From NCBI GenBank assembly GCA_944380635.1, contig CALWID010000019.1, forward strand, positions 1 through 54,605: a stretch of 54,605 nucleotides of DNA, in the 5' to 3' direction. The stretch comes from an uncultured Eubacterium sp. (GTDB lineage Bacteria; Bacillota; Clostridia; Oscillospirales; Acutalibacteraceae). The stretch's first letter is position 1. The number at the start of each line of letters is the position of its first letter. The notes beneath the pieces are model-generated. The model was given only the letters and a program-made list of their open reading frames with translations. It had not been told where the DNA came from and made no database searches. Shown here piece by piece: positions 1 to 54,605 of this stretch. A program made the translations under genes and the position numbers.

Positions 1-410
1 GCAAGAGTTTCATCGCTGACGGCAAGTATGTCCGCCGCGAGCAGCGCCGCGTTTTTAGCGGCATTAACGCCGACAGCGGCAACGGGTATTCCGGGCGGCA
101 TCATAATTGTGGCAAGCATAGCGTCAATACCGTCCAAAACTTTGGAAGAGCAAGGAATTCCGATTACGGGAAGTGTGGTGCTTGCGGCAAGCACACCGCC
201 GAGATGTGCGGCCATACCGGCAGCGGCAATAATAACGCCGAAACCGTTATCAGCAGCGTTTTCTGAAAATTCCTGCGCCTGTTTGGGAGTTCTGTGGGCG
301 CTGATTACCCTTACTTCTGTTTCTATATCAAGTTCTTTAAGTTGTTTGATTGCGGGTGTAACAACGGGAAGATCGCTGTCCGACCCCATAATAACAGCAA
401 CTTTTTTCAT
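1..410 (-). CDS. purE: N5-carboxyaminoimidazole ribonucleotide mutase PurE, 3' end outside window
   Basis: Catalyses the N5-CAIR to CAIR rearrangement of de novo purine synthesis in the cytoplasm. The minus-strand translation begins MKKVAVIMGSDSDLPVV and continues with VISAHRTP and AAGMAAHLGGV, the PurE signature segments carrying the serine/aspartate and histidine of the active site. The ATG at 410-408 follows an AAAGGAGG-type ribosome-binding site. The frame is open to the window edge, so about the last fifth of the protein is missing. It lies downstream of the ribosomal operon terminator with its own promoter. Confidence 0.95.
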   Translation of the reverse strand, partial: MKKVAVIMGSDSDLPVVTPAIKQLKELDIETEVRVISAHRTPKQAQEFSENAADNGFGVIIAAAGMAAHLGGVLAASTTLPVIGIPCSSKVLDGIDAMLATIMMPPGIPVAAVGVNAAKNAALLAADILAVSDETL

Positions 411-437
411 AAGCAATACCTCCTTTTATACTGTAAT

Positions 438-466
438 ATTTTACATTATATACGCTATTTTTTCAA
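438..466 (-). promoter_or_regulatory. Candidate sigma-A promoter of purE
   Basis: On the minus strand TTGAAA (466-461) and TAAAAT (443-438) are separated by 17 nt, about 30 nt upstream of the purE start codon. No PurBox or guanine riboswitch was recognised in this short leader. Confidence 0.55.
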
Positions 467-518
467 TAGATAATTAAAAAAAGAGGCAAGCGTTGACAAA
501 CCCGATAATTTATGTACT

Positions 519-549
519 AAAAGAAAAGGAGCGCTCTAATGAACGCTCC
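519..549 (-). terminator. Terminator of the ribosomal protein operon
   Basis: Minus-strand stem GGAGCG / CGCTCC with a 10-nt loop, followed by TTTTCTTTT. It starts 10 nt after the rplQ stop codon and so closes the long S10-spc-alpha operon before purE. Confidence 0.85.
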
Positions 550-558
550 ATAAAATAT

Positions 559-900
559 TTATACAAGCTCGATGAAACACATCTCCGCAGCGTCTCCGCG
601 GCGAGGACCTGTTTTAATTATACGGCAATAGCCGCCGTTTCTGTCCTCATACTTAGGTGCAATCTCGTCAAAAAGTTTTTTAACAACATCTTCCTTAGTA
701 ACATAAGCAAGAACATGTCTTCTTGACGCGAGTGTGTTTTCCTTGCCGAAAGTTATCATTTTCTCGGTCATGGCACGAACTTCTTTGGCTCTGGTAACGG
801 TTGTTTCAATTCTGCCGTTTTCCAAAAGGTGAGTTACCATTCCTCTGAGCATAGCCTTTCTGTGGTCAGTAGGTCTGCCCAATTTTCTGGTACCTGGCAT
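559..900 (-). CDS. rplQ: 50S ribosomal protein L17
   Basis: Large-subunit protein L17, 113 residues, normal for the bacterial core form. It begins [20 protein letters not shown], the family signature. An AAGGAGG site lies 8 nt before the ATG. It is the last gene of the operon, 14 nt after rpoA, and is followed directly by an intrinsic terminator. Confidence 0.98.
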
Positions 901-914
901 AGAAATTCCCTCCT

Positions 915-1871
915 TTAGTCGTCATCATGACTGAGCGAGAAGCCGAGTGAAGCAAGTTTCTGAACAACTTCATCAAGGCTCTTGCGCCCAAGGTTTCTGA
1001 CTTTCATCATATCTTCTTCGGATTTTCCGATTAAATCTTCTACTGTATTGATGCCCGCTCTCTTAAGGCAGTTGAATGAACGAACGGAGAGGTCAAGTTC
1101 CTCAATAGTCATTTCAAGGACTTTTTCTTTTCCGTCCTCATCCTTTTCAACCATAATTTCCTGATTGCCGACTTCTTCTGAAAGGTCTACAAACAGTTTA
1201 AGATGGTCGTTAAGAATCTTGGCAGCGAGCGAAGCGGCTTCGTCTGCCGGGATAGTGCCGTCTGTTTCAACATCAAGAACGAGCTTATCAAGATCCGTCT
1301 GCTGGCCTACACGGGTATTCTCAACAGTATAATTAACCTTAAGAACAGGCGTATAGATTGAATCTATTGCTATAGTGCCGATTGGCAAATCCATAAGCTG
1401 CTTATTGCGGTCGCACGGAACATAACCTCTGCCGCTGTTGGCGGTAAGTTCCATAACAACTTCTGCGCCGTCTTCAAGATAAGCGATATGAAGGTCAGGA
1501 TTAAGAATCTCTACATCAGAGCCGTGCTCAATATCGCCGGCGGTGATTTCGCCCTCACCGCTTGCTTTGATGTAAAGGGTTTTCTGATTTTCATCGTGAA
1601 TCTTAAGAACAACATTTTTAAGGTTAAGAACAATTTCCGTAACATCCTCTTTAACATGAGGAATTGTTGAAAACTCGTGTAATACACCATCAATCTTAAC
1701 GGAAGTGATAGCGTAGCCCGGAAGAGATGAAAGAAGGACTCTTCTCATGCTGTTTCCGAGAGTTGTGCCGAAGCCTCTTTCAAGCGGCTCAACAACAAAT
1801 CTGCCGACGCTTCTGCTTCCCTGAGTAGATAAATCTACTATCTCGATATTCGGCTTATCAATTTCAATCAT
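915..1871 (-). CDS. rpoA: DNA-directed RNA polymerase subunit alpha
   Basis: RNA polymerase alpha subunit, 318 residues, with the N-terminal dimerisation/assembly domain (about 1-230, including the [14 protein letters not shown] segment) and the C-terminal helix-hairpin-helix domain (about 255-310) that contacts UP elements and activators. The tail ends in DDD. A TAGGAGG site precedes the ATG. It sits between rpsD and rplQ as in other Firmicutes. Confidence 0.98.
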
Positions 1872-1922
1872 TTAAAAGCCTCCTAAAAAATATTTCTTCA
1901 AAATAACAGAAATGATTAACTA

Positions 1923-2549
1923 TTATTTAGAATAGAACTCGACGATGAGGTGCTCCTCAACAGGCGTTTCAATTTCTTCTCTTTCCGGTGCTCTGAGAAT
2001 CTTTACCTGCATAGCGTCTTTATCCGCTTCCATCCACTGTGGAACGGGGCGAGAGCCGTTGCTTTCTACAAGATTCTTGAACTCATCGGTGGTTTTGCTG
2101 GTTTCCTTAACGGAAACAACATCACCTGCTGATACGAGATAGGAAGGAATATCTACCTTATGCCCGTTTACAGCGAAATGAGCATGATTTACAAGTTGGC
2201 GAGCCTGGGCTCTTGAACTTGCAAAACCGCTTTCATAAACAACATTATCAAGGCGGCTTTCACAAAGCTGAAGAAGATTTGTACCGGTAACACCGTCTTT
2301 TCTTTCAGCCATAAGGAAATATTTGTGGAACTGGCTTTCGGAAAGTCCGTAATAGCGGCGGGCACTCTGCTTAGCGCGGAGCTGCATACCGTATTCCGAA
2401 GCCTTTTTACGATTCTGACCATGCTGGCCGGGCGCATATGAGCGGCGCTCAATTGCGCATTTACCTGTATAGCATCTGTCGCCCTTAAGGAAGAGTTTTT
2501 TACCCTCGCGGCGGCAAAGCTTGCAGGCAGGTCCTGTATATCTTGCCAT
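1923..2549 (-). CDS. rpsD: 30S ribosomal protein S4, zinc-type
   Basis: Small-subunit assembly protein S4, 208 residues. The N terminus has four cysteines (C9, C12, C26, C31) that form the zinc-binding knuckle of the C+ S4 form; an S4 RNA-binding domain follows at about 95-160. It lies within the alpha operon between rpsK and rpoA. In Bacillus rpsD is a separate transcription unit, so the position here follows the more widespread order. Confidence 0.98.
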
Positions 2550-2571
2550 ATCAAGTAACCTCCATTAAATA

Positions 2572-2967
2572 CTATACACGGCGTCTTTTAGGTGGACGGC
2601 AGCCGTTGTGCGGGATAGGAGTAACATCTTTAATAAGAGTAACCTGAAGTCCCACCGTTTCAAGCGCTCTGATAGCGGATTCACGGCCTGAGCCAGGGCC
2701 CTTAACATAAACTTCAACAGTTTTCATACCGTGCTCCATTGCGGTTTTTGCTGCAGTTTCAGCAGCGGTCTGAGCAGCGAAAGGAGTTGATTTTCTTGAA
2801 CCCCTGAAGCCCATTTCACCGGCGGAAGCCCATGAAACAGCGTTGCCCTGCATATCCGCAATTGTAACGATAGTGTTGTTGAAGGTTGACTGAATATGAA
2901 CTGTACCACGCTCAATGTTTTTCTTTTCACGACGCTTGCGTGTGGCAGTGGTCTTTTTGTTAGCCAT
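2572..2967 (-). CDS. rpsK: 30S ribosomal protein S11
   Basis: Platform protein S11, 131 residues, with the characteristic C terminus [18 protein letters not shown] and the central [13 protein letters not shown] strand. A GGAGG site lies upstream of the ATG. It is 21 nt downstream of rpsM and 22 nt upstream of rpsD. Confidence 0.98.
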
Positions 2968-2988
2968 ACTTGCTGTTTCCTCCTACAA

Positions 2989-3357
2989 TTATTTCTTCTT
3001 GTTTGCTATGGTCTTTTTAGGACCTTTTCTTGTGCGTGCATTGTTTTTGGAGGTCTGGCCTCTTACGGGCAGGCCCTTTCTGTGACGAATGCCGCGATAG
3101 CAACCGATTTCTATAAGTCTTTTTATATCGAAAGCGACATCTCTGCGCAAATCGCCTTCAACTCTTACATTCTTTTCAATGTAATCACGGATTTTGGAAA
3201 CCTCATCCTCGGACAAATCTCTGCAGCGAGTGTCCGGATTGATTCCCGTTGCGTTGATAATTTGAGTAGCAGTAGTTCTGCCGATACCGTAAATGTAGGT
3301 AAGGCCGATTTCTACTCTCTTATCGTTTGGTAAGTCAACACCTGAAATTCGTGCCAT
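2989..3357 (-). CDS. rpsM: 30S ribosomal protein S13
   Basis: Small-subunit head protein S13, 122 residues. It starts [20 protein letters not shown] and ends in a basic tail rich in RKGPKKT, the part that contacts P-site tRNA. A CGGAGGTAA site lies upstream. It follows rpmJ in the order infA-rpmJ-rpsM-rpsK-rpsD. Confidence 0.98.
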
Positions 3358-3389
3358 ATTACTGTTTACCTCCGATTATTAATTCAGGA

Positions 3390-3503
3390 TTAGCCCTGAC
3401 GCTGTTTGTGCTTTGGATTTTCACAGATAACCATTACTTTTCCATTGCGCTTAATAACTTTGCATTTATCGCAGATTTTCTTAACAGAAGGTCTAACTTT
3501 CAT
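3390..3503 (-). CDS. rpmJ: 50S ribosomal protein L36, zinc-type
   Basis: A 37-residue protein beginning [19 protein letters not shown] and ending KHKQRQG. Two cysteines of CDKC, a later cysteine and the histidine of NPKHK form the L36 zinc site. An AAAGGAGG site lies 8 nt before the ATG. The gene is too short for ordinary ORF cut-offs. It sits 18 nt after infA. Confidence 0.97.
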
Positions 3504-3521
3504 TTGGATATCCTCCTTTAT

Positions 3522-3740
3522 TTACTTCGAGCGCCATATGATACGGCCTTTTGTGAGGTCGTAAGGCGACATCTCGATTGTTACCTTATCACCGGGAAGA
3601 ATTCTTATGTTATTCATGCGAAGTTTCCCGCTGATATGGGCTAAAACGATGTGGTTATTTTGAAGTGTAACCTTAAAAGTTGTGTTAGGTAATACCTCAA
3701 CCACGGTACCTTCAACTTCAATCATATCTGACTTAGACAT
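3522..3740 (-). CDS. infA: Translation initiation factor IF-1
   Basis: OB-fold initiation factor of 72 residues that occupies the ribosomal A site during initiation. It begins [19 protein letters not shown]. An in-frame TTG one codon upstream is possible, but the GAGG site is 7 nt from the ATG at 3740 and too close to the TTG, so the ATG is chosen. The ~90-nt gap to map is one of the larger gaps in the operon and may hold an internal promoter. Confidence 0.97.
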
Positions 3741-3753
3741 CAATTTACCTCGC

Positions 3754-3788
3754 TGTGTTTATACGATTATAAGATGTTTTAATTTATC
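3754..3788 (-). promoter_or_regulatory. Possible internal promoter upstream of infA
   Basis: A perfect TATAAT occurs on the minus strand in the 90-nt map-infA gap, with ATTCCA 17 nt upstream (only 3 of 6 matches to the -35 consensus). A small GGCG/CGCC hairpin lies just upstream. Weak evidence; it could give extra expression of infA-rpmJ-rpsM-rpsK-rpsD-rpoA-rplQ. Confidence 0.3.
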
Positions 3789-3830
3789 TGGAATCACATC
3801 GCGGCGTAATCGCCAACAATTGATTAACCA

Positions 3831-4580
3831 TCAGATTTTGGTCATTATTACGGGACCGTTTGGTGTAATCGCTACCGTGTGCTCAAAATGAGCGGAAAGT
3901 TTACCGTCCGCGGTTACAACGGTCCAGCCGTCTGACAGTTGCTTTACCTTATAGGTTCCCTGATTGATCATCGGTTCAATTGCCAATGTCATTCCGGGTA
4001 ACAGTCTGATACCACGCCCTTCGTGTCCGAAGTTGGGTACGCTTGGGTCCTCATGAAGTTTTGTTCCCACGCCGTGACCGACAAAATCACGAACAACGCC
4101 GTAACCGCGCTCTTCGCAATAAGCCTGCACCGCGTGCCCTATATCGCCGATTCTGTTGCCGGGAACCGCCTGTTCAATGCCTTTATAAAGGCTCTCACGG
4201 GTGGTATCAATCAGCCGCTTTGCCTCGGGAGAGCAAGTCCCTGCAACAAAAGTGGCAGCATTATCGCCGTTATAGCCGTTTTTCGCGGCACCCAAATCTA
4301 TGCTGACTATATCGCCTTCTTTGATGATACGGTCTTTCTTTGGGATGCCGTGAATAACTTCATTATTTATGGAAATACATGCGGTGGCGGGAAAATCATA
4401 AAGACCGAGAAAATTGGGAGTTGCGCCTCTTTTCTTAATAAGATTATAGGCTATCTTATCAATTTCCTTTGTTGAAACACCGGGCTTTACAGCCTCGCCT
4501 GCCACCATTAATGCTTCAGCGGAAATCTGACAAGCCTCTTTCATAAGCTCAAGTTCCCTGCTGCTTTTAAGCACTACCAT
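3831..4580 (-). CDS. map: Methionine aminopeptidase, type I
   Basis: Removes the initiator methionine from nascent proteins. 249 residues with all metal ligands visible: the two aspartates in DLGAAKNGYNGD, the histidine in GHGVGTKLHEDP, and the glutamates in LAIEPM and AHFEHTVAIT. The open frame extends upstream into adk, but the GGAGG site 6 nt before the ATG at 4580 fixes the start, one base after the adk stop codon, indicating translational coupling. Confidence 0.97.
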   Translation of the reverse strand: MVVLKSSRELELMKEACQISAEALMVAGEAVKPGVSTKEIDKIAYNLIKKRGATPNFLGLYDFPATACISINNEVIHGIPKKDRIIKEGDIVSIDLGAAKNGYNGDNAATFVAGTCSPEAKRLIDTTRESLYKGIEQAVPGNRIGDIGHAVQAYCEERGYGVVRDFVGHGVGTKLHEDPSVPNFGHEGRGIRLLPGMTLAIEPMINQGTYKVKQLSDGWTVVTADGKLSAHFEHTVAITPNGPVIMTKI

Positions 4581-4581
4581 G

Positions 4582-5214
4582 TTAATCCTCCAACGCTTTG
4601 AAGACAAGAGCAGTTGTATCGGCAACATCCTCCTGACCTTCAACAACTACAAGCTTGCCGAGTTCACGATAAAAGTCCTTTAAAGGCTCCGTTAATTCGT
4701 GATACTCCTTAAGCCTTGCGGCAACTGTTTCGGGAGCGTCGTCCTTTCTTTGAACGAGTTCACCGCCGCAGGAGTCGCAAACGCCCTCAGTTTTGGGCTT
4801 TTTATAAAGAATGTGATAAGAATTTCCGCATTTCGAGCAGACGCGTCTGCCTGAAAGCCTTGAGGTAATCTTATCATCGGGCACTTCAATATCAAGCACC
4901 TTATCTATCTGCACGCCCATATCCTCAAGCGCCTGCGCCTGAGGAATGGTGCGCGGAAAACCATCAAGAATAAATCCGTTTTCACAGTCTTTTTCTTTAA
5001 GTCTGTCTTTAATTATACCGATAACAACATCATCGGGAACAAGTTGGCCGGATTCCGAATAGGATTTCGCCTTCATTCCCATTTCTGTGCCCGCTTTGAT
5101 TGCGGCGCGTATCATATTACCGGTTGAAACGGCGGGAATGCCATACTTTTCAACTATTTTTTCAGCCTGTGTGCCTTTGCCGGCACCCGGAGCGCCGAGA
5201 AGTATTAAATTCAT
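4582..5214 (-). CDS. adk: Adenylate kinase, zinc-lid type
   Basis: Interconverts ATP + AMP and 2 ADP. 210 residues: P-loop GAPGAGKGTQ near the N terminus, DGFPRT motif, and a LID domain with CSKC ... CDSC that marks the zinc-containing Gram-positive form. A GTG three codons upstream is in frame, but the ATG at 5214 gives the standard N terminus MNLILLGAPG. It sits between secY and map as in most Firmicutes. Confidence 0.97.
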   Translation of the reverse strand: MNLILLGAPGAGKGTQAEKIVEKYGIPAVSTGNMIRAAIKAGTEMGMKAKSYSESGQLVPDDVVIGIIKDRLKEKDCENGFILDGFPRTIPQAQALEDMGVQIDKVLDIEVPDDKITSRLSGRRVCSKCGNSYHILYKKPKTEGVCDSCGGELVQRKDDAPETVAARLKEYHELTEPLKDFYRELGKLVVVEGQEDVADTTALVFKALED

Positions 5215-5231
5215 AACCCTCACCCTTTCAA

Positions 5232-6581
5232 TTAATCAAGAAATCCTTTATAGTGACGCATCATCATCTGAGATTCAAGTTGACGAACAGTTTCAAGCGC
5301 AACGCCGCACATAATGATAATTGATGTACCGCCGAGTGAAACTGAGAATCCGCCGTCTGAGCCGCCCTCTGTAAGCGGAGGGATAGCAGCGTCGCAGATG
5401 AGTGACCAAATGATTGGCAAAAGTGCAACAACGGAAAGCATCAGAACGCCGATAAGAGTAAGCCTCATCAAAACTTTGAAAATGTAATCCGAAGTCGGTC
5501 TGCCGGGACGAATACCCGGAATTGAACCGTTGTTTTTACGAAGGTTGTTTGCCATTTCGATTGGGTTGTACTGAATAGTGCTGTAGAAATAACCGAAGAA
5601 GATTATAAGCACAAAGTACATTGCCGCATACCACCAGGAATCGCTCTGGAACGCATTGAAGAAACTCTCCCAGAAAGTGCCCTCATACTTATCAGAAGAA
5701 ATGAACATCTGAACAGTGCCGGGCAGAGAAAGAATGGAAGACGCGAAGATAATGGGGAGAACGCCGCTCATATTTACCTTAATAGGCATATTAGTGGCCT
5801 GACCGCCGTACATCTTACGACCTACTACACGCTTTGCATACTGAATGGGAATTCTTCTTTCAGCATTATCCATAAATACGATATAAACTATCATAAGCAG
5901 GAATACTATAAGGATAGCCGGAACAAGGAAGTTATAAACCATACGGCCTGTTTCCAGATAGCCTATATACTGCCTGATAATTGTTGGGAATCTTGAAACG
6001 ATACCTGCAAAAAGGATTATTGAAATACCGTTGCCTATACCCGAAATGGTAATCTGCTCACCGAGCCACATAATTACCGCAGTACCGGCAGTAAGAACAA
6101 TTACTATAACCAAAGCCTGGAATACTCCGGCAAAACCGGTGAACTGAGCGCCGGTTGAATCAGTCATAAGATAATCGTTTGCACGAAGGAAGAAATAGTA
6201 CGCAAGGGACTGAAGAAGTCCAAGAACAACCGTAACAACACGGGTTATTGACGCGATTTTCTTTCTGCCTTCCTCGCCTTCCCTCTGAAGTCTTTCCAGA
6301 GCAGGAATGGCAACTGCAAGCAACTGCATAATAATTGACGAGTTAATGTACGGTGTGATGGACATTGCAAAAATCGTACCGTAGTTGAAAGCGGAACCCG
6401 TCATAAGGCTTAAATAAGTGAGTATTGTGTTTCCTCTGCCGACTTCGATTTCACCGGCAATATCAAGAAACGGAACGGGTATGAACGAGCCGATTCTGAA
6501 AACAAGAATAATAAACGCTGTAAACAGCAGTTTTCTTCTTATTTCCGGAACTTTCCAGGCGTTAACGATGGTTTTAATCAT
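5232..6581 (-). CDS. secY: Protein translocase subunit SecY
   Basis: Channel subunit of the Sec translocon, 449 residues with about ten hydrophobic segments; begins MIKTIVNAWKVPEIRRKL and has the conserved cytoplasmic loop near KRVVGRKMYGG. The ATG follows the rplO stop codon without a gap (TAAATG), so its ribosome-binding site lies within rplO and the two are coupled. Confidence 0.98.
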   Translation of the reverse strand: MIKTIVNAWKVPEIRRKLLFTAFIILVFRIGSFIPVPFLDIAGEIEVGRGNTILTYLSLMTGSAFNYGTIFAMSITPYINSSIIMQLLAVAIPALERLQREGEEGRKKIASITRVVTVVLGLLQSLAYYFFLRANDYLMTDSTGAQFTGFAGVFQALVIVIVLTAGTAVIMWLGEQITISGIGNGISIILFAGIVSRFPTIIRQYIGYLETGRMVYNFLVPAILIVFLLMIVYIVFMDNAERRIPIQYAKRVVGRKMYGGQATNMPIKVNMSGVLPIIFASSILSLPGTVQMFISSDKYEGTFWESFFNAFQSDSWWYAAMYFVLIIFFGYFYSTIQYNPIEMANNLRKNNGSIPGIRPGRPTSDYIFKVLMRLTLIGVLMLSVVALLPIIWSLICDAAIPPLTEGGSDGGFSVSLGGTSIIIMCGVALETVRQLESQMMMRHYKGFLD

Positions 6582-7025
6582 TTACAGCACCTCCACCGTG
6601 CCGCCTGCAGCCTCTATCTTAGCCTTGGCAGCCTCGCTGACTGCGTTGACTTTAACATTGAGAGCCTTGGTAAGTTCGCCTTTTGCAAGGACTTTAATAC
6701 CGTCAAGCTCTTTTTTAATAAGTCCGCACGCTTTAAGGCTTTCAGCGTCTACAGTTGCGTTAGCCTCAAATCTTTCCTCAAGAGAAGAAAGGTTTACAAC
6801 AGCGTATTCGGTGCGGAAGATATTATTGAAACCTCTTTTAGGAACACGCCTTTGAAGAGGCATCTGGCCGCCTTCAAAACCGGGACGGCGGCTGTAGCCC
6901 GAACGGGCTTTAGCACCCTTATGGCCCTTGCCGGCAGTTTTGCCCTGGCCTGAGCCGGCGCCTCTGCCGATTCTTTTTACTGCTTTTTTAGAGCCCTCAG
7001 CAGGAGAAAGTTCATGTAATTTCAT
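6582..7025 (-). CDS. rplO: 50S ribosomal protein L15
   Basis: Large-subunit protein L15, 147 residues, with the glycine/lysine-rich N-terminal extension ([20 protein letters not shown]) that threads into 23S rRNA. An AGGAGGTG site lies 9 nt before the ATG. Its stop codon abuts the secY start. Confidence 0.98.
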
Positions 7026-7042
7026 TTAATGCGCACCTCCTC

Positions 7043-7222
7043 TTATGCTTTCTGAGCGTCTACAAGGTGAGAAATCTTTTTGATTTTTCCCTTGGTTTGT
7101 TCATTATCAGGCTGAACGGTTACATTGCCAATTTTACGAAGACCGAGTGAGTGGGCCGTGGCAATCTGATCCTTTTTACAGCCGATAAGGCTTTTCTTTA
7201 AAGTGATTTTAATATCTGCCAT
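7043..7222 (-). CDS. rpmD: 50S ribosomal protein L30
   Basis: A 59-residue protein: [17 protein letters not shown] at the start and [10 protein letters not shown] at the end, with the [11 protein letters not shown] motif of bacterial L30. It lies in the 209-nt interval between rpsE and rplO, its expected place, with a GGAGGG-like site upstream of the ATG. Confidence 0.97.
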
Positions 7223-7234
7223 TTTCCACCCTCC

Positions 7235-7735
7235 TTACTCAAAAATCTTCTTAACTGATTTACCGCGAACTGCTGCAACCTGCTCTGCAGTGCGGAGTTT
7301 AGCAAGACCGTTTAATGTTGCTCTTACAACATTATAAGGGTTGTTTGACCTTATAGCCTTTGTACGAATATCTGAAATACCGACAGTTTCTACAACCGCA
7401 CGGACTGGACCGCCCGCGATAACGCCGGTACCCTGAGGAGCAGGCATAAGGAGCACTTCGCCCGCGCCGTATTTACCTTTAACTTCGTGCGGGATTGTGG
7501 TGCCTCTTAAAGCCACTCTCATAACATTCTTTTTAGCATCCTCTATACCCTTGCGGATAGCGTCCGGAACCTCGCCGGACTTGCCAACGCCGAAGCCGAC
7601 AAGACCGTTGCCGTCGCCAACGACAACAAGAGCTGAAAACTTATAAATACGGCCGCCTTTTACGGTTTTTGAAACGCGGTTGATTTTAACAACTCTTTCT
7701 TCAAGTTCCATTGAAGACACATCTATCTTTGACAT
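7235..7735 (-). CDS. rpsE: 30S ribosomal protein S5
   Basis: Small-subunit protein S5, 166 residues. It has the double-stranded-RNA-like N-terminal domain ([20 protein letters not shown]) and the C-terminal S5 fold. This protein contributes to decoding fidelity and helicase activity at the mRNA entry. It is 12 nt upstream of rpmD. Confidence 0.98.
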
Positions 7736-7754
7736 AAAGCATTATCCTCCTTCT

Positions 7755-8114
7755 TTAGAACTTAAGTCCGCCTTCACGGGCGCCCTGTGCAACAGCTGCA
7801 ACACGACCGTGATAAACATAACCGCCGCGGTCAAATATGCATTTTTCAATGCCCTTTGCCTTGGCTCTTTCCGCCAGTGTTTTGCCGACAGCCTTAGCTG
7901 CCTCTACATTACCGCCGTAAGCGGTAAAATCCTTTTCAACAGTTGAAGCCTGAGCGAGTGTTACGCCGGCAACATCGTCGATAAGCTGAACATAAATATT
8001 GCTGAGGGAGCGATATACATTGAGCCTGGGACAATCAACTGTGCCGGAAATCTTTCTGCGTACTCTCTGATGACGCCTTTTTCTTGCTTTATTTGCATCC
8101 TGTCTTGAAACCAA
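7755..8114 (-). CDS. rplR: 50S ribosomal protein L18
   Basis: 5S rRNA-binding protein L18, 119 residues, with the basic N terminus ([16 protein letters not shown]), the RLNVYRS strand and the C-terminal [11 protein letters not shown] motif. Located between rplF and rpsE in the standard spc order. Confidence 0.98.
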
Positions 8115-8132
8115 AGTAATTCACTCCTTCCT

Positions 8133-8672
8133 TTATTTCTTACCTGCTTTGCCCTCTTTGCGGCGAATATGCTCTTCAGCATATTTAATACCCTTGCCCT
8201 TATACGGCTCGGGGGGTCTCTTTTCGCGTACCTGAGCAGCGAACTGACCTACCGCCTGCTTATCTGCACCGGAAATAACTATCTGGTTTGCAGTTGGGCA
8301 TTCAATTTTAATGCCCTCGGGAGCAGTCATTGTTACCTGATGTGAATAGCCGAGGTTCATAACAAGGTTATTGCCCTGCATCTGAACACGGTAACCGACA
8401 CCGTTTACCTCAAGAACCTTTTTGAAGCCGTTTACAACGCCCTCTACCATATTGGCAATAAGAGCGCGAGTAAGGCCGTGAAGGGCTCTGTTTTCCTTAT
8501 CATCATTCGGTCTGGCGCAACTTACAACTCCGTTTTCAACATTTACGCTGATATTGGGGTGCTTATCCATAGTAAGAGTGCCGTTGGGGCCTTTTACAGT
8601 TACCTCATTACCGTTTACGGTAACATCAACTCCTGCCGGAACCGTGATGGGCTTTAAGCCTATACGAGACAT
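8133..8672 (-). CDS. rplF: 50S ribosomal protein L6
   Basis: Large-subunit protein L6, 179 residues, consisting of two copies of the L6 fold. It begins MSRIGLKPITVPAGV, and the C-terminal signature RPPEPYKGKGIKY is present. A GGAGGTG site lies upstream. 16 nt separate it from rpsH. Confidence 0.98.
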   Translation of the reverse strand: MSRIGLKPITVPAGVDVTVNGNEVTVKGPNGTLTMDKHPNISVNVENGVVSCARPNDDKENRALHGLTRALIANMVEGVVNGFKKVLEVNGVGYRVQMQGNNLVMNLGYSHQVTMTAPEGIKIECPTANQIVISGADKQAVGQFAAQVREKRPPEPYKGKGIKYAEEHIRRKEGKAGKK

Positions 8673-8688
8673 ACCTTACTGCACCTCC

Positions 8689-9087
8689 TTACCATACGAA
8701 CGCAAGAACTTCGCCGCCGACATTCTGTTTGCGTGCTTCCTTATCGGTCATAACGCCCTTTGATGTGGAAATGATAGCCACACCGAGGCCTTTCATAACC
8801 TTGGGCATATCCTCTACATTTGAATAAATGCGAAGGCCCGGCTTGGAAACTCTGCGAAGACCTGTGATAACCTGTGATTTACCTTCTCCGTATTTAAGGG
8901 TTACACGGATAACACCCTGTTTATCATCTTCAATAACTTTATACGATTTGATATAACCTTCATCAACAAGAATCTGAGCAATTGCCTTCTTCATCTTTGA
9001 CGCAGGAATATCTACTGTATCGTGTTTTGCCGAATTAGCGTTACGAATTCTTGTAAGCATATCAGCGATAGGGTCTGTAATATGCAT
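8689..9087 (-). CDS. rpsH: 30S ribosomal protein S8
   Basis: Primary 16S rRNA-binding protein S8, 132 residues, with the C-terminal signature [20 protein letters not shown]. In enterobacteria S8 represses the spc operon by binding its mRNA; no S8-binding mimic was looked for exhaustively here. A GGAGG site lies upstream of the ATG. Confidence 0.98.
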
Positions 9088-9126
9088 TGATATTTCCTCC
9101 TTATAAATTTAGCAATTTCCCGTTTC

Positions 9127-9312
9127 TTACCATGAAGATTTTGTTACTCCGGGAATCTCACCCTTATGAGCGAGTTCTCTGAAGCAGATACGGCATACGC
9201 CATACTTACGAAGATAAGCATGAGGTCTACCGCAGATCTTACATCTGTTGTAAGCTCTTGTTGAATACTTAGCAGGCCTTGCAGCCTTAACTTTCATAGA
9301 TGTTTTTGCCAC
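9127..9312 (-). CDS. rpsN: 30S ribosomal protein S14, type Z
   Basis: The short, zinc-binding S14 form: 61 residues with C24, C27, C40 and C43 (CKIC ... CRIC). The position between rplE and rpsH is canonical. A GGAGGG site precedes the ATG by 6 nt. Confidence 0.98.
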
Positions 9313-9324
9313 GATATTCCCTCC

Positions 9325-9867
9325 TTACTCTGAAAACGGAGCGCCCAGCATTTTGAGCAGCTCTCTGCCTTCTTCATCAGTTTTGGCAGTAGTAACCATA
9401 ATTATATCCATACCGCGAACGGCATCAATCTTATCGTAATCTATTTCAGGGAAAATCAACTGCTCTTTGATACCCATGGCATAGTTGCCGCGGCCGTCAA
9501 AGGAGTTGGGGTTGATACCTCTGAAGTCACGAACTCTTGGGAGAGCGAGATTGAAGAATCTGTCAAGGAATTCATACATCTTATCGCCTCTGAGAGTTAC
9601 TTTAACGCCGATAGGCATGCCTTCACGAAGTTTGAAGTTAGCAACAGACTTCTTTGCGCGGCACACAATCGGTCTTTGACCTGTTATAATGCTGAGGTCA
9701 TTGATGATAGCGTCTACGACTTTTGAATTATCGCGAGCCTCACCGCAGCCTACATTGAGAACAATCTTGTCAAGCTTAGGGATTTGCATAACAGATTTGT
9801 ACTCAAACTTTTTCATAAGAGCCGGAGCGATTTCGCTCTTATAGGCTTCTCTTAATCTTGCAGCCAT
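9325..9867 (-). CDS. rplE: 50S ribosomal protein L5
   Basis: 5S rRNA-binding protein L5, 180 residues, with the [11 protein letters not shown] segment and the [17 protein letters not shown] signature. Located between rplX and rpsN. In enterobacteria the S8 feedback site lies at the start of rplE. Confidence 0.98.
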
Positions 9868-9887
9868 CAGTTATGTTCCTCCCTTTC

Positions 9888-10190
9888 TTAAAATTCATTA
9901 GCGCACTGCTTGCAGACACGCTTGCCGTTTTTATGACCAACGCGGGTGGCTTTACCGCACTTGGGGCAAACAAGCTGAACCTTTGAAGCATAAAGAGCAG
10001 ATTCAACCGGAACAAGTCCGCCCTGCTCGCCCATTTTACGGGGCTTAACATGCTTGGTTACGATGTTTACCTTCTTTACGATAACTTTACCTTCTTTAGG
10101 GCTTACGGCAATAACTTCGCCCTTAACGCCTTTTGATTTACCGCTGAGTACCATAACGGTATCGCCGGTTTTAACAAACATTTTACTCAT
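9888..10190 (-). CDS. rplX: 50S ribosomal protein L24 with C-terminal zinc ribbon
   Basis: Assembly-initiator protein L24, 100 residues: KOW motif at about 8-35 (GDTVMVLSGKSKG) and a C-terminal CPKC ... CKQC pair that probably binds zinc, a variant common in Clostridia. A GGAGGTGC site lies upstream. 15 nt after rplN. Confidence 0.97.
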   Translation of the reverse strand: MSKMFVKTGDTVMVLSGKSKGVKGEVIAVSPKEGKVIVKKVNIVTKHVKPRKMGEQGGLVPVESALYASKVQLVCPKCGKATRVGHKNGKRVCKQCANEF

Positions 10191-10205
10191 ATTGCAGCAC
10201 CTCCA

Positions 10206-10574
10206 TTAAAGTACTTCCGGAGCAAGAGAAAGGATTTTCATATAATCCTTATCACGCAATTCTCTGGCTACCGGTCCGAAAATACGGGTGCCTCGAGGAG
10301 TTTTATCCTCTTTTATAATTACGGCAGCATTTTCATCAAAACGAATGTACTGACCGTCGTCACGACGTACACCTTTAGTTGTACGAACGATGACTGCTTT
10401 AACAACTTCGCCTTTTTTAACAACGCCGTTTGGGGCTGCTTTCTTAACAGAAGCAACGATAACATCGCCGATATTAGCATATCTTCTGCCCGAACCGCCG
10501 AGAACACGAATGCAAAGAAGTTCTTTAGCGCCGGTGTTGTCTGCTACTTTAAGACGGCTTTCCTGTTGTATCAC
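10206..10574 (-). CDS. rplN: 50S ribosomal protein L14, GTG start
   Basis: Large-subunit protein L14, 122 residues, the normal length when started at the GTG at 10574 ([18 protein letters not shown]). That GTG is 8 nt from a GGAGG site. An upstream in-frame ATG would add a spurious 11-residue extension. A two-codon ORF (ATG CTG TGA) overlaps the GTG out of frame. In the ~98-nt gap upstream lies a 7-bp hairpin. Confidence 0.96.
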
Positions 10575-10672
10575 AGCATTTTCCTCCTTCGTACTGCAAA
10601 ATAACACTTTGCATCTTGCAGTTATTATTTTATAAAACTAAACTGATATTAAAAGCATGTAATTCGTAATGA
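10575..10672 (-). promoter_or_regulatory. AT-rich gap with hairpin at the S10/spc boundary
   Basis: The rpsQ-rplN gap is 98 nt while most gaps in this operon are under 25 nt. On the minus strand ACTGCAA and TTGCAGT can form a 7-bp hairpin just before the rplN ribosome-binding site. No good promoter is visible, although AT-rich -10-like hexamers occur. This is where the spc operon begins in E. coli. Confidence 0.35.
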
Positions 10673-10930
10673 TTACTTAGCCTTTTCAACAATCTCTACA
10701 ACGCGCCATCTCTTATCCTTGCTGAGCGGGCGGGTTTCCATAATAAGAACCTTATCGCCCACGCCGCAGGCATTTTCCTCATCATGCGCTTTGTACTTAA
10801 CCGTACGGTTAATGATTTTTCCGTAAAGCGGATGGCGAACCCTGTCTTTAATAGTAACAACAACGGTTTTATCCATCTTATCGCTTGAAACAATACCAAC
10901 TCTTGTTTTTCTGAGGTTTCTTTCGCTCAT
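10673..10930 (-). CDS. rpsQ: 30S ribosomal protein S17
   Basis: Small-subunit protein S17, 85 residues, OB fold, with the signature [19 protein letters not shown]. It follows rpmC by 18 nt. An AGGAGGTAG site precedes the ATG. Confidence 0.98.
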
Positions 10931-10948
10931 AATAAACTACCTCCTATC

Positions 10949-11152
10949 TTAAGAATTTGAGTCTGCAAGTTCAATCTCACGCTCAACAGTCTTGATACGC
11001 GCGATGTCTTTTCTTACAGCTTTGATTCTCATGGGGTTATCGAGCTGGTTGATAGCCTGCTGGAAATGAAGATTAAAGAGCTCTTCTTTAAGCTCCGCAA
11101 GCTTTGCCGCGCGCTGTTCCGCGCTGAGCTTCTTTATTTCAGCTGCTTTCAT
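10949..11152 (-). CDS. rpmC: 50S ribosomal protein L29
   Basis: L29, 67 residues, two-helix protein near the peptide exit tunnel where SRP and trigger factor dock. It contains the [16 protein letters not shown] core. Its ATG overlaps the stop codon of rplP (TAATG), indicating translational coupling. Confidence 0.97.
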
Positions 11153-11574
11153 TACTGCTCTCCTCCCTCTTCTTTAGTTACGAATTTACATTTGATAGGA
11201 AGCTTGTTTGCTGCCAGACGCATAGCCTCGCGAGCTACAGCCTCTTCAACGCCGCCGAGTTCAAACATAACTCTGCCCGGCTTAACTACTGCTACCCAGT
11301 AGTCAACATTACCTTTACCTTTACCCATACGGGTATCAGCCGGTCTTGCCGTAATCGGCTTATCGGGGAAAATCTTAATCCATACCTGACCGCCACGCTT
11401 TGTGTAACGGGTCATTGCGATACGGGCTGCTTCAATCTGAGCTGCCGTAATCCATGCAGGCTCTGTTGCCTGAAGGCCAAACTGGCCGTAAGTTACCTTA
11501 TTGCCCCTTGTAGCCTCACCGGTCATACGACCTCTGTGCTGCTTACGGTGCTTAACACGCTTTGGTAAGAGCAT
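11152..11574 (-). CDS. rplP: 50S ribosomal protein L16
   Basis: L16, 140 residues, starts [17 protein letters not shown] and has the RRGGQ-like segment [16 protein letters not shown]. It overlaps rpsC upstream and rpmC downstream through TAATG junctions, so rpsC-rplP-rpmC are coupled. Confidence 0.98.
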
Positions 11575-12314
11575 TAACGATTTCCTCCTTCCCTGCGCCT
11601 GCCGCCTTTGTTATTATCTCTGTTATTATCTCTGCGGCGGGAGTAGTTATTTCTTCTCTGGGGCTTGTTTCTGCTTTCGCGGAGAACTTCGCCCTGATAA
11701 ATCCAGGTTTTAACGCCGATTCTGCCGTATGTTGTTGCAGCCTCTGCAGTGCCGTAATCAATATCAGCACGAATCGTCTGAAGCGGAATTGTGCCCTCTT
11801 TATAGGTTTCTGAACGCGCGATTTCCGCGCCGCCGATACGGCCTGAAACCTGAACCTTAATACCGCGAGCGCCCCATCTCATTGTGTTTCTGATTGCCTG
11901 CTTAACAGCGCGGCGGAATGAAACACGCTTTTCGAGTTGAGTTGCAATGCTCTGAGCAACAAGAGTTGCGTTAAGGTCGGGCTGCTTGATTTCTATAATA
12001 TTGATGAAAACTTCATCATTTTTCTTACCGAGTTTCTTGGCGCATATAGCCTTAAGTTTATCAATTTCAGCGCCCTGCTTACCGATAACCATACCGGGCT
12101 TTGCGCAGTGAATATTGATTCTTACACGCTTTGCGTCACGCTCAATTTCTACCTTTGGAACACCCGCGCTTTTAAGGGTCTCAAGCAAATACTTACGAAG
12201 ATTGTAATCTTCAACAAGGATGTTGCCGAAATCTGCCTTTTTAGCATACCAGCGAGAGTCCCAGTTTTTGATAACGCCGATTCTTAAACCGGTTGGATTA
12301 CATTTCTGTCCCAT
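11574..12314 (-). CDS. rpsC: 30S ribosomal protein S3 with basic low-complexity tail
   Basis: S3, 246 residues: N-terminal KH domain (about 40-110, [15 protein letters not shown]) and the C-terminal S3 domain. The last ~30 residues are a tail of Arg, Asn and Gly, longer than the usual end of Bacillus S3 and probably disordered RNA-binding sequence. Confidence 0.97.
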
Positions 12315-12332
12315 TCAACTTTTCCTCCTCGC

Positions 12333-12671
12333 TTAGTCTTCCATTTCCGAAACGGTAATGGTGATGTGTGATGTTCTCTTATTAATTCTGTAGGCTCTGC
12401 CCTGTGCTCTGGGGCGGATTCTCTTAAGAGTGGGGCCCGCAGTTACATTGCAGTAACTTACATATAATCTTGATGCATCCATATTATTGTTGTTCTCCGC
12501 GTTTGCCATAGCAGACTTAAGAACTTTTGCAAGCGGCTCAGTAGCGGCTTTCGGTGTGTGCTTAAGAATTGCCATAGCCTTATCGCAAGGTTGATTTCTT
12601 ATCAAATCAAGAACGATTTGTACCTTTCTGGGAGAAATACGAACATATGTTGCTTTTGCTGTTGCTTCCAT
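12333..12671 (-). CDS. rplV: 50S ribosomal protein L22
   Basis: L22, 112 residues, the protein lining the peptide exit tunnel; the C-terminal [17 protein letters not shown] loop, where macrolide-resistance mutations occur in other bacteria, is intact. 18 nt before rpsC and 19 nt after rpsS. Confidence 0.98.
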
Positions 12672-12690
12672 AGTTTAATTCTCCTTTCGA

Positions 12691-12963
12691 TTACTTCGTT
12701 GTTTTTGAGCCTGCGTGGCCGCGGAATGTTCTTGTGGGAGCGAACTCGCCGAGTTTGTGACCAACCATATCCTCAGTTACATATACAGGAACATGTTTTC
12801 TACCGTCATGAACAGCAAATGTGTGTCCTACGAACTCAGGGAAGATAGTTGAACTTCTTGACCAAGTTTTGATAACCTGCTTATCGCCCTTTTCATTAAG
12901 AGCGGCTACCTTTTTATAAAGGCTCTCTTCAACATAAGCGCCTTTTTTAGTACTTCTACTCAT
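12691..12963 (-). CDS. rpsS: 30S ribosomal protein S19
   Basis: S19, 90 residues. Begins [18 protein letters not shown]; the C-terminal signature [14 protein letters not shown] is present. Forms the head complex with S13. Located between rplB and rplV. Confidence 0.98.
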
Positions 12964-12982
12964 CTAATCTTCTCCTTTCCTC

Positions 12983-13816
12983 TTATTTACCGTTACGACG
13001 CCTTACGATCATCTTGTTTGAGGCTTTCTTCCTATTACGCGTCTTATAACCAAGAGCAGGTTTGCCCCAGGGAGTAACAGGACCGGGGCGACCGATAGGA
13101 GCCTTACCTTCACCACCGCCGTGGGGGTGGTCATTCGGGTTCATAACAGAACCGCGCACGGTAGGTCTCCAGCCCATATTACGCTTACGGCCGGCTTTAC
13201 CGATTTTAACATTAGCGTGGTCATTGTTACCAACAACACCGATTGTTGCCATGCAGTCTACGGGAACATTACGAAGTTCGCCGGACGGAAGCCTGAGCAA
13301 TGCGTAAGGGCCTTCAATAGCCATAAGCTGAGCGCTGTTGCCTGCCGAGCGTGCAAGTTGAGCGCCTCTGCCCGGATAAAGTTCTACATTGTGAATGATT
13401 GTGCCGACGGGGATATTCTTAAGCGGAAGCGCATTGCCCGCTACGATATCCGCATCAGGACCTGCAACAACAGTTGCGCCGACTTTAAGACCTTCCGGTG
13501 CTATGATATAACTCTTAACGCCGTCTTCATACTGGATAAGAGCGATATGTGCAGAGCGGTTGGGGTCATATTCGATTGTTTTAACTGTTGCAGGCATATC
13601 AAACTTTTGTCTTTTGAAATCTATAACGCGGTATTTTCTTCTGTTGCCGCCGCCGCGATGACGAACGGTTATTCTTCCGTAAGAGTTACGGCCTGATTTT
13701 TTGCTGATGGGCTCAAGCAAGGACCTTTCAGGAGCAACTTTAGAGAGGGAAGAATAATCTGTTACCGACATATTCCTTCTTGAAGGAGTGGTCGGCTTAT
13801 AATTCTTAATAGCCAT
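12983..13816 (-). CDS. rplB: 50S ribosomal protein L2
   Basis: L2, 277 residues, needed for subunit joining and peptidyl-transferase assembly; the conserved [12 protein letters not shown] motif with the key histidine is present. The open frame extends 14 codons upstream, but the ATG at 13816 with an AAAGGA site gives the family N terminus [15 protein letters not shown]. The 107-nt gap to rplW is unusually long for this operon. Confidence 0.97.
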
Positions 13817-13923
13817 TATTATTTTTCCTTTCTGAATAACTTTGCGAAGAGATGGCACTCTTCATACTTCATCATTCGAAATTTCTCTAATATATAATGT
13901 AATATATATACTTGTTAATTTTG

Positions 13924-14220
13924 TTACATCATATCGTTGAAGAATTCGATTTCCTTTGAATCCTCAGCAAGAGTAACGATTGCTTTTTTCCATGAAGGAG
14001 TATAGCCCTTGTTTACGCCCTGACGGCGCTCATGACCGCGAACATTCATGGTGTTTACCTTGGCAACCTTTGTGCCCGGGAATACCTCTTCGATTGCTTT
14101 TGCAATTTCAATCTTATTGGCATCCTTCGCTACCTTGAAGGTATACTTCTTAACAACAAGCCCTGTCATAGACTCTTCTGTAATGATAGGCTTCAGGATA
14201 ATGTCGTGAGCTGTTTTCAT
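13924..14220 (-). CDS. rplW: 50S ribosomal protein L23
   Basis: L23, 98 residues, a main docking site for trigger factor and SRP at the tunnel exit. It starts MKTAHDIILKPIITEESM. Its ATG overlaps the rplD stop codon (TAATG). An AT-rich stretch follows, with TTAACA and TATATT 18 nt apart as a weak candidate internal promoter for rplB. Confidence 0.97.
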   Translation of the reverse strand: MKTAHDIILKPIITEESMTGLVVKKYTFKVAKDANKIEIAKAIEEVFPGTKVAKVNTMNVRGHERRQGVNKGYTPSWKKAIVTLAEDSKEIEFFNDMM

Positions 14221-14843
14221 TACGCATATACCTCCTCAATCTTTTTGGCTGCTTCCTTAAGAACAACAAGATTGTTGCAATTAAGAATATCATAAACGCA
14301 AAGTGTGTTTACAGTGGCAACCTTAACGCCCTTAATGTTGCGAGCGCTCTTATAAATTGTTTCGTTTGTTTCCGGAAGTACCAGAAGAACTTTTTTACCG
14401 GTCTTGAGTTTTGCAAGCATTTCTGCAACTGCCTTTGTTTTGATTTCCTCAAGTTCGATTTTATTAACTACAAGCATCTCAGACTCTGCAACCTTAGAAG
14501 AAAGAGCAGACTTCATAGCGAGCCTCTTTACCTTCTTGTTTACATTTACCTTGTACTTTCTGGGCTTGGGGCCGAGAGCGATACCGCCGTGAGTCCACTG
14601 AGGGCTTCTTGTTGAGCCCTGACGGGCACGGCCTGTTCCCTTCTGCCTCCAAGGCTTAGCGCCGCCGCCTGAAACTTCGGAACGGGTGAGAGTGGACTGG
14701 GTGCCCTGGCGCTGTGCAGCAAGATAACTTACAACAGCAAGATGCATTGCATATTTGTTCGGCTCAATGCCGAAAACGGAATCCGCAAGATCAAGTTTTG
14801 AAGTTTTGCGGCCTTCCTGGTTATAAACCTGAACCTGTGCCAT
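14220..14843 (-). CDS. rplD: 50S ribosomal protein L4
   Basis: L4, 207 residues, with the long basic loop (KPWRQKGTGRARQGS) that reaches the exit tunnel. In gammaproteobacteria L4 represses the S10 operon by acting on its leader; whether L4 acts on the structured leader here is untested. A GGAGAG site precedes the ATG. Confidence 0.98.
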   Translation of the reverse strand: MAQVQVYNQEGRKTSKLDLADSVFGIEPNKYAMHLAVVSYLAAQRQGTQSTLTRSEVSGGGAKPWRQKGTGRARQGSTRSPQWTHGGIALGPKPRKYKVNVNKKVKRLAMKSALSSKVAESEMLVVNKIELEEIKTKAVAEMLAKLKTGKKVLLVLPETNETIYKSARNIKGVKVATVNTLCVYDILNCNNLVVLKEAAKKIEEVYA

Positions 14844-14860
14844 TATAATCTCTCCTTTCC

Positions 14861-15493
14861 TTAAGCCTTAACAGCGTCTGCAATAACAACGATTCCGCCT
14901 TTGGGGCCGGGAACGGCGCCCTTAATTGCGATAAGGTTGTTTTCATTATCTACCTTAGCAACCTTAAGATTCTGAACGGTTACTGTTTCGTGGCCGTAAT
15001 GGCCGGCCATTTTTCTGCCCTTGAATACTCTTGAGGGGCTTGAGCACGCACCGAGTGAACCCTGGTGGCGAGCGTTAGGACCTGTACCGTGTGATTCACG
15101 GAGTCTGGAAAAGTTCCAGCGCTTAATAGCACCTGCTGTGCCGTGGCCCTTTGATGTGCCTTTTACATCTACGATTTCGCCCTCTGCGAAAGTATCAGCC
15201 TTAATGATGTCGCCAACATTAACTGCTGAGCAATCCTCAAGGCGGAACTCCTTAAGAGTTTTCTTCGGGGCAACATTGTTCTTTGCAAAGTGGCCTTTGA
15301 GAGGCTTGTTAAGTTTGCCTAACTTAACATCGCCAAAACCGACCTGAACAGCGTCATAGCCATCGTTTTCAACGGTCTTTTTCTGTGTTACTACGCATGG
15401 ACCTGCCTCGATAACGGTAACGGGGATAACCTTGCCGTTTTCATCGAAAATCTGGGTCATGCCGACCTTTTTGCCGATAATACCTTTTTTCAT
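14861..15493 (-). CDS. rplC: 50S ribosomal protein L3
   Basis: L3, 210 residues, begins [16 protein letters not shown] and carries the conserved loop with [13 protein letters not shown] that reaches the peptidyl-transferase centre, including the glutamine that is methylated in many bacteria. An AAGGAGG site lies before the ATG. Confidence 0.98.
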
Positions 15494-15548
15494 TATTTTT
15501 CCTCCTTGGTTATTGGTTGGTTTCCCAACTTGACCTCGTCAAGCGTTA

Positions 15549-15863
15549 TTAAAGTTTAATCTCTATATCTACGCCTGCCGGGAGCTCAAGATTCGTCAGC
15601 GCTTCAACAGTTTTGTTTGAAGGTCTGAGGATATCGATGAGTCTTTTGTGTGTTCTCTGCTCAAACTGTTCACGGCTATCCTTATACTTGTGAACGGCTC
15701 TTAAAATCGTGATAACTTCCTTTTCCGTGGGAAGCGGGATAGGACCGCTTACCTGCGCGCCGGTTGTTTTAGCAGTTTCTACGATTTTTTCAGCAGCCTG
15801 ATCAACAAGGCTGTGGTCATAGCCCTTAAGTCTGATGCGGATTTTAACTTTGCTTGCTGCCAT
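15549..15863 (-). CDS. rpsJ: 30S ribosomal protein S10
   Basis: S10 (NusE), 104 residues, also a transcription antitermination factor. Contains the [26 protein letters not shown] core. It is the first gene of the operon; an AGGAGG site lies before the ATG, and a ~300-nt leader lies between promoter and gene. The str genes (rpsL, rpsG, fusA, tuf) that often precede S10 are not here. Confidence 0.98.
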
Positions 15864-16170
15864 TTACTTTTCCTCCTGAAAAATATTGGTGCGAGACTTT
15901 ACCGGATTTATCATTCCACCCACCCGCGTGTTTCAAGGCCGCCTATATAAAAACCGAATGACAGCATATCATTCGGGCAGCCTTTGCGCGGCAGCAGACA
16001 TACGCAAGCTATCTGCACAAAGGAATGAAAATCAGTATAATTTCGCCCGGTTTAAAATCGGACATACTCCGCCGAAATTCCCGCTCTGGGTAAAGCGCCA
16101 CCTCCGGCATCATCGCATATCTTTGCGGAAACTCTATATAGTATATTATAATATAGACCTTTCCGCAGAC
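15864..16170 (-). promoter_or_regulatory. Structured leader of the S10 operon
   Basis: About 300 nt of untranslated leader with several stable helices on the minus strand. From the 5' end: TGCGGAAA/TTTCCGCA enclosing CTATAT/ATATAG (16165-16122), a nested CCTTTG/CAAAGG plus GCAGA/TCTGC hairpin (about 16023-15980), then the terminator-like hairpin at 15976-15954. This arrangement suggests feedback or growth-rate control by attenuation. It accounts for most of the 570-nt stretch without genes here. Confidence 0.6.
15947..15976 (-). terminator. Attenuator-like terminator in the S10 leader
   Basis: Perfect 8-bp stem CCGAATGA / TCATTCGG with a 7-nt loop, followed immediately by TTTTTATAT on the minus strand, 84 nt upstream of the rpsJ start. 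Because the operon lies downstream, it must be read through, pointing to conditional termination. Confidence 0.7.
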
Positions 16171-16176
16171 CTGTAT

Positions 16177-16205
16177 ATTATATATAATTGCATAGCAGTT
16201 GTCAA
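16177..16205 (-). promoter_or_regulatory. Consensus sigma-A promoter of the S10 operon
   Basis: Minus strand TTGACA (16205-16200) and TATAAT (16182-16177), both perfect, with a 17-nt spacer, and an A/T-rich upstream region that could serve as an UP element. Predicted transcript start near 16170. Confidence 0.85.
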
Positions 16206-16363
16206 TATAAAAAGCAAAAAATTTTTTAAAAAAATTTCGTTATTTTTCACAAACTTTAAGAAAAAATATTGTTAGTTTTAACAATAAAAAATTTTTCGCA
16301 CAATATCAGCATAATATTGCATTAAGAGCGAATTTCCGTGATTTGACAAAATTTGACATTACA

Positions 16364-16395
16364 AAATAAAAAACGCACTCCCCATAGGAAGTGCG
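16364..16395 (-). terminator. Terminator of the collagen-like gene
   Basis: Minus-strand hairpin with CGCACT/AGTGCG stem followed by TTTTTTATTTT, 40 nt after the collagen-like gene stop codon. It separates that unit from the S10 promoter. Between 16210 and 16363 the sequence is AT-rich with two dyads. Confidence 0.75.
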
Positions 16396-16434
16396 AAAAA
16401 ACAAATATAACACTTGTTTTTATTCTAAAAAGCG

Positions 16435-17406
<972 letters not shown>

Positions 17407-17472
17407 TTAATCCACCCTGAATTTTTCAAGTTGATACAAATTAATGTATCCGTTATCATTATATTTTAAAAT

Positions 17473-18561
17473 TCATTTTCCGTTACTTAAAACCGAATCA
17501 AAATATTTTTTATTGTGCAGGTATTCCTCTGAATTCGGTCTGTATTTCCCCGCCGTTTCATTAAAATACGCCGCCTTTTCAGGATTTCCGAGCCTGTCGT
17601 AACAAACAGCAAGTTGTATTGCCGGTATGAAACCGTAAGCGCTGTAATCCACAAAAGCGCCGCTTTGCTCAGGCGGTTTTGAACCGAGCGCCTGCTCATA
17701 CCAGAACGCCGCCGTATTAAAATTATTTAACTCAAAAAAGATATTGCCTATTTCACAGCACACCTCGGCACGCGGAGGCCCATATAAAAATGAGCGGAAA
17801 AGGGCGCTCAGCGCTGCGTTATCCCCTTTTGTTTCTTTAAGGCAGTAAGAGAGCACTCTGCACGCCTCTATATCATTTTCAACCCAGCCCTTATTTTCAT
17901 TGAGAAACTCATCAAGCACTGCCGCCGCTAAAGAATAATGGCGGTGATAATAAAGTTCCCGCCCAAAATAAAACTTATCGCGCGGCGAAAACGGCTCGCC
18001 CAGTTTTTCCTGCTTTAAATAAATATTCAGATTTCTTTCTGTATAATGAGTTTTGACGCTTTTATGCGTTACGGCGGCGTCTGAAAAAACTATATTGCCG
18101 CTGTATTCAACTGCTTCATGCACCCTGCCCTTCCATTTAAATCCGCGGCTTCTCTTAAAAATTCTTTCGCGACAGAATGAAAAAGACGGACTGCCGTTTT
18201 CATCAAACGCGGTATTATAGGGAATCATAATAACATCCTGACTGCCGTCAAGGCTGTTCTTAAGCGAAACGAATTTTTCATAATCTGTTTTAAGGATAAC
18301 ATCATCGGCGTCAAGCCACATAATATAATCGCACACGGCTTTTGAAAACGCAAAATTTCGGGCGGCGGAAAAATCATCGCACCACTCAAAATCATATACT
18401 TTATCAGTATATTTTTTTGCCGTTTCAACGGTTGCGTCCTCACTTCCGGTATCCGCAATTATAATTTCATCAAACAACCCTGCTGTGCTTTCAAGGCAGC
18501 GAGGAAGAGTTTTTTCTTCATTTTTTACTATCATACAAAGGCTTATAGTACGCAAATTCAT
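17473..18561 (-). CDS. Family 2 glycosyltransferase with C-terminal TPR-like repeats
   Basis: 362 residues from the chosen ATG. GT-A domain at about 1-230: SLCMIVKNEEKTLPRCL start, ADTGSEDAT, and the metal-binding WLDADD motif. The C-terminal ~130 residues are helical repeat-like. This architecture resembles SunS/SgtA-like protein glycosyltransferases. The frame continues upstream to a GTG inside the loop of the preceding terminator, so that start is unlikely; the ATG at 18561 lacks a clear ribosome-binding site, and an in-frame ATG at 18573 is the alternative. It may glycosylate the collagen-like protein (inference from adjacency). Confidence 0.85.
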   Translation of the reverse strand: MNLRTISLCMIVKNEEKTLPRCLESTAGLFDEIIIADTGSEDATVETAKKYTDKVYDFEWCDDFSAARNFAFSKAVCDYIMWLDADDVILKTDYEKFVSLKNSLDGSQDVIMIPYNTAFDENGSPSFSFCRERIFKRSRGFKWKGRVHEAVEYSGNIVFSDAAVTHKSVKTHYTERNLNIYLKQEKLGEPFSPRDKFYFGRELYYHRHYSLAAAVLDEFLNENKGWVENDIEACRVLSYCLKETKGDNAALSALFRSFLYGPPRAEVCCEIGNIFFELNNFNTAAFWYEQALGSKPPEQSGAFVDYSAYGFIPAIQLAVCYDRLGNPEKAAYFNETAGKYRPNSEEYLHNKKYFDSVLSNGK

Positions 18562-18582
18562 CACCCGTACCATAATATGAAC

Positions 18583-18629
18583 AAAAAGAAAAAAGGAATC
18601 AGGATTATGCGGCACAAAATCCCGATTCC
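18583..18629 (-). terminator. Terminator of the PAP2 gene
   Basis: Minus-strand stem GGAATC-GGATT / AATCC-GATTCC with one mismatch and an 11-nt loop, followed by TTTTTTCTTTTT. It lies 28 nt after the PAP2 stop and overlaps the region upstream of the glycosyltransferase start. Confidence 0.8.
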
Positions 18630-18656
18630 GCAGAAATAATTATATTTTTTATATTT

Positions 18657-19559
18657 TTATTCGTCCTCGCCCATAAGTTGTTTCCAATGAATTTTGCAAT
18701 ATTCTTTGCCGTCTATAGGCGGATAATCCTCATCATCAACACGCGCGGCGTTATAACAGTCATACTCCTCGTTATAAGCACAGCGGGTAACATCGCCGCC
18801 CTCGCTGAGGCCGGGGATAAACGAATAAAGGAAAATGCAAACTACGGCAACGGCGACTACCGCCGCGCCTCCTTTGCCGGAAGTCCACTTAAGGAATTTG
18901 ACTTTAGCAAGGTCTACTTTATCAAGGAAAGTAAACGGCTTAACATTAGCAATGAGATACATTAAGCCTTTCATAATATAATAACCTGCTATTCCGGAAA
19001 GAGTGCCTATTATCATACCGCCGAGCACATCTGTTGCGTAGTGCACCATAAGATACACGCGGCTGCCCATTGTGCAGGCGGCAATTACGGGAAAAATCCA
19101 CGCTATCTTCTTTTTGCCCTCCGACCTGAAAACAAGGAACATAGAAACGGCGATTTCAAAAGCCGCGGTGGTGTGCCCGCTTGGGAAAGAGTAATCAGCC
19201 TCACTGAGCGCGCCTGCGCCGAGATACGCTTGCCAGTAAAAATCAATATCCTGAAGAGTATTATAAGGCCTTATTCTGAGCACTGCGGGTTTTGCGATAA
19301 CATTTGTAACTATAGTGCCTACTGCTATGGCAAAAACAAGTGCAAAGCCGTACTTCCTTGTTTTTTTAAACAGCATTAAAACAACGCCTAAGATAACCAT
19401 AGGTATAACAAAAGCCTCATCACCGAAAGCGGTAAAAAATTTGGCAAGAACCGTAAAGAAAGAATTTTGAATATCCGCAAAAAACTTAAAAACGGCTATA
19501 TCAAAGCCATAAAAGACTTTGTCAATAGAATCGCCGATAGTTAACAGCATTAAATCCAT
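18657..19559 (-). CDS. PAP2-family membrane phosphatase
   Basis: 300 residues, several membrane segments. All three phosphatase motifs are visible: K-x6-RP (KPAVLRIRP), PSGHT, and SR-x5-H-x3-D (SRVYLMVHYATD). Family members dephosphorylate undecaprenyl diphosphate or phosphatidic/phosphatidylglycerol phosphates at the membrane. The C-terminal tail after the last helix (about 50 residues, three Cys) is an addition of unknown role. The ATG at 19559 has a GGAGG site 7 nt upstream; the longer open frame starts without one. Confidence 0.88.
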   Translation of the reverse strand: MDLMLLTIGDSIDKVFYGFDIAVFKFFADIQNSFFTVLAKFFTAFGDEAFVIPMVILGVVLMLFKKTRKYGFALVFAIAVGTIVTNVIAKPAVLRIRPYNTLQDIDFYWQAYLGAGALSEADYSFPSGHTTAAFEIAVSMFLVFRSEGKKKIAWIFPVIAACTMGSRVYLMVHYATDVLGGMIIGTLSGIAGYYIMKGLMYLIANVKPFTFLDKVDLAKVKFLKWTSGKGGAAVVAVAVVCIFLYSFIPGLSEGGDVTRCAYNEEYDCYNAARVDDEDYPPIDGKEYCKIHWKQLMGEDE

Positions 19560-19588
19560 ATCCGAACCTCCGTTAATATTATAATCTA

Positions 19589-19617
19589 ATATTACCAAAC
19601 GGGAAAAAAGATTTCAA
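19589..19617 (-). promoter_or_regulatory. Candidate promoter of the PAP2 gene
   Basis: Minus strand TTGAAA (19617-19612), 17-nt spacer, TAATAT (19594-19589), 30 nt before the start codon. Confidence 0.55.
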
Positions 19618-19646
19618 GAGCGGATTTGCGGATTTGTTACAAGTTA

Positions 19647-19676
19647 TTAACACAAAGTCAATAATTATATGATAAT
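19647..19676 (+). promoter_or_regulatory. Candidate promoter of the J-domain gene
   Basis: Plus strand TTAACA and GATAAT separated by 18 nt, about 32 nt upstream of the ATG at 19708; divergent from the PAP2 promoter. Confidence 0.45.
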
Positions 19677-19707
19677 TTAATGAAAATCGAATTTTAAAGG
19701 GAGAAAT

Positions 19708-20529
19708 ATGATAACTAATCCTTACAAGGTGCTGGGAGTTCCTGACGGCGCGTCTGAAGAAGAATGTGCCAAGGCATACAGAAAACTTGCTAAAAAATAC
19801 CACCCTGACCTAAACCCGAACGACAAACATGCCGCCGAAAAAATGGCGGAAATAAACGCGACTTTTGACCAGATAAAAAACGGCACGGCGGCTAAAAGCG
19901 CATACAGCGATACCCGCCGAAACCGCGGCAGAGCGTCATCAGCGCCGGATTATTACACCTCAATAGCGCAGTTTATAAATAACCGCCAGTTTACCCAGGC
20001 GCTCAATCTGCTTAATAATATTGAGGACAGAACTGCCCAGTGGTATTACCTTTCCGCGCTTGCAAATTACGGCGCCGGCAGAAGGGACATTTCTCTTTCC
20101 CACATTCAGCAGGCATGCGCTATGGCGCCTGAAAATTACACTTACCGCGCCACTTATGACAGAATCCGAATGAGCGCTCAGGGCGGATTTGTTAACCCGT
20201 TCGGCGGATTTGCCGAATTTGACGATACTGACGATGATGACATTCACCGCACAAGAACATATTCCGTTCACCGCGGCGGCTGCCTTTCCCGCATATTAAA
20301 ATTCATTTTTCTGCTTATCATTATACGCATAATTTTTTATTTGATAACTCTGGCTTTCAGCGCTGGCAACTGGGGATACAGAAACAACGGAGGATATGAC
20401 CCGCAGCAGCAGCCGCAGACCGATTACAGCGAGAATTACGATGACTCAGGCAATTCAAGCGAATCGGGAAACGATGAAAATTACGAATATTATTTCGGCT
20501 CTAAAACCGGCGATTCGCAATATAACTGA
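19708..20529 (+). CDS. Membrane-anchored J-domain protein
   Basis: 273 residues. N-terminal J domain (about 3-65) with the HPD tripeptide at 32-34, the site that stimulates Hsp70/DnaK ATPase. The middle region (about 85-160) has TPR-like helices. A single hydrophobic segment near residues 193-215 and an acidic, Ser/Asn/Tyr-rich tail follow. There is no Gly/Phe region or zinc domain, so it is a class C-type co-chaperone, not DnaJ itself. A GGGAG site precedes the ATG. Specific client unknown. Confidence 0.9.
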
Positions 20530-20608
20530 TAATAACTTAATCTATAAAATCACAAAGCAACTAACCGGCGGTTAATAAATAGCAAACGCCGCCGAAAGGA
20601 TGAACTCA

Positions 20609-21052
20609 ATGAAAAATTTTTTTACAAAACTTGCCGTAAAATTTCAGAGATTTATGTACGGCAGATACGGAGTTGACCAACTTTACAGGGCTCTTTTATG
20701 GTTTTACCTTGCGGCTATAATCCTGGCTATGATACTGGGGCGCGCAGTTGACGGAATTTTTTACACAATCTTTTCCGTTATAGCGTGGGGTCTGTTTATT
20801 TTTGCTTTTTTAAGAGTTTTTTCCAAAAAAATAGAAAACAGGCGCAAAGAAAATCAAAACTGGCTTAAATTCACGGGCAATTTTAAAAAGAAATTCAAAC
20901 TGCTCGGCAACAGGTGGAAGTACAGAAAGACACATGTTTTCAGAACCTGCCCCGAGTGCAAAACGGTTTTGCGAATGAAAAAAGTTAAGGGCAAACACAT
21001 GGCAAAATGCCCCCACTGCGGAAAGCAATTTGAATTCAAAGTATTATTTTAA
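20609..21052 (+). CDS. Small membrane protein with C-terminal zinc ribbon
   Basis: 147 residues. Two hydrophobic segments at about 24-70 are followed by a basic stretch (RRKENQNWLKF ... KKKFKLLGNRWKYRK) and a C-terminal zinc ribbon with CPEC and CPHC pairs. No specific family recognised. The start at 20609 is preferred because the AAAGGATGA site overlaps the in-frame ATG at 20600. It follows the J-domain gene by 79 nt and probably shares its transcript. Confidence 0.75.
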   Translation: MKNFFTKLAVKFQRFMYGRYGVDQLYRALLWFYLAAIILAMILGRAVDGIFYTIFSVIAWGLFIFAFLRVFSKKIENRRKENQNWLKFTGNFKKKFKLLGNRWKYRKTHVFRTCPECKTVLRMKKVKGKHMAKCPHCGKQFEFKVLF

Positions 21053-21107
21053 CCGGGCTGAAAATAAAAAGTATAAAAAGGCAAAAATAAATACGCATTA
21101 TTAAAAT

Positions 21108-21150
21108 AAAAAGCACACCTAAAAATCGAACTCTTTTAGGTGTGCTTATT
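21108..21150. terminator. Bidirectional terminator between convergent genes
   Basis: Perfect 14-bp stem AAGCACACCTAAAA / TTTTAGGTGTGCTT (21111-21147) with a 9-nt loop and T/A runs on both sides. It serves the zinc-ribbon gene (+) and the large surface-protein gene (-). Confidence 0.88.
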
Positions 21151-21223
21151 TTATTGCAAAGAATTATAATATGCAGTTTTGAATACCGGAATAAACCGCA
21201 AAAACAATAAATTTTGCTATTGT

Positions 21224-24200
21224 TTAATCAGCGGCGGCAACATTATTTCCCGATACACACACCGGCTCGCTGAAGTCGCCGTACACGCGGCTGTTTTGAT
21301 ACCATTTCCACGCTCTTACACGAACATACTGAGCGGAAGACGAATTGCTGAAATTGATAGATTTTGAAACTGAGCCGGAGCCGTTAATAAATTCGCCTTT
21401 TACATTTTTAGTAAAATCAGCGTCCTCAGCCCACTGTATATAATATCCATGGCTTGCCTGAACATCCCACGAGAATACATAAGTATCAGAATCGGCGGTA
21501 TCCATTTTATAATTTGATACAGCAGAAGGCGCGGCGCATATTCTGAAATCAGACGAGGAAACATCATAACTGTTATACGCCTCTATCGTAACATCATATT
21601 CCCATGCGGGTGTAAGATTTGTGAACACATAATTACTGTCCGTTACGGTATCAACAAATCTTGTTACTCCGTCATTTGTTATATACACCCTGTAACCGTC
21701 TGCGTTTCTGACATCATTCCAGTCAAGATAAAGGTCTGTGCCGTTATCGCCGCGGGCATAAACATTAAAACCGACCGGCTTGGATAAACTTTCCGCAGTA
21801 CTTACGGGAGCGGAGAAATCGCCGTATACACGGCTGTTTTGATACCATTTCCACGCTCTGACGCGAACATAATAATTATCATCAAAATCAAATGTTTTAG
21901 AGGTTGAGCCTGAACCCGTAATAAATTCGCCTTTTACATTTTTGGTAAAGTTTTCGTCTTCAGCCCACTGAATATAATACCCGTGGCTTGCCTGAACATT
22001 CCAGGACACAACATAAGTATCAGTATCAGCCGCATTAATTTCAAGCCCTGATACAGGAGCGGGAGCGGCGCAGATTCTGTATTGCGAGGATTTAACCTCT
22101 TTATTGTTATAGGCTTCTACAAATATATCATATTCCCACGCCGGGGTGAGATCCGTAAAAACATAATCGCTTTCTGTTACGGTATCCAAAAGTTCCTTAT
22201 TGCCGTCATTTACAATATAAATTCTGTATCCGTCAGCATTTTTCGCGTCATCCCAGCTGAGATAAACATCCGTGCCGCCGTCGCCGCGGGCGTAAACATT
22301 AAATCCGTTCGGATAAAGAAGACAGTCTGAAGTGCAAAGCGGCTCAGAGAAATCACCGTAAACGCGGCTGTTTTGGAACCATTTCCACGCTCTTACACGG
22401 ATATAATGACCCGCTGATGAATTACTGAAAGTAAATGTTTTTGAAGTTGAACCGGAGCCGTTGATAAATTCGCCGTTTACATTTTTAGTAAAGTCCTTAT
22501 CATCCGCCCACTGAATATAATATCCGTGGCTTGCCTGAACATCCCATTTTGCTGTAAATGCATTTTGGCTTTGCGCTGAAAGGTCATAGCCCGAAACCGG
22601 AGCGGGGGCTGCGGAAATGCGGAATGTATTGCTTGGGGTATTTTTAGAACTGTTGTAAGATTCAACGATTACATCATATTCCCATGCAGGCGTTAAATTT
22701 TCAAAAACGAACTGAGCATCCTCAGTGGTGCCCTGCAAAAGCCGTTTACTGCCGTCAACAATGTAAATATTATATCCGTCTGCGTCATCAACTTTGTTCC
22801 ACCTAAGGTACAAATCCGTACCGGCGTCTCCCCTGGCGTACACATTGATATTTTCAGGCATGAAAAGGCTGTTTTTCGTTGAAAGAACGGGCGAGTAATC
22901 GCCTACTATATTTTCATTTGAATAATATCTACATGAGCGTATTCTTACATAATAATTTTTGCTGTACTGAGTTGTTGTTAATTCAGCAGTATCGGTATTT
23001 GCCGGCAAAAACTGCGAACTGATATTTTTAGAAAAATCGCTGGTTGTAGACCACTGAATATAATATCCTACTCCCGGACGCGGAGTCCATTCAGCCCGTA
23101 TTTTATTTGCGGTTATTGCGTTTACGCTGAAATTATCCGGCGCCGATATAGATGAATAAGTTGTACAAGTTACGCGCGTTCCGGTGCAAGTAGATACATT
23201 ATTATATGCCTCTATTGCAAAGGAATACATAGTATCGGCGGTAGTTTCTATTCTGTAAAACGAAGTCATACCGCCTTCAAGAACCGCTATTTTTACCCAC
23301 GCGCCGTTTATTTGCTGATAAAGGTTATAGCCGTCTGCATTTAATTTCGGAGTCCAGCCGAGTATTATGGCGGAACCATCGCCCATTCTGCCGGTGGCTT
23401 TAAATCCGGTTACCGCTTCAGGCCGCGTATAGAAATAAATTTGAGAAGAATAGTAATTTGAATAAGTTCTTGTATTGCCGGAAGTTGTAAAGGCACGCAC
23501 CCTGAATGGATGTTGAGTTCCCGGGCAAAGATTTTTAACCGTAGCGCTTGTTGTATTAAAAACATAAGTTGAATTCCATTTTCCGCCGTAATAATACTGA
23601 ACTTCATAACCTTTTGCGCCTGAAACGGCGTCCCATTTAAGGGTTACAGAATTTTCTGTATTTGAAGTCATTTTAACATTTTTAACCGCCGCGATAGAAT
23701 TTGTGTATTTTACTACCATAGACGAGGAATGATAACTGCTGCCTACCACCTGCTGAATACCTTTTGCAACATTAAGATATTTGCAGTTTGAAGGGCTCTT
23801 AAATTCTACAAGAGCGGACTGCGCGCCGAGATTGGCATTTGCCCAGCCGAAAATATAACCTGAAGAAGTTCCGTAAGCGCCGGTCTGATCCCTTGAAATT
23901 CCGTTTGTGCTTCTGAAAATATCAACAAGGGTACCGTTGCCGAGAACTGAATTGAGCCAGCCGTGGAAATCTATAAATGTATTCATTTTATATTTTTTCA
24001 TTAAGTCCCTCAAGGCGCGGCTCTCCTGCGCTTTGAATTTTCCGGATATGAAATCGCGGTTCATATCAACATGCGCGGCGGTGCACCTGCCGTATGCCGA
24101 CGAACCTGAGCGAAGATTATTTTTGCCGTCAATAGTGCCGTCCGGATTAGCGCACGGTACAATAATGAGCCTGTAATCTTTTAAATAAGAAGGATTCTTG

Positions 24201-25015
24201 GCAAAATACTCTATAAGGCTGTTGGCGCACTCAACAAGAACTTTACCGTCGTGAGCATAATTATCCTCAAAACCGTGAACAGCAAATGTGCAGAATAATG
24301 TTTTGCTGTTATTTCCGGTGCCGTTTATCAAATAAGCCTCAAGGTCGCGGCCGCGAACGCTTGTGCCGTAAACTATTTTTTCAACATTATCATAATCCAT
24401 TGCGACTTTAGCAGCGGTCTTATTTAAAGAAATTCCGCTGTTTGAATAAACATAGACGGTACAGGTTACAGTTATATTATTTTCCGAAATCGCCTGTATC
24501 AGCGCTTTACCTTCTTTGAGCGCAGTTACTTTGCCCGTTGAAGAAACGGACGCAACGGAACTATTTGAAGTGGTATATCTTATAGGGCACTGATAAGCGG
24601 ATGAGTTTACGCGTGCGTTTAAATTAAAACTCTGACCCTCATTTAAAGTTTTTGTTGTTGCCGACAAAGTAATACTTGTAGGCGCTGCTTTTACGGTTAT
24701 TGATAAACTCCGGCTTGTTTTGCCGTCCGGAGAATAAGTTATATTGGCCGTTCCGGTATTCTTTGCCGTAACAACGCCGGTTGAAGATACCGCCGCAACA
24801 TTGCTGTTAGACGAAGAAAAAGACGGGTTAGACGCTTCCTGACCGGAATCAAGCACAACCTGAATCTGCTGCTTTGAACCGGTAGCCATTTGGCTGTTAT
24901 AATAAATTTGATAAGTATCGGCTGTAACCTCCGCGGCAAACACAGAAAAACCGCAAATACATACAGCAGCAAAAATCACGAAAGAAAATATTAAAGAAAT
25001 GATTTTTTTATTCAT
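21224..25015 (-). CDS. Large secreted BIG2 / M14-peptidase / fibronectin-III protein
   Basis: 1263 residues from the ATG at 25015 (AGAGGTG site 6 nt upstream). N-terminal signal peptide (about 1-28, ending VFAAE); two bacterial Ig-like BIG2 domains (about 30-195); a zinc carboxypeptidase-like M14 domain (about 205-435) with HGFE and FIDFHG as zinc ligands and the glutamate of ALVEFKSP as likely catalytic base; then about nine FN3-type modules. The last ~540 residues are three ~180-residue repeats containing SHGYYIQWAED and WKWYQNSRVYGDFS. No sortase motif or S-layer domain is visible. The substrate could be cell-wall peptide or an external protein; not resolvable here. Confidence 0.85.
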   Translation of the reverse strand: MNKKIISLIFSFVIFAAVCICGFSVFAAEVTADTYQIYYNSQMATGSKQQIQVVLDSGQEASNPSFSSSNSNVAAVSSTGVVTAKNTGTANITYSPDGKTSRSLSITVKAAPTSITLSATTKTLNEGQSFNLNARVNSSAYQCPIRYTTSNSSVASVSSTGKVTALKEGKALIQAISENNITVTCTVYVYSNSGISLNKTAAKVAMDYDNVEKIVYGTSVRGRDLEAYLINGTGNNSKTLFCTFAVHGFEDNYAHDGKVLVECANSLIEYFAKNPSYLKDYRLIIVPCANPDGTIDGKNNLRSGSSAYGRCTAAHVDMNRDFISGKFKAQESRALRDLMKKYKMNTFIDFHGWLNSVLGNGTLVDIFRSTNGISRDQTGAYGTSSGYIFGWANANLGAQSALVEFKSPSNCKYLNVAKGIQQVVGSSYHSSSMVVKYTNSIAAVKNVKMTSNTENSVTLKWDAVSGAKGYEVQYYYGGKWNSTYVFNTTSATVKNLCPGTQHPFRVRAFTTSGNTRTYSNYYSSQIYFYTRPEAVTGFKATGRMGDGSAIILGWTPKLNADGYNLYQQINGAWVKIAVLEGGMTSFYRIETTADTMYSFAIEAYNNVSTCTGTRVTCTTYSSISAPDNFSVNAITANKIRAEWTPRPGVGYYIQWSTTSDFSKNISSQFLPANTDTAELTTTQYSKNYYVRIRSCRYYSNENIVGDYSPVLSTKNSLFMPENINVYARGDAGTDLYLRWNKVDDADGYNIYIVDGSKRLLQGTTEDAQFVFENLTPAWEYDVIVESYNSSKNTPSNTFRISAAPAPVSGYDLSAQSQNAFTAKWDVQASHGYYIQWADDKDFTKNVNGEFINGSGSTSKTFTFSNSSAGHYIRVRAWKWFQNSRVYGDFSEPLCTSDCLLYPNGFNVYARGDGGTDVYLSWDDAKNADGYRIYIVNDGNKELLDTVTESDYVFTDLTPAWEYDIFVEAYNNKEVKSSQYRICAAPAPVSGLEINAADTDTYVVSWNVQASHGYYIQWAEDENFTKNVKGEFITGSGSTSKTFDFDDNYYVRVRAWKWYQNSRVYGDFSAPVSTAESLSKPVGFNVYARGDNGTDLYLDWNDVRNADGYRVYITNDGVTRFVDTVTDSNYVFTNLTPAWEYDVTIEAYNSYDVSSSDFRICAAPSAVSNYKMDTADSDTYVFSWDVQASHGYYIQWAEDADFTKNVKGEFINGSGSVSKSINFSNSSSAQYVRVRAWKWYQNSRVYGDFSEPVCVSGNNVAAAD
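21230..22860 (-). repeat. Threefold ~540-bp repeat encoding paired FN3 modules
   Basis: Three successive, highly similar segments (roughly 21230-21780, 21790-22320 and 22330-22860) encode matched pairs of FN3 modules, each with a VYARGD..TDLYL part and a YYIQWA..FTKNV part. They are internal duplications of the surface-protein gene, not mobile repeats. Confidence 0.75.
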
Positions 25016-25047
25016 AACCGGCACCTCTATGTATAAAATCTAAATTT

Positions 25048-25077
25048 ATTGTAACATACAAGGCGCTCACTTTGCAA
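25048..25077 (-). promoter_or_regulatory. Candidate promoter of the M14/FN3 gene
   Basis: Minus strand TTGCAA (25077-25072), 18-nt spacer, TACAAT (25053-25048), about 33 nt before the start codon. Confidence 0.5.
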
Positions 25078-25182
25078 CCGCAGGAATTAATTTTTTTTAC
25101 GGTAAAACATTTAAATTATTTAGTATGCAATATTTTTTCTACTTTATGTAAATTTTTTCTGTTAAAATTCCGAAAAATGTGT

Positions 25183-25188
25183 TATAAT
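25183..25188 (+). promoter_or_regulatory. Candidate -10 element for the CarD-like gene
   Basis: Perfect TATAAT on the plus strand; the -35 region (GTTAAA at 17 nt) is weak. It predicts a ~210-nt leader that contains the whole structured element upstream of the CarD-like gene. Confidence 0.45.
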
Positions 25189-25242
25189 AGATTTGTAAGC
25201 AATATTTGGCAAATTGTTTATACACTATGTAATATGACAGGA

Positions 25243-25405
25243 AAGGCAGTGTAAAAAATTACGCTGTTACTATAATACGCCTTCAAAATTTGCCTTATAT
25301 CTGATTTTGCGGTGCTGTAACCGCCGCTGGCGACTTATCCGGCTACAAATAAGGAGCCAACGATTTTATTTTTTGTTTGTAGCACGAAAGGCTATGGTGA
25401 TTGGA
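25243..25405 (+). promoter_or_regulatory. Structured leader element, copy A (CarD-like gene)
   Basis: Shares sequence and pairing with the leader at 44082-44250. Helices: AAGGC/GCCTT (25243-25247 with 25279-25283) enclosing AGTGTA/TACGCT; CAAAAT/ATTTTG (25284-25289 with 25304-25309); TGGC-CTTA/TAAG-GCCA (25328-25337 with 25350-25359). Its loop GGCTAC (25341-25346) can pair with GTAGC at 25379-25383. AACCGCC (25319-25325) faces the ribosome-binding sequence GGTGATT at 25396-25402. Together with 25016-25242 (two promoters), this explains the 390-nt stretch without genes. Confidence 0.7.
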
Positions 25406-25909
25406 ATGTATAAGATAGGTGATGTATTTGTTTACGGCGCCAACGGCGCATGTGAAATAACGGACATCAAAGAAGAAAAGTTTGCGCGGGAGACGAAAAT
25501 CTATTATATACTTTCTCCTTTTTTTGATTCGAGAGAAACGATTTTTGTGCCCGTGGACAATGAAACGCTGACGGGGAAAATGAAAAAGGTGCTTTCACGC
25601 GACGAAATCATGGAAATGATAAAATCAATACCTGAGGCGGAAACCATTTGGAACGACAATGCGAATATGCGCCGCGAGGAATACAGGAAGATAATTAACA
25701 CGGCGGACAGAAAAGAACTTGTTAAACTTTTAAAAACTTTGCATGAGCAGAAACAGAAACTTGAGGAAATCGGCAAAAATCTTTCCGTATCGGATGAAAA
25801 ATATTACAGAAAAGCGCAGAATATAATTCACAGCGAAATAGCAATGGTGCTTGAACTTGAAATGAAAGAAGTAGAGCCTTTTATTGAAAGAGTTTTAAAC
25901 GCGGCATAA
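25406..25909 (+). CDS. CarD/CdnL-family RNA polymerase-interacting regulator
   Basis: 167 residues. The N-terminal ~60 residues (MYKIGDVFVYGANGACEITDI) form the RNA-polymerase-interacting Tudor-like domain shared by CarD, CdnL and TRCF; the C-terminal part is helical, as in CdnL. Such proteins bind the RNA polymerase beta subunit and stabilise open complexes. The open frame extends upstream through the leader, and an in-frame ATG at 25394 lies inside the conserved leader motif; the ATG at 25406 is chosen because GGTGATT is correctly spaced. Monocistronic, with its own terminator. Confidence 0.88.
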   Translation: MYKIGDVFVYGANGACEITDIKEEKFARETKIYYILSPFFDSRETIFVPVDNETLTGKMKKVLSRDEIMEMIKSIPEAETIWNDNANMRREEYRKIINTADRKELVKLLKTLHEQKQKLEEIGKNLSVSDEKYYRKAQNIIHSEIAMVLELEMKEVEPFIERVLNAA

Positions 25910-25984
25910 ATTGCGGAAATCCGGCGCTGAAAACTTATTGCGAATGATTTTCGCTTGCACGCGAGGCATTTGCGGCTGTAATAA

Positions 25985-26027
25985 AGTCGGCTGAACCGCG
26001 GTTACATTGAGCGGCCGCCGGCTTTTT
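25985..26027 (+). terminator. Terminator of the CarD-like gene
   Basis: AGTCGGC / GCCGGCT stem with inner CCGC/GCGG pairing, followed by TTTTTATTATTT on the plus strand. Confidence 0.78.
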
Positions 26028-26031
26028 ATTA

Positions 26032-26060
26032 TTTACACTTTATCGTGTATATGGTAAAAT
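26032..26060 (+). promoter_or_regulatory. Candidate promoter of the esterase gene
   Basis: TTTACA, 17-nt spacer, TAAAAT on the plus strand, 33 nt upstream of the ATG at 26094. Confidence 0.55.
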
Positions 26061-26093
26061 ATTATAAAGTACTTAAATTACGAGGTGGCAGAC

Positions 26094-27020
26094 ATGGCTT
26101 TATTTACGCCTGTACTTAAATTTTTCTGGAAAGAAAACGCAAAATCCGATTACAAAAGACTCAGCAGGCAGACCCCGGCGGCGGGAGTTCATCAAAAAAA
26201 CAACCTGCCGTATCTTGCGGACGATATTGACGAACACACGCTGGACATTTACTACCCTGAAGGCGCAAGCGGGAAACTTCCAGTTATAATTGACATTCAC
26301 GGCGGCGGATGGATGGCGGGCAGCAAGGAGATAAACAAGAACTACTGCCTTGCCATAGCAAAGCGCGGATACTGCGTTTTTAACATTAACTACCGCCTTG
26401 CAGAATCCGGCAAAAGCGGATTTAAAGAGCAGATAGAAGATATTTTTTCCGCATTTGAGTGGATATACGGCGCTGCTGACAACTACCCTGCCGATATTGA
26501 AAGCTGTTTTCTGACAGGCGATTCGGCGGGCGGTCATCTTGCGTTTTGCACCGCGGCAATCTCAAATTCCTTTATACTAAGGCAGGATTTTTGTATTGGC
26601 GAGCCGCTGCTGAAATTTAAAGCGGTAGGAGCGGTATCCCCTGCCGCAGACCTGATTAGCCCGAACATAACTATGAATATTAATCTGCCGGAACTGCTTG
26701 GCAAAAAATATAAAAACAGCAAATATTATAAATATATGGACGCAAACAGGATTGGCGTTAAAAATATGCCGCCGTTTTACATAGTTACCTCATCAGGCGA
26801 TTTTCTTCACAGCCATGCGTACAAGATGAAAAAGGCGCTTGACAGGCTTGGCGTTAAAAACAAACTGCATGATTTTAAGGGCAAGTATTCGGGCAGAAAA
26901 CTGCCGCATGTATTTTCCGTGCTTGACCCAAACCCCTCATATTCGCGGGAATGTATTGACGAAATGCTGCAATTCTTTAAAGATAATTCAAAAGATGAAA
27001 AAACGGCTGCGGTAAAATAA
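26094..27020 (+). CDS. Alpha/beta-hydrolase (lipase/esterase, HSL-like)
   Basis: 308 residues. The oxyanion-hole motif HGGGW (in IDIHGGGWMAG) and the nucleophile elbow GDSAGG are clear, placing it in the HSL/alpha-beta hydrolase-3 group of short-acyl esterases. No signal peptide, so cytoplasmic; substrate unknown, perhaps acetylated or feruloylated sugars given the nearby glycosidases. The frame starts at a GTG that is part of the GAGGTGG ribosome-binding site; the ATG at 26094, 5 nt after it, is used. Confidence 0.88.
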   Translation: MALFTPVLKFFWKENAKSDYKRLSRQTPAAGVHQKNNLPYLADDIDEHTLDIYYPEGASGKLPVIIDIHGGGWMAGSKEINKNYCLAIAKRGYCVFNINYRLAESGKSGFKEQIEDIFSAFEWIYGAADNYPADIESCFLTGDSAGGHLAFCTAAISNSFILRQDFCIGEPLLKFKAVGAVSPAADLISPNITMNINLPELLGKKYKNSKYYKYMDANRIGVKNMPPFYIVTSSGDFLHSHAYKMKKALDRLGVKNKLHDFKGKYSGRKLPHVFSVLDPNPSYSRECIDEMLQFFKDNSKDEKTAAVK

Positions 27021-27034
27021 TAAAACGAAAAAAG

Positions 27035-27078
27035 AACAGCGCTGTCTGACCTGATAAATCAGACGGCGCTGTTTTTTA
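27035..27078. terminator. Bidirectional terminator between esterase and ABC transporter operon
   Basis: Long stem AACAGCGCTGTCTGA / TCAGACGGCGCTGTT (one mismatch) with a 9-nt loop and A/T runs on both sides. Confidence 0.88.
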
Positions 27079-27086
27079 CGCTTTAT

Positions 27087-27809
27087 TTACAGAACTTTTG
27101 AAAGGAAATCACGAAGTCTTGGATTCTTAGGATTATTGAAAAAATCATAGGGTGTGTTTTCCTCACAAATCATTCCGTCATCCATAAAAAGGACTTTTGA
27201 AGCAACTTCTCTTGCAAAGCCCATTTCGTGGGTTACAACTACCATAGTCATACCCTCTTCGGCAAGGTCTTTCATAACCTGAAGAACTTCGCCTACCATT
27301 TCCGGGTCAAGCGCGGAAGTAGGCTCGTCAAAAAGCATTACCTTGGGATTCATGGCAAGCGAGCGGACGATTGCCGCCCTTTGTTTTTGACCTCCCGAAA
27401 GGCTGGAAGGATAAGAATCCGCTTTTTCTTCAAGGCCGACTCTTCTAAGCAGGGCAAGCGCTTTTTCATTTGCCTCTTCTTTACTCATTAGTTTATGATG
27501 AACGGGCGCAAGCGTAATATTTTCAAGAATGGTTTTATTATTAAAGAGATTGAAATGCTGAAACACCATACCCATATGCTTGCGGACTTCGTTTATATCG
27601 GTTTTTTTATCGGTAATAAGTTTACCGTCAAACCAAATCTCACCCTCCGTGGGGGTTTCAAGCAGATTAAGGCACCTTAAAAAAGTACTTTTACCGGAGC
27701 CGGACGGGCCGATAACAACTATTTTTTCATTTTGCTTTATCTCGTAATTTATGCCTTTAAGTACAAGATTATCGCCGAAACTCTTTTTAAGATTACATAC
27801 TTTTATCAC
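27087..27809 (-). CDS. Polar amino-acid ABC transporter, ATP-binding protein
   Basis: 240 residues, GlnQ-type ATPase: Walker [10 protein letters not shown], signature LSGGQ, Walker B VMLFDEP followed by TSALDPE, switch histidine in VVVTHEMGF. The start is taken as the GTG at 27809 ([12 protein letters not shown]), with AAAGGAG 11 nt upstream; the upstream frame only reflects overlap with the permease gene (17 nt). Powers import with the permease and binding protein upstream. Confidence 0.95.
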
Positions 27810-28503
27810 TTTTACGAAGGCTCCTTTCCATAAACTTGATAAGCATTGAGATAACAAGCACAAGCACGATATAGATAACTGCCATAATAAGATACGGCAC
27901 CATAAATTCGTAATTGTTTGAGCCCATTCTGTTGAAAGCAACATAAAGATCCATTGCGCCTACGAAACTTACAACAGATGTTTCCTTAATCAGCGAAATA
28001 AACTCGTTGCCGAGAGTGGGAAGAATATTTTTAACAGCCTGCGGAATAATTATTTTCATCATAGTAGTGCTGTAACTCAAGCCTACGGAGCGGCCGCCCT
28101 CCATTTGACCGGGATCAACGGAAAGAATACCGGCGCGCATTATTTCCGAAACATACGCTCCGGAATTCATACCGAAAACAACGGCGGCAACGGTAACGGA
28201 ATTCATATGAAGCCCGAATATCGGCATAAGTACATAGTAAAAAACAAGAAGTTGAACAACCATAGGTGTTCCTCTGAAAAGAGAAACATAAAGCCCGCAT
28301 ATCTTATCAAGAACTTTTACAAACGGATTCGTTTTAGGCACTACCCTCACAGCGCCTATAAGAGTGCCGAGGATAATACCGATAATAAGACCTACAACTG
28401 CAATAATAAGCGTATTTTTAAGGCCTGTTAAAACATCGTTATAACCGCCGCCGTCAATAAAACTCTTAAGAAAGACTTCAATTTTTTTATCAAAATTCTG
28501 CAT
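27793..28503 (-). CDS. Polar amino-acid ABC transporter, permease
   Basis: 236 residues, HisM/GlnP-type permease with about five membrane helices and the EAA-like loop [24 protein letters not shown] at 28503 with an AAAGGAA site. It sits between the binding-protein gene and the ATPase gene, completing a three-gene importer. Confidence 0.94.
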
Positions 28504-28523
28504 AACAATTCCTTTGCACACTT

Positions 28524-28554
28524 AAAAACAGCCCCACCCCGACATCCGCGGGGC
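28524..28554 (-). terminator. Attenuating hairpin between binding-protein and permease genes
   Basis: Minus-strand GC-rich repeats (GCCCC / GGGGC, or CCCCG / CGGGG) followed two bases later by TTTTT in the 94-nt gap. Partial termination or mRNA stabilisation here would give more binding protein than membrane components, as in other binding-protein operons. Confidence 0.5.
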
Positions 28555-28597
28555 GAGGTCGTTTAAGCATTCTGTTTATTTTTTCGGAACGGATAAA

Positions 28598-29482
28598 TCA
28601 GTTTACGGCGTTAATAGAAACGGTAATAGCCTCTGCGGGAGCCGCGTCAATGATTACATAATCAACATTTCCGTTGATAAGGTCCTGAACAGCAAGAGAG
28701 CCGTTTGCATAACCTACAAACTGAGCCTGAAGTCCCGGGAAACCGAGGTCTTCGTTGCCCTGAACATATGACTGACCGGTTGTGCCGTTCTGGCCGCCGA
28801 TTTTAACTGTTGAATCAAAAGTATTGAGGATAGCCTCAACATCTTCTTTTGTTTGGCAATTATCAAACTGAGTGTCATCGCCTTTAACGATGAGTTTCTG
28901 AGAAGCCTCATAATAAGAATCTGTGAAATCTACCTGCTGTGCTCTTTCATCTGAAACGGTAAGGCCTGCCATAGCAATGTCACATTTCTGCTGCTGAACG
29001 GAAAGAACAACAGCGTCAAAGTTCATATCCTGAATAACGAGTTCCTGGCCGAGACGGTCTGCAAGAAGTTTTGCGATTTCCATATCAATACCATAGAAAG
29101 TATTGCCCTCTTTATACTCAAAAGGCTCAAACTCGGCGTTTGTTGCAACAACAAGTTGGTCTTTAGAAGTATCAAGCGCAGCGGATTCTACGCCCACGGG
29201 AGTACCATCGCCGAAATAGTGGTTGCAAATATCGTCAAGAGTACCGTTTTCCTTGATTTCATTAATAAGGGCATTTGCCGTTTCCAGAAGTTCAGGCTGA
29301 TTTTTATCAACGCCCAAAGCATACTCTTCATCAGAAAGGTTGATATCAATTACCTTAACTGCCTGAGTATCAGTGCCGGCTGTGTTCGTAGCACTTTCAC
29401 CGCCTGAGCAGGCTGCGAAAGAAGCAGCGATAACAACAACGGCAAGAAGTACGGACATAATTTTAAGTGCTTTTTTCATCAT
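28598..29482 (-). CDS. Amino-acid ABC transporter substrate-binding lipoprotein, apparently circularly permuted
   Basis: 294 residues with a lipoprotein signal (SFAAC, Cys25). The usual N-terminal half of the family (QLVVATNAEFEPFEYKEGN, then DMEIAKLLADRLG) starts only at about residue 108. Residues ~42-92 (IDINLSDEEYALGVDKN ... ENGTLDDICNHYFG) resemble the segment normally found at the C terminus, and the protein ends at YVIIDAAPAEAITVSINAVN where that segment would follow. The binding fold could still close because both termini lie in the same lobe. Ligand probably a polar amino acid. Confidence 0.88.
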   Translation of the reverse strand: MMKKALKIMSVLLAVVVIAASFAACSGGESATNTAGTDTQAVKVIDINLSDEEYALGVDKNQPELLETANALINEIKENGTLDDICNHYFGDGTPVGVESAALDTSKDQLVVATNAEFEPFEYKEGNTFYGIDMEIAKLLADRLGQELVIQDMNFDAVVLSVQQQKCDIAMAGLTVSDERAQQVDFTDSYYEASQKLIVKGDDTQFDNCQTKEDVEAILNTFDSTVKIGGQNGTTGQSYVQGNEDLGFPGLQAQFVGYANGSLAVQDLINGNVDYVIIDAAPAEAITVSINAVN

Positions 29483-29511
29483 TTCTTCTCCTTTTTATAT
29501 AATGATTAATA

Positions 29512-29540
29512 ATTTTACTACAAATTCTTTTAAATTGCAA
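29512..29540 (-). promoter_or_regulatory. Candidate promoter of the amino-acid ABC operon
   Basis: Minus strand TTGCAA (29540-29535), 17-nt spacer, TAAAAT (29517-29512), 30 nt upstream of the binding-protein start. Confidence 0.6.
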
Positions 29541-29553
29541 GAAAATATTAGTA

Positions 29554-29582
29554 TTGAATGATTTTGGTATTAATGTTATATT
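29554..29582 (+). promoter_or_regulatory. Candidate promoter of the GNAT gene
   Basis: Plus strand TTGAAT, 17-nt spacer, TATATT. It predicts a ~75-nt leader containing the reduced copy C of the leader element. Confidence 0.6.
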
Positions 29583-29602
29583 AAAGTTAAGATAATTTTT
29601 GC

Positions 29603-29662
29603 GGAAAATCAGGCTGTAAATTTTAATTTATTATTTTAGCCTGAAAGGCTATGGTGATTAAT
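29603..29662 (+). promoter_or_regulatory. Leader element, reduced copy C (GNAT gene)
   Basis: Contains only the last part of the element: TCAGGCT (29609-29615) pairs with AGCCTGA (29638-29644), then AAAGGCTATGGTGATT and the start codon. This segment from AGCCTG to GGTGATT is identical to the copy upstream of the beta-mannosidase gene. The 5' hairpins and the potential pseudoknot partner are absent. Confidence 0.6.
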
Positions 29663-30085
29663 ATGGAAGAAATAAAATTTTATAAAAACGGTCTGCCCAA
29701 AGAGGCGAAAATGATTAGGACTGCCGTTTTTATTGAGGAACAGGGCTTTCGCGACGAGTTTGACGAAACGGACGACAGAAGCCTGCACGCAGTGCTTTTT
29801 ATTGACGGCAATATGGCGGGCACGGCAAGAATGTTTACCGAAGACGGCGGTAAAAGTTACCACATCGGCAGAGTAGCCGTTTTGAAAGAATACAGAAAAC
29901 TCGGCATAGGAAGCGACATTATGAACGCTCTTTGCAAAAAGGCAAAAGAACTTGGCGCGGGCAAGTGCGAACTTTCAGCGCAGTGCAGAGCAAAGGGCTT
30001 TTACGCCAAACTCGGGTTTACCGAAAGCGGAGAAATTTATCTTGACGAAGGGTGCCCGCACATATATATGGAAAAGGAATTGTAG
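29663..30085 (+). CDS. GNAT-family N-acetyltransferase
   Basis: 140 residues. Acetyl-CoA binding motif A is seen as RVAVLKEYRKLGIGSDIMNAL, preceded by VFIEEQGFRDEFDETD, typical of the YjcF/ElaA-like branch. Acceptor substrate unknown. The in-frame ATG at 29651 lies in the leader motif; the ATG at 29663 gives the family-like N terminus MEEIKFYKNG. Confidence 0.88.
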   Translation: MEEIKFYKNGLPKEAKMIRTAVFIEEQGFRDEFDETDDRSLHAVLFIDGNMAGTARMFTEDGGKSYHIGRVAVLKEYRKLGIGSDIMNALCKKAKELGAGKCELSAQCRAKGFYAKLGFTESGEIYLDEGCPHIYMEKEL

Positions 30086-30115
30086 CGCGAAAAGCGCAAA
30101 GCACGGGGTAACGCT

Positions 30116-31507
30116 ATGAAAATTACGGAGAATAACACTGCGGCAAGGCAGATAATTAAAGGTTACGGCACATCAGCCTGCTGGTGGAGCCAAAATATTT
30201 CGCAGGAGAAAACTGCAAAGGAAATAAGCCGCCTGCTATACGGAAAAGACGGCTTGGGGCTTAATATTTACAGATACAACATCGGCGCCGGATGGGATGA
30301 CGAAAACTGCCGTGTTTCTAATCCGTGGCGCAGGTGTGAATCGTTTTATGTACCTAAAGACGAGGACAAGGAAGAAGATTTTAAGGGCGAATATGATTTT
30401 AAAAGGGACAAAAACGCATATTCGTTTTTAAAGCAATGCCTTAAAGAGGGCACGGTGGATACTGTTATCCTGTTTGCAAATTCCCCGCACTACTCTTTTA
30501 CCTCAAGCGGGCAGGCAAGCGGAAGTCTTATGCACCACACATGCAATCTGCCGTTTGCAAACTATGAAAAATACGCAGATTATTTTCTTGATATTACTGA
30601 GCATTTTTTAAATGACGGTATTCCCGTTACATATATCAGCCCGATAAATGAGCCGCAGTGGAAATGGGGCGGCAAAGATGTGTGGCAGGAAGGGTGCCAC
30701 TATGAGCCTGAAGAAGTTGCAAGATTATTTCATATTTTTGCGAAGAAACTTGAGGACAGAGGAATGGACGGCGTTTATCTGTACGGGCCGGAAAGCGGTG
30801 AAATCGGCGGACTTACCCGCGAATATCTGAGGCTTTTTAAGGCAGACAGGCTTATAATGAAACACCTGGGTGTATTTGCGTTTCACTCATACCACGCTGA
30901 CAATGATTTGGACATAAGGCGTGATTTTTACAGGCGCACGATTTCAAGAAACAGAAACTTAAGATTTGATATGAGCGAATGGTGCGAATTACCGTGCCGC
31001 CACGATGTGGACAGCATTGAAAGCGCCCTTATAGCGGCAAGGATAATAGGCCGCGACCTGTGCGACCTTGGCGCCGAAAGTTGGACTTCTTGGGTTGCAG
31101 CAAACCAGATTTGCGACGGCGGAAACGGCCTTGATTATTCCGACGGACTAATCAGCGCCTCGGACGGATTTTCACACTACAAAATATGCAAAAGATATTA
31201 CGCAATGATGCACTTTACGCAATTCGCGCCCAAAGGTTCGCGCGTTATAGGAAAAAGTGTAAGTGAAGATTCGGCGAATGCATTTTCATTTATAACGCCA
31301 AACGGCGACAAAACTATAATAGTTGTTAACGAGGGCGGAGAAATTCCGCTTGAAATAAGCGGCGATTTTGAAAAAGCCGATATTGCCGTTACCGGCAGCA
31401 ATAATAATTTTGATATTAAATACGGAATACAACCCGGAAAAAAGATTATTATTGCGCCGAAAGCGATAGTAAGCGTCAGGCTTTGCGGAGGAAAAAATGG
31501 AGATTGA
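30116..31507 (+). CDS. Family 30 glycoside hydrolase (beta-1,6-galactanase-like)
   Basis: 463 residues, TIM barrel plus side beta domain. KGYGTSACWW at the N terminus and the acid/base glutamate in SPINEPQW are recognisable; the nucleophile is probably the glutamate in FDMSEWCEL. Resembles the subfamily that cleaves beta-1,6-galactan side chains of arabinogalactan, but the specificity is inferred. No signal peptide, so it acts on imported oligosaccharides. It begins 31 nt after the GNAT gene and overlaps trmO by 11 nt. Confidence 0.85.
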   Translation: MKITENNTAARQIIKGYGTSACWWSQNISQEKTAKEISRLLYGKDGLGLNIYRYNIGAGWDDENCRVSNPWRRCESFYVPKDEDKEEDFKGEYDFKRDKNAYSFLKQCLKEGTVDTVILFANSPHYSFTSSGQASGSLMHHTCNLPFANYEKYADYFLDITEHFLNDGIPVTYISPINEPQWKWGGKDVWQEGCHYEPEEVARLFHIFAKKLEDRGMDGVYLYGPESGEIGGLTREYLRLFKADRLIMKHLGVFAFHSYHADNDLDIRRDFYRRTISRNRNLRFDMSEWCELPCRHDVDSIESALIAARIIGRDLCDLGAESWTSWVAANQICDGGNGLDYSDGLISASDGFSHYKICKRYYAMMHFTQFAPKGSRVIGKSVSEDSANAFSFITPNGDKTIIVVNEGGEIPLEISGDFEKADIAVTGSNNNFDIKYGIQPGKKIIIAPKAIVSVRLCGGKNGD

Positions 31508-32171
31508 ACCCATAGGGGAAATTAAGACGGAATTCAGAGAAAAATTCGGCATACCGCGGCAAAGCGGCAGAATTGAAGAAATAGAGGGAGAAATAGTATT
31601 TTACAAGCCGTACTGCGGCAAAGATTATTTTAAAGATATTGAGCAATATTCACACCTGTGGATAATATGGGGATTTTCAGAAAATGAGCAAAAGAAAAAG
31701 CACGCCACCGTGCGTCCTCCCCGCCTTGGCGGGAACACACGAATAGGCGTATTCGCAAGCCGCTCCCCCTTTCGCCCGAACAACCTGGGACTTTCCTGCG
31801 TAAGACTGAAAGAAGTGCGCGAAAAAGGCGGCAAATGCTCTTTGATAATAGGCGGCGCGGATATGCTTAACGGCTCCCCTGTTTACGATATTAAACCCTA
31901 CATTACTTACACGGACTGCGTGCCTGACGCAGAAAGCGGATTTGCCGAAAAGAACAAAAGCCACGCGCTGAAAGTGGAATTCAGCAACCTGCAAACCGAA
32001 AGGATACCGGAAAAGACGCGGAATGCGCTGATTAAGATACTTGCGGACGACCCGCGCCCGGCATACCAGGAAGATGAAAACAGGATATACGGTTTTGAGT
32101 TTGCCGGATATGAAATTAAATTCAGGGTTATCGGCGGCGTTCTGAAAATAACTGAGATAACCGAAATTTAG
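31497..32171 (+). CDS. trmO: tRNA (adenine-N6)-methyltransferase TrmO
   Basis: 224 residues. Methylates N6-threonylcarbamoyladenosine 37 of certain tRNAs using SAM. TsaA/YaeB fold with the HLWIIWGF strand, RPPRLGGNTRIGVFASRSPFRPN and SCVRLKEV motifs. The ATG is 5 nt after a GGAGG site that lies within the end of the GH30 gene, so the two are translationally linked despite unrelated roles. Confidence 0.94.
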   Translation: MEIEPIGEIKTEFREKFGIPRQSGRIEEIEGEIVFYKPYCGKDYFKDIEQYSHLWIIWGFSENEQKKKHATVRPPRLGGNTRIGVFASRSPFRPNNLGLSCVRLKEVREKGGKCSLIIGGADMLNGSPVYDIKPYITYTDCVPDAESGFAEKNKSHALKVEFSNLQTERIPEKTRNALIKILADDPRPAYQEDENRIYGFEFAGYEIKFRVIGGVLKITEITEI

Positions 32172-32218
32172 CATAGTTTATAAAAGAAATTATTTACATA
32201 AAAATAGTTTACAAAAGA

Positions 32219-32250
32219 AAAAAACTGCCGGATTAGACCGACAGTTTTAA
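32219..32250. terminator. Bidirectional terminator between trmO and ferredoxin
   Basis: AAAACTG-CGG / CCG-CAGTTTT stem with one mismatch and a 6-nt loop, with A and T runs flanking it. Confidence 0.8.
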
Positions 32251-32278
32251 TTTTTATTTATGTACTTACTGCAAAAAC

Positions 32279-32452
32279 TTACTCGTCAAGAGCCGGAGCG
32301 CCAACGGGGCAAACGCCTGCGCATGAGCCACATTCGATGCAGGTATTTGCATCAATTTCAAACTTTCCGTCTCCTTCTGAAATTGCGCTTACAGGACATT
32401 CAGCTGCGCAAGCGCCGCAAGAAATGCAATCATCTGAAATCTTATATGCCAT
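32279..32452 (-). CDS. 2[4Fe-4S] ferredoxin
   Basis: 57 residues with two clusters of cysteines, CISCGACAAECP and CIECGSCAGVCP, typical of clostridial ferredoxins that carry electrons for pyruvate oxidation and hydrogenase reactions. The frame is open further upstream, but AGGAGGTG lies 8 nt before the ATG at 32452 (MAYKISDDC). Monocistronic. Confidence 0.97.
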   Translation of the reverse strand: MAYKISDDCISCGACAAECPVSAISEGDGKFEIDANTCIECGSCAGVCPVGAPALDE

Positions 32453-32566
32453 TCCGAGTACACCTCCTATCAATTCTTCGAAAGCGATATTTCCACTTTC
32501 ATTACTAATATAACACAAAATAACTATTTTTCAAGAGCCAAATTTAGTTAGTAAAGACTAATTTTT

Positions 32567-33445
32567 TCAGTTTTCGTCATCGGTTTCATTTTTTTGCGAG
32601 TGCCTGCCTGAATCAGAGCGTTTTGAGCCGGGCGCCGAAACCACAACGCACTCATCCCTATTTACAACTATAGGCGCCGCGCCCTCAACAGAACTATCAA
32701 GCATAACCTTGAGTTTGCCCGTTACAAGCGAATAATCAACAACTGTTCCCCTGCCCTCTTTGCAATCAACTACACTGCCGCGGCGGGGGGTGATTTTTTC
32801 AAGGTAGTCATAAGAATTCTGCTCATACTGAAGGCAGCACATCAATCTGCCGCAACTGCCGCTTATTTTTCCGGGCGAAAGGCTGAGCCCCTGCGACTTT
32901 GCCATTTTTATTGAAACGGAATGGAAATCCTTTAAAAAAGTTGAACAGCAAAACGGTCTGCCGCATATGCCGAGCCCGCCTATCATTTTTGCTTCGTCCC
33001 GAACGCCTATCTGGCGCAGTTCTATACGGGTGTGAAAAGTTGAGGCAAGGTCTTTAACAAGTTCCCTGAAATCGACTCTGCCGTCCGCCGTAAAATAAAA
33101 AGTTATTTTAGAGCCGTCAAACGAATACTCAACTTCCGAAAGGCTCATATCAAGGCCGTGCTCTTTTATTTTTCCGGCGCATATATCATACGCCTCTTTT
33201 TCTTTTTCTCTGTTGCTTTCCAAAACATCCAAATCATCTTGAGTGGCTACACGCACAACGGATTTAAGCGGAGAAACAATAGAATCATCTTCCACTTCTT
33301 TATTGCCGCTTACGGCTTTGGCGCACTCTATGCCCCTTGCCGTTTCTACAACCACATACTGACCTGTGTTTATTTTAAATTTCCCGGGCGAAAAGTAATA
33401 GACCTTGCCCGAGTCCTTAAAACGCACGGAAACTATTTCTGTCAT
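32567..33445 (-). CDS. ricT: PSP1-domain protein RicT (YaaT-like)
   Basis: 292 residues, PSP1 domain with conserved cysteines in CGRPFCCSTF and CGRLMCCLQYEQ. In Bacillus, RicT with RicA and RicF binds Fe-S clusters and stimulates RNase Y-dependent mRNA processing, affecting sporulation and competence. The acidic tail is poorly conserved. It lies downstream of holB as in Bacillus. Its leader holds copy D of the structured element, and the start codon overlaps the stop of a four-codon upstream ORF. Confidence 0.93.
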   Translation of the reverse strand: MTEIVSVRFKDSGKVYYFSPGKFKINTGQYVVVETARGIECAKAVSGNKEVEDDSIVSPLKSVVRVATQDDLDVLESNREKEKEAYDICAGKIKEHGLDMSLSEVEYSFDGSKITFYFTADGRVDFRELVKDLASTFHTRIELRQIGVRDEAKMIGGLGICGRPFCCSTFLKDFHSVSIKMAKSQGLSLSPGKISGSCGRLMCCLQYEQNSYDYLEKITPRRGSVVDCKEGRGTVVDYSLVTGKLKVMLDSSVEGAAPIVVNRDECVVVSAPGSKRSDSGRHSQKNETDDEN

Positions 33446-33456
33446 TTAATCACCAT
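33442..33456 (-). CDS. Four-codon upstream ORF overlapping the ricT start
   Basis: ATG GTG ATT AAA TGA; its stop overlaps the ricT start as ATGA. The ATG belongs to the conserved leader motif. Whether it is translated is unknown; the GGTGATT ribosome-binding site for ricT lies inside it. Confidence 0.3.
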   Translation of the reverse strand: MVIK

Positions 33457-33546
33457 GACCTTTCCCGGCTGCTAATGATAAAATATATTTTAAAGTTATT
33501 GACGCCTTATCGCAGCCCTGTAAAGCGCCGACGGTTATTCAGCCAA
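33446..33546 (-). promoter_or_regulatory. Structured leader element, copy D (ricT)
   Basis: On the minus strand: AATAACC (33539-33533) faces GGTGATT (33454-33448); GCGCTTTA (33528-33521) pairs with TAAGGCGT (33509-33502); the loop GGCTGC (33517-33512) can pair with GCAGCC (33472-33467). The ATAAGGCGT and AAAGG..ATGGTGATT blocks match copy B, while the pseudoknot pair changes from GGCTAC/GTAGCC to GGCTGC/GCAGCC. Confidence 0.65.
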
Positions 33547-33552
33547 TTTAAA

Positions 33553-33581
33553 ATTATAACACTGAGAAATTCAGATGGCAA
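33553..33581 (-). promoter_or_regulatory. Candidate promoter of ricT
   Basis: Minus strand TTGCCA (33581-33576), 17-nt spacer, perfect TATAAT (33558-33553), just after the holB stop. The predicted transcript starts close to the 5' edge of the structured element. Confidence 0.7.
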
Positions 33582-33605
33582 TATAATCTTTTAATCTGTA
33601 TTAAT

Positions 33606-34583
33606 CTACCTGCCCGCGGCTTCACGCAGCGTGTAGCAGATTTTTGTAATCAGCAACTGCTGATTAGCGTTTTTCAGCGCCATACCGTAAAGATTTTCAG
33701 ACGCGGTAAAAAGATTCAGCAATTTTTTTCTTGTAAATGAACGGCGCAGAAGTTTTATGCTTTCGTCCCTGCCGGAAAGCGTATCGCCGCCGGCAAGAGC
33801 GTCCCTGAAAACGGTTTTAAGCATATTAAGAAGCGCGGCGGTATCCTGCCTGCTGGATGACAGGGCGCCTAAGGTTGTTAAAAGTTCATATTCATTTCCG
33901 GCAGTAAGACCTTTACAAACGGCGTCTGCAAGGGAAAGCATTTCCTCAAATTTTCCGCCGGAAAGGCTGTCCATAGCATTACCGATATTTCCGCTGAAAG
34001 TCAGAACGGCGCTGTAAGCCTCATCGTAAGAAATATCGCTGTTTCGGCTGATTATATACTGAGCCCCTTCAGACGGAGAAACACCCTGAACGGAAATTAC
34101 CGCCACTCTTGAAAGAATTGTTTCAAGCATTGCAGAGCGGTTTTGGGCGGTTAAAATAAAAACCGCATAAGAAGGCGGCTCCTCAAGTATCTTGAGGAGC
34201 GCGTTTTGAGCGGACGCGTTCATACAATGAGCGTTTGCAAGGATATAAATTTTATAATCCGCCTCATTCGGGATAACATAGCAGTCATTTATAACCTCGC
34301 GCACGGTATCTATATGAAATGAATTAGCGCTGCCGGGAGCGCAGTATTCATAAATATCCGGATGAACTTTATTAAGCGCTTTTTTACACTGAGAGCAGGC
34401 ATAGCAAGGCTTTTCCCCGCTGCCTCTGCAAACAAGAGCGCAGGCAATCTCACGGGCAAGAGTTTTTTTGCCGAGCCCGGTTTCGCCCTCTATTAAAACA
34501 GCGTGCGGCAGCCTTGAAGACTCAATAAGCGACGACACACGCTTTTTTACATTTTCATTTCCTTTAAAATATGTAAAATTCAT
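33606..34583 (-). CDS. holB: DNA polymerase III subunit delta'
   Basis: 325 residues, clamp-loader AAA+ protein. GETGLGKKT P-loop-like motif near residue 34 and a zinc module with four cysteines (from ALVCRG to CYACSQC). The NALLKILEEPP segment matches the family. Two bases separate it from darA upstream. Confidence 0.94.
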   Translation of the reverse strand: MNFTYFKGNENVKKRVSSLIESSRLPHAVLIEGETGLGKKTLAREIACALVCRGSGEKPCYACSQCKKALNKVHPDIYEYCAPGSANSFHIDTVREVINDCYVIPNEADYKIYILANAHCMNASAQNALLKILEEPPSYAVFILTAQNRSAMLETILSRVAVISVQGVSPSEGAQYIISRNSDISYDEAYSAVLTFSGNIGNAMDSLSGGKFEEMLSLADAVCKGLTAGNEYELLTTLGALSSSRQDTAALLNMLKTVFRDALAGGDTLSGRDESIKLLRRSFTRKKLLNLFTASENLYGMALKNANQQLLITKICYTLREAAGR

Positions 34584-34585
34584 AT

Positions 34586-34909
34586 TTAAAATCTTTTAAA
34601 TTCCTCTACATTTATAACAAAAGCAACGCCGCCGAACTCCTCAACATCAACCGGCTGCTTTAAAAGCGTGCCCTTTAATGTGCTTTGAACGCCGTGCTGT
34701 TTAACTATCCTTTTTGTAACGGAACTTTGGAGAACATCAAACGCCTCGTCAACTTTACTATCCTCAACGCCTATAAAAAGGCTTGTATGGCCGCCCTCAA
34801 GGAACTGACCCATTGTTGATATTTTAGTAGCGCGGAAACCCGCTTTACTTAAATTTTCAAAAACATTTTCCACATCTTTATTTGAAACTATGGATATTAT
34901 TAATTTCAT
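34586..34909 (-). CDS. darA: Cyclic-di-AMP-binding PII-like protein DarA/PstA
   Basis: 107 residues, PII-like fold (formerly DUF970) with ISTMGQFLEGGHTSLFIGVED, the c-di-AMP receptor signature. In Bacillus it lies in tmk-darA-yaaR-holB-ricT; here darA is the first gene of the unit, directly followed by holB, and tmk and yaaR are absent from this window. Downstream effector unknown in the family. Confidence 0.92.
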   Translation of the reverse strand: MKLIISIVSNKDVENVFENLSKAGFRATKISTMGQFLEGGHTSLFIGVEDSKVDEAFDVLQSSVTKRIVKQHGVQSTLKGTLLKQPVDVEEFGGVAFVINVEEFKRF

Positions 34910-35112
34910 TTTATCATAACCTTTCCGCCCGCTGACGAAAATGCGCCGCAGTGCGGGCGTACCCGGCGCACCTAAAAAAAATACGAATTAACTTTTACAC
35001 TAATTATATATCAAAATTGACGAAATTAAAATCGAAACAAAGTAATTTAAAACTAAATTAAAACAAAATTTACAAATAGGATAAATTTATTATCCAAAAT
35101 GTAATATTATTT
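34910..35112. other. Intergenic region upstream of darA
   Basis: 203 nt. A GCGCCG/CGGCGC hairpin at about 34944-34970 lacks an adjacent T run on either strand. A TATAAT on the minus strand near 35005-35010 has only a weak TTTTAA at the -35 position and may be the darA promoter. Otherwise AT-rich without features. Confidence 0.4.
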
Positions 35113-36042
35113 TTACAAAACGGAAGAAACGGCAACAACGACCGGCATTGTTACAACGGAGAGAACGCTTGACTGAGCGGCTACTTCAGAGCCGAGACCT
35201 GCGTCATTATCATACTTCGCGGCATACATAGCGGTATTTGTGGCGGTTGGGGCGCAAGCCGAAACAGCCATTGCCGTAAGGAGATTGCCGGTAACGCCGC
35301 AAAGCCTGAAAAGCAGAGTCATCACAAGCGGGATGAAAACAAGCCTTAAAAAGGACACAAAAAATATTTCTTTTTTCATAAAAATATTTTTGAAATTGGA
35401 GTTTGCAAGGAAAGTGCCGAAAATTATCATTGCAAGCGGCGAATTAATACCGCCGGCAAGTTCCATGGGATAATCAATGATATGCGGAAGTTTCACCTTT
35501 AAAAGAAAAAGCGGAACGCCGATAATTACGGATATGGAGCCGGGGTTTAAAAATATCTTTTTAAAATTAATTTTTGCTTTTCTGCCGCTTATTTCATAAA
35601 TGCCGTATGTGAAAGCAAAGATATTGAAAACACCGATATAAACCGAACAGTAAAACACGCCCTCTGCACCTATAATGCTTTCGGCAAGCGGCAGGGCAAG
35701 AAACGCCGCGTTTGAAAAAACGGTGCCGTAATGAAAAACGCCTCTTTCAAGCAGGCTTCTTTTTTTGAAAGTGAGCGCTGAAACCGCTATACCGAAAAGA
35801 TGTGTTGCGGCGGCGCATAAAAACGCAATAAACAGGCCGCGAACATACTTAGGCGAATACTCTATGCTGACAAAACTTCGTATAACGGCTATGGGCAGAA
35901 TTATATTGAACAGCAGGTTTATAACCCGCTTTGAATCATCACGGGTAAAGACACCGAATTTATCAGCGGCAAAACCGATACCTGCAATTATATACAGCAT
36001 TACTACCTGAAGGGCAATGGTTTTAAGGTTTTCAAAAAACAA
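35113..36042 (-). CDS. AEC-family membrane transporter (TTG start)
   Basis: 309 residues, about ten membrane helices with the family pattern NLLFNIILPIAVIRSF and the C-terminal ACAPTATNTAMYA motif. Auxin-efflux-carrier family members in Firmicutes export or import small organic acids such as malate. The frame opens further upstream, but the TTG at 36042 is 8 nt after AAGGAGG and is chosen. The start lies inside the last 40 nt of the upstream membrane-protein gene. Confidence 0.88.
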   Translation of the reverse strand: MFFENLKTIALQVVMLYIIAGIGFAADKFGVFTRDDSKRVINLLFNIILPIAVIRSFVSIEYSPKYVRGLFIAFLCAAATHLFGIAVSALTFKKRSLLERGVFHYGTVFSNAAFLALPLAESIIGAEGVFYCSVYIGVFNIFAFTYGIYEISGRKAKINFKKIFLNPGSISVIIGVPLFLLKVKLPHIIDYPMELAGGINSPLAMIIFGTFLANSNFKNIFMKKEIFFVSFLRLVFIPLVMTLLFRLCGVTGNLLTAMAVSACAPTATNTAMYAAKYDNDAGLGSEVAAQSSVLSVVTMPVVVAVSSVL

Positions 36043-36878
36043 AAACCAGGCCTCCTTTTTAAAAAAAACCTGCAAGAAACGGCAAAAGCGAAAATCCCCG
36101 TAAACAAAAAAGCCGGAGCGGAAAAATCAGGAGCGGGCAGACCCGCGCCTGCCGCAAAAGCAATTATACGGGGAAAGGCGAGCACAAAACAAAGCGCGCC
36201 GTAAGAACACCCGAAAAACACAAGCGAACCGACGCGGCTGAACTTTTCTTCCCTTGAGGCGAAAAGCGAAAAGAAAAACAACAGCCCAAAAATAAGGGCA
36301 AGGTATTTCAGCGCGGAATCAACATCATAGATAACATTGCCGTAATCGGTCATACCGACAAGCACATTGCAAAACGCCCAGAAAAACGGCGCAAGGCGCA
36401 GAAACCATAATCTGCCGAATTCAAAGCGCCTTGTGCGGGAACACTGGCACAAAACGGCAAAATATGCGCAACTGACAAGCGCAAACACAGCGCACAACAC
36501 CATTGGAACAATTCTGTTTGCCGCCGGATATGAAGTTTGGTCAACATAAAGATAACAGCGAACGCACTGATAAATAAAATCATAAAACATTCCGGCGGCG
36601 CATAAAAGCGAAAGCAAAAACATTCCTTTGCCGGGGTTAATTTCAGATTTATCAGTATTTTTTCCGTGAAACGGGAAAGCGGAAAACGCAAACAGCAAAA
36701 TACCCGCCGCAATAAAAATATAAAGTTCAATTATCAGTTTTTTGCCGCTGCCGTTAACATATCCCGTTGACGAATCCGTATAATAAAAAAGCTGAACGCA
36801 CCGTATAACGGCGGCGCCCGCCGAAACAACAGCGGCGCACACCGTTACCAACACGCTTTTGAATCCTGAATTTTTCAC
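36003..36878 (-). CDS. Hypothetical polytopic membrane protein
   Basis: 291 residues with about seven to eight hydrophobic segments and no recognised motif. It starts with GTG overlapping the citrate synthase stop codon (GTGA), and its end overlaps the AEC transporter start by 40 nt, so three genes form one overlapping unit. Function unknown. Confidence 0.72.
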   Translation of the reverse strand: MKNSGFKSVLVTVCAAVVSAGAAVIRCVQLFYYTDSSTGYVNGSGKKLIIELYIFIAAGILLFAFSAFPFHGKNTDKSEINPGKGMFLLSLLCAAGMFYDFIYQCVRCYLYVDQTSYPAANRIVPMVLCAVFALVSCAYFAVLCQCSRTRRFEFGRLWFLRLAPFFWAFCNVLVGMTDYGNVIYDVDSALKYLALIFGLLFFFSLFASREEKFSRVGSLVFFGCSYGALCFVLAFPRIIAFAAGAGLPAPDFSAPAFLFTGIFAFAVSCRFFLKRRPGFCFLKTLKPLPFR

Positions 36879-38245
36879 TTTCGCTTGCTGAGAGGAGTAT
36901 AATCTCTTCTTTGAGAAACACTCTTATAAGCCGGTCTGATAATACGCTTGCTGGAAGTGAGTTCCTCAAGGCGGTGAGCACACCAGCCAACAACTCTTGA
37001 ACCGGCGAAAAGCGGCGTAAATAAATCCTCCGGAATACCGAGAACCTTATAGCAAAGACCCGAATAAAGGTCTACATTAGCGCATATTTCTTTTTCATCG
37101 CCCTTTATCTCGTGCAGAAGGTCCGGCGTTACCTTTTCAACATTTTCAAGCGTTATAAATTCCTTTTCATAACCCGCCTGAAAAGCGAGTTCCCTTGCGC
37201 TGTTTTTAAGGATAACGGCGCGGGGGTCTGAAATGGTGTATACGGCGTGGCCCATTCCGTAGATAAGGCCGAGGCCGTCCCCCGCCTCTTTACGCAGCAC
37301 TTTAGCAAGGTAATCTTTTACCTGTGATTCATCAGTTGGGTCGGCAACATTTGCCATAATATCATACATCATATTTGTTGTTTTAACATTTGCTCCGCCG
37401 TGGCGCGGCCCTTTAAGCGAGCCGATACCCGCCGCAATCGCGGAATAAGTATCCGTGCCGCTTGAAGTGAGCACTCTTGTTGCAAAAGTTGAATTGTTGC
37501 CGCCGCCGTGGTCAGCGTGCAGCATAAGAATTATATCAAGAAGTTTTGCCTCTTCATCAGTATATTTTTTATCCGCCCTTGTTTGGCGAAGTATGTACTG
37601 GGCAGTGGAAAGCCCGCGTTTTATTGGGTGAAGAAACATGGTTTTGCCGTAAAACGCTCTTCTTTTTACCTGATAAGCAACCGTGAGAATAGTTGGGAAC
37701 TGCGCTATTAACTGAAGGCTTTGGCGCAAAACATTCTTAACGGAAATATCATCCGGGTTTTCATCGTAAGAATAAAGGCCCAGAATACAGCGGGCAAGTT
37801 TATTCATAATATCTTTTGAGGGATTTTTTATCATCATATCCTCAATAAAATCATCCGGCAGAAAGCGGCACGCGTCTATTACTTCATAAAGAGAAGTAAG
37901 TTGGGCGGCGGTGGGCAGTTCGCCGAAAAGAAGAAGCCACACAACTTCCTCAAAACCGAAACGGTCTTCCGCAACACAATTTTCAACAATATCGTTAATA
38001 TCATATCCGCGGTAAGAAAGTTTGCCCTCCTTGGCAACCTTTTCACCGTCTAAAATATAATAGCCTTCAACGGAGCAGATACGGGTAAGACCCGCCATAA
38101 CTCCGGTGCCGTCCTCATTTCTTAATCCTCTTTTAACATGATACCTTTCAAAATCGCTTTGGCGTATTGAATTATTTTTTTCAAGTTCGCTGCATAAGTT
38201 TGATATAGCGTCCATAGAAATAGGTGAAATATATTTTGATGACAT
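36875..38245 (-). CDS. gltA: Citrate synthase
   Basis: 456 residues. Condenses oxaloacetate and acetyl-CoA. The catalytic histidines are seen in LMLHADHGGG and in GMGHAVYTISDPRA; substrate-binding arginines are in RVVGWCAHR. It has the ~60-residue N-terminal extension of the longer clostridial form. ATG at 38245 with AAAGGAG 8 nt upstream. First gene of a unit with the membrane protein and AEC transporter, which could move citrate-cycle acids (inference). Confidence 0.95.
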   Translation of the reverse strand: MSSKYISPISMDAISNLCSELEKNNSIRQSDFERYHVKRGLRNEDGTGVMAGLTRICSVEGYYILDGEKVAKEGKLSYRGYDINDIVENCVAEDRFGFEEVVWLLLFGELPTAAQLTSLYEVIDACRFLPDDFIEDMMIKNPSKDIMNKLARCILGLYSYDENPDDISVKNVLRQSLQLIAQFPTILTVAYQVKRRAFYGKTMFLHPIKRGLSTAQYILRQTRADKKYTDEEAKLLDIILMLHADHGGGNNSTFATRVLTSSGTDTYSAIAAGIGSLKGPRHGGANVKTTNMMYDIMANVADPTDESQVKDYLAKVLRKEAGDGLGLIYGMGHAVYTISDPRAVILKNSARELAFQAGYEKEFITLENVEKVTPDLLHEIKGDEKEICANVDLYSGLCYKVLGIPEDLFTPLFAGSRVVGWCAHRLEELTSSKRIIRPAYKSVSQRRDYTPLSKRK

Positions 38246-38321
38246 TTGCTTCACTCCTTTACGCCTTTTAAGCACGAAACTTTTATATATTTTCCGCTTA
38301 TGTCATAAAATGCTAAATATT

Positions 38322-38351
38322 ATTATACTATAAAATAATATATAAAGTCAA
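38322..38351 (-). promoter_or_regulatory. Promoter of gltA
   Basis: Minus strand TTGACT (38351-38346), 18-nt spacer, TATAAT (38327-38322). The -35 hexamer is next to the ribosome-binding site of the divergent small gene at 38364. Confidence 0.7.
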
Positions 38352-38363
38352 GGAGGCGAGAAA

Positions 38364-38504
38364 ATGAAGAAAGCCGCGGTAATATTTTTGATATTATTTG
38401 CACTGTCCCTTGCAGTGCCTGCCGCCGCCTGCATAGACACGGGAACGGACAGCAGCACAAGGGAACTTGTAACGCTGTTTAACGACAGCGAAAGCAACGC
38501 TTAA
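38364..38504 (+). CDS. 46-residue secreted peptide or small lipoprotein
   Basis: Short ORF with a strong AGGAGG site 8 nt before its ATG. The protein starts MKKAAVIFLILFALSLAV, a complete signal peptide, with a Cys after PAAA, then about 22 polar residues ending NDSESNA. It may be a small lipoprotein or an exported peptide. It runs against the gerC-type gene and overlaps its stop codon by 4 nt. No terminator or clear promoter seen. Unrecognised family. Confidence 0.6.
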   Translation: MKKAAVIFLILFALSLAVPAAACIDTGTDSSTRELVTLFNDSESNA

Positions 38505-39634
38505 TACCCGCTTGAATTTTCGTTTACTTTTTTTAATTTGCACACGCCGTTTATTTCAAGGCGGGCGGAGGAAAGGTGTTCTTTCCAGTTATCGCTGAGA
38601 GATTCATAATCAGACGGCGAATACGCGGCAAGGCTTTCCCCTATTCTGAGGCAGTCGCTGCCGCTTTTTACGCAGTATTCAAACGCCGCGCGGCATCTGT
38701 TTTCAAGTTCCTTCTCCGCCTCATAAGCAATTTCGGCAAGGTCCGTTTGCGATGTTATACTTTCAGCGCCGTTTTGCAGTTCCTCAACAGAAAGAGTTGA
38801 AGTGATATTTACGCTGTAAACAACGGCGCCGTTTTGCGTGATTGCTTTTGTTTTGGTTTTCGAGTTTGAAATCTCAGCGCCTATTTTGCCGTACTTTTCC
38901 GACTCAAATTCAAAATAGCCCGAAACTATTTTATCAGTAAGCAGTAAAAAGCCCGTTATCATTTCTTTAGGCAAAACCGCAGCAAGATTTTTACCGTTAT
39001 AAACGGCTATACCGCTTACAACGGCGCTTTCGTTTTCCGCTGTTACAACGGGCAGAAAAATATCCGAAGTTTTATCTTTATAAAGATTAAGCATTTCATT
39101 TACGGTAACATATGCCGCAAAGCCCTCTGTTTCACCGTTATAAAGAAGTTCGGACAGCGCCTGCGCCGGCACAAGTGATTCGCTGAATTTTGCGCTGAGA
39201 ATTTCATTTGCCGTGCCGGAGGAAATGCACACGGCAACATCAGGCCTTGAATCAGAACTGCGCAAAAGATAATCAAAGCATAATTCAAGGTTATTTTCAG
39301 CAAGAGCGCTGCCTATTACAAGAATCTGGTTTTGCCCGAAAAACAGTTTTTTGGACAGGCTTTGAGCGGTATTCTGAACGGCGTCTGAAATATTTTCGCC
39401 GCTGCCGCCGGCGTTCACCGTAATATTTCCCGAAAGCGCTTCCGCGCCGCTTCCCTCTTTAGCCAGATTAAGGGTTTGGGCGGTTACGCTTATCTGCCCA
39501 TCCAAATAATCTATTCCCATTCCCTCTACAACGCTTAAATCCTTTAAATTTTCGTTATCAGAACAGCCGGAAAACAATGCGGCGGCAAGAACAACGCAAA
39601 CGGCTGCCTTAAATATTCCCGTTATCTTCTTCAA
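38501..39634 (-). CDS. Germinant receptor C-type lipoprotein (Ger(x)C family)
   Basis: 377 residues. Lipoprotein signal with LFSGC, then LSVVEGMGIDYLDGQISVTAQ, the Ger(x)C N-terminal signature, and a long alpha/beta C domain. It is the outer-face subunit of the spore inner-membrane germinant receptor. The TTG at 39634 (MKKITGIFK) is preferred, 7 nt after GAGG; an ATG two codons upstream has its site too close. Last gene of the ger operon; overlaps gerB by 26 nt. Confidence 0.9.
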   Translation of the reverse strand: MKKITGIFKAAVCVVLAAALFSGCSDNENLKDLSVVEGMGIDYLDGQISVTAQTLNLAKEGSGAEALSGNITVNAGGSGENISDAVQNTAQSLSKKLFFGQNQILVIGSALAENNLELCFDYLLRSSDSRPDVAVCISSGTANEILSAKFSESLVPAQALSELLYNGETEGFAAYVTVNEMLNLYKDKTSDIFLPVVTAENESAVVSGIAVYNGKNLAAVLPKEMITGFLLLTDKIVSGYFEFESEKYGKIGAEISNSKTKTKAITQNGAVVYSVNITSTLSVEELQNGAESITSQTDLAEIAYEAEKELENRCRAAFEYCVKSGSDCLRIGESLAAYSPSDYESLSDNWKEHLSSARLEINGVCKLKKVNENSSGY

Positions 39635-40658
39635 TACCATTCCTCTTTCTTCCGAATATCAGATATAAAAGCGGCAAAACAAACGCAAACAGCGCAAAAG
39701 CGGGGTAAAGAATTATCTGCCATTTTCCGTTGAGTGCGCTGCCGTAAAGAAAAACAGCGCTTACGGCGAACACTGCCGCGCCGCAGGCAGCAAATTTAAG
39801 CCGTTTCCTGCGGCAGGAAAATGATTCGCCGGCGCAGTAAATAAACAGGGTAACCTTTAAAAACGCCGCGAATATCCAAAACGCCGTAAAAACCGCCTCC
39901 AGCCGTTCACCCGAGCCGAGTTTTGAAATCTGCGCCACTTCAAAAATCGGATACGCGCTCAAAGACGCCGTATCGCCGAGCACGCCGACGGTAAACGCAA
40001 TCAGCAGTATCATAACAAGATATGAGGCTGACAGCGAAAAATAAAACGGTTTTGCCGTTTTGCCGTTTACTTTCGGCGCCAAAGCGATAAAAAGCACTAT
40101 TTCATTTGTGCTGCAAACAGAAAAAATAATATTATTTAAAATACTTTCGCCCGAATTTTGAGTTACGGGGAAAAGATTAAGATATGAAAAATCGCCCGCA
40201 CCCTGAATTATTACGCCCGCAACGCCGATAAGGGTTATAACAAACACCATTGAACCAAAGCGCGAAACCGCCTCTATACCGAGCGACGCGGCGTAAGTGC
40301 ACGCAATCACCATAAATCCGGCAAGTACGGCAATTTTTGCGCTGCGGTTAAGTTCCGATGACGAAAAGACGGCGAATTTTACTATATTTACAGCGCCGGA
40401 AAATATAAAATACAGCCCGTAAAAAGCGCTTAAAATTTTATTATTTGTAATGCTTTTCCCTTTTGCAGCGCACACTACCGCGGGCAGAGAAACAAGCGCG
40501 GTTATAAAAAGCGCAATAAAAGTGCTGTAAACAAGATCTGACGAATAGCGGCTGTTAAGAGCGGAACTGCTGACCGTAAACCCTATTATTGCCCGGCTTA
40601 CGAACAGCATAAAAAACAGATTCAGCGGGGCGATTTTTCCTTTTTTATATTTAATCAT
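39609..40658 (-). CDS. Germinant receptor B-type permease (GerAB/spore permease family)
   Basis: 349 residues, about ten membrane helices, resembling amino-acid/polyamine permeases; this is the germinant-sensing subunit in GerA-type receptors. The N terminus IAPLNLFFMLFVSRAIIGFT matches the family. It overlaps the A gene by 8 nt. Confidence 0.9.
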   Translation of the reverse strand: MIKYKKGKIAPLNLFFMLFVSRAIIGFTVSSSALNSRYSSDLVYSTFIALFITALVSLPAVVCAAKGKSITNNKILSAFYGLYFIFSGAVNIVKFAVFSSSELNRSAKIAVLAGFMVIACTYAASLGIEAVSRFGSMVFVITLIGVAGVIIQGAGDFSYLNLFPVTQNSGESILNNIIFSVCSTNEIVLFIALAPKVNGKTAKPFYFSLSASYLVMILLIAFTVGVLGDTASLSAYPIFEVAQISKLGSGERLEAVFTAFWIFAAFLKVTLFIYCAGESFSCRRKRLKFAACGAAVFAVSAVFLYGSALNGKWQIILYPAFALFAFVLPLLYLIFGRKRNGIEEDNGNI

Positions 40659-42108
40659 CGTTTATATCGGCACCCCTCATATTCTGAACTCTGACATTGC
40701 GCCGGAGCAGTTTTTTCCACCCGGCGCGGCAGAATATATCAACCATACTCTTTTTATCAAGCGGTGAAACCGGCGAAGAATACGGCACGCCGTAAGGGTC
40801 AATGGCAGTGATATTTACGCAGAGCATACACACGCCGAGCATAACGCCGTAAATGCCCGTAAAGCCGCCGAGAAGTATAAAGACTATTCTTAAGACGGAA
40901 ATGCTTTCATAAAGCGGATAAACAACATATGACGCTATTGCCGTTACAGCCACCACAACAAGCATCGGAGCGCCGACGAGGCCGGCGTTTACAACGGCGT
41001 CCCCTATTACAAGGGCGCCGATTATTGAAACGGCGTGGCCGATTGTTTTAGGCAGCCGCAGACCCGCCTCCCGCATAATCTCATACAGTATCAGCACCAT
41101 AACAGCCTCCTGCATAAGAGAAAACGGAGTGGACGCCTCTGCCGCCGCAACGGTATACATAAGCGAAAACGGCAGAAGTTCCTGATGATAAGTGCCGACT
41201 GCAACATAAAACCCCGGCAGGATAACGGAAATAACAAATGAAAAATATTTAAGCAATCTGTTGAAAGTTGCATAAAACGGGCGGTTATTATAATCATCCA
41301 CCGTTGAAAAAGAATCGGTAAAAAGATAGGGCACATACACGGCAAAAGGAGAGCCGTCCACCAAAACCGCCACCCTGCCCTCGCTGAGTTTTGAGCAAAG
41401 CGTATCAGGGCGTTCGGTATTGCCCACGGCTGTAAAAAAAGATTTTATATTGCTGTCCAAAAAAGCGGCAATTTCCCCATAATCGCAAATATTATCTATG
41501 GGAGCGGAAAGAATTCTGTTTTCAACATCGGCAACAAGCCGCGCGTCAGCAACAGATTCAATATAGCACACCACAACAGAAGTTTTTACATCAGCGCCTA
41601 TTTTAAACTGTTTCATTTTAAGTTTAGGGGATTTAATACGGCGGTGAAGAGTTGCTTTATTATCGTTTAATGTTTCCGTAAAGCACTCTTTCGCGCCTTT
41701 TATATCCGCCTCGTTTGCAGGTTCGTCCACGGCTCTTTTAACAAATCCCTGAATGCCCATTACAAGGCATTTTGAAACGCCGTCTATAAATACTGCCGCA
41801 AAGCCGGATGAAAGATAAAAATATATATCTTCAAAATTATCCGCCTCATCCATTTCAAGCGAATTAACAACGCGCAGTTTTACGGTCTTAAAAACATATT
41901 CAGGCTCGTCATTATCAAATTTATAATTTAAAAGCGGGCTCATTATCATCTGCGAAAGTTGAAGTGAATTTATCATACCGTCAAGCACGCAAACGATGCA
42001 TTTTCTGCCGCCCACTATACATTCGCGCAGCAGAAAATCCGAGCAGTCTTTATAAGCCTTATTCATTTTATCCATATTTTCCTTAGCGGACGAAAATATT
42101 TTTTCCAT
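40651..42108 (-). CDS. Germinant receptor A-type subunit (GerA family)
   Basis: 485 residues: soluble N-terminal domains (1-~250) and a membrane C-terminal half. GerA motifs visible include EGRVAVLVDGSPFAVYVP, the TPFSLMQE segment, and GGFTGIYGVMLG. The ribosome-binding site is GGTGATT directly before the ATG. First gene of a complete A-B-C receptor, showing the organism makes spores. It diverges from the DUF421 gene. Confidence 0.93.
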   Translation of the reverse strand: MEKIFSSAKENMDKMNKAYKDCSDFLLRECIVGGRKCIVCVLDGMINSLQLSQMIMSPLLNYKFDNDEPEYVFKTVKLRVVNSLEMDEADNFEDIYFYLSSGFAAVFIDGVSKCLVMGIQGFVKRAVDEPANEADIKGAKECFTETLNDNKATLHRRIKSPKLKMKQFKIGADVKTSVVVCYIESVADARLVADVENRILSAPIDNICDYGEIAAFLDSNIKSFFTAVGNTERPDTLCSKLSEGRVAVLVDGSPFAVYVPYLFTDSFSTVDDYNNRPFYATFNRLLKYFSFVISVILPGFYVAVGTYHQELLPFSLMYTVAAAEASTPFSLMQEAVMVLILYEIMREAGLRLPKTIGHAVSIIGALVIGDAVVNAGLVGAPMLVVVAVTAIASYVVYPLYESISVLRIVFILLGGFTGIYGVMLGVCMLCVNITAIDPYGVPYSSPVSPLDKKSMVDIFCRAGWKKLLRRNVRVQNMRGADINDD

Positions 42109-42186
42109 AGAATCACCAAAAAAATTTCTAAAAGTATTTTTTCAATAATTGTGAATGTTATGCAAAAAATAACTTCGGTGATAAAA

Positions 42187-42861
42187 ATGAGCATAGTTTT
42201 TATAAGAGCGGTGATTATTTATGTAGCGGTAATAATTGCGCTCAGAGTTATGGGAAAAAGGCAACTCGGCGAAATGACGCCGCATGAACTTGTTATTACG
42301 ATACTCGTTTCTCAGGTTGCGGTAATACCGCTTCAGGATAACGCAATGCCGCTTGCAAATATGATAATACCGATACTGATTTTTGTTTCGCTTGAAATAA
42401 TAGTTTCCGCAATATCAATGAAAAGCATAGGTTTCAGAAACATTATTCAGGGCAAGCCGATATTTGTTATAAAAAACGGAAAACTTGATGAAAAACAGTT
42501 AAAGCGGCTAAGGATAACGATTGACGATTTGACGGACGCAGTGCGTGAAAAGGGCTTTTTTGATATTTCAGAAGTGCAGGACGCAGTTGTGGAAACAAAC
42601 GGCACTATATCCGTTTTGCCGAAAGCAAAGAACAGCCCCGTAACCCCGGAAGAGCTAAAACTTGAAGTAGATGAAAAATCCACGCCGATTGCCGTTGTTA
42701 CGGACGGCAAACCGGTTGATGAATATTTCGGTCAATACAATATAAAGAAAAGCGAGATAGAACTTCTTGTTGCTCAAAGCGGAAAAAAAATAACCGATAT
42801 AATGCTGCTTACGATTGATGACAACGGCAAAATAAATATTATTGAAAAGAAGGAAAAATAA
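42187..42861 (+). CDS. DUF421 (YetF-like) membrane protein
   Basis: 224 residues. N-terminal membrane segments, then the DUF421 signature RVMGKRQLGEMTPHELV and a C-terminal soluble domain with GKPIFVIKNGKL. A longer frame starts at 42151, but GGTGATAAAA sits before the ATG at 42187. Role uncertain; YetF relatives are sporulation- or envelope-associated. The next gene starts directly after the stop codon. Confidence 0.87.
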   Translation: MSIVFIRAVIIYVAVIIALRVMGKRQLGEMTPHELVITILVSQVAVIPLQDNAMPLANMIIPILIFVSLEIIVSAISMKSIGFRNIIQGKPIFVIKNGKLDEKQLKRLRITIDDLTDAVREKGFFDISEVQDAVVETNGTISVLPKAKNSPVTPEELKLEVDEKSTPIAVVTDGKPVDEYFGQYNIKKSEIELLVAQSGKKITDIMLLTIDDNGKINIIEKKEK

Positions 42862-43230
42862 ATGAAAAGGCTATGGTTTTCGGCGGTATTTATTCTTATT
42901 GCTCTTTCACTTTGCGCGTTTGAACAGTTTTTTGTTTACTCAGAATGCAATGAAATAATTGCGCATATAGATTCGGCTATTAATGAAACAGACCTTAAGG
43001 CCAAAAAGGAAAAATGCGCCGCGATAGAGGACGAATGGGAAGATTTTGACCGCAAGGCGACTTATATAACCGACCACGCTATTTTGCACAGCGCGGAAAT
43101 ATCAATAGGAACGCTTAACGATTTAAACAACCTTAACGCTGAAGATACGAACGAGGCGCTTATTGAGGCAAAAAGCGAGATAGAACAGGTATACGACCAT
43201 TCTAAAATAAATCTTTCAAATATTTTATAA
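42862..43230 (+). CDS. DUF4363 family protein
   Basis: 122 residues with one N-terminal hydrophobic segment (signal anchor) and a helical domain exposed outside. DUF4363 commonly pairs with DUF421 in Clostridia, as here (stop TAA followed at once by ATG). Function unknown. Confidence 0.8.
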   Translation: MKRLWFSAVFILIALSLCAFEQFFVYSECNEIIAHIDSAINETDLKAKKEKCAAIEDEWEDFDRKATYITDHAILHSAEISIGTLNDLNNLNAEDTNEALIEAKSEIEQVYDHSKINLSNIL

Positions 43231-43246
43231 GCAAACGGCAAAGCAT

Positions 43247-43280
43247 AAAAAAATGCGCCCTTAACAGGACGCATTTTTTC
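43247..43280. terminator. Bidirectional terminator
   Basis: AAAAAATGCG / CGCATTTTTT stem with a 12-nt loop between the convergent DUF4363 and queT genes. Confidence 0.85.
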
Positions 43281-43337
43281 TGCAAAATCAAATTGAATAA
43301 ATAATTTTTAATTAAATTAAAGTTATATTTTGAAAAT

Positions 43338-43886
43338 CTATATTTGCGCCGACTTGGGCGAAAAAAGTTTTTTATCAAGCCCGCGCTTAACAAAAACATA
43401 ATAAAGAACGGTGCCGAGAACAAGCATAACGCCGAGTTCGCCGAGGGCAACAAGGCCGCCCTGAACAAGAAAATCGGCAAATATAAAATCGCCCTCAACA
43501 AAAAATGTTTCTATCTCCCAGCCGACTATAACGCCGTTAAAAACAGCGGGCATAAGCATGGAAAGCAGAGGATAGGAACCTGCTTTTACATTCCTTAAAA
43601 GCCAGATGCAAATTGTTGCCAGCAGAGTCGCCAGCGAGCCGAATATCATATCAAGCGGCAGGCCTGAACCGATATTGTAGATATTGGACAGCACACAGCC
43701 GATAGTGAGCCCCGGTATTGCCGCCGGGGTAAACAGCGCAAAGACATTCAGCGCCTCGGACACGCGAAACTGCACGGCGGCGGAAGTTGTGCCGGGCAGA
43801 AGAAAATTCTGCGCATAGGTGAGCGCGGTATACATTGCGGCGATCAGAGCCGCCTGAACAATAAACATCAGTTTTTTGTTTTTCAT
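43338..43886 (-). CDS. queT: QueT-family ECF transporter substrate component
   Basis: 182 residues, about five to six membrane helices, starting MKNKKLMFIVQAALIAAMYTA and containing QFRVSEALNVFALFTPAAIPGL, the QueT signature. Imports queuosine precursors (preQ0/preQ1 or queuine) with a shared ECF energising module encoded elsewhere. An AAGGAG site lies before the ATG in a leader ending AAAACTAAGGAG, reminiscent of preQ1-I riboswitch tails. Confidence 0.92.
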   Translation of the reverse strand: MKNKKLMFIVQAALIAAMYTALTYAQNFLLPGTTSAAVQFRVSEALNVFALFTPAAIPGLTIGCVLSNIYNIGSGLPLDMIFGSLATLLATICIWLLRNVKAGSYPLLSMLMPAVFNGVIVGWEIETFFVEGDFIFADFLVQGGLVALGELGVMLVLGTVLYYVFVKRGLDKKLFSPKSAQI

Positions 43887-43963
43887 AATTCAATTTCTCC
43901 TTAGTTTTGTTTTTAGAAGCCCCGCAAATGAAACGGAACTGGTCAGGATTTTGCGAACTGACA
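43887..43963 (-). promoter_or_regulatory. Leader of queT, possible preQ1-type regulatory RNA
   Basis: About 77 nt. GTTCCGT/GCGGGGC can form a 7-bp stem including G-U pairs, followed by an A-rich tail ending AAAACTAAGGAG, like the 3' strand and ribosome-binding site of preQ1-I riboswitches. The 5' loop does not fit the consensus well, so the call is tentative. Confidence 0.3.
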
Positions 43964-43969
43964 AAAAGT

Positions 43970-43998
43970 ATTATAATTCAACGGCGTATGAAATGCAA
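43970..43998 (-). promoter_or_regulatory. Candidate promoter of queT
   Basis: Minus strand TTGCAT (43998-43993), 17-nt spacer, TATAAT (43975-43970). Confidence 0.65.
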
Positions 43999-44013
43999 CA
44001 ATTAATTTAATTT

Positions 44014-44045
44014 ATTGATAAGGGAATACGCATATGGTATAATTG
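44014..44045 (+). promoter_or_regulatory. Candidate promoter of the beta-mannosidase gene
   Basis: Plus strand TTGATA, 17-nt spacer, perfect TATAAT. It predicts a ~200-nt leader that spans the structured element. Confidence 0.65.
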
Positions 44046-44081
44046 AGGGGCGGCAGTATTTTAGCCGCAATAGCATATGCA

Positions 44082-44250
44082 GAGGGAATTAGTGTGAAAA
44101 TTCACACTAATTCGGATTATATTACCCTCAAAATTTGCCTGCGGCATAATTTTGAGATGGCTGTAATCACCATTAACGCCTTATCAGGCTACAATAAGGC
44201 GTTGATAATTCTAATTTATTTTTGTAGCCTGAAAGGCTATGGTGATTATT
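44082..44250 (+). promoter_or_regulatory. Structured leader element, copy B (beta-mannosidase gene)
   Basis: Best-developed copy. GAGGG/CCCTC (44082-44086 with 44125-44129) encloses a perfect 12-bp hairpin (44087-44112); CAAAAT/ATTTTG (44129-44134 with 44149-44154); AACGCCTTA/TAAGGCGTT (44175-44183 with 44195-44203). The loop TCAGGCTACAA (44184-44194) can pair with TTGTAGCCTGA (44222-44232), and AATCACCAT (44165-44173) with ATGGTGATT (44239-44247), which contains the ribosome-binding site. GCCTT (44178-44182) can alternatively pair with AAGGC (44233-44237), so a single long SD-blocking hairpin competes with the pseudoknot form. Confidence 0.75.
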
Positions 44251-46701
44251 ATGAAAAAATTATCACTTGACGGGATATGGAAGATAACGCTTGACTCAAC
44301 AGGAGAATCAGTTGAATCGGAAATTCCGGTTACGGATTTTAACGCTTTTTACAAAAGCGCCAAAATAAGCGACCCGTTTTACGGCACAAATGAAAACGAA
44401 GTGCAGTTTATAGGCAAAACAGGCAAAAGTTTTGAAAGAAAATTCAATGTAAGCAGCGATATTCTGGAAAATGAAAACATAATTCTTTCCTGCGATATGC
44501 TTGACACACTCGCAGCCGTTTATATTAATTCAAAACTTATAGGCAAATCTGAAAATGCCTATGTAAAATTTGAAAAAGATATTAAAAGCGTATTAAACGA
44601 GGGCGAAAATGAGATAAAAATTCATTTTGACTCCCCTGTTGAATACATAACAAAGCGGCAGAAAGAAAAGCCGCTGCCGAAAAACAACAACGGCACGGAC
44701 GGCGCCGCATACATAAGAAAGCCTGCCTGCCACTTTGGCTGGGACTGGGGCATAAATCTGCCTGTTTCCGGCATACTCGGCAAGGTGCAGATACTTGCCT
44801 TTAACAACGAAGTCCGCGATTTTACCGTGTTTCAAAAGCATGAAAACGGAGCGGTTACTCTTGAAATAGAAACCGATATAAAAGCAGACAGAACAGGCGA
44901 ACTCACCCTGCCGAACGGCAAAAAGAATACTTTTGAAGTGAAAGACGGCACGGCGGTTATTCTGATAAGCAACCCGGAATTATGGTGGACGAGAGAACTT
45001 TCAAACAAAGAAAAGCAGCCGCTTTACACGATAAAAATAGATTCCGCGGAAAAAAGAATCGGTTTGCGCACAATAAAACTTGACCGCAAAGCGGATAAAT
45101 ACGGCCATAATTTTCGTTTTATTTTAAACGGTGTGCCGATATTTGCAAAAGGCGCGAATGTTATTCCGCCGGACGCAATGGCGGACAGAATCGACGAAAA
45201 AGCGCAAAAGAAGATAATTGACGACTGCGTTGCCGCAAACTTCAATATGATAAGAATATGGGGCGGCGGATACTACGGCAGCGATTATTTATATGACCTT
45301 TGCGATGAAAACGGCATTTTAGTGTGGCAGGATTTTATGTTTGCCTGCCTGATGTATCCGTTTTACGAAGAAAAATTTTTAAGCAATGTTTTAAGCGAAG
45401 TAAAATACAATGTGGGGCGAATTATGCACCACGCTTCCCTTGCTCTTTGGTGCGGCAACAATGAAATTGAGTTTATGTTTACATATTTGCCGGAGCAATC
45501 TGAATTAGTTAAATGGTACCGCAAATTCTTTTATGAAATCTTGCCCGCCGAAATCAGAAAGCAGGACAGAAAAACGCCTTATATAGAAACCTCCCCTATC
45601 GGCGACGGATTCAGAAAGAATATTACTGCTGACAAATGCGGCGACACCCATATGTGGCATGTTTGGCACGGCGGCAAAAATCTTAAATATTACACCAAAA
45701 GATACACCCGTTTTATGAGCGAATACGGGATGGAATCGCTGCCGTCAACAGACTGCATTGAGCAATTTGCAGATAAGGACGAAATGAATCTTTTTTCAAA
45801 AACAATGCTTCATCACCAAAAATGTCTGAGCGGCAATGCCAAAATGAAATATTACCTGCTTGAACGATATAAGGAACCGGACAAATTTGACGACCTGATT
45901 TATCTTACCGGGCTTACGCAAAGCAGGTGCGTGGGCAACGCCGCAGAGCATTTCAGGCGCAACAAGGGCAGGTGCAACGGTTCGCTGTGGTGGCAGTTAA
46001 ATGACTGCTGGGGCTGCCCGAGTTGGTCCTCCGTTGACTATTTCGGAAAGTGGAAACCGCTTATGTACGAGGCAAAAAGATTTTTCAGCCCGATTGCGCT
46101 TTCAATAAACGAATTACACGGCAACGCTGAGGTTTTTCTGCTGAACGATACGCTTGAAAGCGGAAATTATGCTGTTAAAGCAAGGATAATGGATTTTGAC
46201 GGCAAAACGCTCAGCGAAGTAAACGAAAATATCTACTCCAAGGCGGGAGAGCCGAAAAAAGCCGCCGTTATATCCGCGGCGGGATTTGACAAAAAGAAAT
46301 GCTTTATGATAGCCGAACTTTATAAGGACGGCGAAAAAATATTTGAAACAACAACCGTTTTTGCTCCCGAAAGAATGCTTGAACTTAAAAGGGCAAAAAT
46401 AAAGGCATATGTCTGCGGCAACAAGTTAACTCTTGAAAGCAGCACTTACGCAAGGTCTGTTTTTGTTGATATTAAAGGAGAAAACGCTCCTCTTTCAGAC
46501 AATTCATTTGACCTTATCCCGGGCGAACAAAAGGTAATATATCTTGAAAAAGACTGTAAAATCAATCCAAAGAGTATTTCCGTAAAATGCGTAAACAATG
46601 TTAAATCATCGCATACTGACGCCGAAAGAATCGTATATCGGCTGAAATTCTCCGCTCAGCCCGAAAACATTGCCAATATGTTTTACTACACTTTCAGTTG
46701 A
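44251..46701 (+). CDS. Family 2 glycoside hydrolase, beta-mannosidase
   Basis: 816 residues, cytoplasmic (no signal peptide). Domain order of GH2: sugar-binding jelly roll (1-~170), Ig-like (~170-275), TIM barrel (~280-600), C-terminal beta domains. The acid/base glutamate is in LWCGNNEIEF and the nucleophile in FMSEYGMESLP; WQDFMFAC is the beta-mannosidase-type motif. It removes terminal beta-mannose from mannan or N-glycan oligosaccharides. The ATG at 44251 is used rather than the in-frame ATG at 44239 inside the leader motif. Confidence 0.93.
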   Translation: MKKLSLDGIWKITLDSTGESVESEIPVTDFNAFYKSAKISDPFYGTNENEVQFIGKTGKSFERKFNVSSDILENENIILSCDMLDTLAAVYINSKLIGKSENAYVKFEKDIKSVLNEGENEIKIHFDSPVEYITKRQKEKPLPKNNNGTDGAAYIRKPACHFGWDWGINLPVSGILGKVQILAFNNEVRDFTVFQKHENGAVTLEIETDIKADRTGELTLPNGKKNTFEVKDGTAVILISNPELWWTRELSNKEKQPLYTIKIDSAEKRIGLRTIKLDRKADKYGHNFRFILNGVPIFAKGANVIPPDAMADRIDEKAQKKIIDDCVAANFNMIRIWGGGYYGSDYLYDLCDENGILVWQDFMFACLMYPFYEEKFLSNVLSEVKYNVGRIMHHASLALWCGNNEIEFMFTYLPEQSELVKWYRKFFYEILPAEIRKQDRKTPYIETSPIGDGFRKNITADKCGDTHMWHVWHGGKNLKYYTKRYTRFMSEYGMESLPSTDCIEQFADKDEMNLFSKTMLHHQKCLSGNAKMKYYLLERYKEPDKFDDLIYLTGLTQSRCVGNAAEHFRRNKGRCNGSLWWQLNDCWGCPSWSSVDYFGKWKPLMYEAKRFFSPIALSINELHGNAEVFLLNDTLESGNYAVKARIMDFDGKTLSEVNENIYSKAGEPKKAAVISAAGFDKKKCFMIAELYKDGEKIFETTTVFAPERMLELKRAKIKAYVCGNKLTLESSTYARSVFVDIKGENAPLSDNSFDLIPGEQKVIYLEKDCKINPKSISVKCVNNVKSSHTDAERIVYRLKFSAQPENIANMFYYTFS

Positions 46702-46722
46702 TATATGACGCTGAAAACGCAC

Positions 46723-46770
46723 AAAAAAACGCTTTTGGAAAACAATTTCCCAAAAGCGTTTTTTATTTTA
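46723..46770. terminator. Bidirectional terminator between GH2 and GH43 genes
   Basis: Perfect 15-bp stem AAAAAACGCTTTTGG / CCAAAAGCGTTTTTT with an 11-nt loop. Confidence 0.9.
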
Positions 46771-46802
46771 TAAAGTTTCTATTTTCAGCAATACAAGCGT
46801 AC

Positions 46803-47654
46803 TCAGCGCAAAAGGCGCAGATTATCGCCGCAGTCTTTAATTTTAACAAACCGCGGGCGTTCTTCACCTGTTTTATTCGGCGAATGGAAAGTTAAATACA
46901 AACTACCGCCGGCGCCGAATATCATACCGTGCCCGCCGTCATCGGTAATAAGCGGAGTAAGGTGCTCAAAGCCGCCGGCAATACTGCCGTTTTGAGACCT
47001 TGCAATGCACTGTGCATATTTATGGTTAATAAAAGTGGACCATATCATAAGCAGAGCGCCGCTTTTTGTACGGTACATAAACGGGCCGTCCGTAATATAA
47101 TGCTCGCCGGGCGCTTTTTTATCCGCCCAATCGGGTGAAGATGCTGTAAAAATCAGTTTCGCTTCTCCTGCGCTTTGCTTTAAATCATCGGAAAGAGGCA
47201 TATAACATATTTCGCCGTCTACCGCCTGTGTATGCTCATGGCAGAAAACAAGATATGGTTTTCCGTTTTCGCAGTAAAAAGTGCCGTCAATACATTCCCA
47301 TTTCTCAGGGGTTAGAGCACCCTCAGAGCATGGATAAAACGGGCCGAGCGGACTTTCGGCAGCAAGCGAATAGGTGCCTCGCAAACCGTTTTCGCGGGTA
47401 AATGACGCAAACATATAATATCTGCCGCCGTACTTATGCACTTCCGGCGCCCAGTTCACTTCCCTGTTAAGCCCGTACTTTTCCGAATCAAAACACTGAA
47501 CGGGGCTGTTCCACTCGCTGAGATTTTCCGAAACATAGACATCAAACCCGCCTGTTTTCCTGCCGAAATCGGCGGCGCGGGTGCCGTACATATAAAATCT
47601 GCCGTTTTCGTAAAGCACAAACGGGTCTCTGATATTTATTTGAGATAAATTCAT
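46803..47654 (-). CDS. Family 43 glycoside hydrolase
   Basis: 283 residues, five-bladed propeller. IRDPFVLYENGRFYMYGT has the catalytic-base aspartate; CIDGTFY carries the pKa-modulating aspartate; the acid is likely the glutamate in VFCHEH. Usual substrates are arabinosides, xylosides or galactans. Its ATG follows the nanA stop codon with no gap, so it belongs to the nan operon, which suggests a host-glycan or mixed-glycan role. No signal peptide. Confidence 0.85.
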   Translation of the reverse strand: MNLSQINIRDPFVLYENGRFYMYGTRAADFGRKTGGFDVYVSENLSEWNSPVQCFDSEKYGLNREVNWAPEVHKYGGRYYMFASFTRENGLRGTYSLAAESPLGPFYPCSEGALTPEKWECIDGTFYCENGKPYLVFCHEHTQAVDGEICYMPLSDDLKQSAGEAKLIFTASSPDWADKKAPGEHYITDGPFMYRTKSGALLMIWSTFINHKYAQCIARSQNGSIAGGFEHLTPLITDDGGHGMIFGAGGSLYLTFHSPNKTGEERPRFVKIKDCGDNLRLLR

Positions 47655-48539
47655 TTATTTTTCTATCATTTGCGCAATCTTCTTCATAGACGCACGGCAT
47701 TCATCGCTTATAGGCAGGAACGGTCTTCTGCATTCGCCCATATCAACGCCGAGTTCTGTAAGAATGGCTTTTTCGGACTGGAACACGCCGTATTTTATCA
47801 TTTCGGAAATAATCATATCAGCCTCGTTTTGACCTTTCTGTGCCTCTTTAAGATTGCCGTTTTGGAAATCGGTCATAATCTTCTTAAACTTCTTGCCCAT
47901 AAAGTTATAAGTGCTGCCGATAGCGCCGTCCGCACCCATAGCAAGGCCTGCAAGCAGAGTTTCGTCAAAGCCGTTATAAACAACAATTTCCCTGTCAAGT
48001 TGTTTAAACTTTTGAAGAGCAAACATATCGCTTGAAGTGTGCTTTATGCCTATGAATTTTTCGTTTTTGAAAAGGTCGTTTGCAATTTCCTTTGTAAGCG
48101 AAAAGCCGCTTGAACTCGGGAAGTTATAGATTATCATAGGAAGTGAAGTGCTGTTTGCAATATCCTGATAATAACTGAGGATTGCCTCAAGCGGAAAACC
48201 GTAATAAAACGGAGCAACGGCAGAAATAGCGTCATAGCCGAGGCTCTCGGCACACTTTGCCATTTCAATAGCGGAATCAGTTGAAATAGTGCCTACATGG
48301 GCGATAAGAGTAACTCTGTCCCCCGCCGCTTCCTTAACGCATTTGAAAACTGCCTCTCTTTCCTCGTTTGTAAGCAAAAGCCCCTCGCCTGTGCTGCCGC
48401 CTACATAAAAGCCGTCAATACCGTTTTTGATATTGAACTCAACAAGGTCTTTGATTGAATCAAACTTGATGCTGCCGTCCTTATTAAAAGGTGTGAGCAG
48501 GGCGGAAAATAAGCCCTTAAACTTTTTTAAATCCTGCAT
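47655..48539 (-). CDS. nanA: N-acetylneuraminate lyase
   Basis: 294 residues, DapA/NanA TIM-barrel family. Cleaves sialic acid to N-acetylmannosamine and pyruvate. The Schiff-base lysine is in GIKHTSSD, the tyrosine in IIYNFPSSSGF; GSTGEGLLLT binds the carboxylate. The NanA-specific residues and the adjacent nanE favour NanA over DapA. Confidence 0.94.
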   Translation of the reverse strand: MQDLKKFKGLFSALLTPFNKDGSIKFDSIKDLVEFNIKNGIDGFYVGGSTGEGLLLTNEEREAVFKCVKEAAGDRVTLIAHVGTISTDSAIEMAKCAESLGYDAISAVAPFYYGFPLEAILSYYQDIANSTSLPMIIYNFPSSSGFSLTKEIANDLFKNEKFIGIKHTSSDMFALQKFKQLDREIVVYNGFDETLLAGLAMGADGAIGSTYNFMGKKFKKIMTDFQNGNLKEAQKGQNEADMIISEMIKYGVFQSEKAILTELGVDMGECRRPFLPISDECRASMKKIAQMIEK

Positions 48540-48541
48540 TT

Positions 48542-49240
48542 TTACTTCTCCTGTTTATTATAAAAATTATTTTTTTCAAAGACGCCCGCAAAGCGCTTTG
48601 TAATATCCATAGGTCTTGTAATAGCGCTGCCTATAACTACGGCATAAGGATTGCAATCCAAAACTTTTTGAAGTTGGGAGGTTTCCCATATGCCGCCCTC
48701 CGCAATAACTTTCGCGGAAAGCTCTGCCGTCATTTTTTTAAGCAAATCGTAATCCGGTATCTTGGCTGAGGCAGTATAAGGGGTATAACTTCTCATAGTA
48801 GTACCCACATAATCAAAGCCCATTTCATCCGCTGCTTTTGCCTCTTCAAAATCGGAACAATCTGCCATAATCTCAACTTCCGGGGCGTTTTCGCGTATGT
48901 ATTTCACCAAATCGGAAAGTTTTTCGCCGCCCGGGCGCTCCCTTTTTGTAGCGTCCAGCGCGATTACCTCGCACCCGGTGCCGATAAGCGCTTTAACTTC
49001 TTTCAGAGTTGGGGTAATATAAACATCACTGCCCTCATACTCCGCTTTTATTATGCCGATAACGGGAACATCAACCTGCTGCTTTATTTCCTCTATATCC
49101 GAAACATAATTTGCCCTGATTCCGACCGCTCCGCCGAGAACAGCCGCGCGCGCAAAATGCCCCATCATATGAAGGCCGTAAAGCGGCTCGCCTTTAACCG
49201 CCTGGCAAGAAACGATAAGACCTCTTTTAAGATTAGCCAT
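48542..49240 (-). CDS. nanE: N-acetylmannosamine-6-phosphate 2-epimerase
   Basis: 232 residues, TIM barrel. Converts ManNAc-6-P to GlcNAc-6-P in sialic acid catabolism. KRGLIVSCQAVKGEPLYG at the N terminus and the catalytic-lysine strand GIIKAEYEGSDVYITPT are characteristic. The ATG at 49240 has GGCGGTGAT 4 nt upstream. First gene of the nanE-nanA-GH43 operon; no ManNAc kinase (nanK) or transporter lies here. Confidence 0.94.
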   Translation of the reverse strand: MANLKRGLIVSCQAVKGEPLYGLHMMGHFARAAVLGGAVGIRANYVSDIEEIKQQVDVPVIGIIKAEYEGSDVYITPTLKEVKALIGTGCEVIALDATKRERPGGEKLSDLVKYIRENAPEVEIMADCSDFEEAKAADEMGFDYVGTTMRSYTPYTASAKIPDYDLLKKMTAELSAKVIAEGGIWETSQLQKVLDCNPYAVVIGSAITRPMDITKRFAGVFEKNNFYNKQEK

Positions 49241-49265
49241 TATATCACCGCCTTTATTTTTTACT

Positions 49266-49294
49266 ATTCTATCACAAGGCGCCCGCCTTTTCAA
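49266..49294 (-). promoter_or_regulatory. nanE promoter with palindromic operator in the spacer
   Basis: Minus strand TTGAAA (49294-49289), 17-nt spacer, TAGAAT (49271-49266). The spacer carries the palindrome AAGGCG-CC-CGCCTT (49276-49289), placed to let a repressor block RNA polymerase. Confidence 0.65.
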
Positions 49295-49441
49295 TAATAA
49301 GAATAATAAAAAGATTAAAATAAATTAAGGCAATATTAACGCACACGGCAAATTATATTTTAAGTTTTGCGATATTGTTTTTGCATTTTTAGACAGTTTA
49401 CGCAAATGTCAAAAAATTTTCAATAATTTTTATAAAAAATA

Positions 49442-49470
49442 TTGCATTTTCCACAAAAAAATGTTATATT
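49442..49470 (+). promoter_or_regulatory. Promoter of the candidate small RNA
   Basis: Plus strand TTGCAT, 17-nt spacer, TATATT, with A/T-rich upstream DNA. Predicted start near 49477. Confidence 0.6.
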
Positions 49471-49476
49471 ATATTT

Positions 49477-49622
49477 GCTGTAATATTATAGTTGACTTTG
49501 TTGCTGGTCATGCAAGTGTGTGTTGCGGTGCGCTTGTAATGCAACAGAGAGCGCAAACGATATCTACGCGCTTCTCGGAACAAAAGGACTATACCTGAAT
49601 AAAACGGGTATGGTCTCTTTTA
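49477..49622 (+). ncRNA. Candidate standalone structured small RNA
   Basis: About 146 nt between its own promoter and a strong terminator, with no ORF. Structures: TGTTGC/GCAACA enclosing CAAGTGTG/TGCGCTTG (about 49501-49546); GAGAGCGC/GCGCTTCTC (about 49548-49576); terminator GACTATACC/GGTATGGTC (49587-49615) followed by TCTTTT. It does not lead into a plus-strand gene (next one at 50332). Not recognised as 6S, SRP, tmRNA, RNase P or a known riboswitch. It explains most of the 400-nt interval between nanE and the next gene. Confidence 0.6.
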
Positions 49623-49645
49623 CCGTTCCTATATTTACTTATACT

Positions 49646-50101
49646 TTAAAACAGTTTTGACACCGCCTCTATAAGCCTGTTTACCCCTTTTGAACTTGAA
49701 CAGGTTTCAAATACTATTTGAGCGCCGAGCGCACCTGAAAGCAGTTTCGTATTTACGGGCGGCTTTATTTTTTTGCCTTTTTTGCCTTTGCACATCAAAA
49801 GGACTATTCTTTTTGCCTGCCGCGAATATCTAAGCGCGTTTACAAGTTCACTTTCAAGGCGGTATGGATTAATAACATAAATAACGCAGTCAAACCCGCC
49901 TGCTTTTTCCGCAGGGCAGTCCGGCGGCAGGCAGGTTAGCAAATACTGATTAAATTTATAATAATAAAGCCCTTTAAGCGGCGTTTCGGTAAATTCGCAC
50001 ACAAATGAGCCTGTAAGTTCCTCAAACAGCAGAAGTTCGGCAACGGCGCACTGCCCCGCTATAGCGACCGTGCGTATCTGCCTGTTATTATGTAAACGCA
50101 A
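49646..50101 (-). CDS. Degenerate FeoB/Era-like G-domain protein
   Basis: 151 residues, TTG start at 50101 with GGGGTG 5 nt upstream. The layout follows a small GTPase like the FeoB G domain: TVAIAGQCAVAE in place of the P-loop, LTGS, a CLPPD segment where DxPG would be, DCVIYVINPYRLESEL, and GALGAQIVFETCSSSKGVNRL at the position of the G5 region. The P-loop lysine/serine and the NKxD motif are absent, so nucleotide binding is doubtful. No membrane domain follows. Could be a regulatory relic or a divergent partner of FeoB; function unknown. Confidence 0.6.
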   Translation of the reverse strand: MRLHNNRQIRTVAIAGQCAVAELLLFEELTGSFVCEFTETPLKGLYYYKFNQYLLTCLPPDCPAEKAGGFDCVIYVINPYRLESELVNALRYSRQAKRIVLLMCKGKKGKKIKPPVNTKLLSGALGAQIVFETCSSSKGVNRLIEAVSKLF

Positions 50102-50231
50102 AAAAACACCCCGTTACATAATACGCGTATGCCGAATTTATGTTAAATAAAGCATTATGGCATTTGCCGCGTTTTTTAAATAAGCAAAAAATTTGCGTAA
50201 GCGGCAGGGCTGAGTTTTTATTTGATTACAC

Positions 50232-50259
50232 TTGACTTTTGTATCATTTAGATTAAAAT
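50232..50259 (+). promoter_or_regulatory. Candidate promoter of the alcohol dehydrogenase gene
   Basis: Plus strand TTGACT, 16-nt spacer, TAAAAT, about 70 nt upstream of the start codon. Confidence 0.55.
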
Positions 50260-50277
50260 AAAAAATATAATATGTTT

Positions 50278-50314
50278 AAAAAATCATATGTCTATAAAAT
50301 TAATATGATTTTTT
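50278..50314 (+). promoter_or_regulatory. AT-rich dyad in the alcohol dehydrogenase leader
   Basis: Perfect 12-bp inverted repeat AAAAAATCATAT / ATATGATTTTTT with a 13-nt loop between promoter and ribosome-binding site. It may be a weak attenuator (a T run closes the stem) or an operator. Confidence 0.5.
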
Positions 50315-50331
50315 GTTAAAGGAGTGTAAAA

Positions 50332-51486
50332 ATGGGAAATCAATTTATTATGCCCGGAAAAATAGTATACGGTGAGCACGCGCTTGAACAGGCAAAGCCG
50401 CTTATTGCCGATTTGGGCAAAAAAGCGCTTATAGTTACTGATTCGTTTATGGTAAGTTCCGGCAATATTAATTCCGTTACGGAGATTCTGAATGAACTTA
50501 AAATTGAATATTCTGTATTTGCCGGCGTTAATTCAGAGCCAACGGATATTATTATAGACGAGGGCATAAAGCAATACAGAGATGAAAAATGCGATTTTCT
50601 GATTGCTCTGGGCGGCGGTTCGCCGATTGACGCAATGAAAGCGATAGGCGCAGTTGCCACAAACGGCGGCGAAATTGACGATTATTACGGAAAAATCATC
50701 TCTATTCCCACCCCGCCGATGGTTGCCGTACCGACTACAAGCGGAACTGGTTCCGAGGCAACTCAGTTTACTATTATTACAAACACAAAAAGAGATATAA
50801 AAATGCTTTTAAAAGGGCCTGTGCTTATGCCTGATCTTGCAGTTGACGACCCTAAATTCACAGTTACTGCGCCGAAATCAATTACTGCCGCGACCGGTCT
50901 TGACGCTCTTTGCCACGCCTCTGAGGCTTACACTTCAAGAAAAGCGCAGCCGCTTACGGACGACCTTGCGATAAGCGCTGTAAAAAGAATATTCAAAAAT
51001 CTTCCGATATGCTACGCCGACCCGACAAACATTAAGGCGCGTGAAGAGATGAGCCTTGCGGCGCTTGAGGCAGGAGTTGCATTTAACAACGCCTCTGTAA
51101 CGATAATTCACGGAATGAGCAGACCTATCGGCGCGCTATTCCATGTTCCGCACGGAATTTCAAACGCAATGCTTATTAAGGAATGTTTCAAATTTGCTAT
51201 AGACGGCGCCTATTCAAGATTTGCCGACCTGGCAAGAGCAATAAAAGTTGCCGACGATACTGATGATGACAAAACTGCGGCGCAAGCGTTCCTTAACGCC
51301 TGCATTGAACTTTGTGAAACCTGCGAGATACCGAGCCTTGAAAAATACGGAATTGACAGAGAAAAATTCTTTGCCTCTATTGAAAAAATGACGAATGACG
51401 CCATTGACAGCGGCTCACCCGCTAACACAATAAAGGAAGTTACAAAAGAAGATATTATTGAAATATACAAAAATCTTTGGAAATAA
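50332..51486 (+). CDS. Iron-containing (group III) alcohol dehydrogenase
   Basis: 384 residues. NAD-binding ALGGGSPIDAMKAIG, TTSGTGSEAT, and the iron-binding region with D/H residues: GLDALCHASEAY, IHGMSRPIGALFHVPHGISNA. Closest in look to lactaldehyde/1,3-propanediol/butanol dehydrogenases; the exact aldehyde is not decidable here. It would regenerate NAD(P) in fermentation. GGAG site 8 nt before the ATG. Monocistronic. Confidence 0.93.
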   Translation: MGNQFIMPGKIVYGEHALEQAKPLIADLGKKALIVTDSFMVSSGNINSVTEILNELKIEYSVFAGVNSEPTDIIIDEGIKQYRDEKCDFLIALGGGSPIDAMKAIGAVATNGGEIDDYYGKIISIPTPPMVAVPTTSGTGSEATQFTIITNTKRDIKMLLKGPVLMPDLAVDDPKFTVTAPKSITAATGLDALCHASEAYTSRKAQPLTDDLAISAVKRIFKNLPICYADPTNIKAREEMSLAALEAGVAFNNASVTIIHGMSRPIGALFHVPHGISNAMLIKECFKFAIDGAYSRFADLARAIKVADDTDDDKTAAQAFLNACIELCETCEIPSLEKYGIDREKFFASIEKMTNDAIDSGSPANTIKEVTKEDIIEIYKNLWK

Positions 51487-51504
51487 CTATATATCGCAAC
51501 AAGC

Positions 51505-51542
51505 AAAACACCGAAAGCCTTTTTAGACTTTCGGTGTTTTTT
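51505..51542. terminator. Bidirectional terminator
   Basis: ACACCGAAAG / CTTTCGGTGT stem with a 10-nt loop followed by TTTTTT; shared by the alcohol dehydrogenase (+) and the kinase-like gene (-), whose stop codon lies within the T run. Confidence 0.9.
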
Positions 51543-52119
51543 AATCTGTATTAATTACATAATCGCATTTTTCTTGGAGGCGGTAAGCGGAAAAATATTT
51601 TTCCTCAAGAGGAATCCATTTTTCGGCAAAAACCTGTGCGCCGTCCTTACCGTTTCTGGCGATTATTCTTTTCATCTGAATTTCAGGGGAAACGGTAAGA
51701 AAAACGCTTAAAGAATAATTTTTGCATAGTTCTTTATTGAGGCAGTATGTGCCCTCTACTATAACGCCGTTTTCCGGGCTTATAGAAATTTCATCCTTAA
51801 AGCCGAGCGTATGGCAGTCAAACGGGCGAAAACTCGCCGTTTTGCCGCTGGTTAAAGGCAAAATCAACTCCGCTTTAAAGCGTTCCCAATCCACATTTTC
51901 GCCCGGTGCAGCAAGGCGCTGTTCGGTGCGCTGAAACGGCTGAAGAAAAAAATCATCCATATGCACTACCGCTGCGCCGGAAGCGGCGGAAAGTTCATTT
52001 GCAAAAGTTGTTTTGCCGGATGCGCATCTGCCGTCTACGGCAACGATAAAAGGTCTGCCTGCGCTGCGGGATAAAAGCAGCCTGTTAACTATTTCTTTTT
52101 TAGCAGTTTTTATATTCAT
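51541..52119 (-). CDS. Uridine-kinase-like P-loop protein
   Basis: 192 residues. Walker A GRCASGKT near residue 30, VVHMDDFFLQPFQRT as in uridine kinase-related NMP kinases, and VIVEGTYCLN. Substrate uncertain: nucleoside, pantothenate-like or another small hydroxyl compound. Its ATG overlaps the stop codon of the ECF substrate component (ATGA), so the two may act on the same imported vitamin or nucleoside (inference). Confidence 0.82.
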   Translation of the reverse strand: MNIKTAKKEIVNRLLLSRSAGRPFIVAVDGRCASGKTTFANELSAASGAAVVHMDDFFLQPFQRTEQRLAAPGENVDWERFKAELILPLTSGKTASFRPFDCHTLGFKDEISISPENGVIVEGTYCLNKELCKNYSLSVFLTVSPEIQMKRIIARNGKDGAQVFAEKWIPLEEKYFSAYRLQEKCDYVINTD

Positions 52120-52688
52120 ACATTACTTTCAACTTCATCATTTGCCTTTTTGTGTTTTTTATACGGCACAAGACCTGTGCGGTTTAGCGCAGCCATTATT
52201 GCGGGAATAAGAACAAGTTGAACAATTATTCCCGGAATTGCGTTTAAAAACGCGCCGGACATAAATGCCGCCCATGTAAACTCGCTGCCGGTAAAACCGA
52301 GTTGAATTACCTGAACAACGCCCCATACCGCTCTGCCGGCAATCATTGCAACTATAAGACTTCTGTAAAGCGCAACTATGCACTGCCAGCGTGAAAGGCC
52401 GTACATAAGCCCTGCAACAAGGCCGTAAGTCATCAGTTCAAATGCCATTGCAGTGGCTGAGGGGAACATAACGGGAGCGCCGAAAAGCGCCGAGCGCAGC
52501 AGCGGAAGAATAAAACCAACAACTGCTCCGTACTGCCAGCCGCATATAAGGCCGCACAGCATTACCGGTATATGCATAGGAAGCAGCATACTGCCTATTT
52601 GGGGTATCTGCCCTGTTAAAAACGGAAGTACAATTCCTATTGCAAGAAACATGGCGGATAAAGTCATATTTTTTGTTGTTTTTTTCAT
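52116..52688 (-). CDS. ECF transporter substrate-binding membrane component
   Basis: 190 residues, about six membrane helices, starting MKKTTKNMTLSAMFLAIGIV. PQIGSMLLPMHIPVMLCGLI and GLICGWQYG are typical of S components. The vitamin or precursor is not identifiable from sequence alone. The longer open frame upstream is ignored because the ATG at 52688 gives the conserved start. The leader has AACGAAAGGCT and GTGATT near the start, a faint echo of the leader element elsewhere, without its helices. Confidence 0.85.
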   Translation of the reverse strand: MKKTTKNMTLSAMFLAIGIVLPFLTGQIPQIGSMLLPMHIPVMLCGLICGWQYGAVVGFILPLLRSALFGAPVMFPSATAMAFELMTYGLVAGLMYGLSRWQCIVALYRSLIVAMIAGRAVWGVVQVIQLGFTGSEFTWAAFMSGAFLNAIPGIIVQLVLIPAIMAALNRTGLVPYKKHKKANDEVESNV

Positions 52689-52762
52689 AAAATCACGCAG
52701 CCTTTCGTTTTTAAAATTTAAGTACATACAGGGCGCTTTTAATCTCAGCGCAATAATCAAAT

Positions 52763-53866
52763 TTATTTAAGATTTGAAAAATACCTGTTTATTTCTTCCA
52801 TACGGCTTTCCTGCTTAACGCTGAACGGACATCTGCTTTCGCAGTGGCCGCATTTAACGCAGGCATCCGCCTTAACGGATAATTTTTGATAATGGCCCTT
52901 TGCAAGTTCATCACCCGCAAGGGCAAGGTCATAGTATTTATTAACAAGCCCTATATTTATACCCACGGGGCATGGCTGGCAATGATTGCAGTATACGCAG
53001 TTGCCGACTGCGTTTTGCGGGGTAAATTTACTGATTACCGAATAATCGCGCTCGCGTGCAGATGAATCAAGATAAGAAAGAATCTCACAAAGGTCCGCCT
53101 TATTTCTTACGCCGGGCAGAACGGTTAAAACGCCGGGTCTGTCCAAAGCATAATGAATGCACTGAGTTTTTGTGAGCGCCTGACGGAAAGGCGAAGTTTT
53201 TGCATTAAGAAGTTGACCTCCGCCGAAAGGCTTCATAACCGATATGCCGACTCCGGCGCTTTCGCAATCACGGTATAACTGCCCGCGTTCGCCCGCCGTG
53301 CCTATTCCGTAAGTACCGGTAGAATAATCGTAAGCGGGATTAATGCTGAACATAACCATATCTATAAGCCCTGTATCAAGAAAGCGGCGGATAATATCCG
53401 GATCGTGAGATGAAAGACCAAGATGGCGGATAACGCCTGCTGACTTCAGCGCTTTCATATAATCCCAAATACCGTTGCGGCGCATAACATCATCAAAATC
53501 ATCTTTTTCATCTATGCAGTGAACAAAGCCCATATCAGTATAATCAGTGCCGAGCAGTTTTAACTGAATTTCAAAAGTGCGTTTTATTTTTTTAATATCT
53601 CTTGTCCAGCCGTAAGTGCCGCCGTCATAAACTGCGCCGAAGTGCATTTGGGTATACACCTTTTCCCTTTTACCTTTAAAAGCACGGGCATAGGGCGCAT
53701 AAGGCTTAGCCTCTGACGCCGCCATATCAAAATAATTTACGCCGTTTTCAACAGCAAAACGGACTGTTTCTTCTATCTCTTCCTCACTGCTTTCATGTAT
53801 TGAACCCATACCGAGCCCGATAACACTAATATTTTCTCCCCCGTGAGGCAATTTTCTGTATAACAT
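52763..53866 (-). CDS. Aldo/keto reductase with C-terminal 4Fe-4S domain
   Basis: 367 residues from the ATG at 53866 (MLYRKLPHGGENISVIGLGMG). AKR barrel with FDMAASEAK (catalytic Asp region) and HLGLSSHD. The C-terminal ~80 residues carry CVYCNHCQPCP and CVKCGHCESRCP, ferredoxin-like cysteine sets found in this oxidoreductase subgroup. Substrate unknown. An ATG at 53893 is in frame without a ribosome-binding site; GGAGTGATT lies between the two, so the true start is uncertain. Probably first gene of the unit with the ECF and kinase-like genes. Confidence 0.87.
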   Translation of the reverse strand: MLYRKLPHGGENISVIGLGMGSIHESSEEEIEETVRFAVENGVNYFDMAASEAKPYAPYARAFKGKREKVYTQMHFGAVYDGGTYGWTRDIKKIKRTFEIQLKLLGTDYTDMGFVHCIDEKDDFDDVMRRNGIWDYMKALKSAGVIRHLGLSSHDPDIIRRFLDTGLIDMVMFSINPAYDYSTGTYGIGTAGERGQLYRDCESAGVGISVMKPFGGGQLLNAKTSPFRQALTKTQCIHYALDRPGVLTVLPGVRNKADLCEILSYLDSSARERDYSVISKFTPQNAVGNCVYCNHCQPCPVGINIGLVNKYYDLALAGDELAKGHYQKLSVKADACVKCGHCESRCPFSVKQESRMEEINRYFSNLK

Positions 53867-53910
53867 ATCTGCCGTAATAATCACTCCGCTCATTGCTTCA
53901 TTGTAATATA

Positions 53911-53939
53911 ATTTTATAATGAATACGCAAAAGATTCAA
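53911..53939 (-). promoter_or_regulatory. Candidate promoter of the aldo/keto reductase gene
   Basis: Minus strand TTGAAT (53939-53934), 17-nt spacer, TAAAAT (53916-53911). Confidence 0.5.
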
Positions 53940-54000
53940 ATACTTAATTTGAATAGCAAGCCATTGATAAAAACTATGGCAAACAACGCAGTTGAGTTTA

Positions 54001-54030
54001 CGGCACGGATATTAAGGCTCCGCGCCGATT
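54001..54030 (-). other. Hairpin downstream of the GH28 gene
   Basis: CGGCGCGGA / TCCGTGCCG (9 bp, one G-U pair) with a 9-nt loop on the minus strand, 36 nt past the GH28 stop. No T run follows, so terminator function is uncertain. Confidence 0.35.
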
Positions 54031-54065
54031 TTCATTTAATTAACCGCATTGCTTGGCAGTTATTG

Positions 54066-54605
54066 TTACTTTAAATCTTTTATATATTTTTCCGCTTTAC
54101 CCGGAACGGGATTGCGGATTGTTATATTTTCAGTCTTAATATTTTCCGCGTGGCGAATAAAAAGCCCGTAAGACGGCAGATTTCTAAATCTGTTTGCCTC
54201 AGGATATTCTGCGGCGTATTCGGGAATGAAAAGGCGTTTATCTATAATAAAATTCCGCTTAGTCATACTGACATCTATATTTTTAAGCAAAACATTTTTA
54301 ACACGGCGCGTTCTGCACCGCTGGCGGTATCCGCATATCATTATCGGTATTTCAGCCTCTTTGGCAGTGAGGTTTTCTACGGTTATATCCGATATTTTAC
54401 TTTTGAAATTATATTTATTTTTATCTGCCGAGCCGCCCTTTGTTGCTTTTTCCGAAAACTCAACAGCACGGGCGCTCTGAGAATTAACCTTTGCGGCTCT
54501 GTTTCTGTTTCCGAGGCGTATAAAAAGCGGGCAGGAGCAGCGCTCGGCGTAAATATTTTTTATATGCACATTTGAAAGTTCAGCGCCGTCAACCGCCTCA
54601 AGCGC
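54066..54605 (-). CDS. C-terminal part of a family 28 glycoside hydrolase (polygalacturonase-like)
   Basis: The frame is open to the right edge, so only the last ~179 residues are seen. Repeated short beta-helix strands (SNVHIKNIYAER, ISDITVENLTAK, VKNVLLKNIDVS, IKTENITIRNP) and LFIRLGNRNR match the end of GH28 pectinase-like right-handed beta helices. Active-site residues would lie beyond the window. Probably acts on pectin-derived oligosaccharides. Confidence 0.8.
   Translation of the reverse strand, partial: ALEAVDGAELSNVHIKNIYAERCSCPLFIRLGNRNRAAKVNSQSARAVEFSEKATKGGSADKNKYNFKSKISDITVENLTAKEAEIPIMICGYRQRCRTRRVKNVLLKNIDVSMTKRNFIIDKRLFIPEYAAEYPEANRFRNLPSYGLFIRHAENIKTENITIRNPVPGKAEKYIKDLK

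Follow-up and report, generated by a model that had tools for sequence, protein, structure and literature searches.

The window analysed here, a 54,605-nt stretch of DNA from an uncultured Eubacterium sp., carries genes for a beta-mannosidase-like protein, a CarD-like regulator, a RicT-like PSP1-domain protein and a GNAT acetyltransferase, each preceded by related non-coding sequence (Table 1). A sequence-only reading of the window had described a potential pseudoknot and a Shine-Dalgarno (SD)-blocking helix in front of the first three genes, and all three leaders were found at the places and with the pairings it gave. They are copies of one non-coding element of ~150–160 nt. The original observation is thus confirmed and is larger than reported: the beta-mannosidase copy, delimited by that reading as 44165..44253, begins ~75 nt further upstream with two additional hairpins (H1 and H2), and a fourth, truncated copy had not been listed.

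Table 1. Element copies, their parts and the adjoining genes in the window
Feature	Position	Strand	Basis or remark
Original SD-like AGAGGGA, left upstream of the element	44081..44087	+	sequence; excess of SDs left of H1 (65 copies)
H1 hairpin GAATTAGTGTGA/TCACACTAATTC	44086..44113	+	outer pairs join host flank to element
H2 hairpin CTCAAAATT-TGCC/GGCA-AATTTTGAG	44127..44156	+	
H3 small hairpin ATGG/CCAT	44157..44173	+	competes with outer helix P1; covaries in own genome
P1 outer helix, 5' strand AATCACCAT	44165..44173	+	
P2 hairpin AACGCCTTA/TAAGGCGTT	44175..44203	+	
Pseudoknot loop strand TCAGGCTACAA	44184..44194	+	
Pseudoknot downstream strand TTGTAGCCTGA	44222..44232	+	
GAAAGG, element-supplied, nearly invariant SD-like sequence	44231..44236	+	AAAGG counts in full copies
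P1 outer helix, 3' strand ATGGTGATT	44239..44247	+	followed 3 nt later by the start codon
Beta-mannosidase-like glycoside hydrolase family 2, downstream gene	44251..46701	+	Pfam
Second copy, H1 to P1	25245..25402	+	sequence, model R1
Old SD-like ACAGGAAAGG of second copy	25237-25246	+	
CarD-like regulator, downstream of second copy	25406..25909	+	Pfam, scanned from in-frame residue at 25412
Third copy, diverged, H1 not recognisable	33446..33588	-	sequence, model R1
PSP1-domain protein (RicT-like), downstream of third copy	32567..33445	-	Pfam
Fourth copy, truncated: loop-strand/downstream-strand pairing and ribosome site only	29591..29661	+	model matches
GNAT acetyltransferase, downstream of fourth copy	29663..30085	+	Pfam

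Copies and distribution of the element

Three observations show that the resemblance among the leaders is not due to chance. The 16-mer AAAGGYYATGGTGATT has 47 matches (at most one mismatch) in the window's own genome (G000; 2.0 Mb), as against none for the reversed control; model R1, whose training set included all three window leaders, scored those of beta-mannosidase, ricT and carD at E=1e-29, 2e-17 and 1e-16, respectively; and the same model recovered copies in other genomes with E down to 1e-28. The own genome holds 58 matches to the element model at E<0.001. A model search of related genomes, which the sequence-only reading had proposed, found copies in 28 of 36 other genomes sampled from the genus, with copy numbers ranging from 0 to 55 per genome, and in 0 of 23 genomes sampled from other families of the same order. 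With many similar non-coding copies, restriction to one lineage, and both occupied and empty sites, the element has the features of a small interspersed structured repeat. Tandem copies are present, which fits new copies landing downstream of a resident copy's ribosome site, and some sites in the own genome retain solely the element's 16-nt ribosome site. A phage or plasmid origin was considered and rejected, as the exact H2 pattern was not found in viral_contigs, and one copy from genome G015 had no match in plasmids or phages at E<=1e-5. A literature search returned no description of the element, which is weak evidence of absence given that subscription journals lie largely outside its coverage.

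Covariation and folding

Comparison of the copies shows a conserved predicted fold, comprising H1, H2, P2, the pseudoknot and the outer helix P1. Across 146 copies, the pseudoknot strands form 7.98 pairs with their own partners, compared with at most 7.13 in 200 shuffles, and they covary inside the own genome as well (7.39 vs. a shuffle maximum of 7.06), while the P2 hairpin in 120 copies gives 6.11 pairs against a shuffle maximum of 5.34; both structures are therefore evolutionarily maintained, as first proposed. The outer helix is likewise maintained. Among 49 own-genome copies it is not copy-specific (own mean 6.63, shuffled mean 6.44, largest shuffle 6.73), since the strand that holds the ribosome site is almost constant there, and its covariation is clear only between species, where 94 copies can be sorted by their 3' strand into six types and an exact complement of at least 7 nt matches the copy's own type in 64 cases and another type in one. 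These P1 tests were carried out without an alignment, since in some copies P1 is out of register in alignment A2, built with model R1. The small hairpin H3 covaries in the own genome, yet H3 as the sole use of CCAT was rejected, given that P1 is maintained across species. Energy folding gave support to the beta-mannosidase copy alone (z -6.3, with 0/200 shuffles as good) and was weak for the carD (z -1.7, 10/200) and ricT (z -0.5, 54/200) copies. Part of the covariation could stem from DNA hairpins formed in transposition, rather than from RNA function. Neither the window element nor eight further loci matched any Rfam family at gathering score, in keeping with the earlier judgment that this is not a described riboswitch class; weak Rfam listings of rpsL_ricks and of microRNAs were far below the cut-off and were discarded.

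Insertion between the Shine-Dalgarno sequence and the start codon

Eleven sites occupied in G015 (purC and ten more) could be located in its close relative G004, and because nine of these are empty there, the genome comparison shows the element to be mobile; the purC site is empty in outgroups too. Eight of the nine empty-site junctions lie directly ahead of a start codon, and seven of these eight empty sites contain an SD-like sequence. At the U32 peptidase site no clear SD was seen in the empty state, and at the rfbB-like site, one of the nine, the junction is hidden by an alternative left module. Host genes, often housekeeping (e.g. purC, proS, gyrB, metH, dnaB, ricT-like), recur only rarely from species to species: an all-against-all comparison of 160 downstream proteins, obtained from 171 copies of which 11 gave none, yielded 12 cross-species matches, five at 65–96% identity and seven at 26–38%. 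The mobile leader that the sequence-only reading had entertained as an alternative is thus upheld, and the general signal or regulon it had also suggested is not, as the genes that the element precedes differ between species.

Nearly all copies examined are in sense orientation, an ORF follows in 140/147 copies, and in 97/147 it starts exactly 3 nt after the element. Together with the junctions, an excess of SD sequences of at least 5 nt within 16 nt left of H1 (41/65 copies vs. 64/650 upstream control windows) shows the insertion position to be the gap between a gene's SD and its start codon, where insertion separates the old SD from that codon. In the own genome, and only there, comparison of older copies shows the old SD near background and the element's GAAAGG retained: among 42 copies without H1, an old SD of at least 6 nt occurs in 7% (control 5%), with matches of at least 5 nt slightly over control (38% vs. 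28%). The 39 other-species copies in which no H1 was recognised still show an excess of the old SD (at least 6 nt, 26% vs. 8%). The element's own site is nearly invariant, with AAAGG in 49/53 full copies of the own genome and 97/99 elsewhere. The usual 16S end, CCUUUC, is complementary to GAAAGG, which lies ~14 nt from the start codon, a long distance for an SD; no 16S gene was found in the own assembly in which a changed tail could be sought. The proposed SD-blocking by the outer helix needs revision, as its GGTGAT strand occurs in 16/99 other-species copies and in most other species the P1 3' strand (ATGTGAATT, ATGGGAATT, ATGGAAATT) is not SD-like; what remains is that GAAAGG, just before it, is predicted to be able to pair with GCCTT of the P2 hairpin.

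The left end of the element is often GTGTG, whose first base varies with its pairing partner, and the host left flank forms copy-specific pairs with an internal arm that differs between near-identical copies. In the DNA around copies, the right half was at its normal distance for 91/92 H2 sites, and no longer version was seen in that DNA. An autonomous version near five loci sharing an alternative left flank (L127, L145, L188, L125 and L028) was rejected, since the surrounding ORFs differ; a recombinase-like ORF occurs at only one of them.

A proposed mobile ribosome-binding site and competing readings

We consider it probable that these leaders are non-coding mobile elements of ~150–160 nt that insert into the gap between SD and start codon and replace the ribosome site. 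An ordinary MITE or REP-like repeat, inserting loosely and cleared from other positions by selection, seems unlikely. In size, folding and copy number the element resembles typical small interspersed repeats, and Y1 transposases occur in 21/41 genomes; yet harmless intergenic insertions should survive, and nearly all copies adjoin an ORF start. Using assumed boundaries in 66 copies, we found no clear terminal inverted repeats (the longest word of the left end that recurs in the reverse-complemented right end averaged 4.71 vs. 4.20 for shuffled ends, little above chance), and target duplications of at least 3 nt, with the left edge movable by 2 nt, in 9% as compared to 14% of shuffled sequences, none reaching 4 nt. 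Over 41 genomes, no mobilising gene was found among the three types compared: Y1 had no match in G000, G015 and G021, the three highest-copy genomes, or in G034; reverse transcriptase occurred in nine genomes, with one weak match in G000 and none in the draft genomes G015, G021, G023 and G034; and IS110 (DEDD) transposase occurred in one (G021). As presence did not track copy number by eye, all three were rejected as mobilisers. IS200/IS605 elements and their MITEs have hairpin ends, make no target duplication and recognise their target through base pairing to a guide that the element carries; the present element likewise has hairpin ends and no target duplication, but differs in the side and order of its putative guide, and Y1 was not found in the three highest-copy genomes.

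Other small repeats offer partial parallels. The bcr1-type repeats of the Bacillus cereus group (100–400 bp) are likewise high-copy, lineage-restricted and mobile, and some bcr repeats have conserved RNA structure and are transcribed in UTRs; their mobility is tied to a TTTAT motif (PMC3446304, PMC6542083). Our element resembles bcr1 in being small, high-copy, lineage-restricted, mobile and structured, and differs from bcr1 as described there in inserting between SD and start codon and supplying a ribosome site. BOX, RUP and SPRITE of Streptococcus pneumoniae are likewise short, interspersed and structured, and can change the expression of genes with which they are co-transcribed; BOX and RUP carry terminal inverted repeats and are flanked by target duplications (PMC3049150), neither of which was found here. 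TAACTGA repeats of marine Beggiatoaceae, reported as abundant directly 5' of start codons of genes without evident common function, are direct repeats of 7 nt that look little like an SD, unlike an element of ~155 nt with a pseudoknot (PMC4679880).

An intron-like or ribosome-bridging insert, spliced out or folding so that the old SD stays by the start codon and insertion is neutral, is in our view quite unlikely. Group II introns begin with GUGYG, which GTGTG resembles, the pairing of host flank with internal arm is copy-specific, SD-to-start spacing minus the element would be normal by eye at the compared sites, and the other-species copies without a recognised H1 keep the old SD enriched. 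Against this stand the own-genome copies without H1, in which the old SD is near background and GAAAGG is kept, the change of the first base of GTGTG with its partner, the lack of an Rfam intron at gathering score in the window element or the eight further loci, and the lack of a reverse transcriptase match in the four draft genomes. We regard it as very unlikely that the element is a riboswitch or protein-binding leader passed on vertically, with its genes a regulon under a general signal. The element is indeed a conserved structured leader, with a pseudoknot beside the ribosome site, two exclusive folds and compensatory changes. Translational riboswitches of the preQ1 and SAM-II types have a pseudoknot at the ribosome site and anti-SD-like alternatives, features that the element shares; unlike them, it is mobile, has no pathway link and no Rfam match at gathering score. 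Its host genes are not those of one pathway, inherited together, and with nine of 11 sites lacking it in a close relative, few host genes common to several species, and 0 to 55 copies within one genus, vertical inheritance appears largely refuted. A leader-peptide attenuator, in which translation of a small ORF within the element starts from the old SD, is extremely improbable: the frame is open past the loop in 30/63 copies with a recognisable H1 start (e.g. the beta-mannosidase copy), but among these 63 (of 152 with leader) the frame from H1 start to loop is spread 22/22/19, and no conserved reading frame was found.

If the leaders are indeed mobile ribosome-binding sites, GAAAGG would take over from the lost SD, and the gene would be translated from the element's site. 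The RNA may then choose between a pseudoknot state, with P2 and the loop pairing formed and GAAAGGC free, and one long hairpin built of P1, GCCTT/AAGGC and the loop helix, in which the ribosome site would be hidden. On/off switching by the element RNA is possible on this model, and the element would thereby set, perhaps conditionally, the translation level of its new gene. We would guess that a trans-acting enzyme moves it, and that each insertion is accompanied or soon followed by a rewriting of the short H1 arm that faces the host flank. More tentatively, it may represent a new class of mobile element targeting the translation-initiation site, which recognises the SD-start gap, rewrites its own left arm per site, installs a structured and possibly switchable ribosome-binding site, and leaves 16-nt scars of that site that spread one signal over unrelated genes. 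As a rule, mobile elements either persist at a distance from genes or disrupt them; the present one lies within a few bases of start codons and appears to replace the ribosome-binding site of host genes, raising the question of what recognises the SD-start gap. Should the switch be real, a single element could, by spreading, bring dozens of unrelated genes within a species under a common translational control. The element is carried by the cultured strains Eubacterium coprostanoligenes ATCC 51222 and Ruminococcus bromii ATCC 27255, which makes it testable.

Architecture and conserved fold of the mobile leader

The element, a non-coding leader, reads from the left as the host gene's old Shine-Dalgarno (SD) sequence, hairpin H1 (core TAGTGTGA/TCACACTA), a linker near GATTATATTGCC, hairpin H2 (CTCAAAATTTGCC/GGCATAATTTTGAG) and the 5' strand of the outer helix P1, followed by hairpin P2, an AT-rich linker, the strand that forms a pseudoknot with the P2 loop, GAAAGGC, the 3' strand of P1, about 3 nt and the start codon. 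Re-reading all three leaders of the sequence-only reading confirmed their positions and pairings, and a scan for a shared 16-mer revealed a fourth copy in the window (Table). The genes behind the four copies encode a family-2 glycoside hydrolase (beta-mannosidase type), a CarD-like protein, a PSP1-domain protein, which we take to be RicT-like, and a GNAT acetyltransferase. No Rfam family reached its cut-off at these copies, in agreement with the initial reading, which recognised no described riboswitch class in the leader; elsewhere in the window, an S10-Clostridia ribosomal protein leader was barely above its threshold (35.3 bits vs. a cut-off of 35.1). A leader-peptide reading was rejected, as the element contains no conserved reading frame.

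Coordinates of the element copies and associated features
Feature	Sequence	Position	Strand	Remark
Fourth copy	window	29644		upstream part truncated
S10-Clostridia leader, RF03136	window	16043-16121	minus	sole gathering match to Rfam in the window
Tandem copies	own genome (G000), contig C29	3992, 4147, 4306		spacing about 152-159 nt
Tandem copies	G000, contig C21	18013, 18172		spacing about 152-159 nt
Tandem copies	G000, contig C4	82573, 82725		spacing about 152-159 nt
Weak reverse-transcriptase match	G000, contig C20	46746-47132		994-aa open frame; 32.8 bits; sole match in own genome
Piece related to the alternative left module (L028)	G000, contig C29	near 3950		
Serine-recombinase-like protein	locus L206 (genome G015, contig C40)	978-2417	minus	named from sequence; upstream of a copy bearing the alternative left module

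In a 20-copy alignment, 88.7% of the cells in the structure formed by H2, H3, P2 and the pseudoknot were paired, with two-sided changes in 30 cells vs. a shuffle mean of 12.4, and one pseudoknot pair (alignment columns 86/130) was A-U in nine copies and G-C in nine. An alignment-free set comprised 171 copies, 152 with a leader (53 from the own genome, 99 from other species) and 19 without, and both strands were obtained for 146 of the 152 (six dropped). The proposal that pseudoknot positions change together was upheld, a copy's own strand pairing at a mean of 7.98 of 10 positions vs. a maximum of 7.13 in 200 between-copy shuffles (n = 146), as was that for hairpin P2 (6.11 vs. at most 5.34; n = 120). 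Covariation of P1, likewise proposed, was seen across all copies (7.64 vs. a shuffle maximum of 6.86; n = 146) and was convincing in other species (8.14 vs. 7.44; n = 97), whereas within the own genome it did not exceed the shuffles (6.63 vs. 6.73; n = 49). Six exact types of the P1 3' strand accounted for 94 of the 146 copies (ATGGTGATT, 35; ATGTGAATT, 31; ATGGGAATT, 17; ATGGAAATT, 7; ATGGAGATT, 3; ATGCAAATT, 1), the other 52 being untyped. In 64 of these 94, the 5' region contained 7 nt or more of perfect complementarity to the copy's own type, and in one to another type, the rest having shorter matches; among own-genome copies of the ATGGTGATT type, 9 of 21 carried the own-type complement. 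Energy folding agreed with this structure at z -6.3 in the beta-mannosidase copy and z -5.9 in a G015 copy minus its last bases, and was hardly supportive for the carD (z -1.7) and ricT (z -0.5) copies. The GCCTT of P2 has two potential partners, one inside P2 and the other the AAGGC of the ribosome site, which would give two mutually exclusive folds.

The right half lay at its normal distance behind 91 of the 92 H2 sites in the sequence retrieved, and the last site (L132) also has this half, which an additional base hid from the search pattern; no longer, gene-carrying version was seen among these 92 sites. By eye, the copies seen from G006, G007, G029, G035 and G036, and likewise from G026 and G030, carry a different hairpin near CGCTCAGTTTGTCGC/GCGACAACGAGCG in place of H2. 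Instead of H1, L127, L145 and L188 (genomes G015, G021 and G009) share a different left module, which has a hairpin of its own (GACCGCT...AGCGGTC) and to which pieces of L125 and L028 are related, suggesting module exchange or a second repeat family. No counterpart of the serine-recombinase-like frame at L206 appeared among the ORFs listed for the other loci read.

Insertion between the ribosome-binding site and the start codon

Empty and occupied versions of the same site were compared between species. At purC, the element is present in G015 and absent in G004, G034, G000, G009 and G027, among others; since the empty G004 site reads CAGGAGGAATATTAAAATG, the insert is placed between SD and start. 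Twelve further G015 genes, named from translated starts rather than by family search, were sought in G004, G034 and G009, and ten were located in G004, giving 11 G015/G004 sites in total, of which nine are empty in G004 and two (an aroQ-like gene and the gene of L129/L191) are occupied in both. The junction lies directly ahead of the start codon in eight of the nine empty sites (purC, proS, U32 peptidase, metH, hflX, gyrB, dnaB and the gene of L123), and seven of these eight carry an SD-like sequence there, the U32 peptidase gene having a coupled stop-start instead. This SD-like sequence is degraded in the occupied copy at dnaB; at metH, the upstream gene overlaps and had its end cut by the insertion. 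The ninth site, rfbB-like (L127), has the alternative left module and an undefined left junction. The L137 gene was comparable only with G034, where it is empty, and yicC is reversed, being occupied in G004 and G021 and empty in G015.

A reading frame was found behind 140 of 147 copies (five of 152 dropped), exactly 3 nt past P1 in 97. Downstream proteins from 160 of the 171 copies gave 12 cross-species matches, five being clear orthologs at 65-96% identity and seven at 26-38%. In the tandem arrays on C29 and C21, every new copy follows immediately after its predecessor's ribosome site, which agrees with the prediction of an insertion-behind-ribosome-site rule. Neither clear terminal inverted repeats nor target duplications were found in 66 copies with assumed boundaries. 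Reverse transcriptase, Y1 transposase and IS110 transposase were each rejected as mobiliser, as their presence, judged by eye, does not track copy number.

Near-loss of the old ribosome site in the own genome and retention of the new one

Where H1 was recognised (65 copies), 41 had an old SD match of at least 5 nt within the 16 nt preceding it; of 650 control windows taken farther upstream, 64 did. With a 33-nt window and matches of at least 6 nt, the SD was found in 55% of own-genome copies with H1 (n = 11; control 7%) and 7% of those without recognised H1 (n = 42; control 5%), and in other species in 33% with (n = 57; control 5%) and 26% without (n = 39; control 8%); a looser 5-nt cut gave 38% vs. 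28% for the 42 older own-genome copies. These percentages speak for loss of the old SD among the older copies of the own genome but not for a general loss. AAAGG was kept in 97 of 99 full copies from other species and in 49 of 53 from the own genome, the latter figure being partly built in, as 28 of the 53 were found via this motif. The P1 strand of own-genome copies is mostly GGTGATT, itself SD-like; GGTGAT occurs in 33 of 53 own-genome copies, a figure also partly built in, vs. 16 of 99 others.

Sequence comparison shows insertion between SD and start, a conserved fold, retention of the new site and, in older copies of the own genome, a nearly lost old SD. GAAAGG would pair with the 16S tail and drive translation; the usual tail sequence was used, and no 16S was found in the own-genome assembly. 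Splicing out the element, or bridging back to the old SD, would keep the original site in use; replacement of the ribosome site is read as more probable than either, because the old SD fades in older own-genome copies while AAAGG persists. At a number of own-genome sites only the ribosome site is left, and the 16-nt site AAAGGCTATGGTGATT stands without a recognisable leader at L002, L003, L011, L012, L013, L014 and L018, either as worn-out copies or as 5'-truncated insertions.

Distribution, published repeats and the variable H1 arm

In the own-genome assembly (2.0 Mb, 47 contigs), the 16-mer gave 47 matches at no more than one mismatch and its reversed control none; by eye, 28 have a leader, and 19 no recognisable one or a remnant only, one of the 19 (L034) lacking a reading frame behind it. 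The proposed covariance-model search of related genomes, run with a model (R1) trained on 20 of the 28, found copies beyond the window: 77 own-genome matches at E <= 1 and 58 at E < 0.001, one of the 58 being the reverse strand of another copy. Over 60 genomes, under stricter filters that lose weak matches, R1 hit the own genome and, at 1 to 25 matches per genome, 28 of 36 congeners; all 23 genomes from other families of the order were without a match. A sample of 200 genomes from 135 genera of the family gave matches in eight genomes of six genera, three of the eight being the own genome and two congeners. Among named assemblies, 73 stretches have the exact H2 pattern, its carriers including Eubacterium coprostanoligenes ATCC 51222, Ruminococcus bromii ATCC 27255, Clostridium sp. 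CAG:678 and Clostridium sp. CAG:217; the pattern was not found in viral contigs, and one G015 copy used as query matched no plasmid or phage.

The literature searched, with subscription journals mostly outside its coverage, yielded no published description naming the element. Among its nearest published relatives are the small interspersed repeats bcr1 to bcr18 (PMC3446304, PMC6542083) and BOX, RUP and SPRITE (PMC3049150) and, in position alone, the TAACTGA repeats that precede start codons in Beggiatoaceae (PMC4679880); in the portions of these descriptions compared, none joins SD-start insertion with a supplied pseudoknotted ribosome site.

Three to four nt of the H1 right arm face the host flank, and across 67 copies the arm matched its own flank more often than other flanks (85, 72 and 67% vs. 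46, 41 and 35% at offsets 2, 3 and 4), with none of 2000 shuffles as good. In 11 near-identical same-genome pairs, which are not independent, six being among four G021 copies, 26% of the arm positions differ, against 3.6% in the body. Guided targeting, imperfect-palindrome correction or rapid selection could each be the source of this pattern. Flank matching is extreme in L177 (G034), whose H1 forms an unbroken hairpin of 18 bp that extends far into the left flank.
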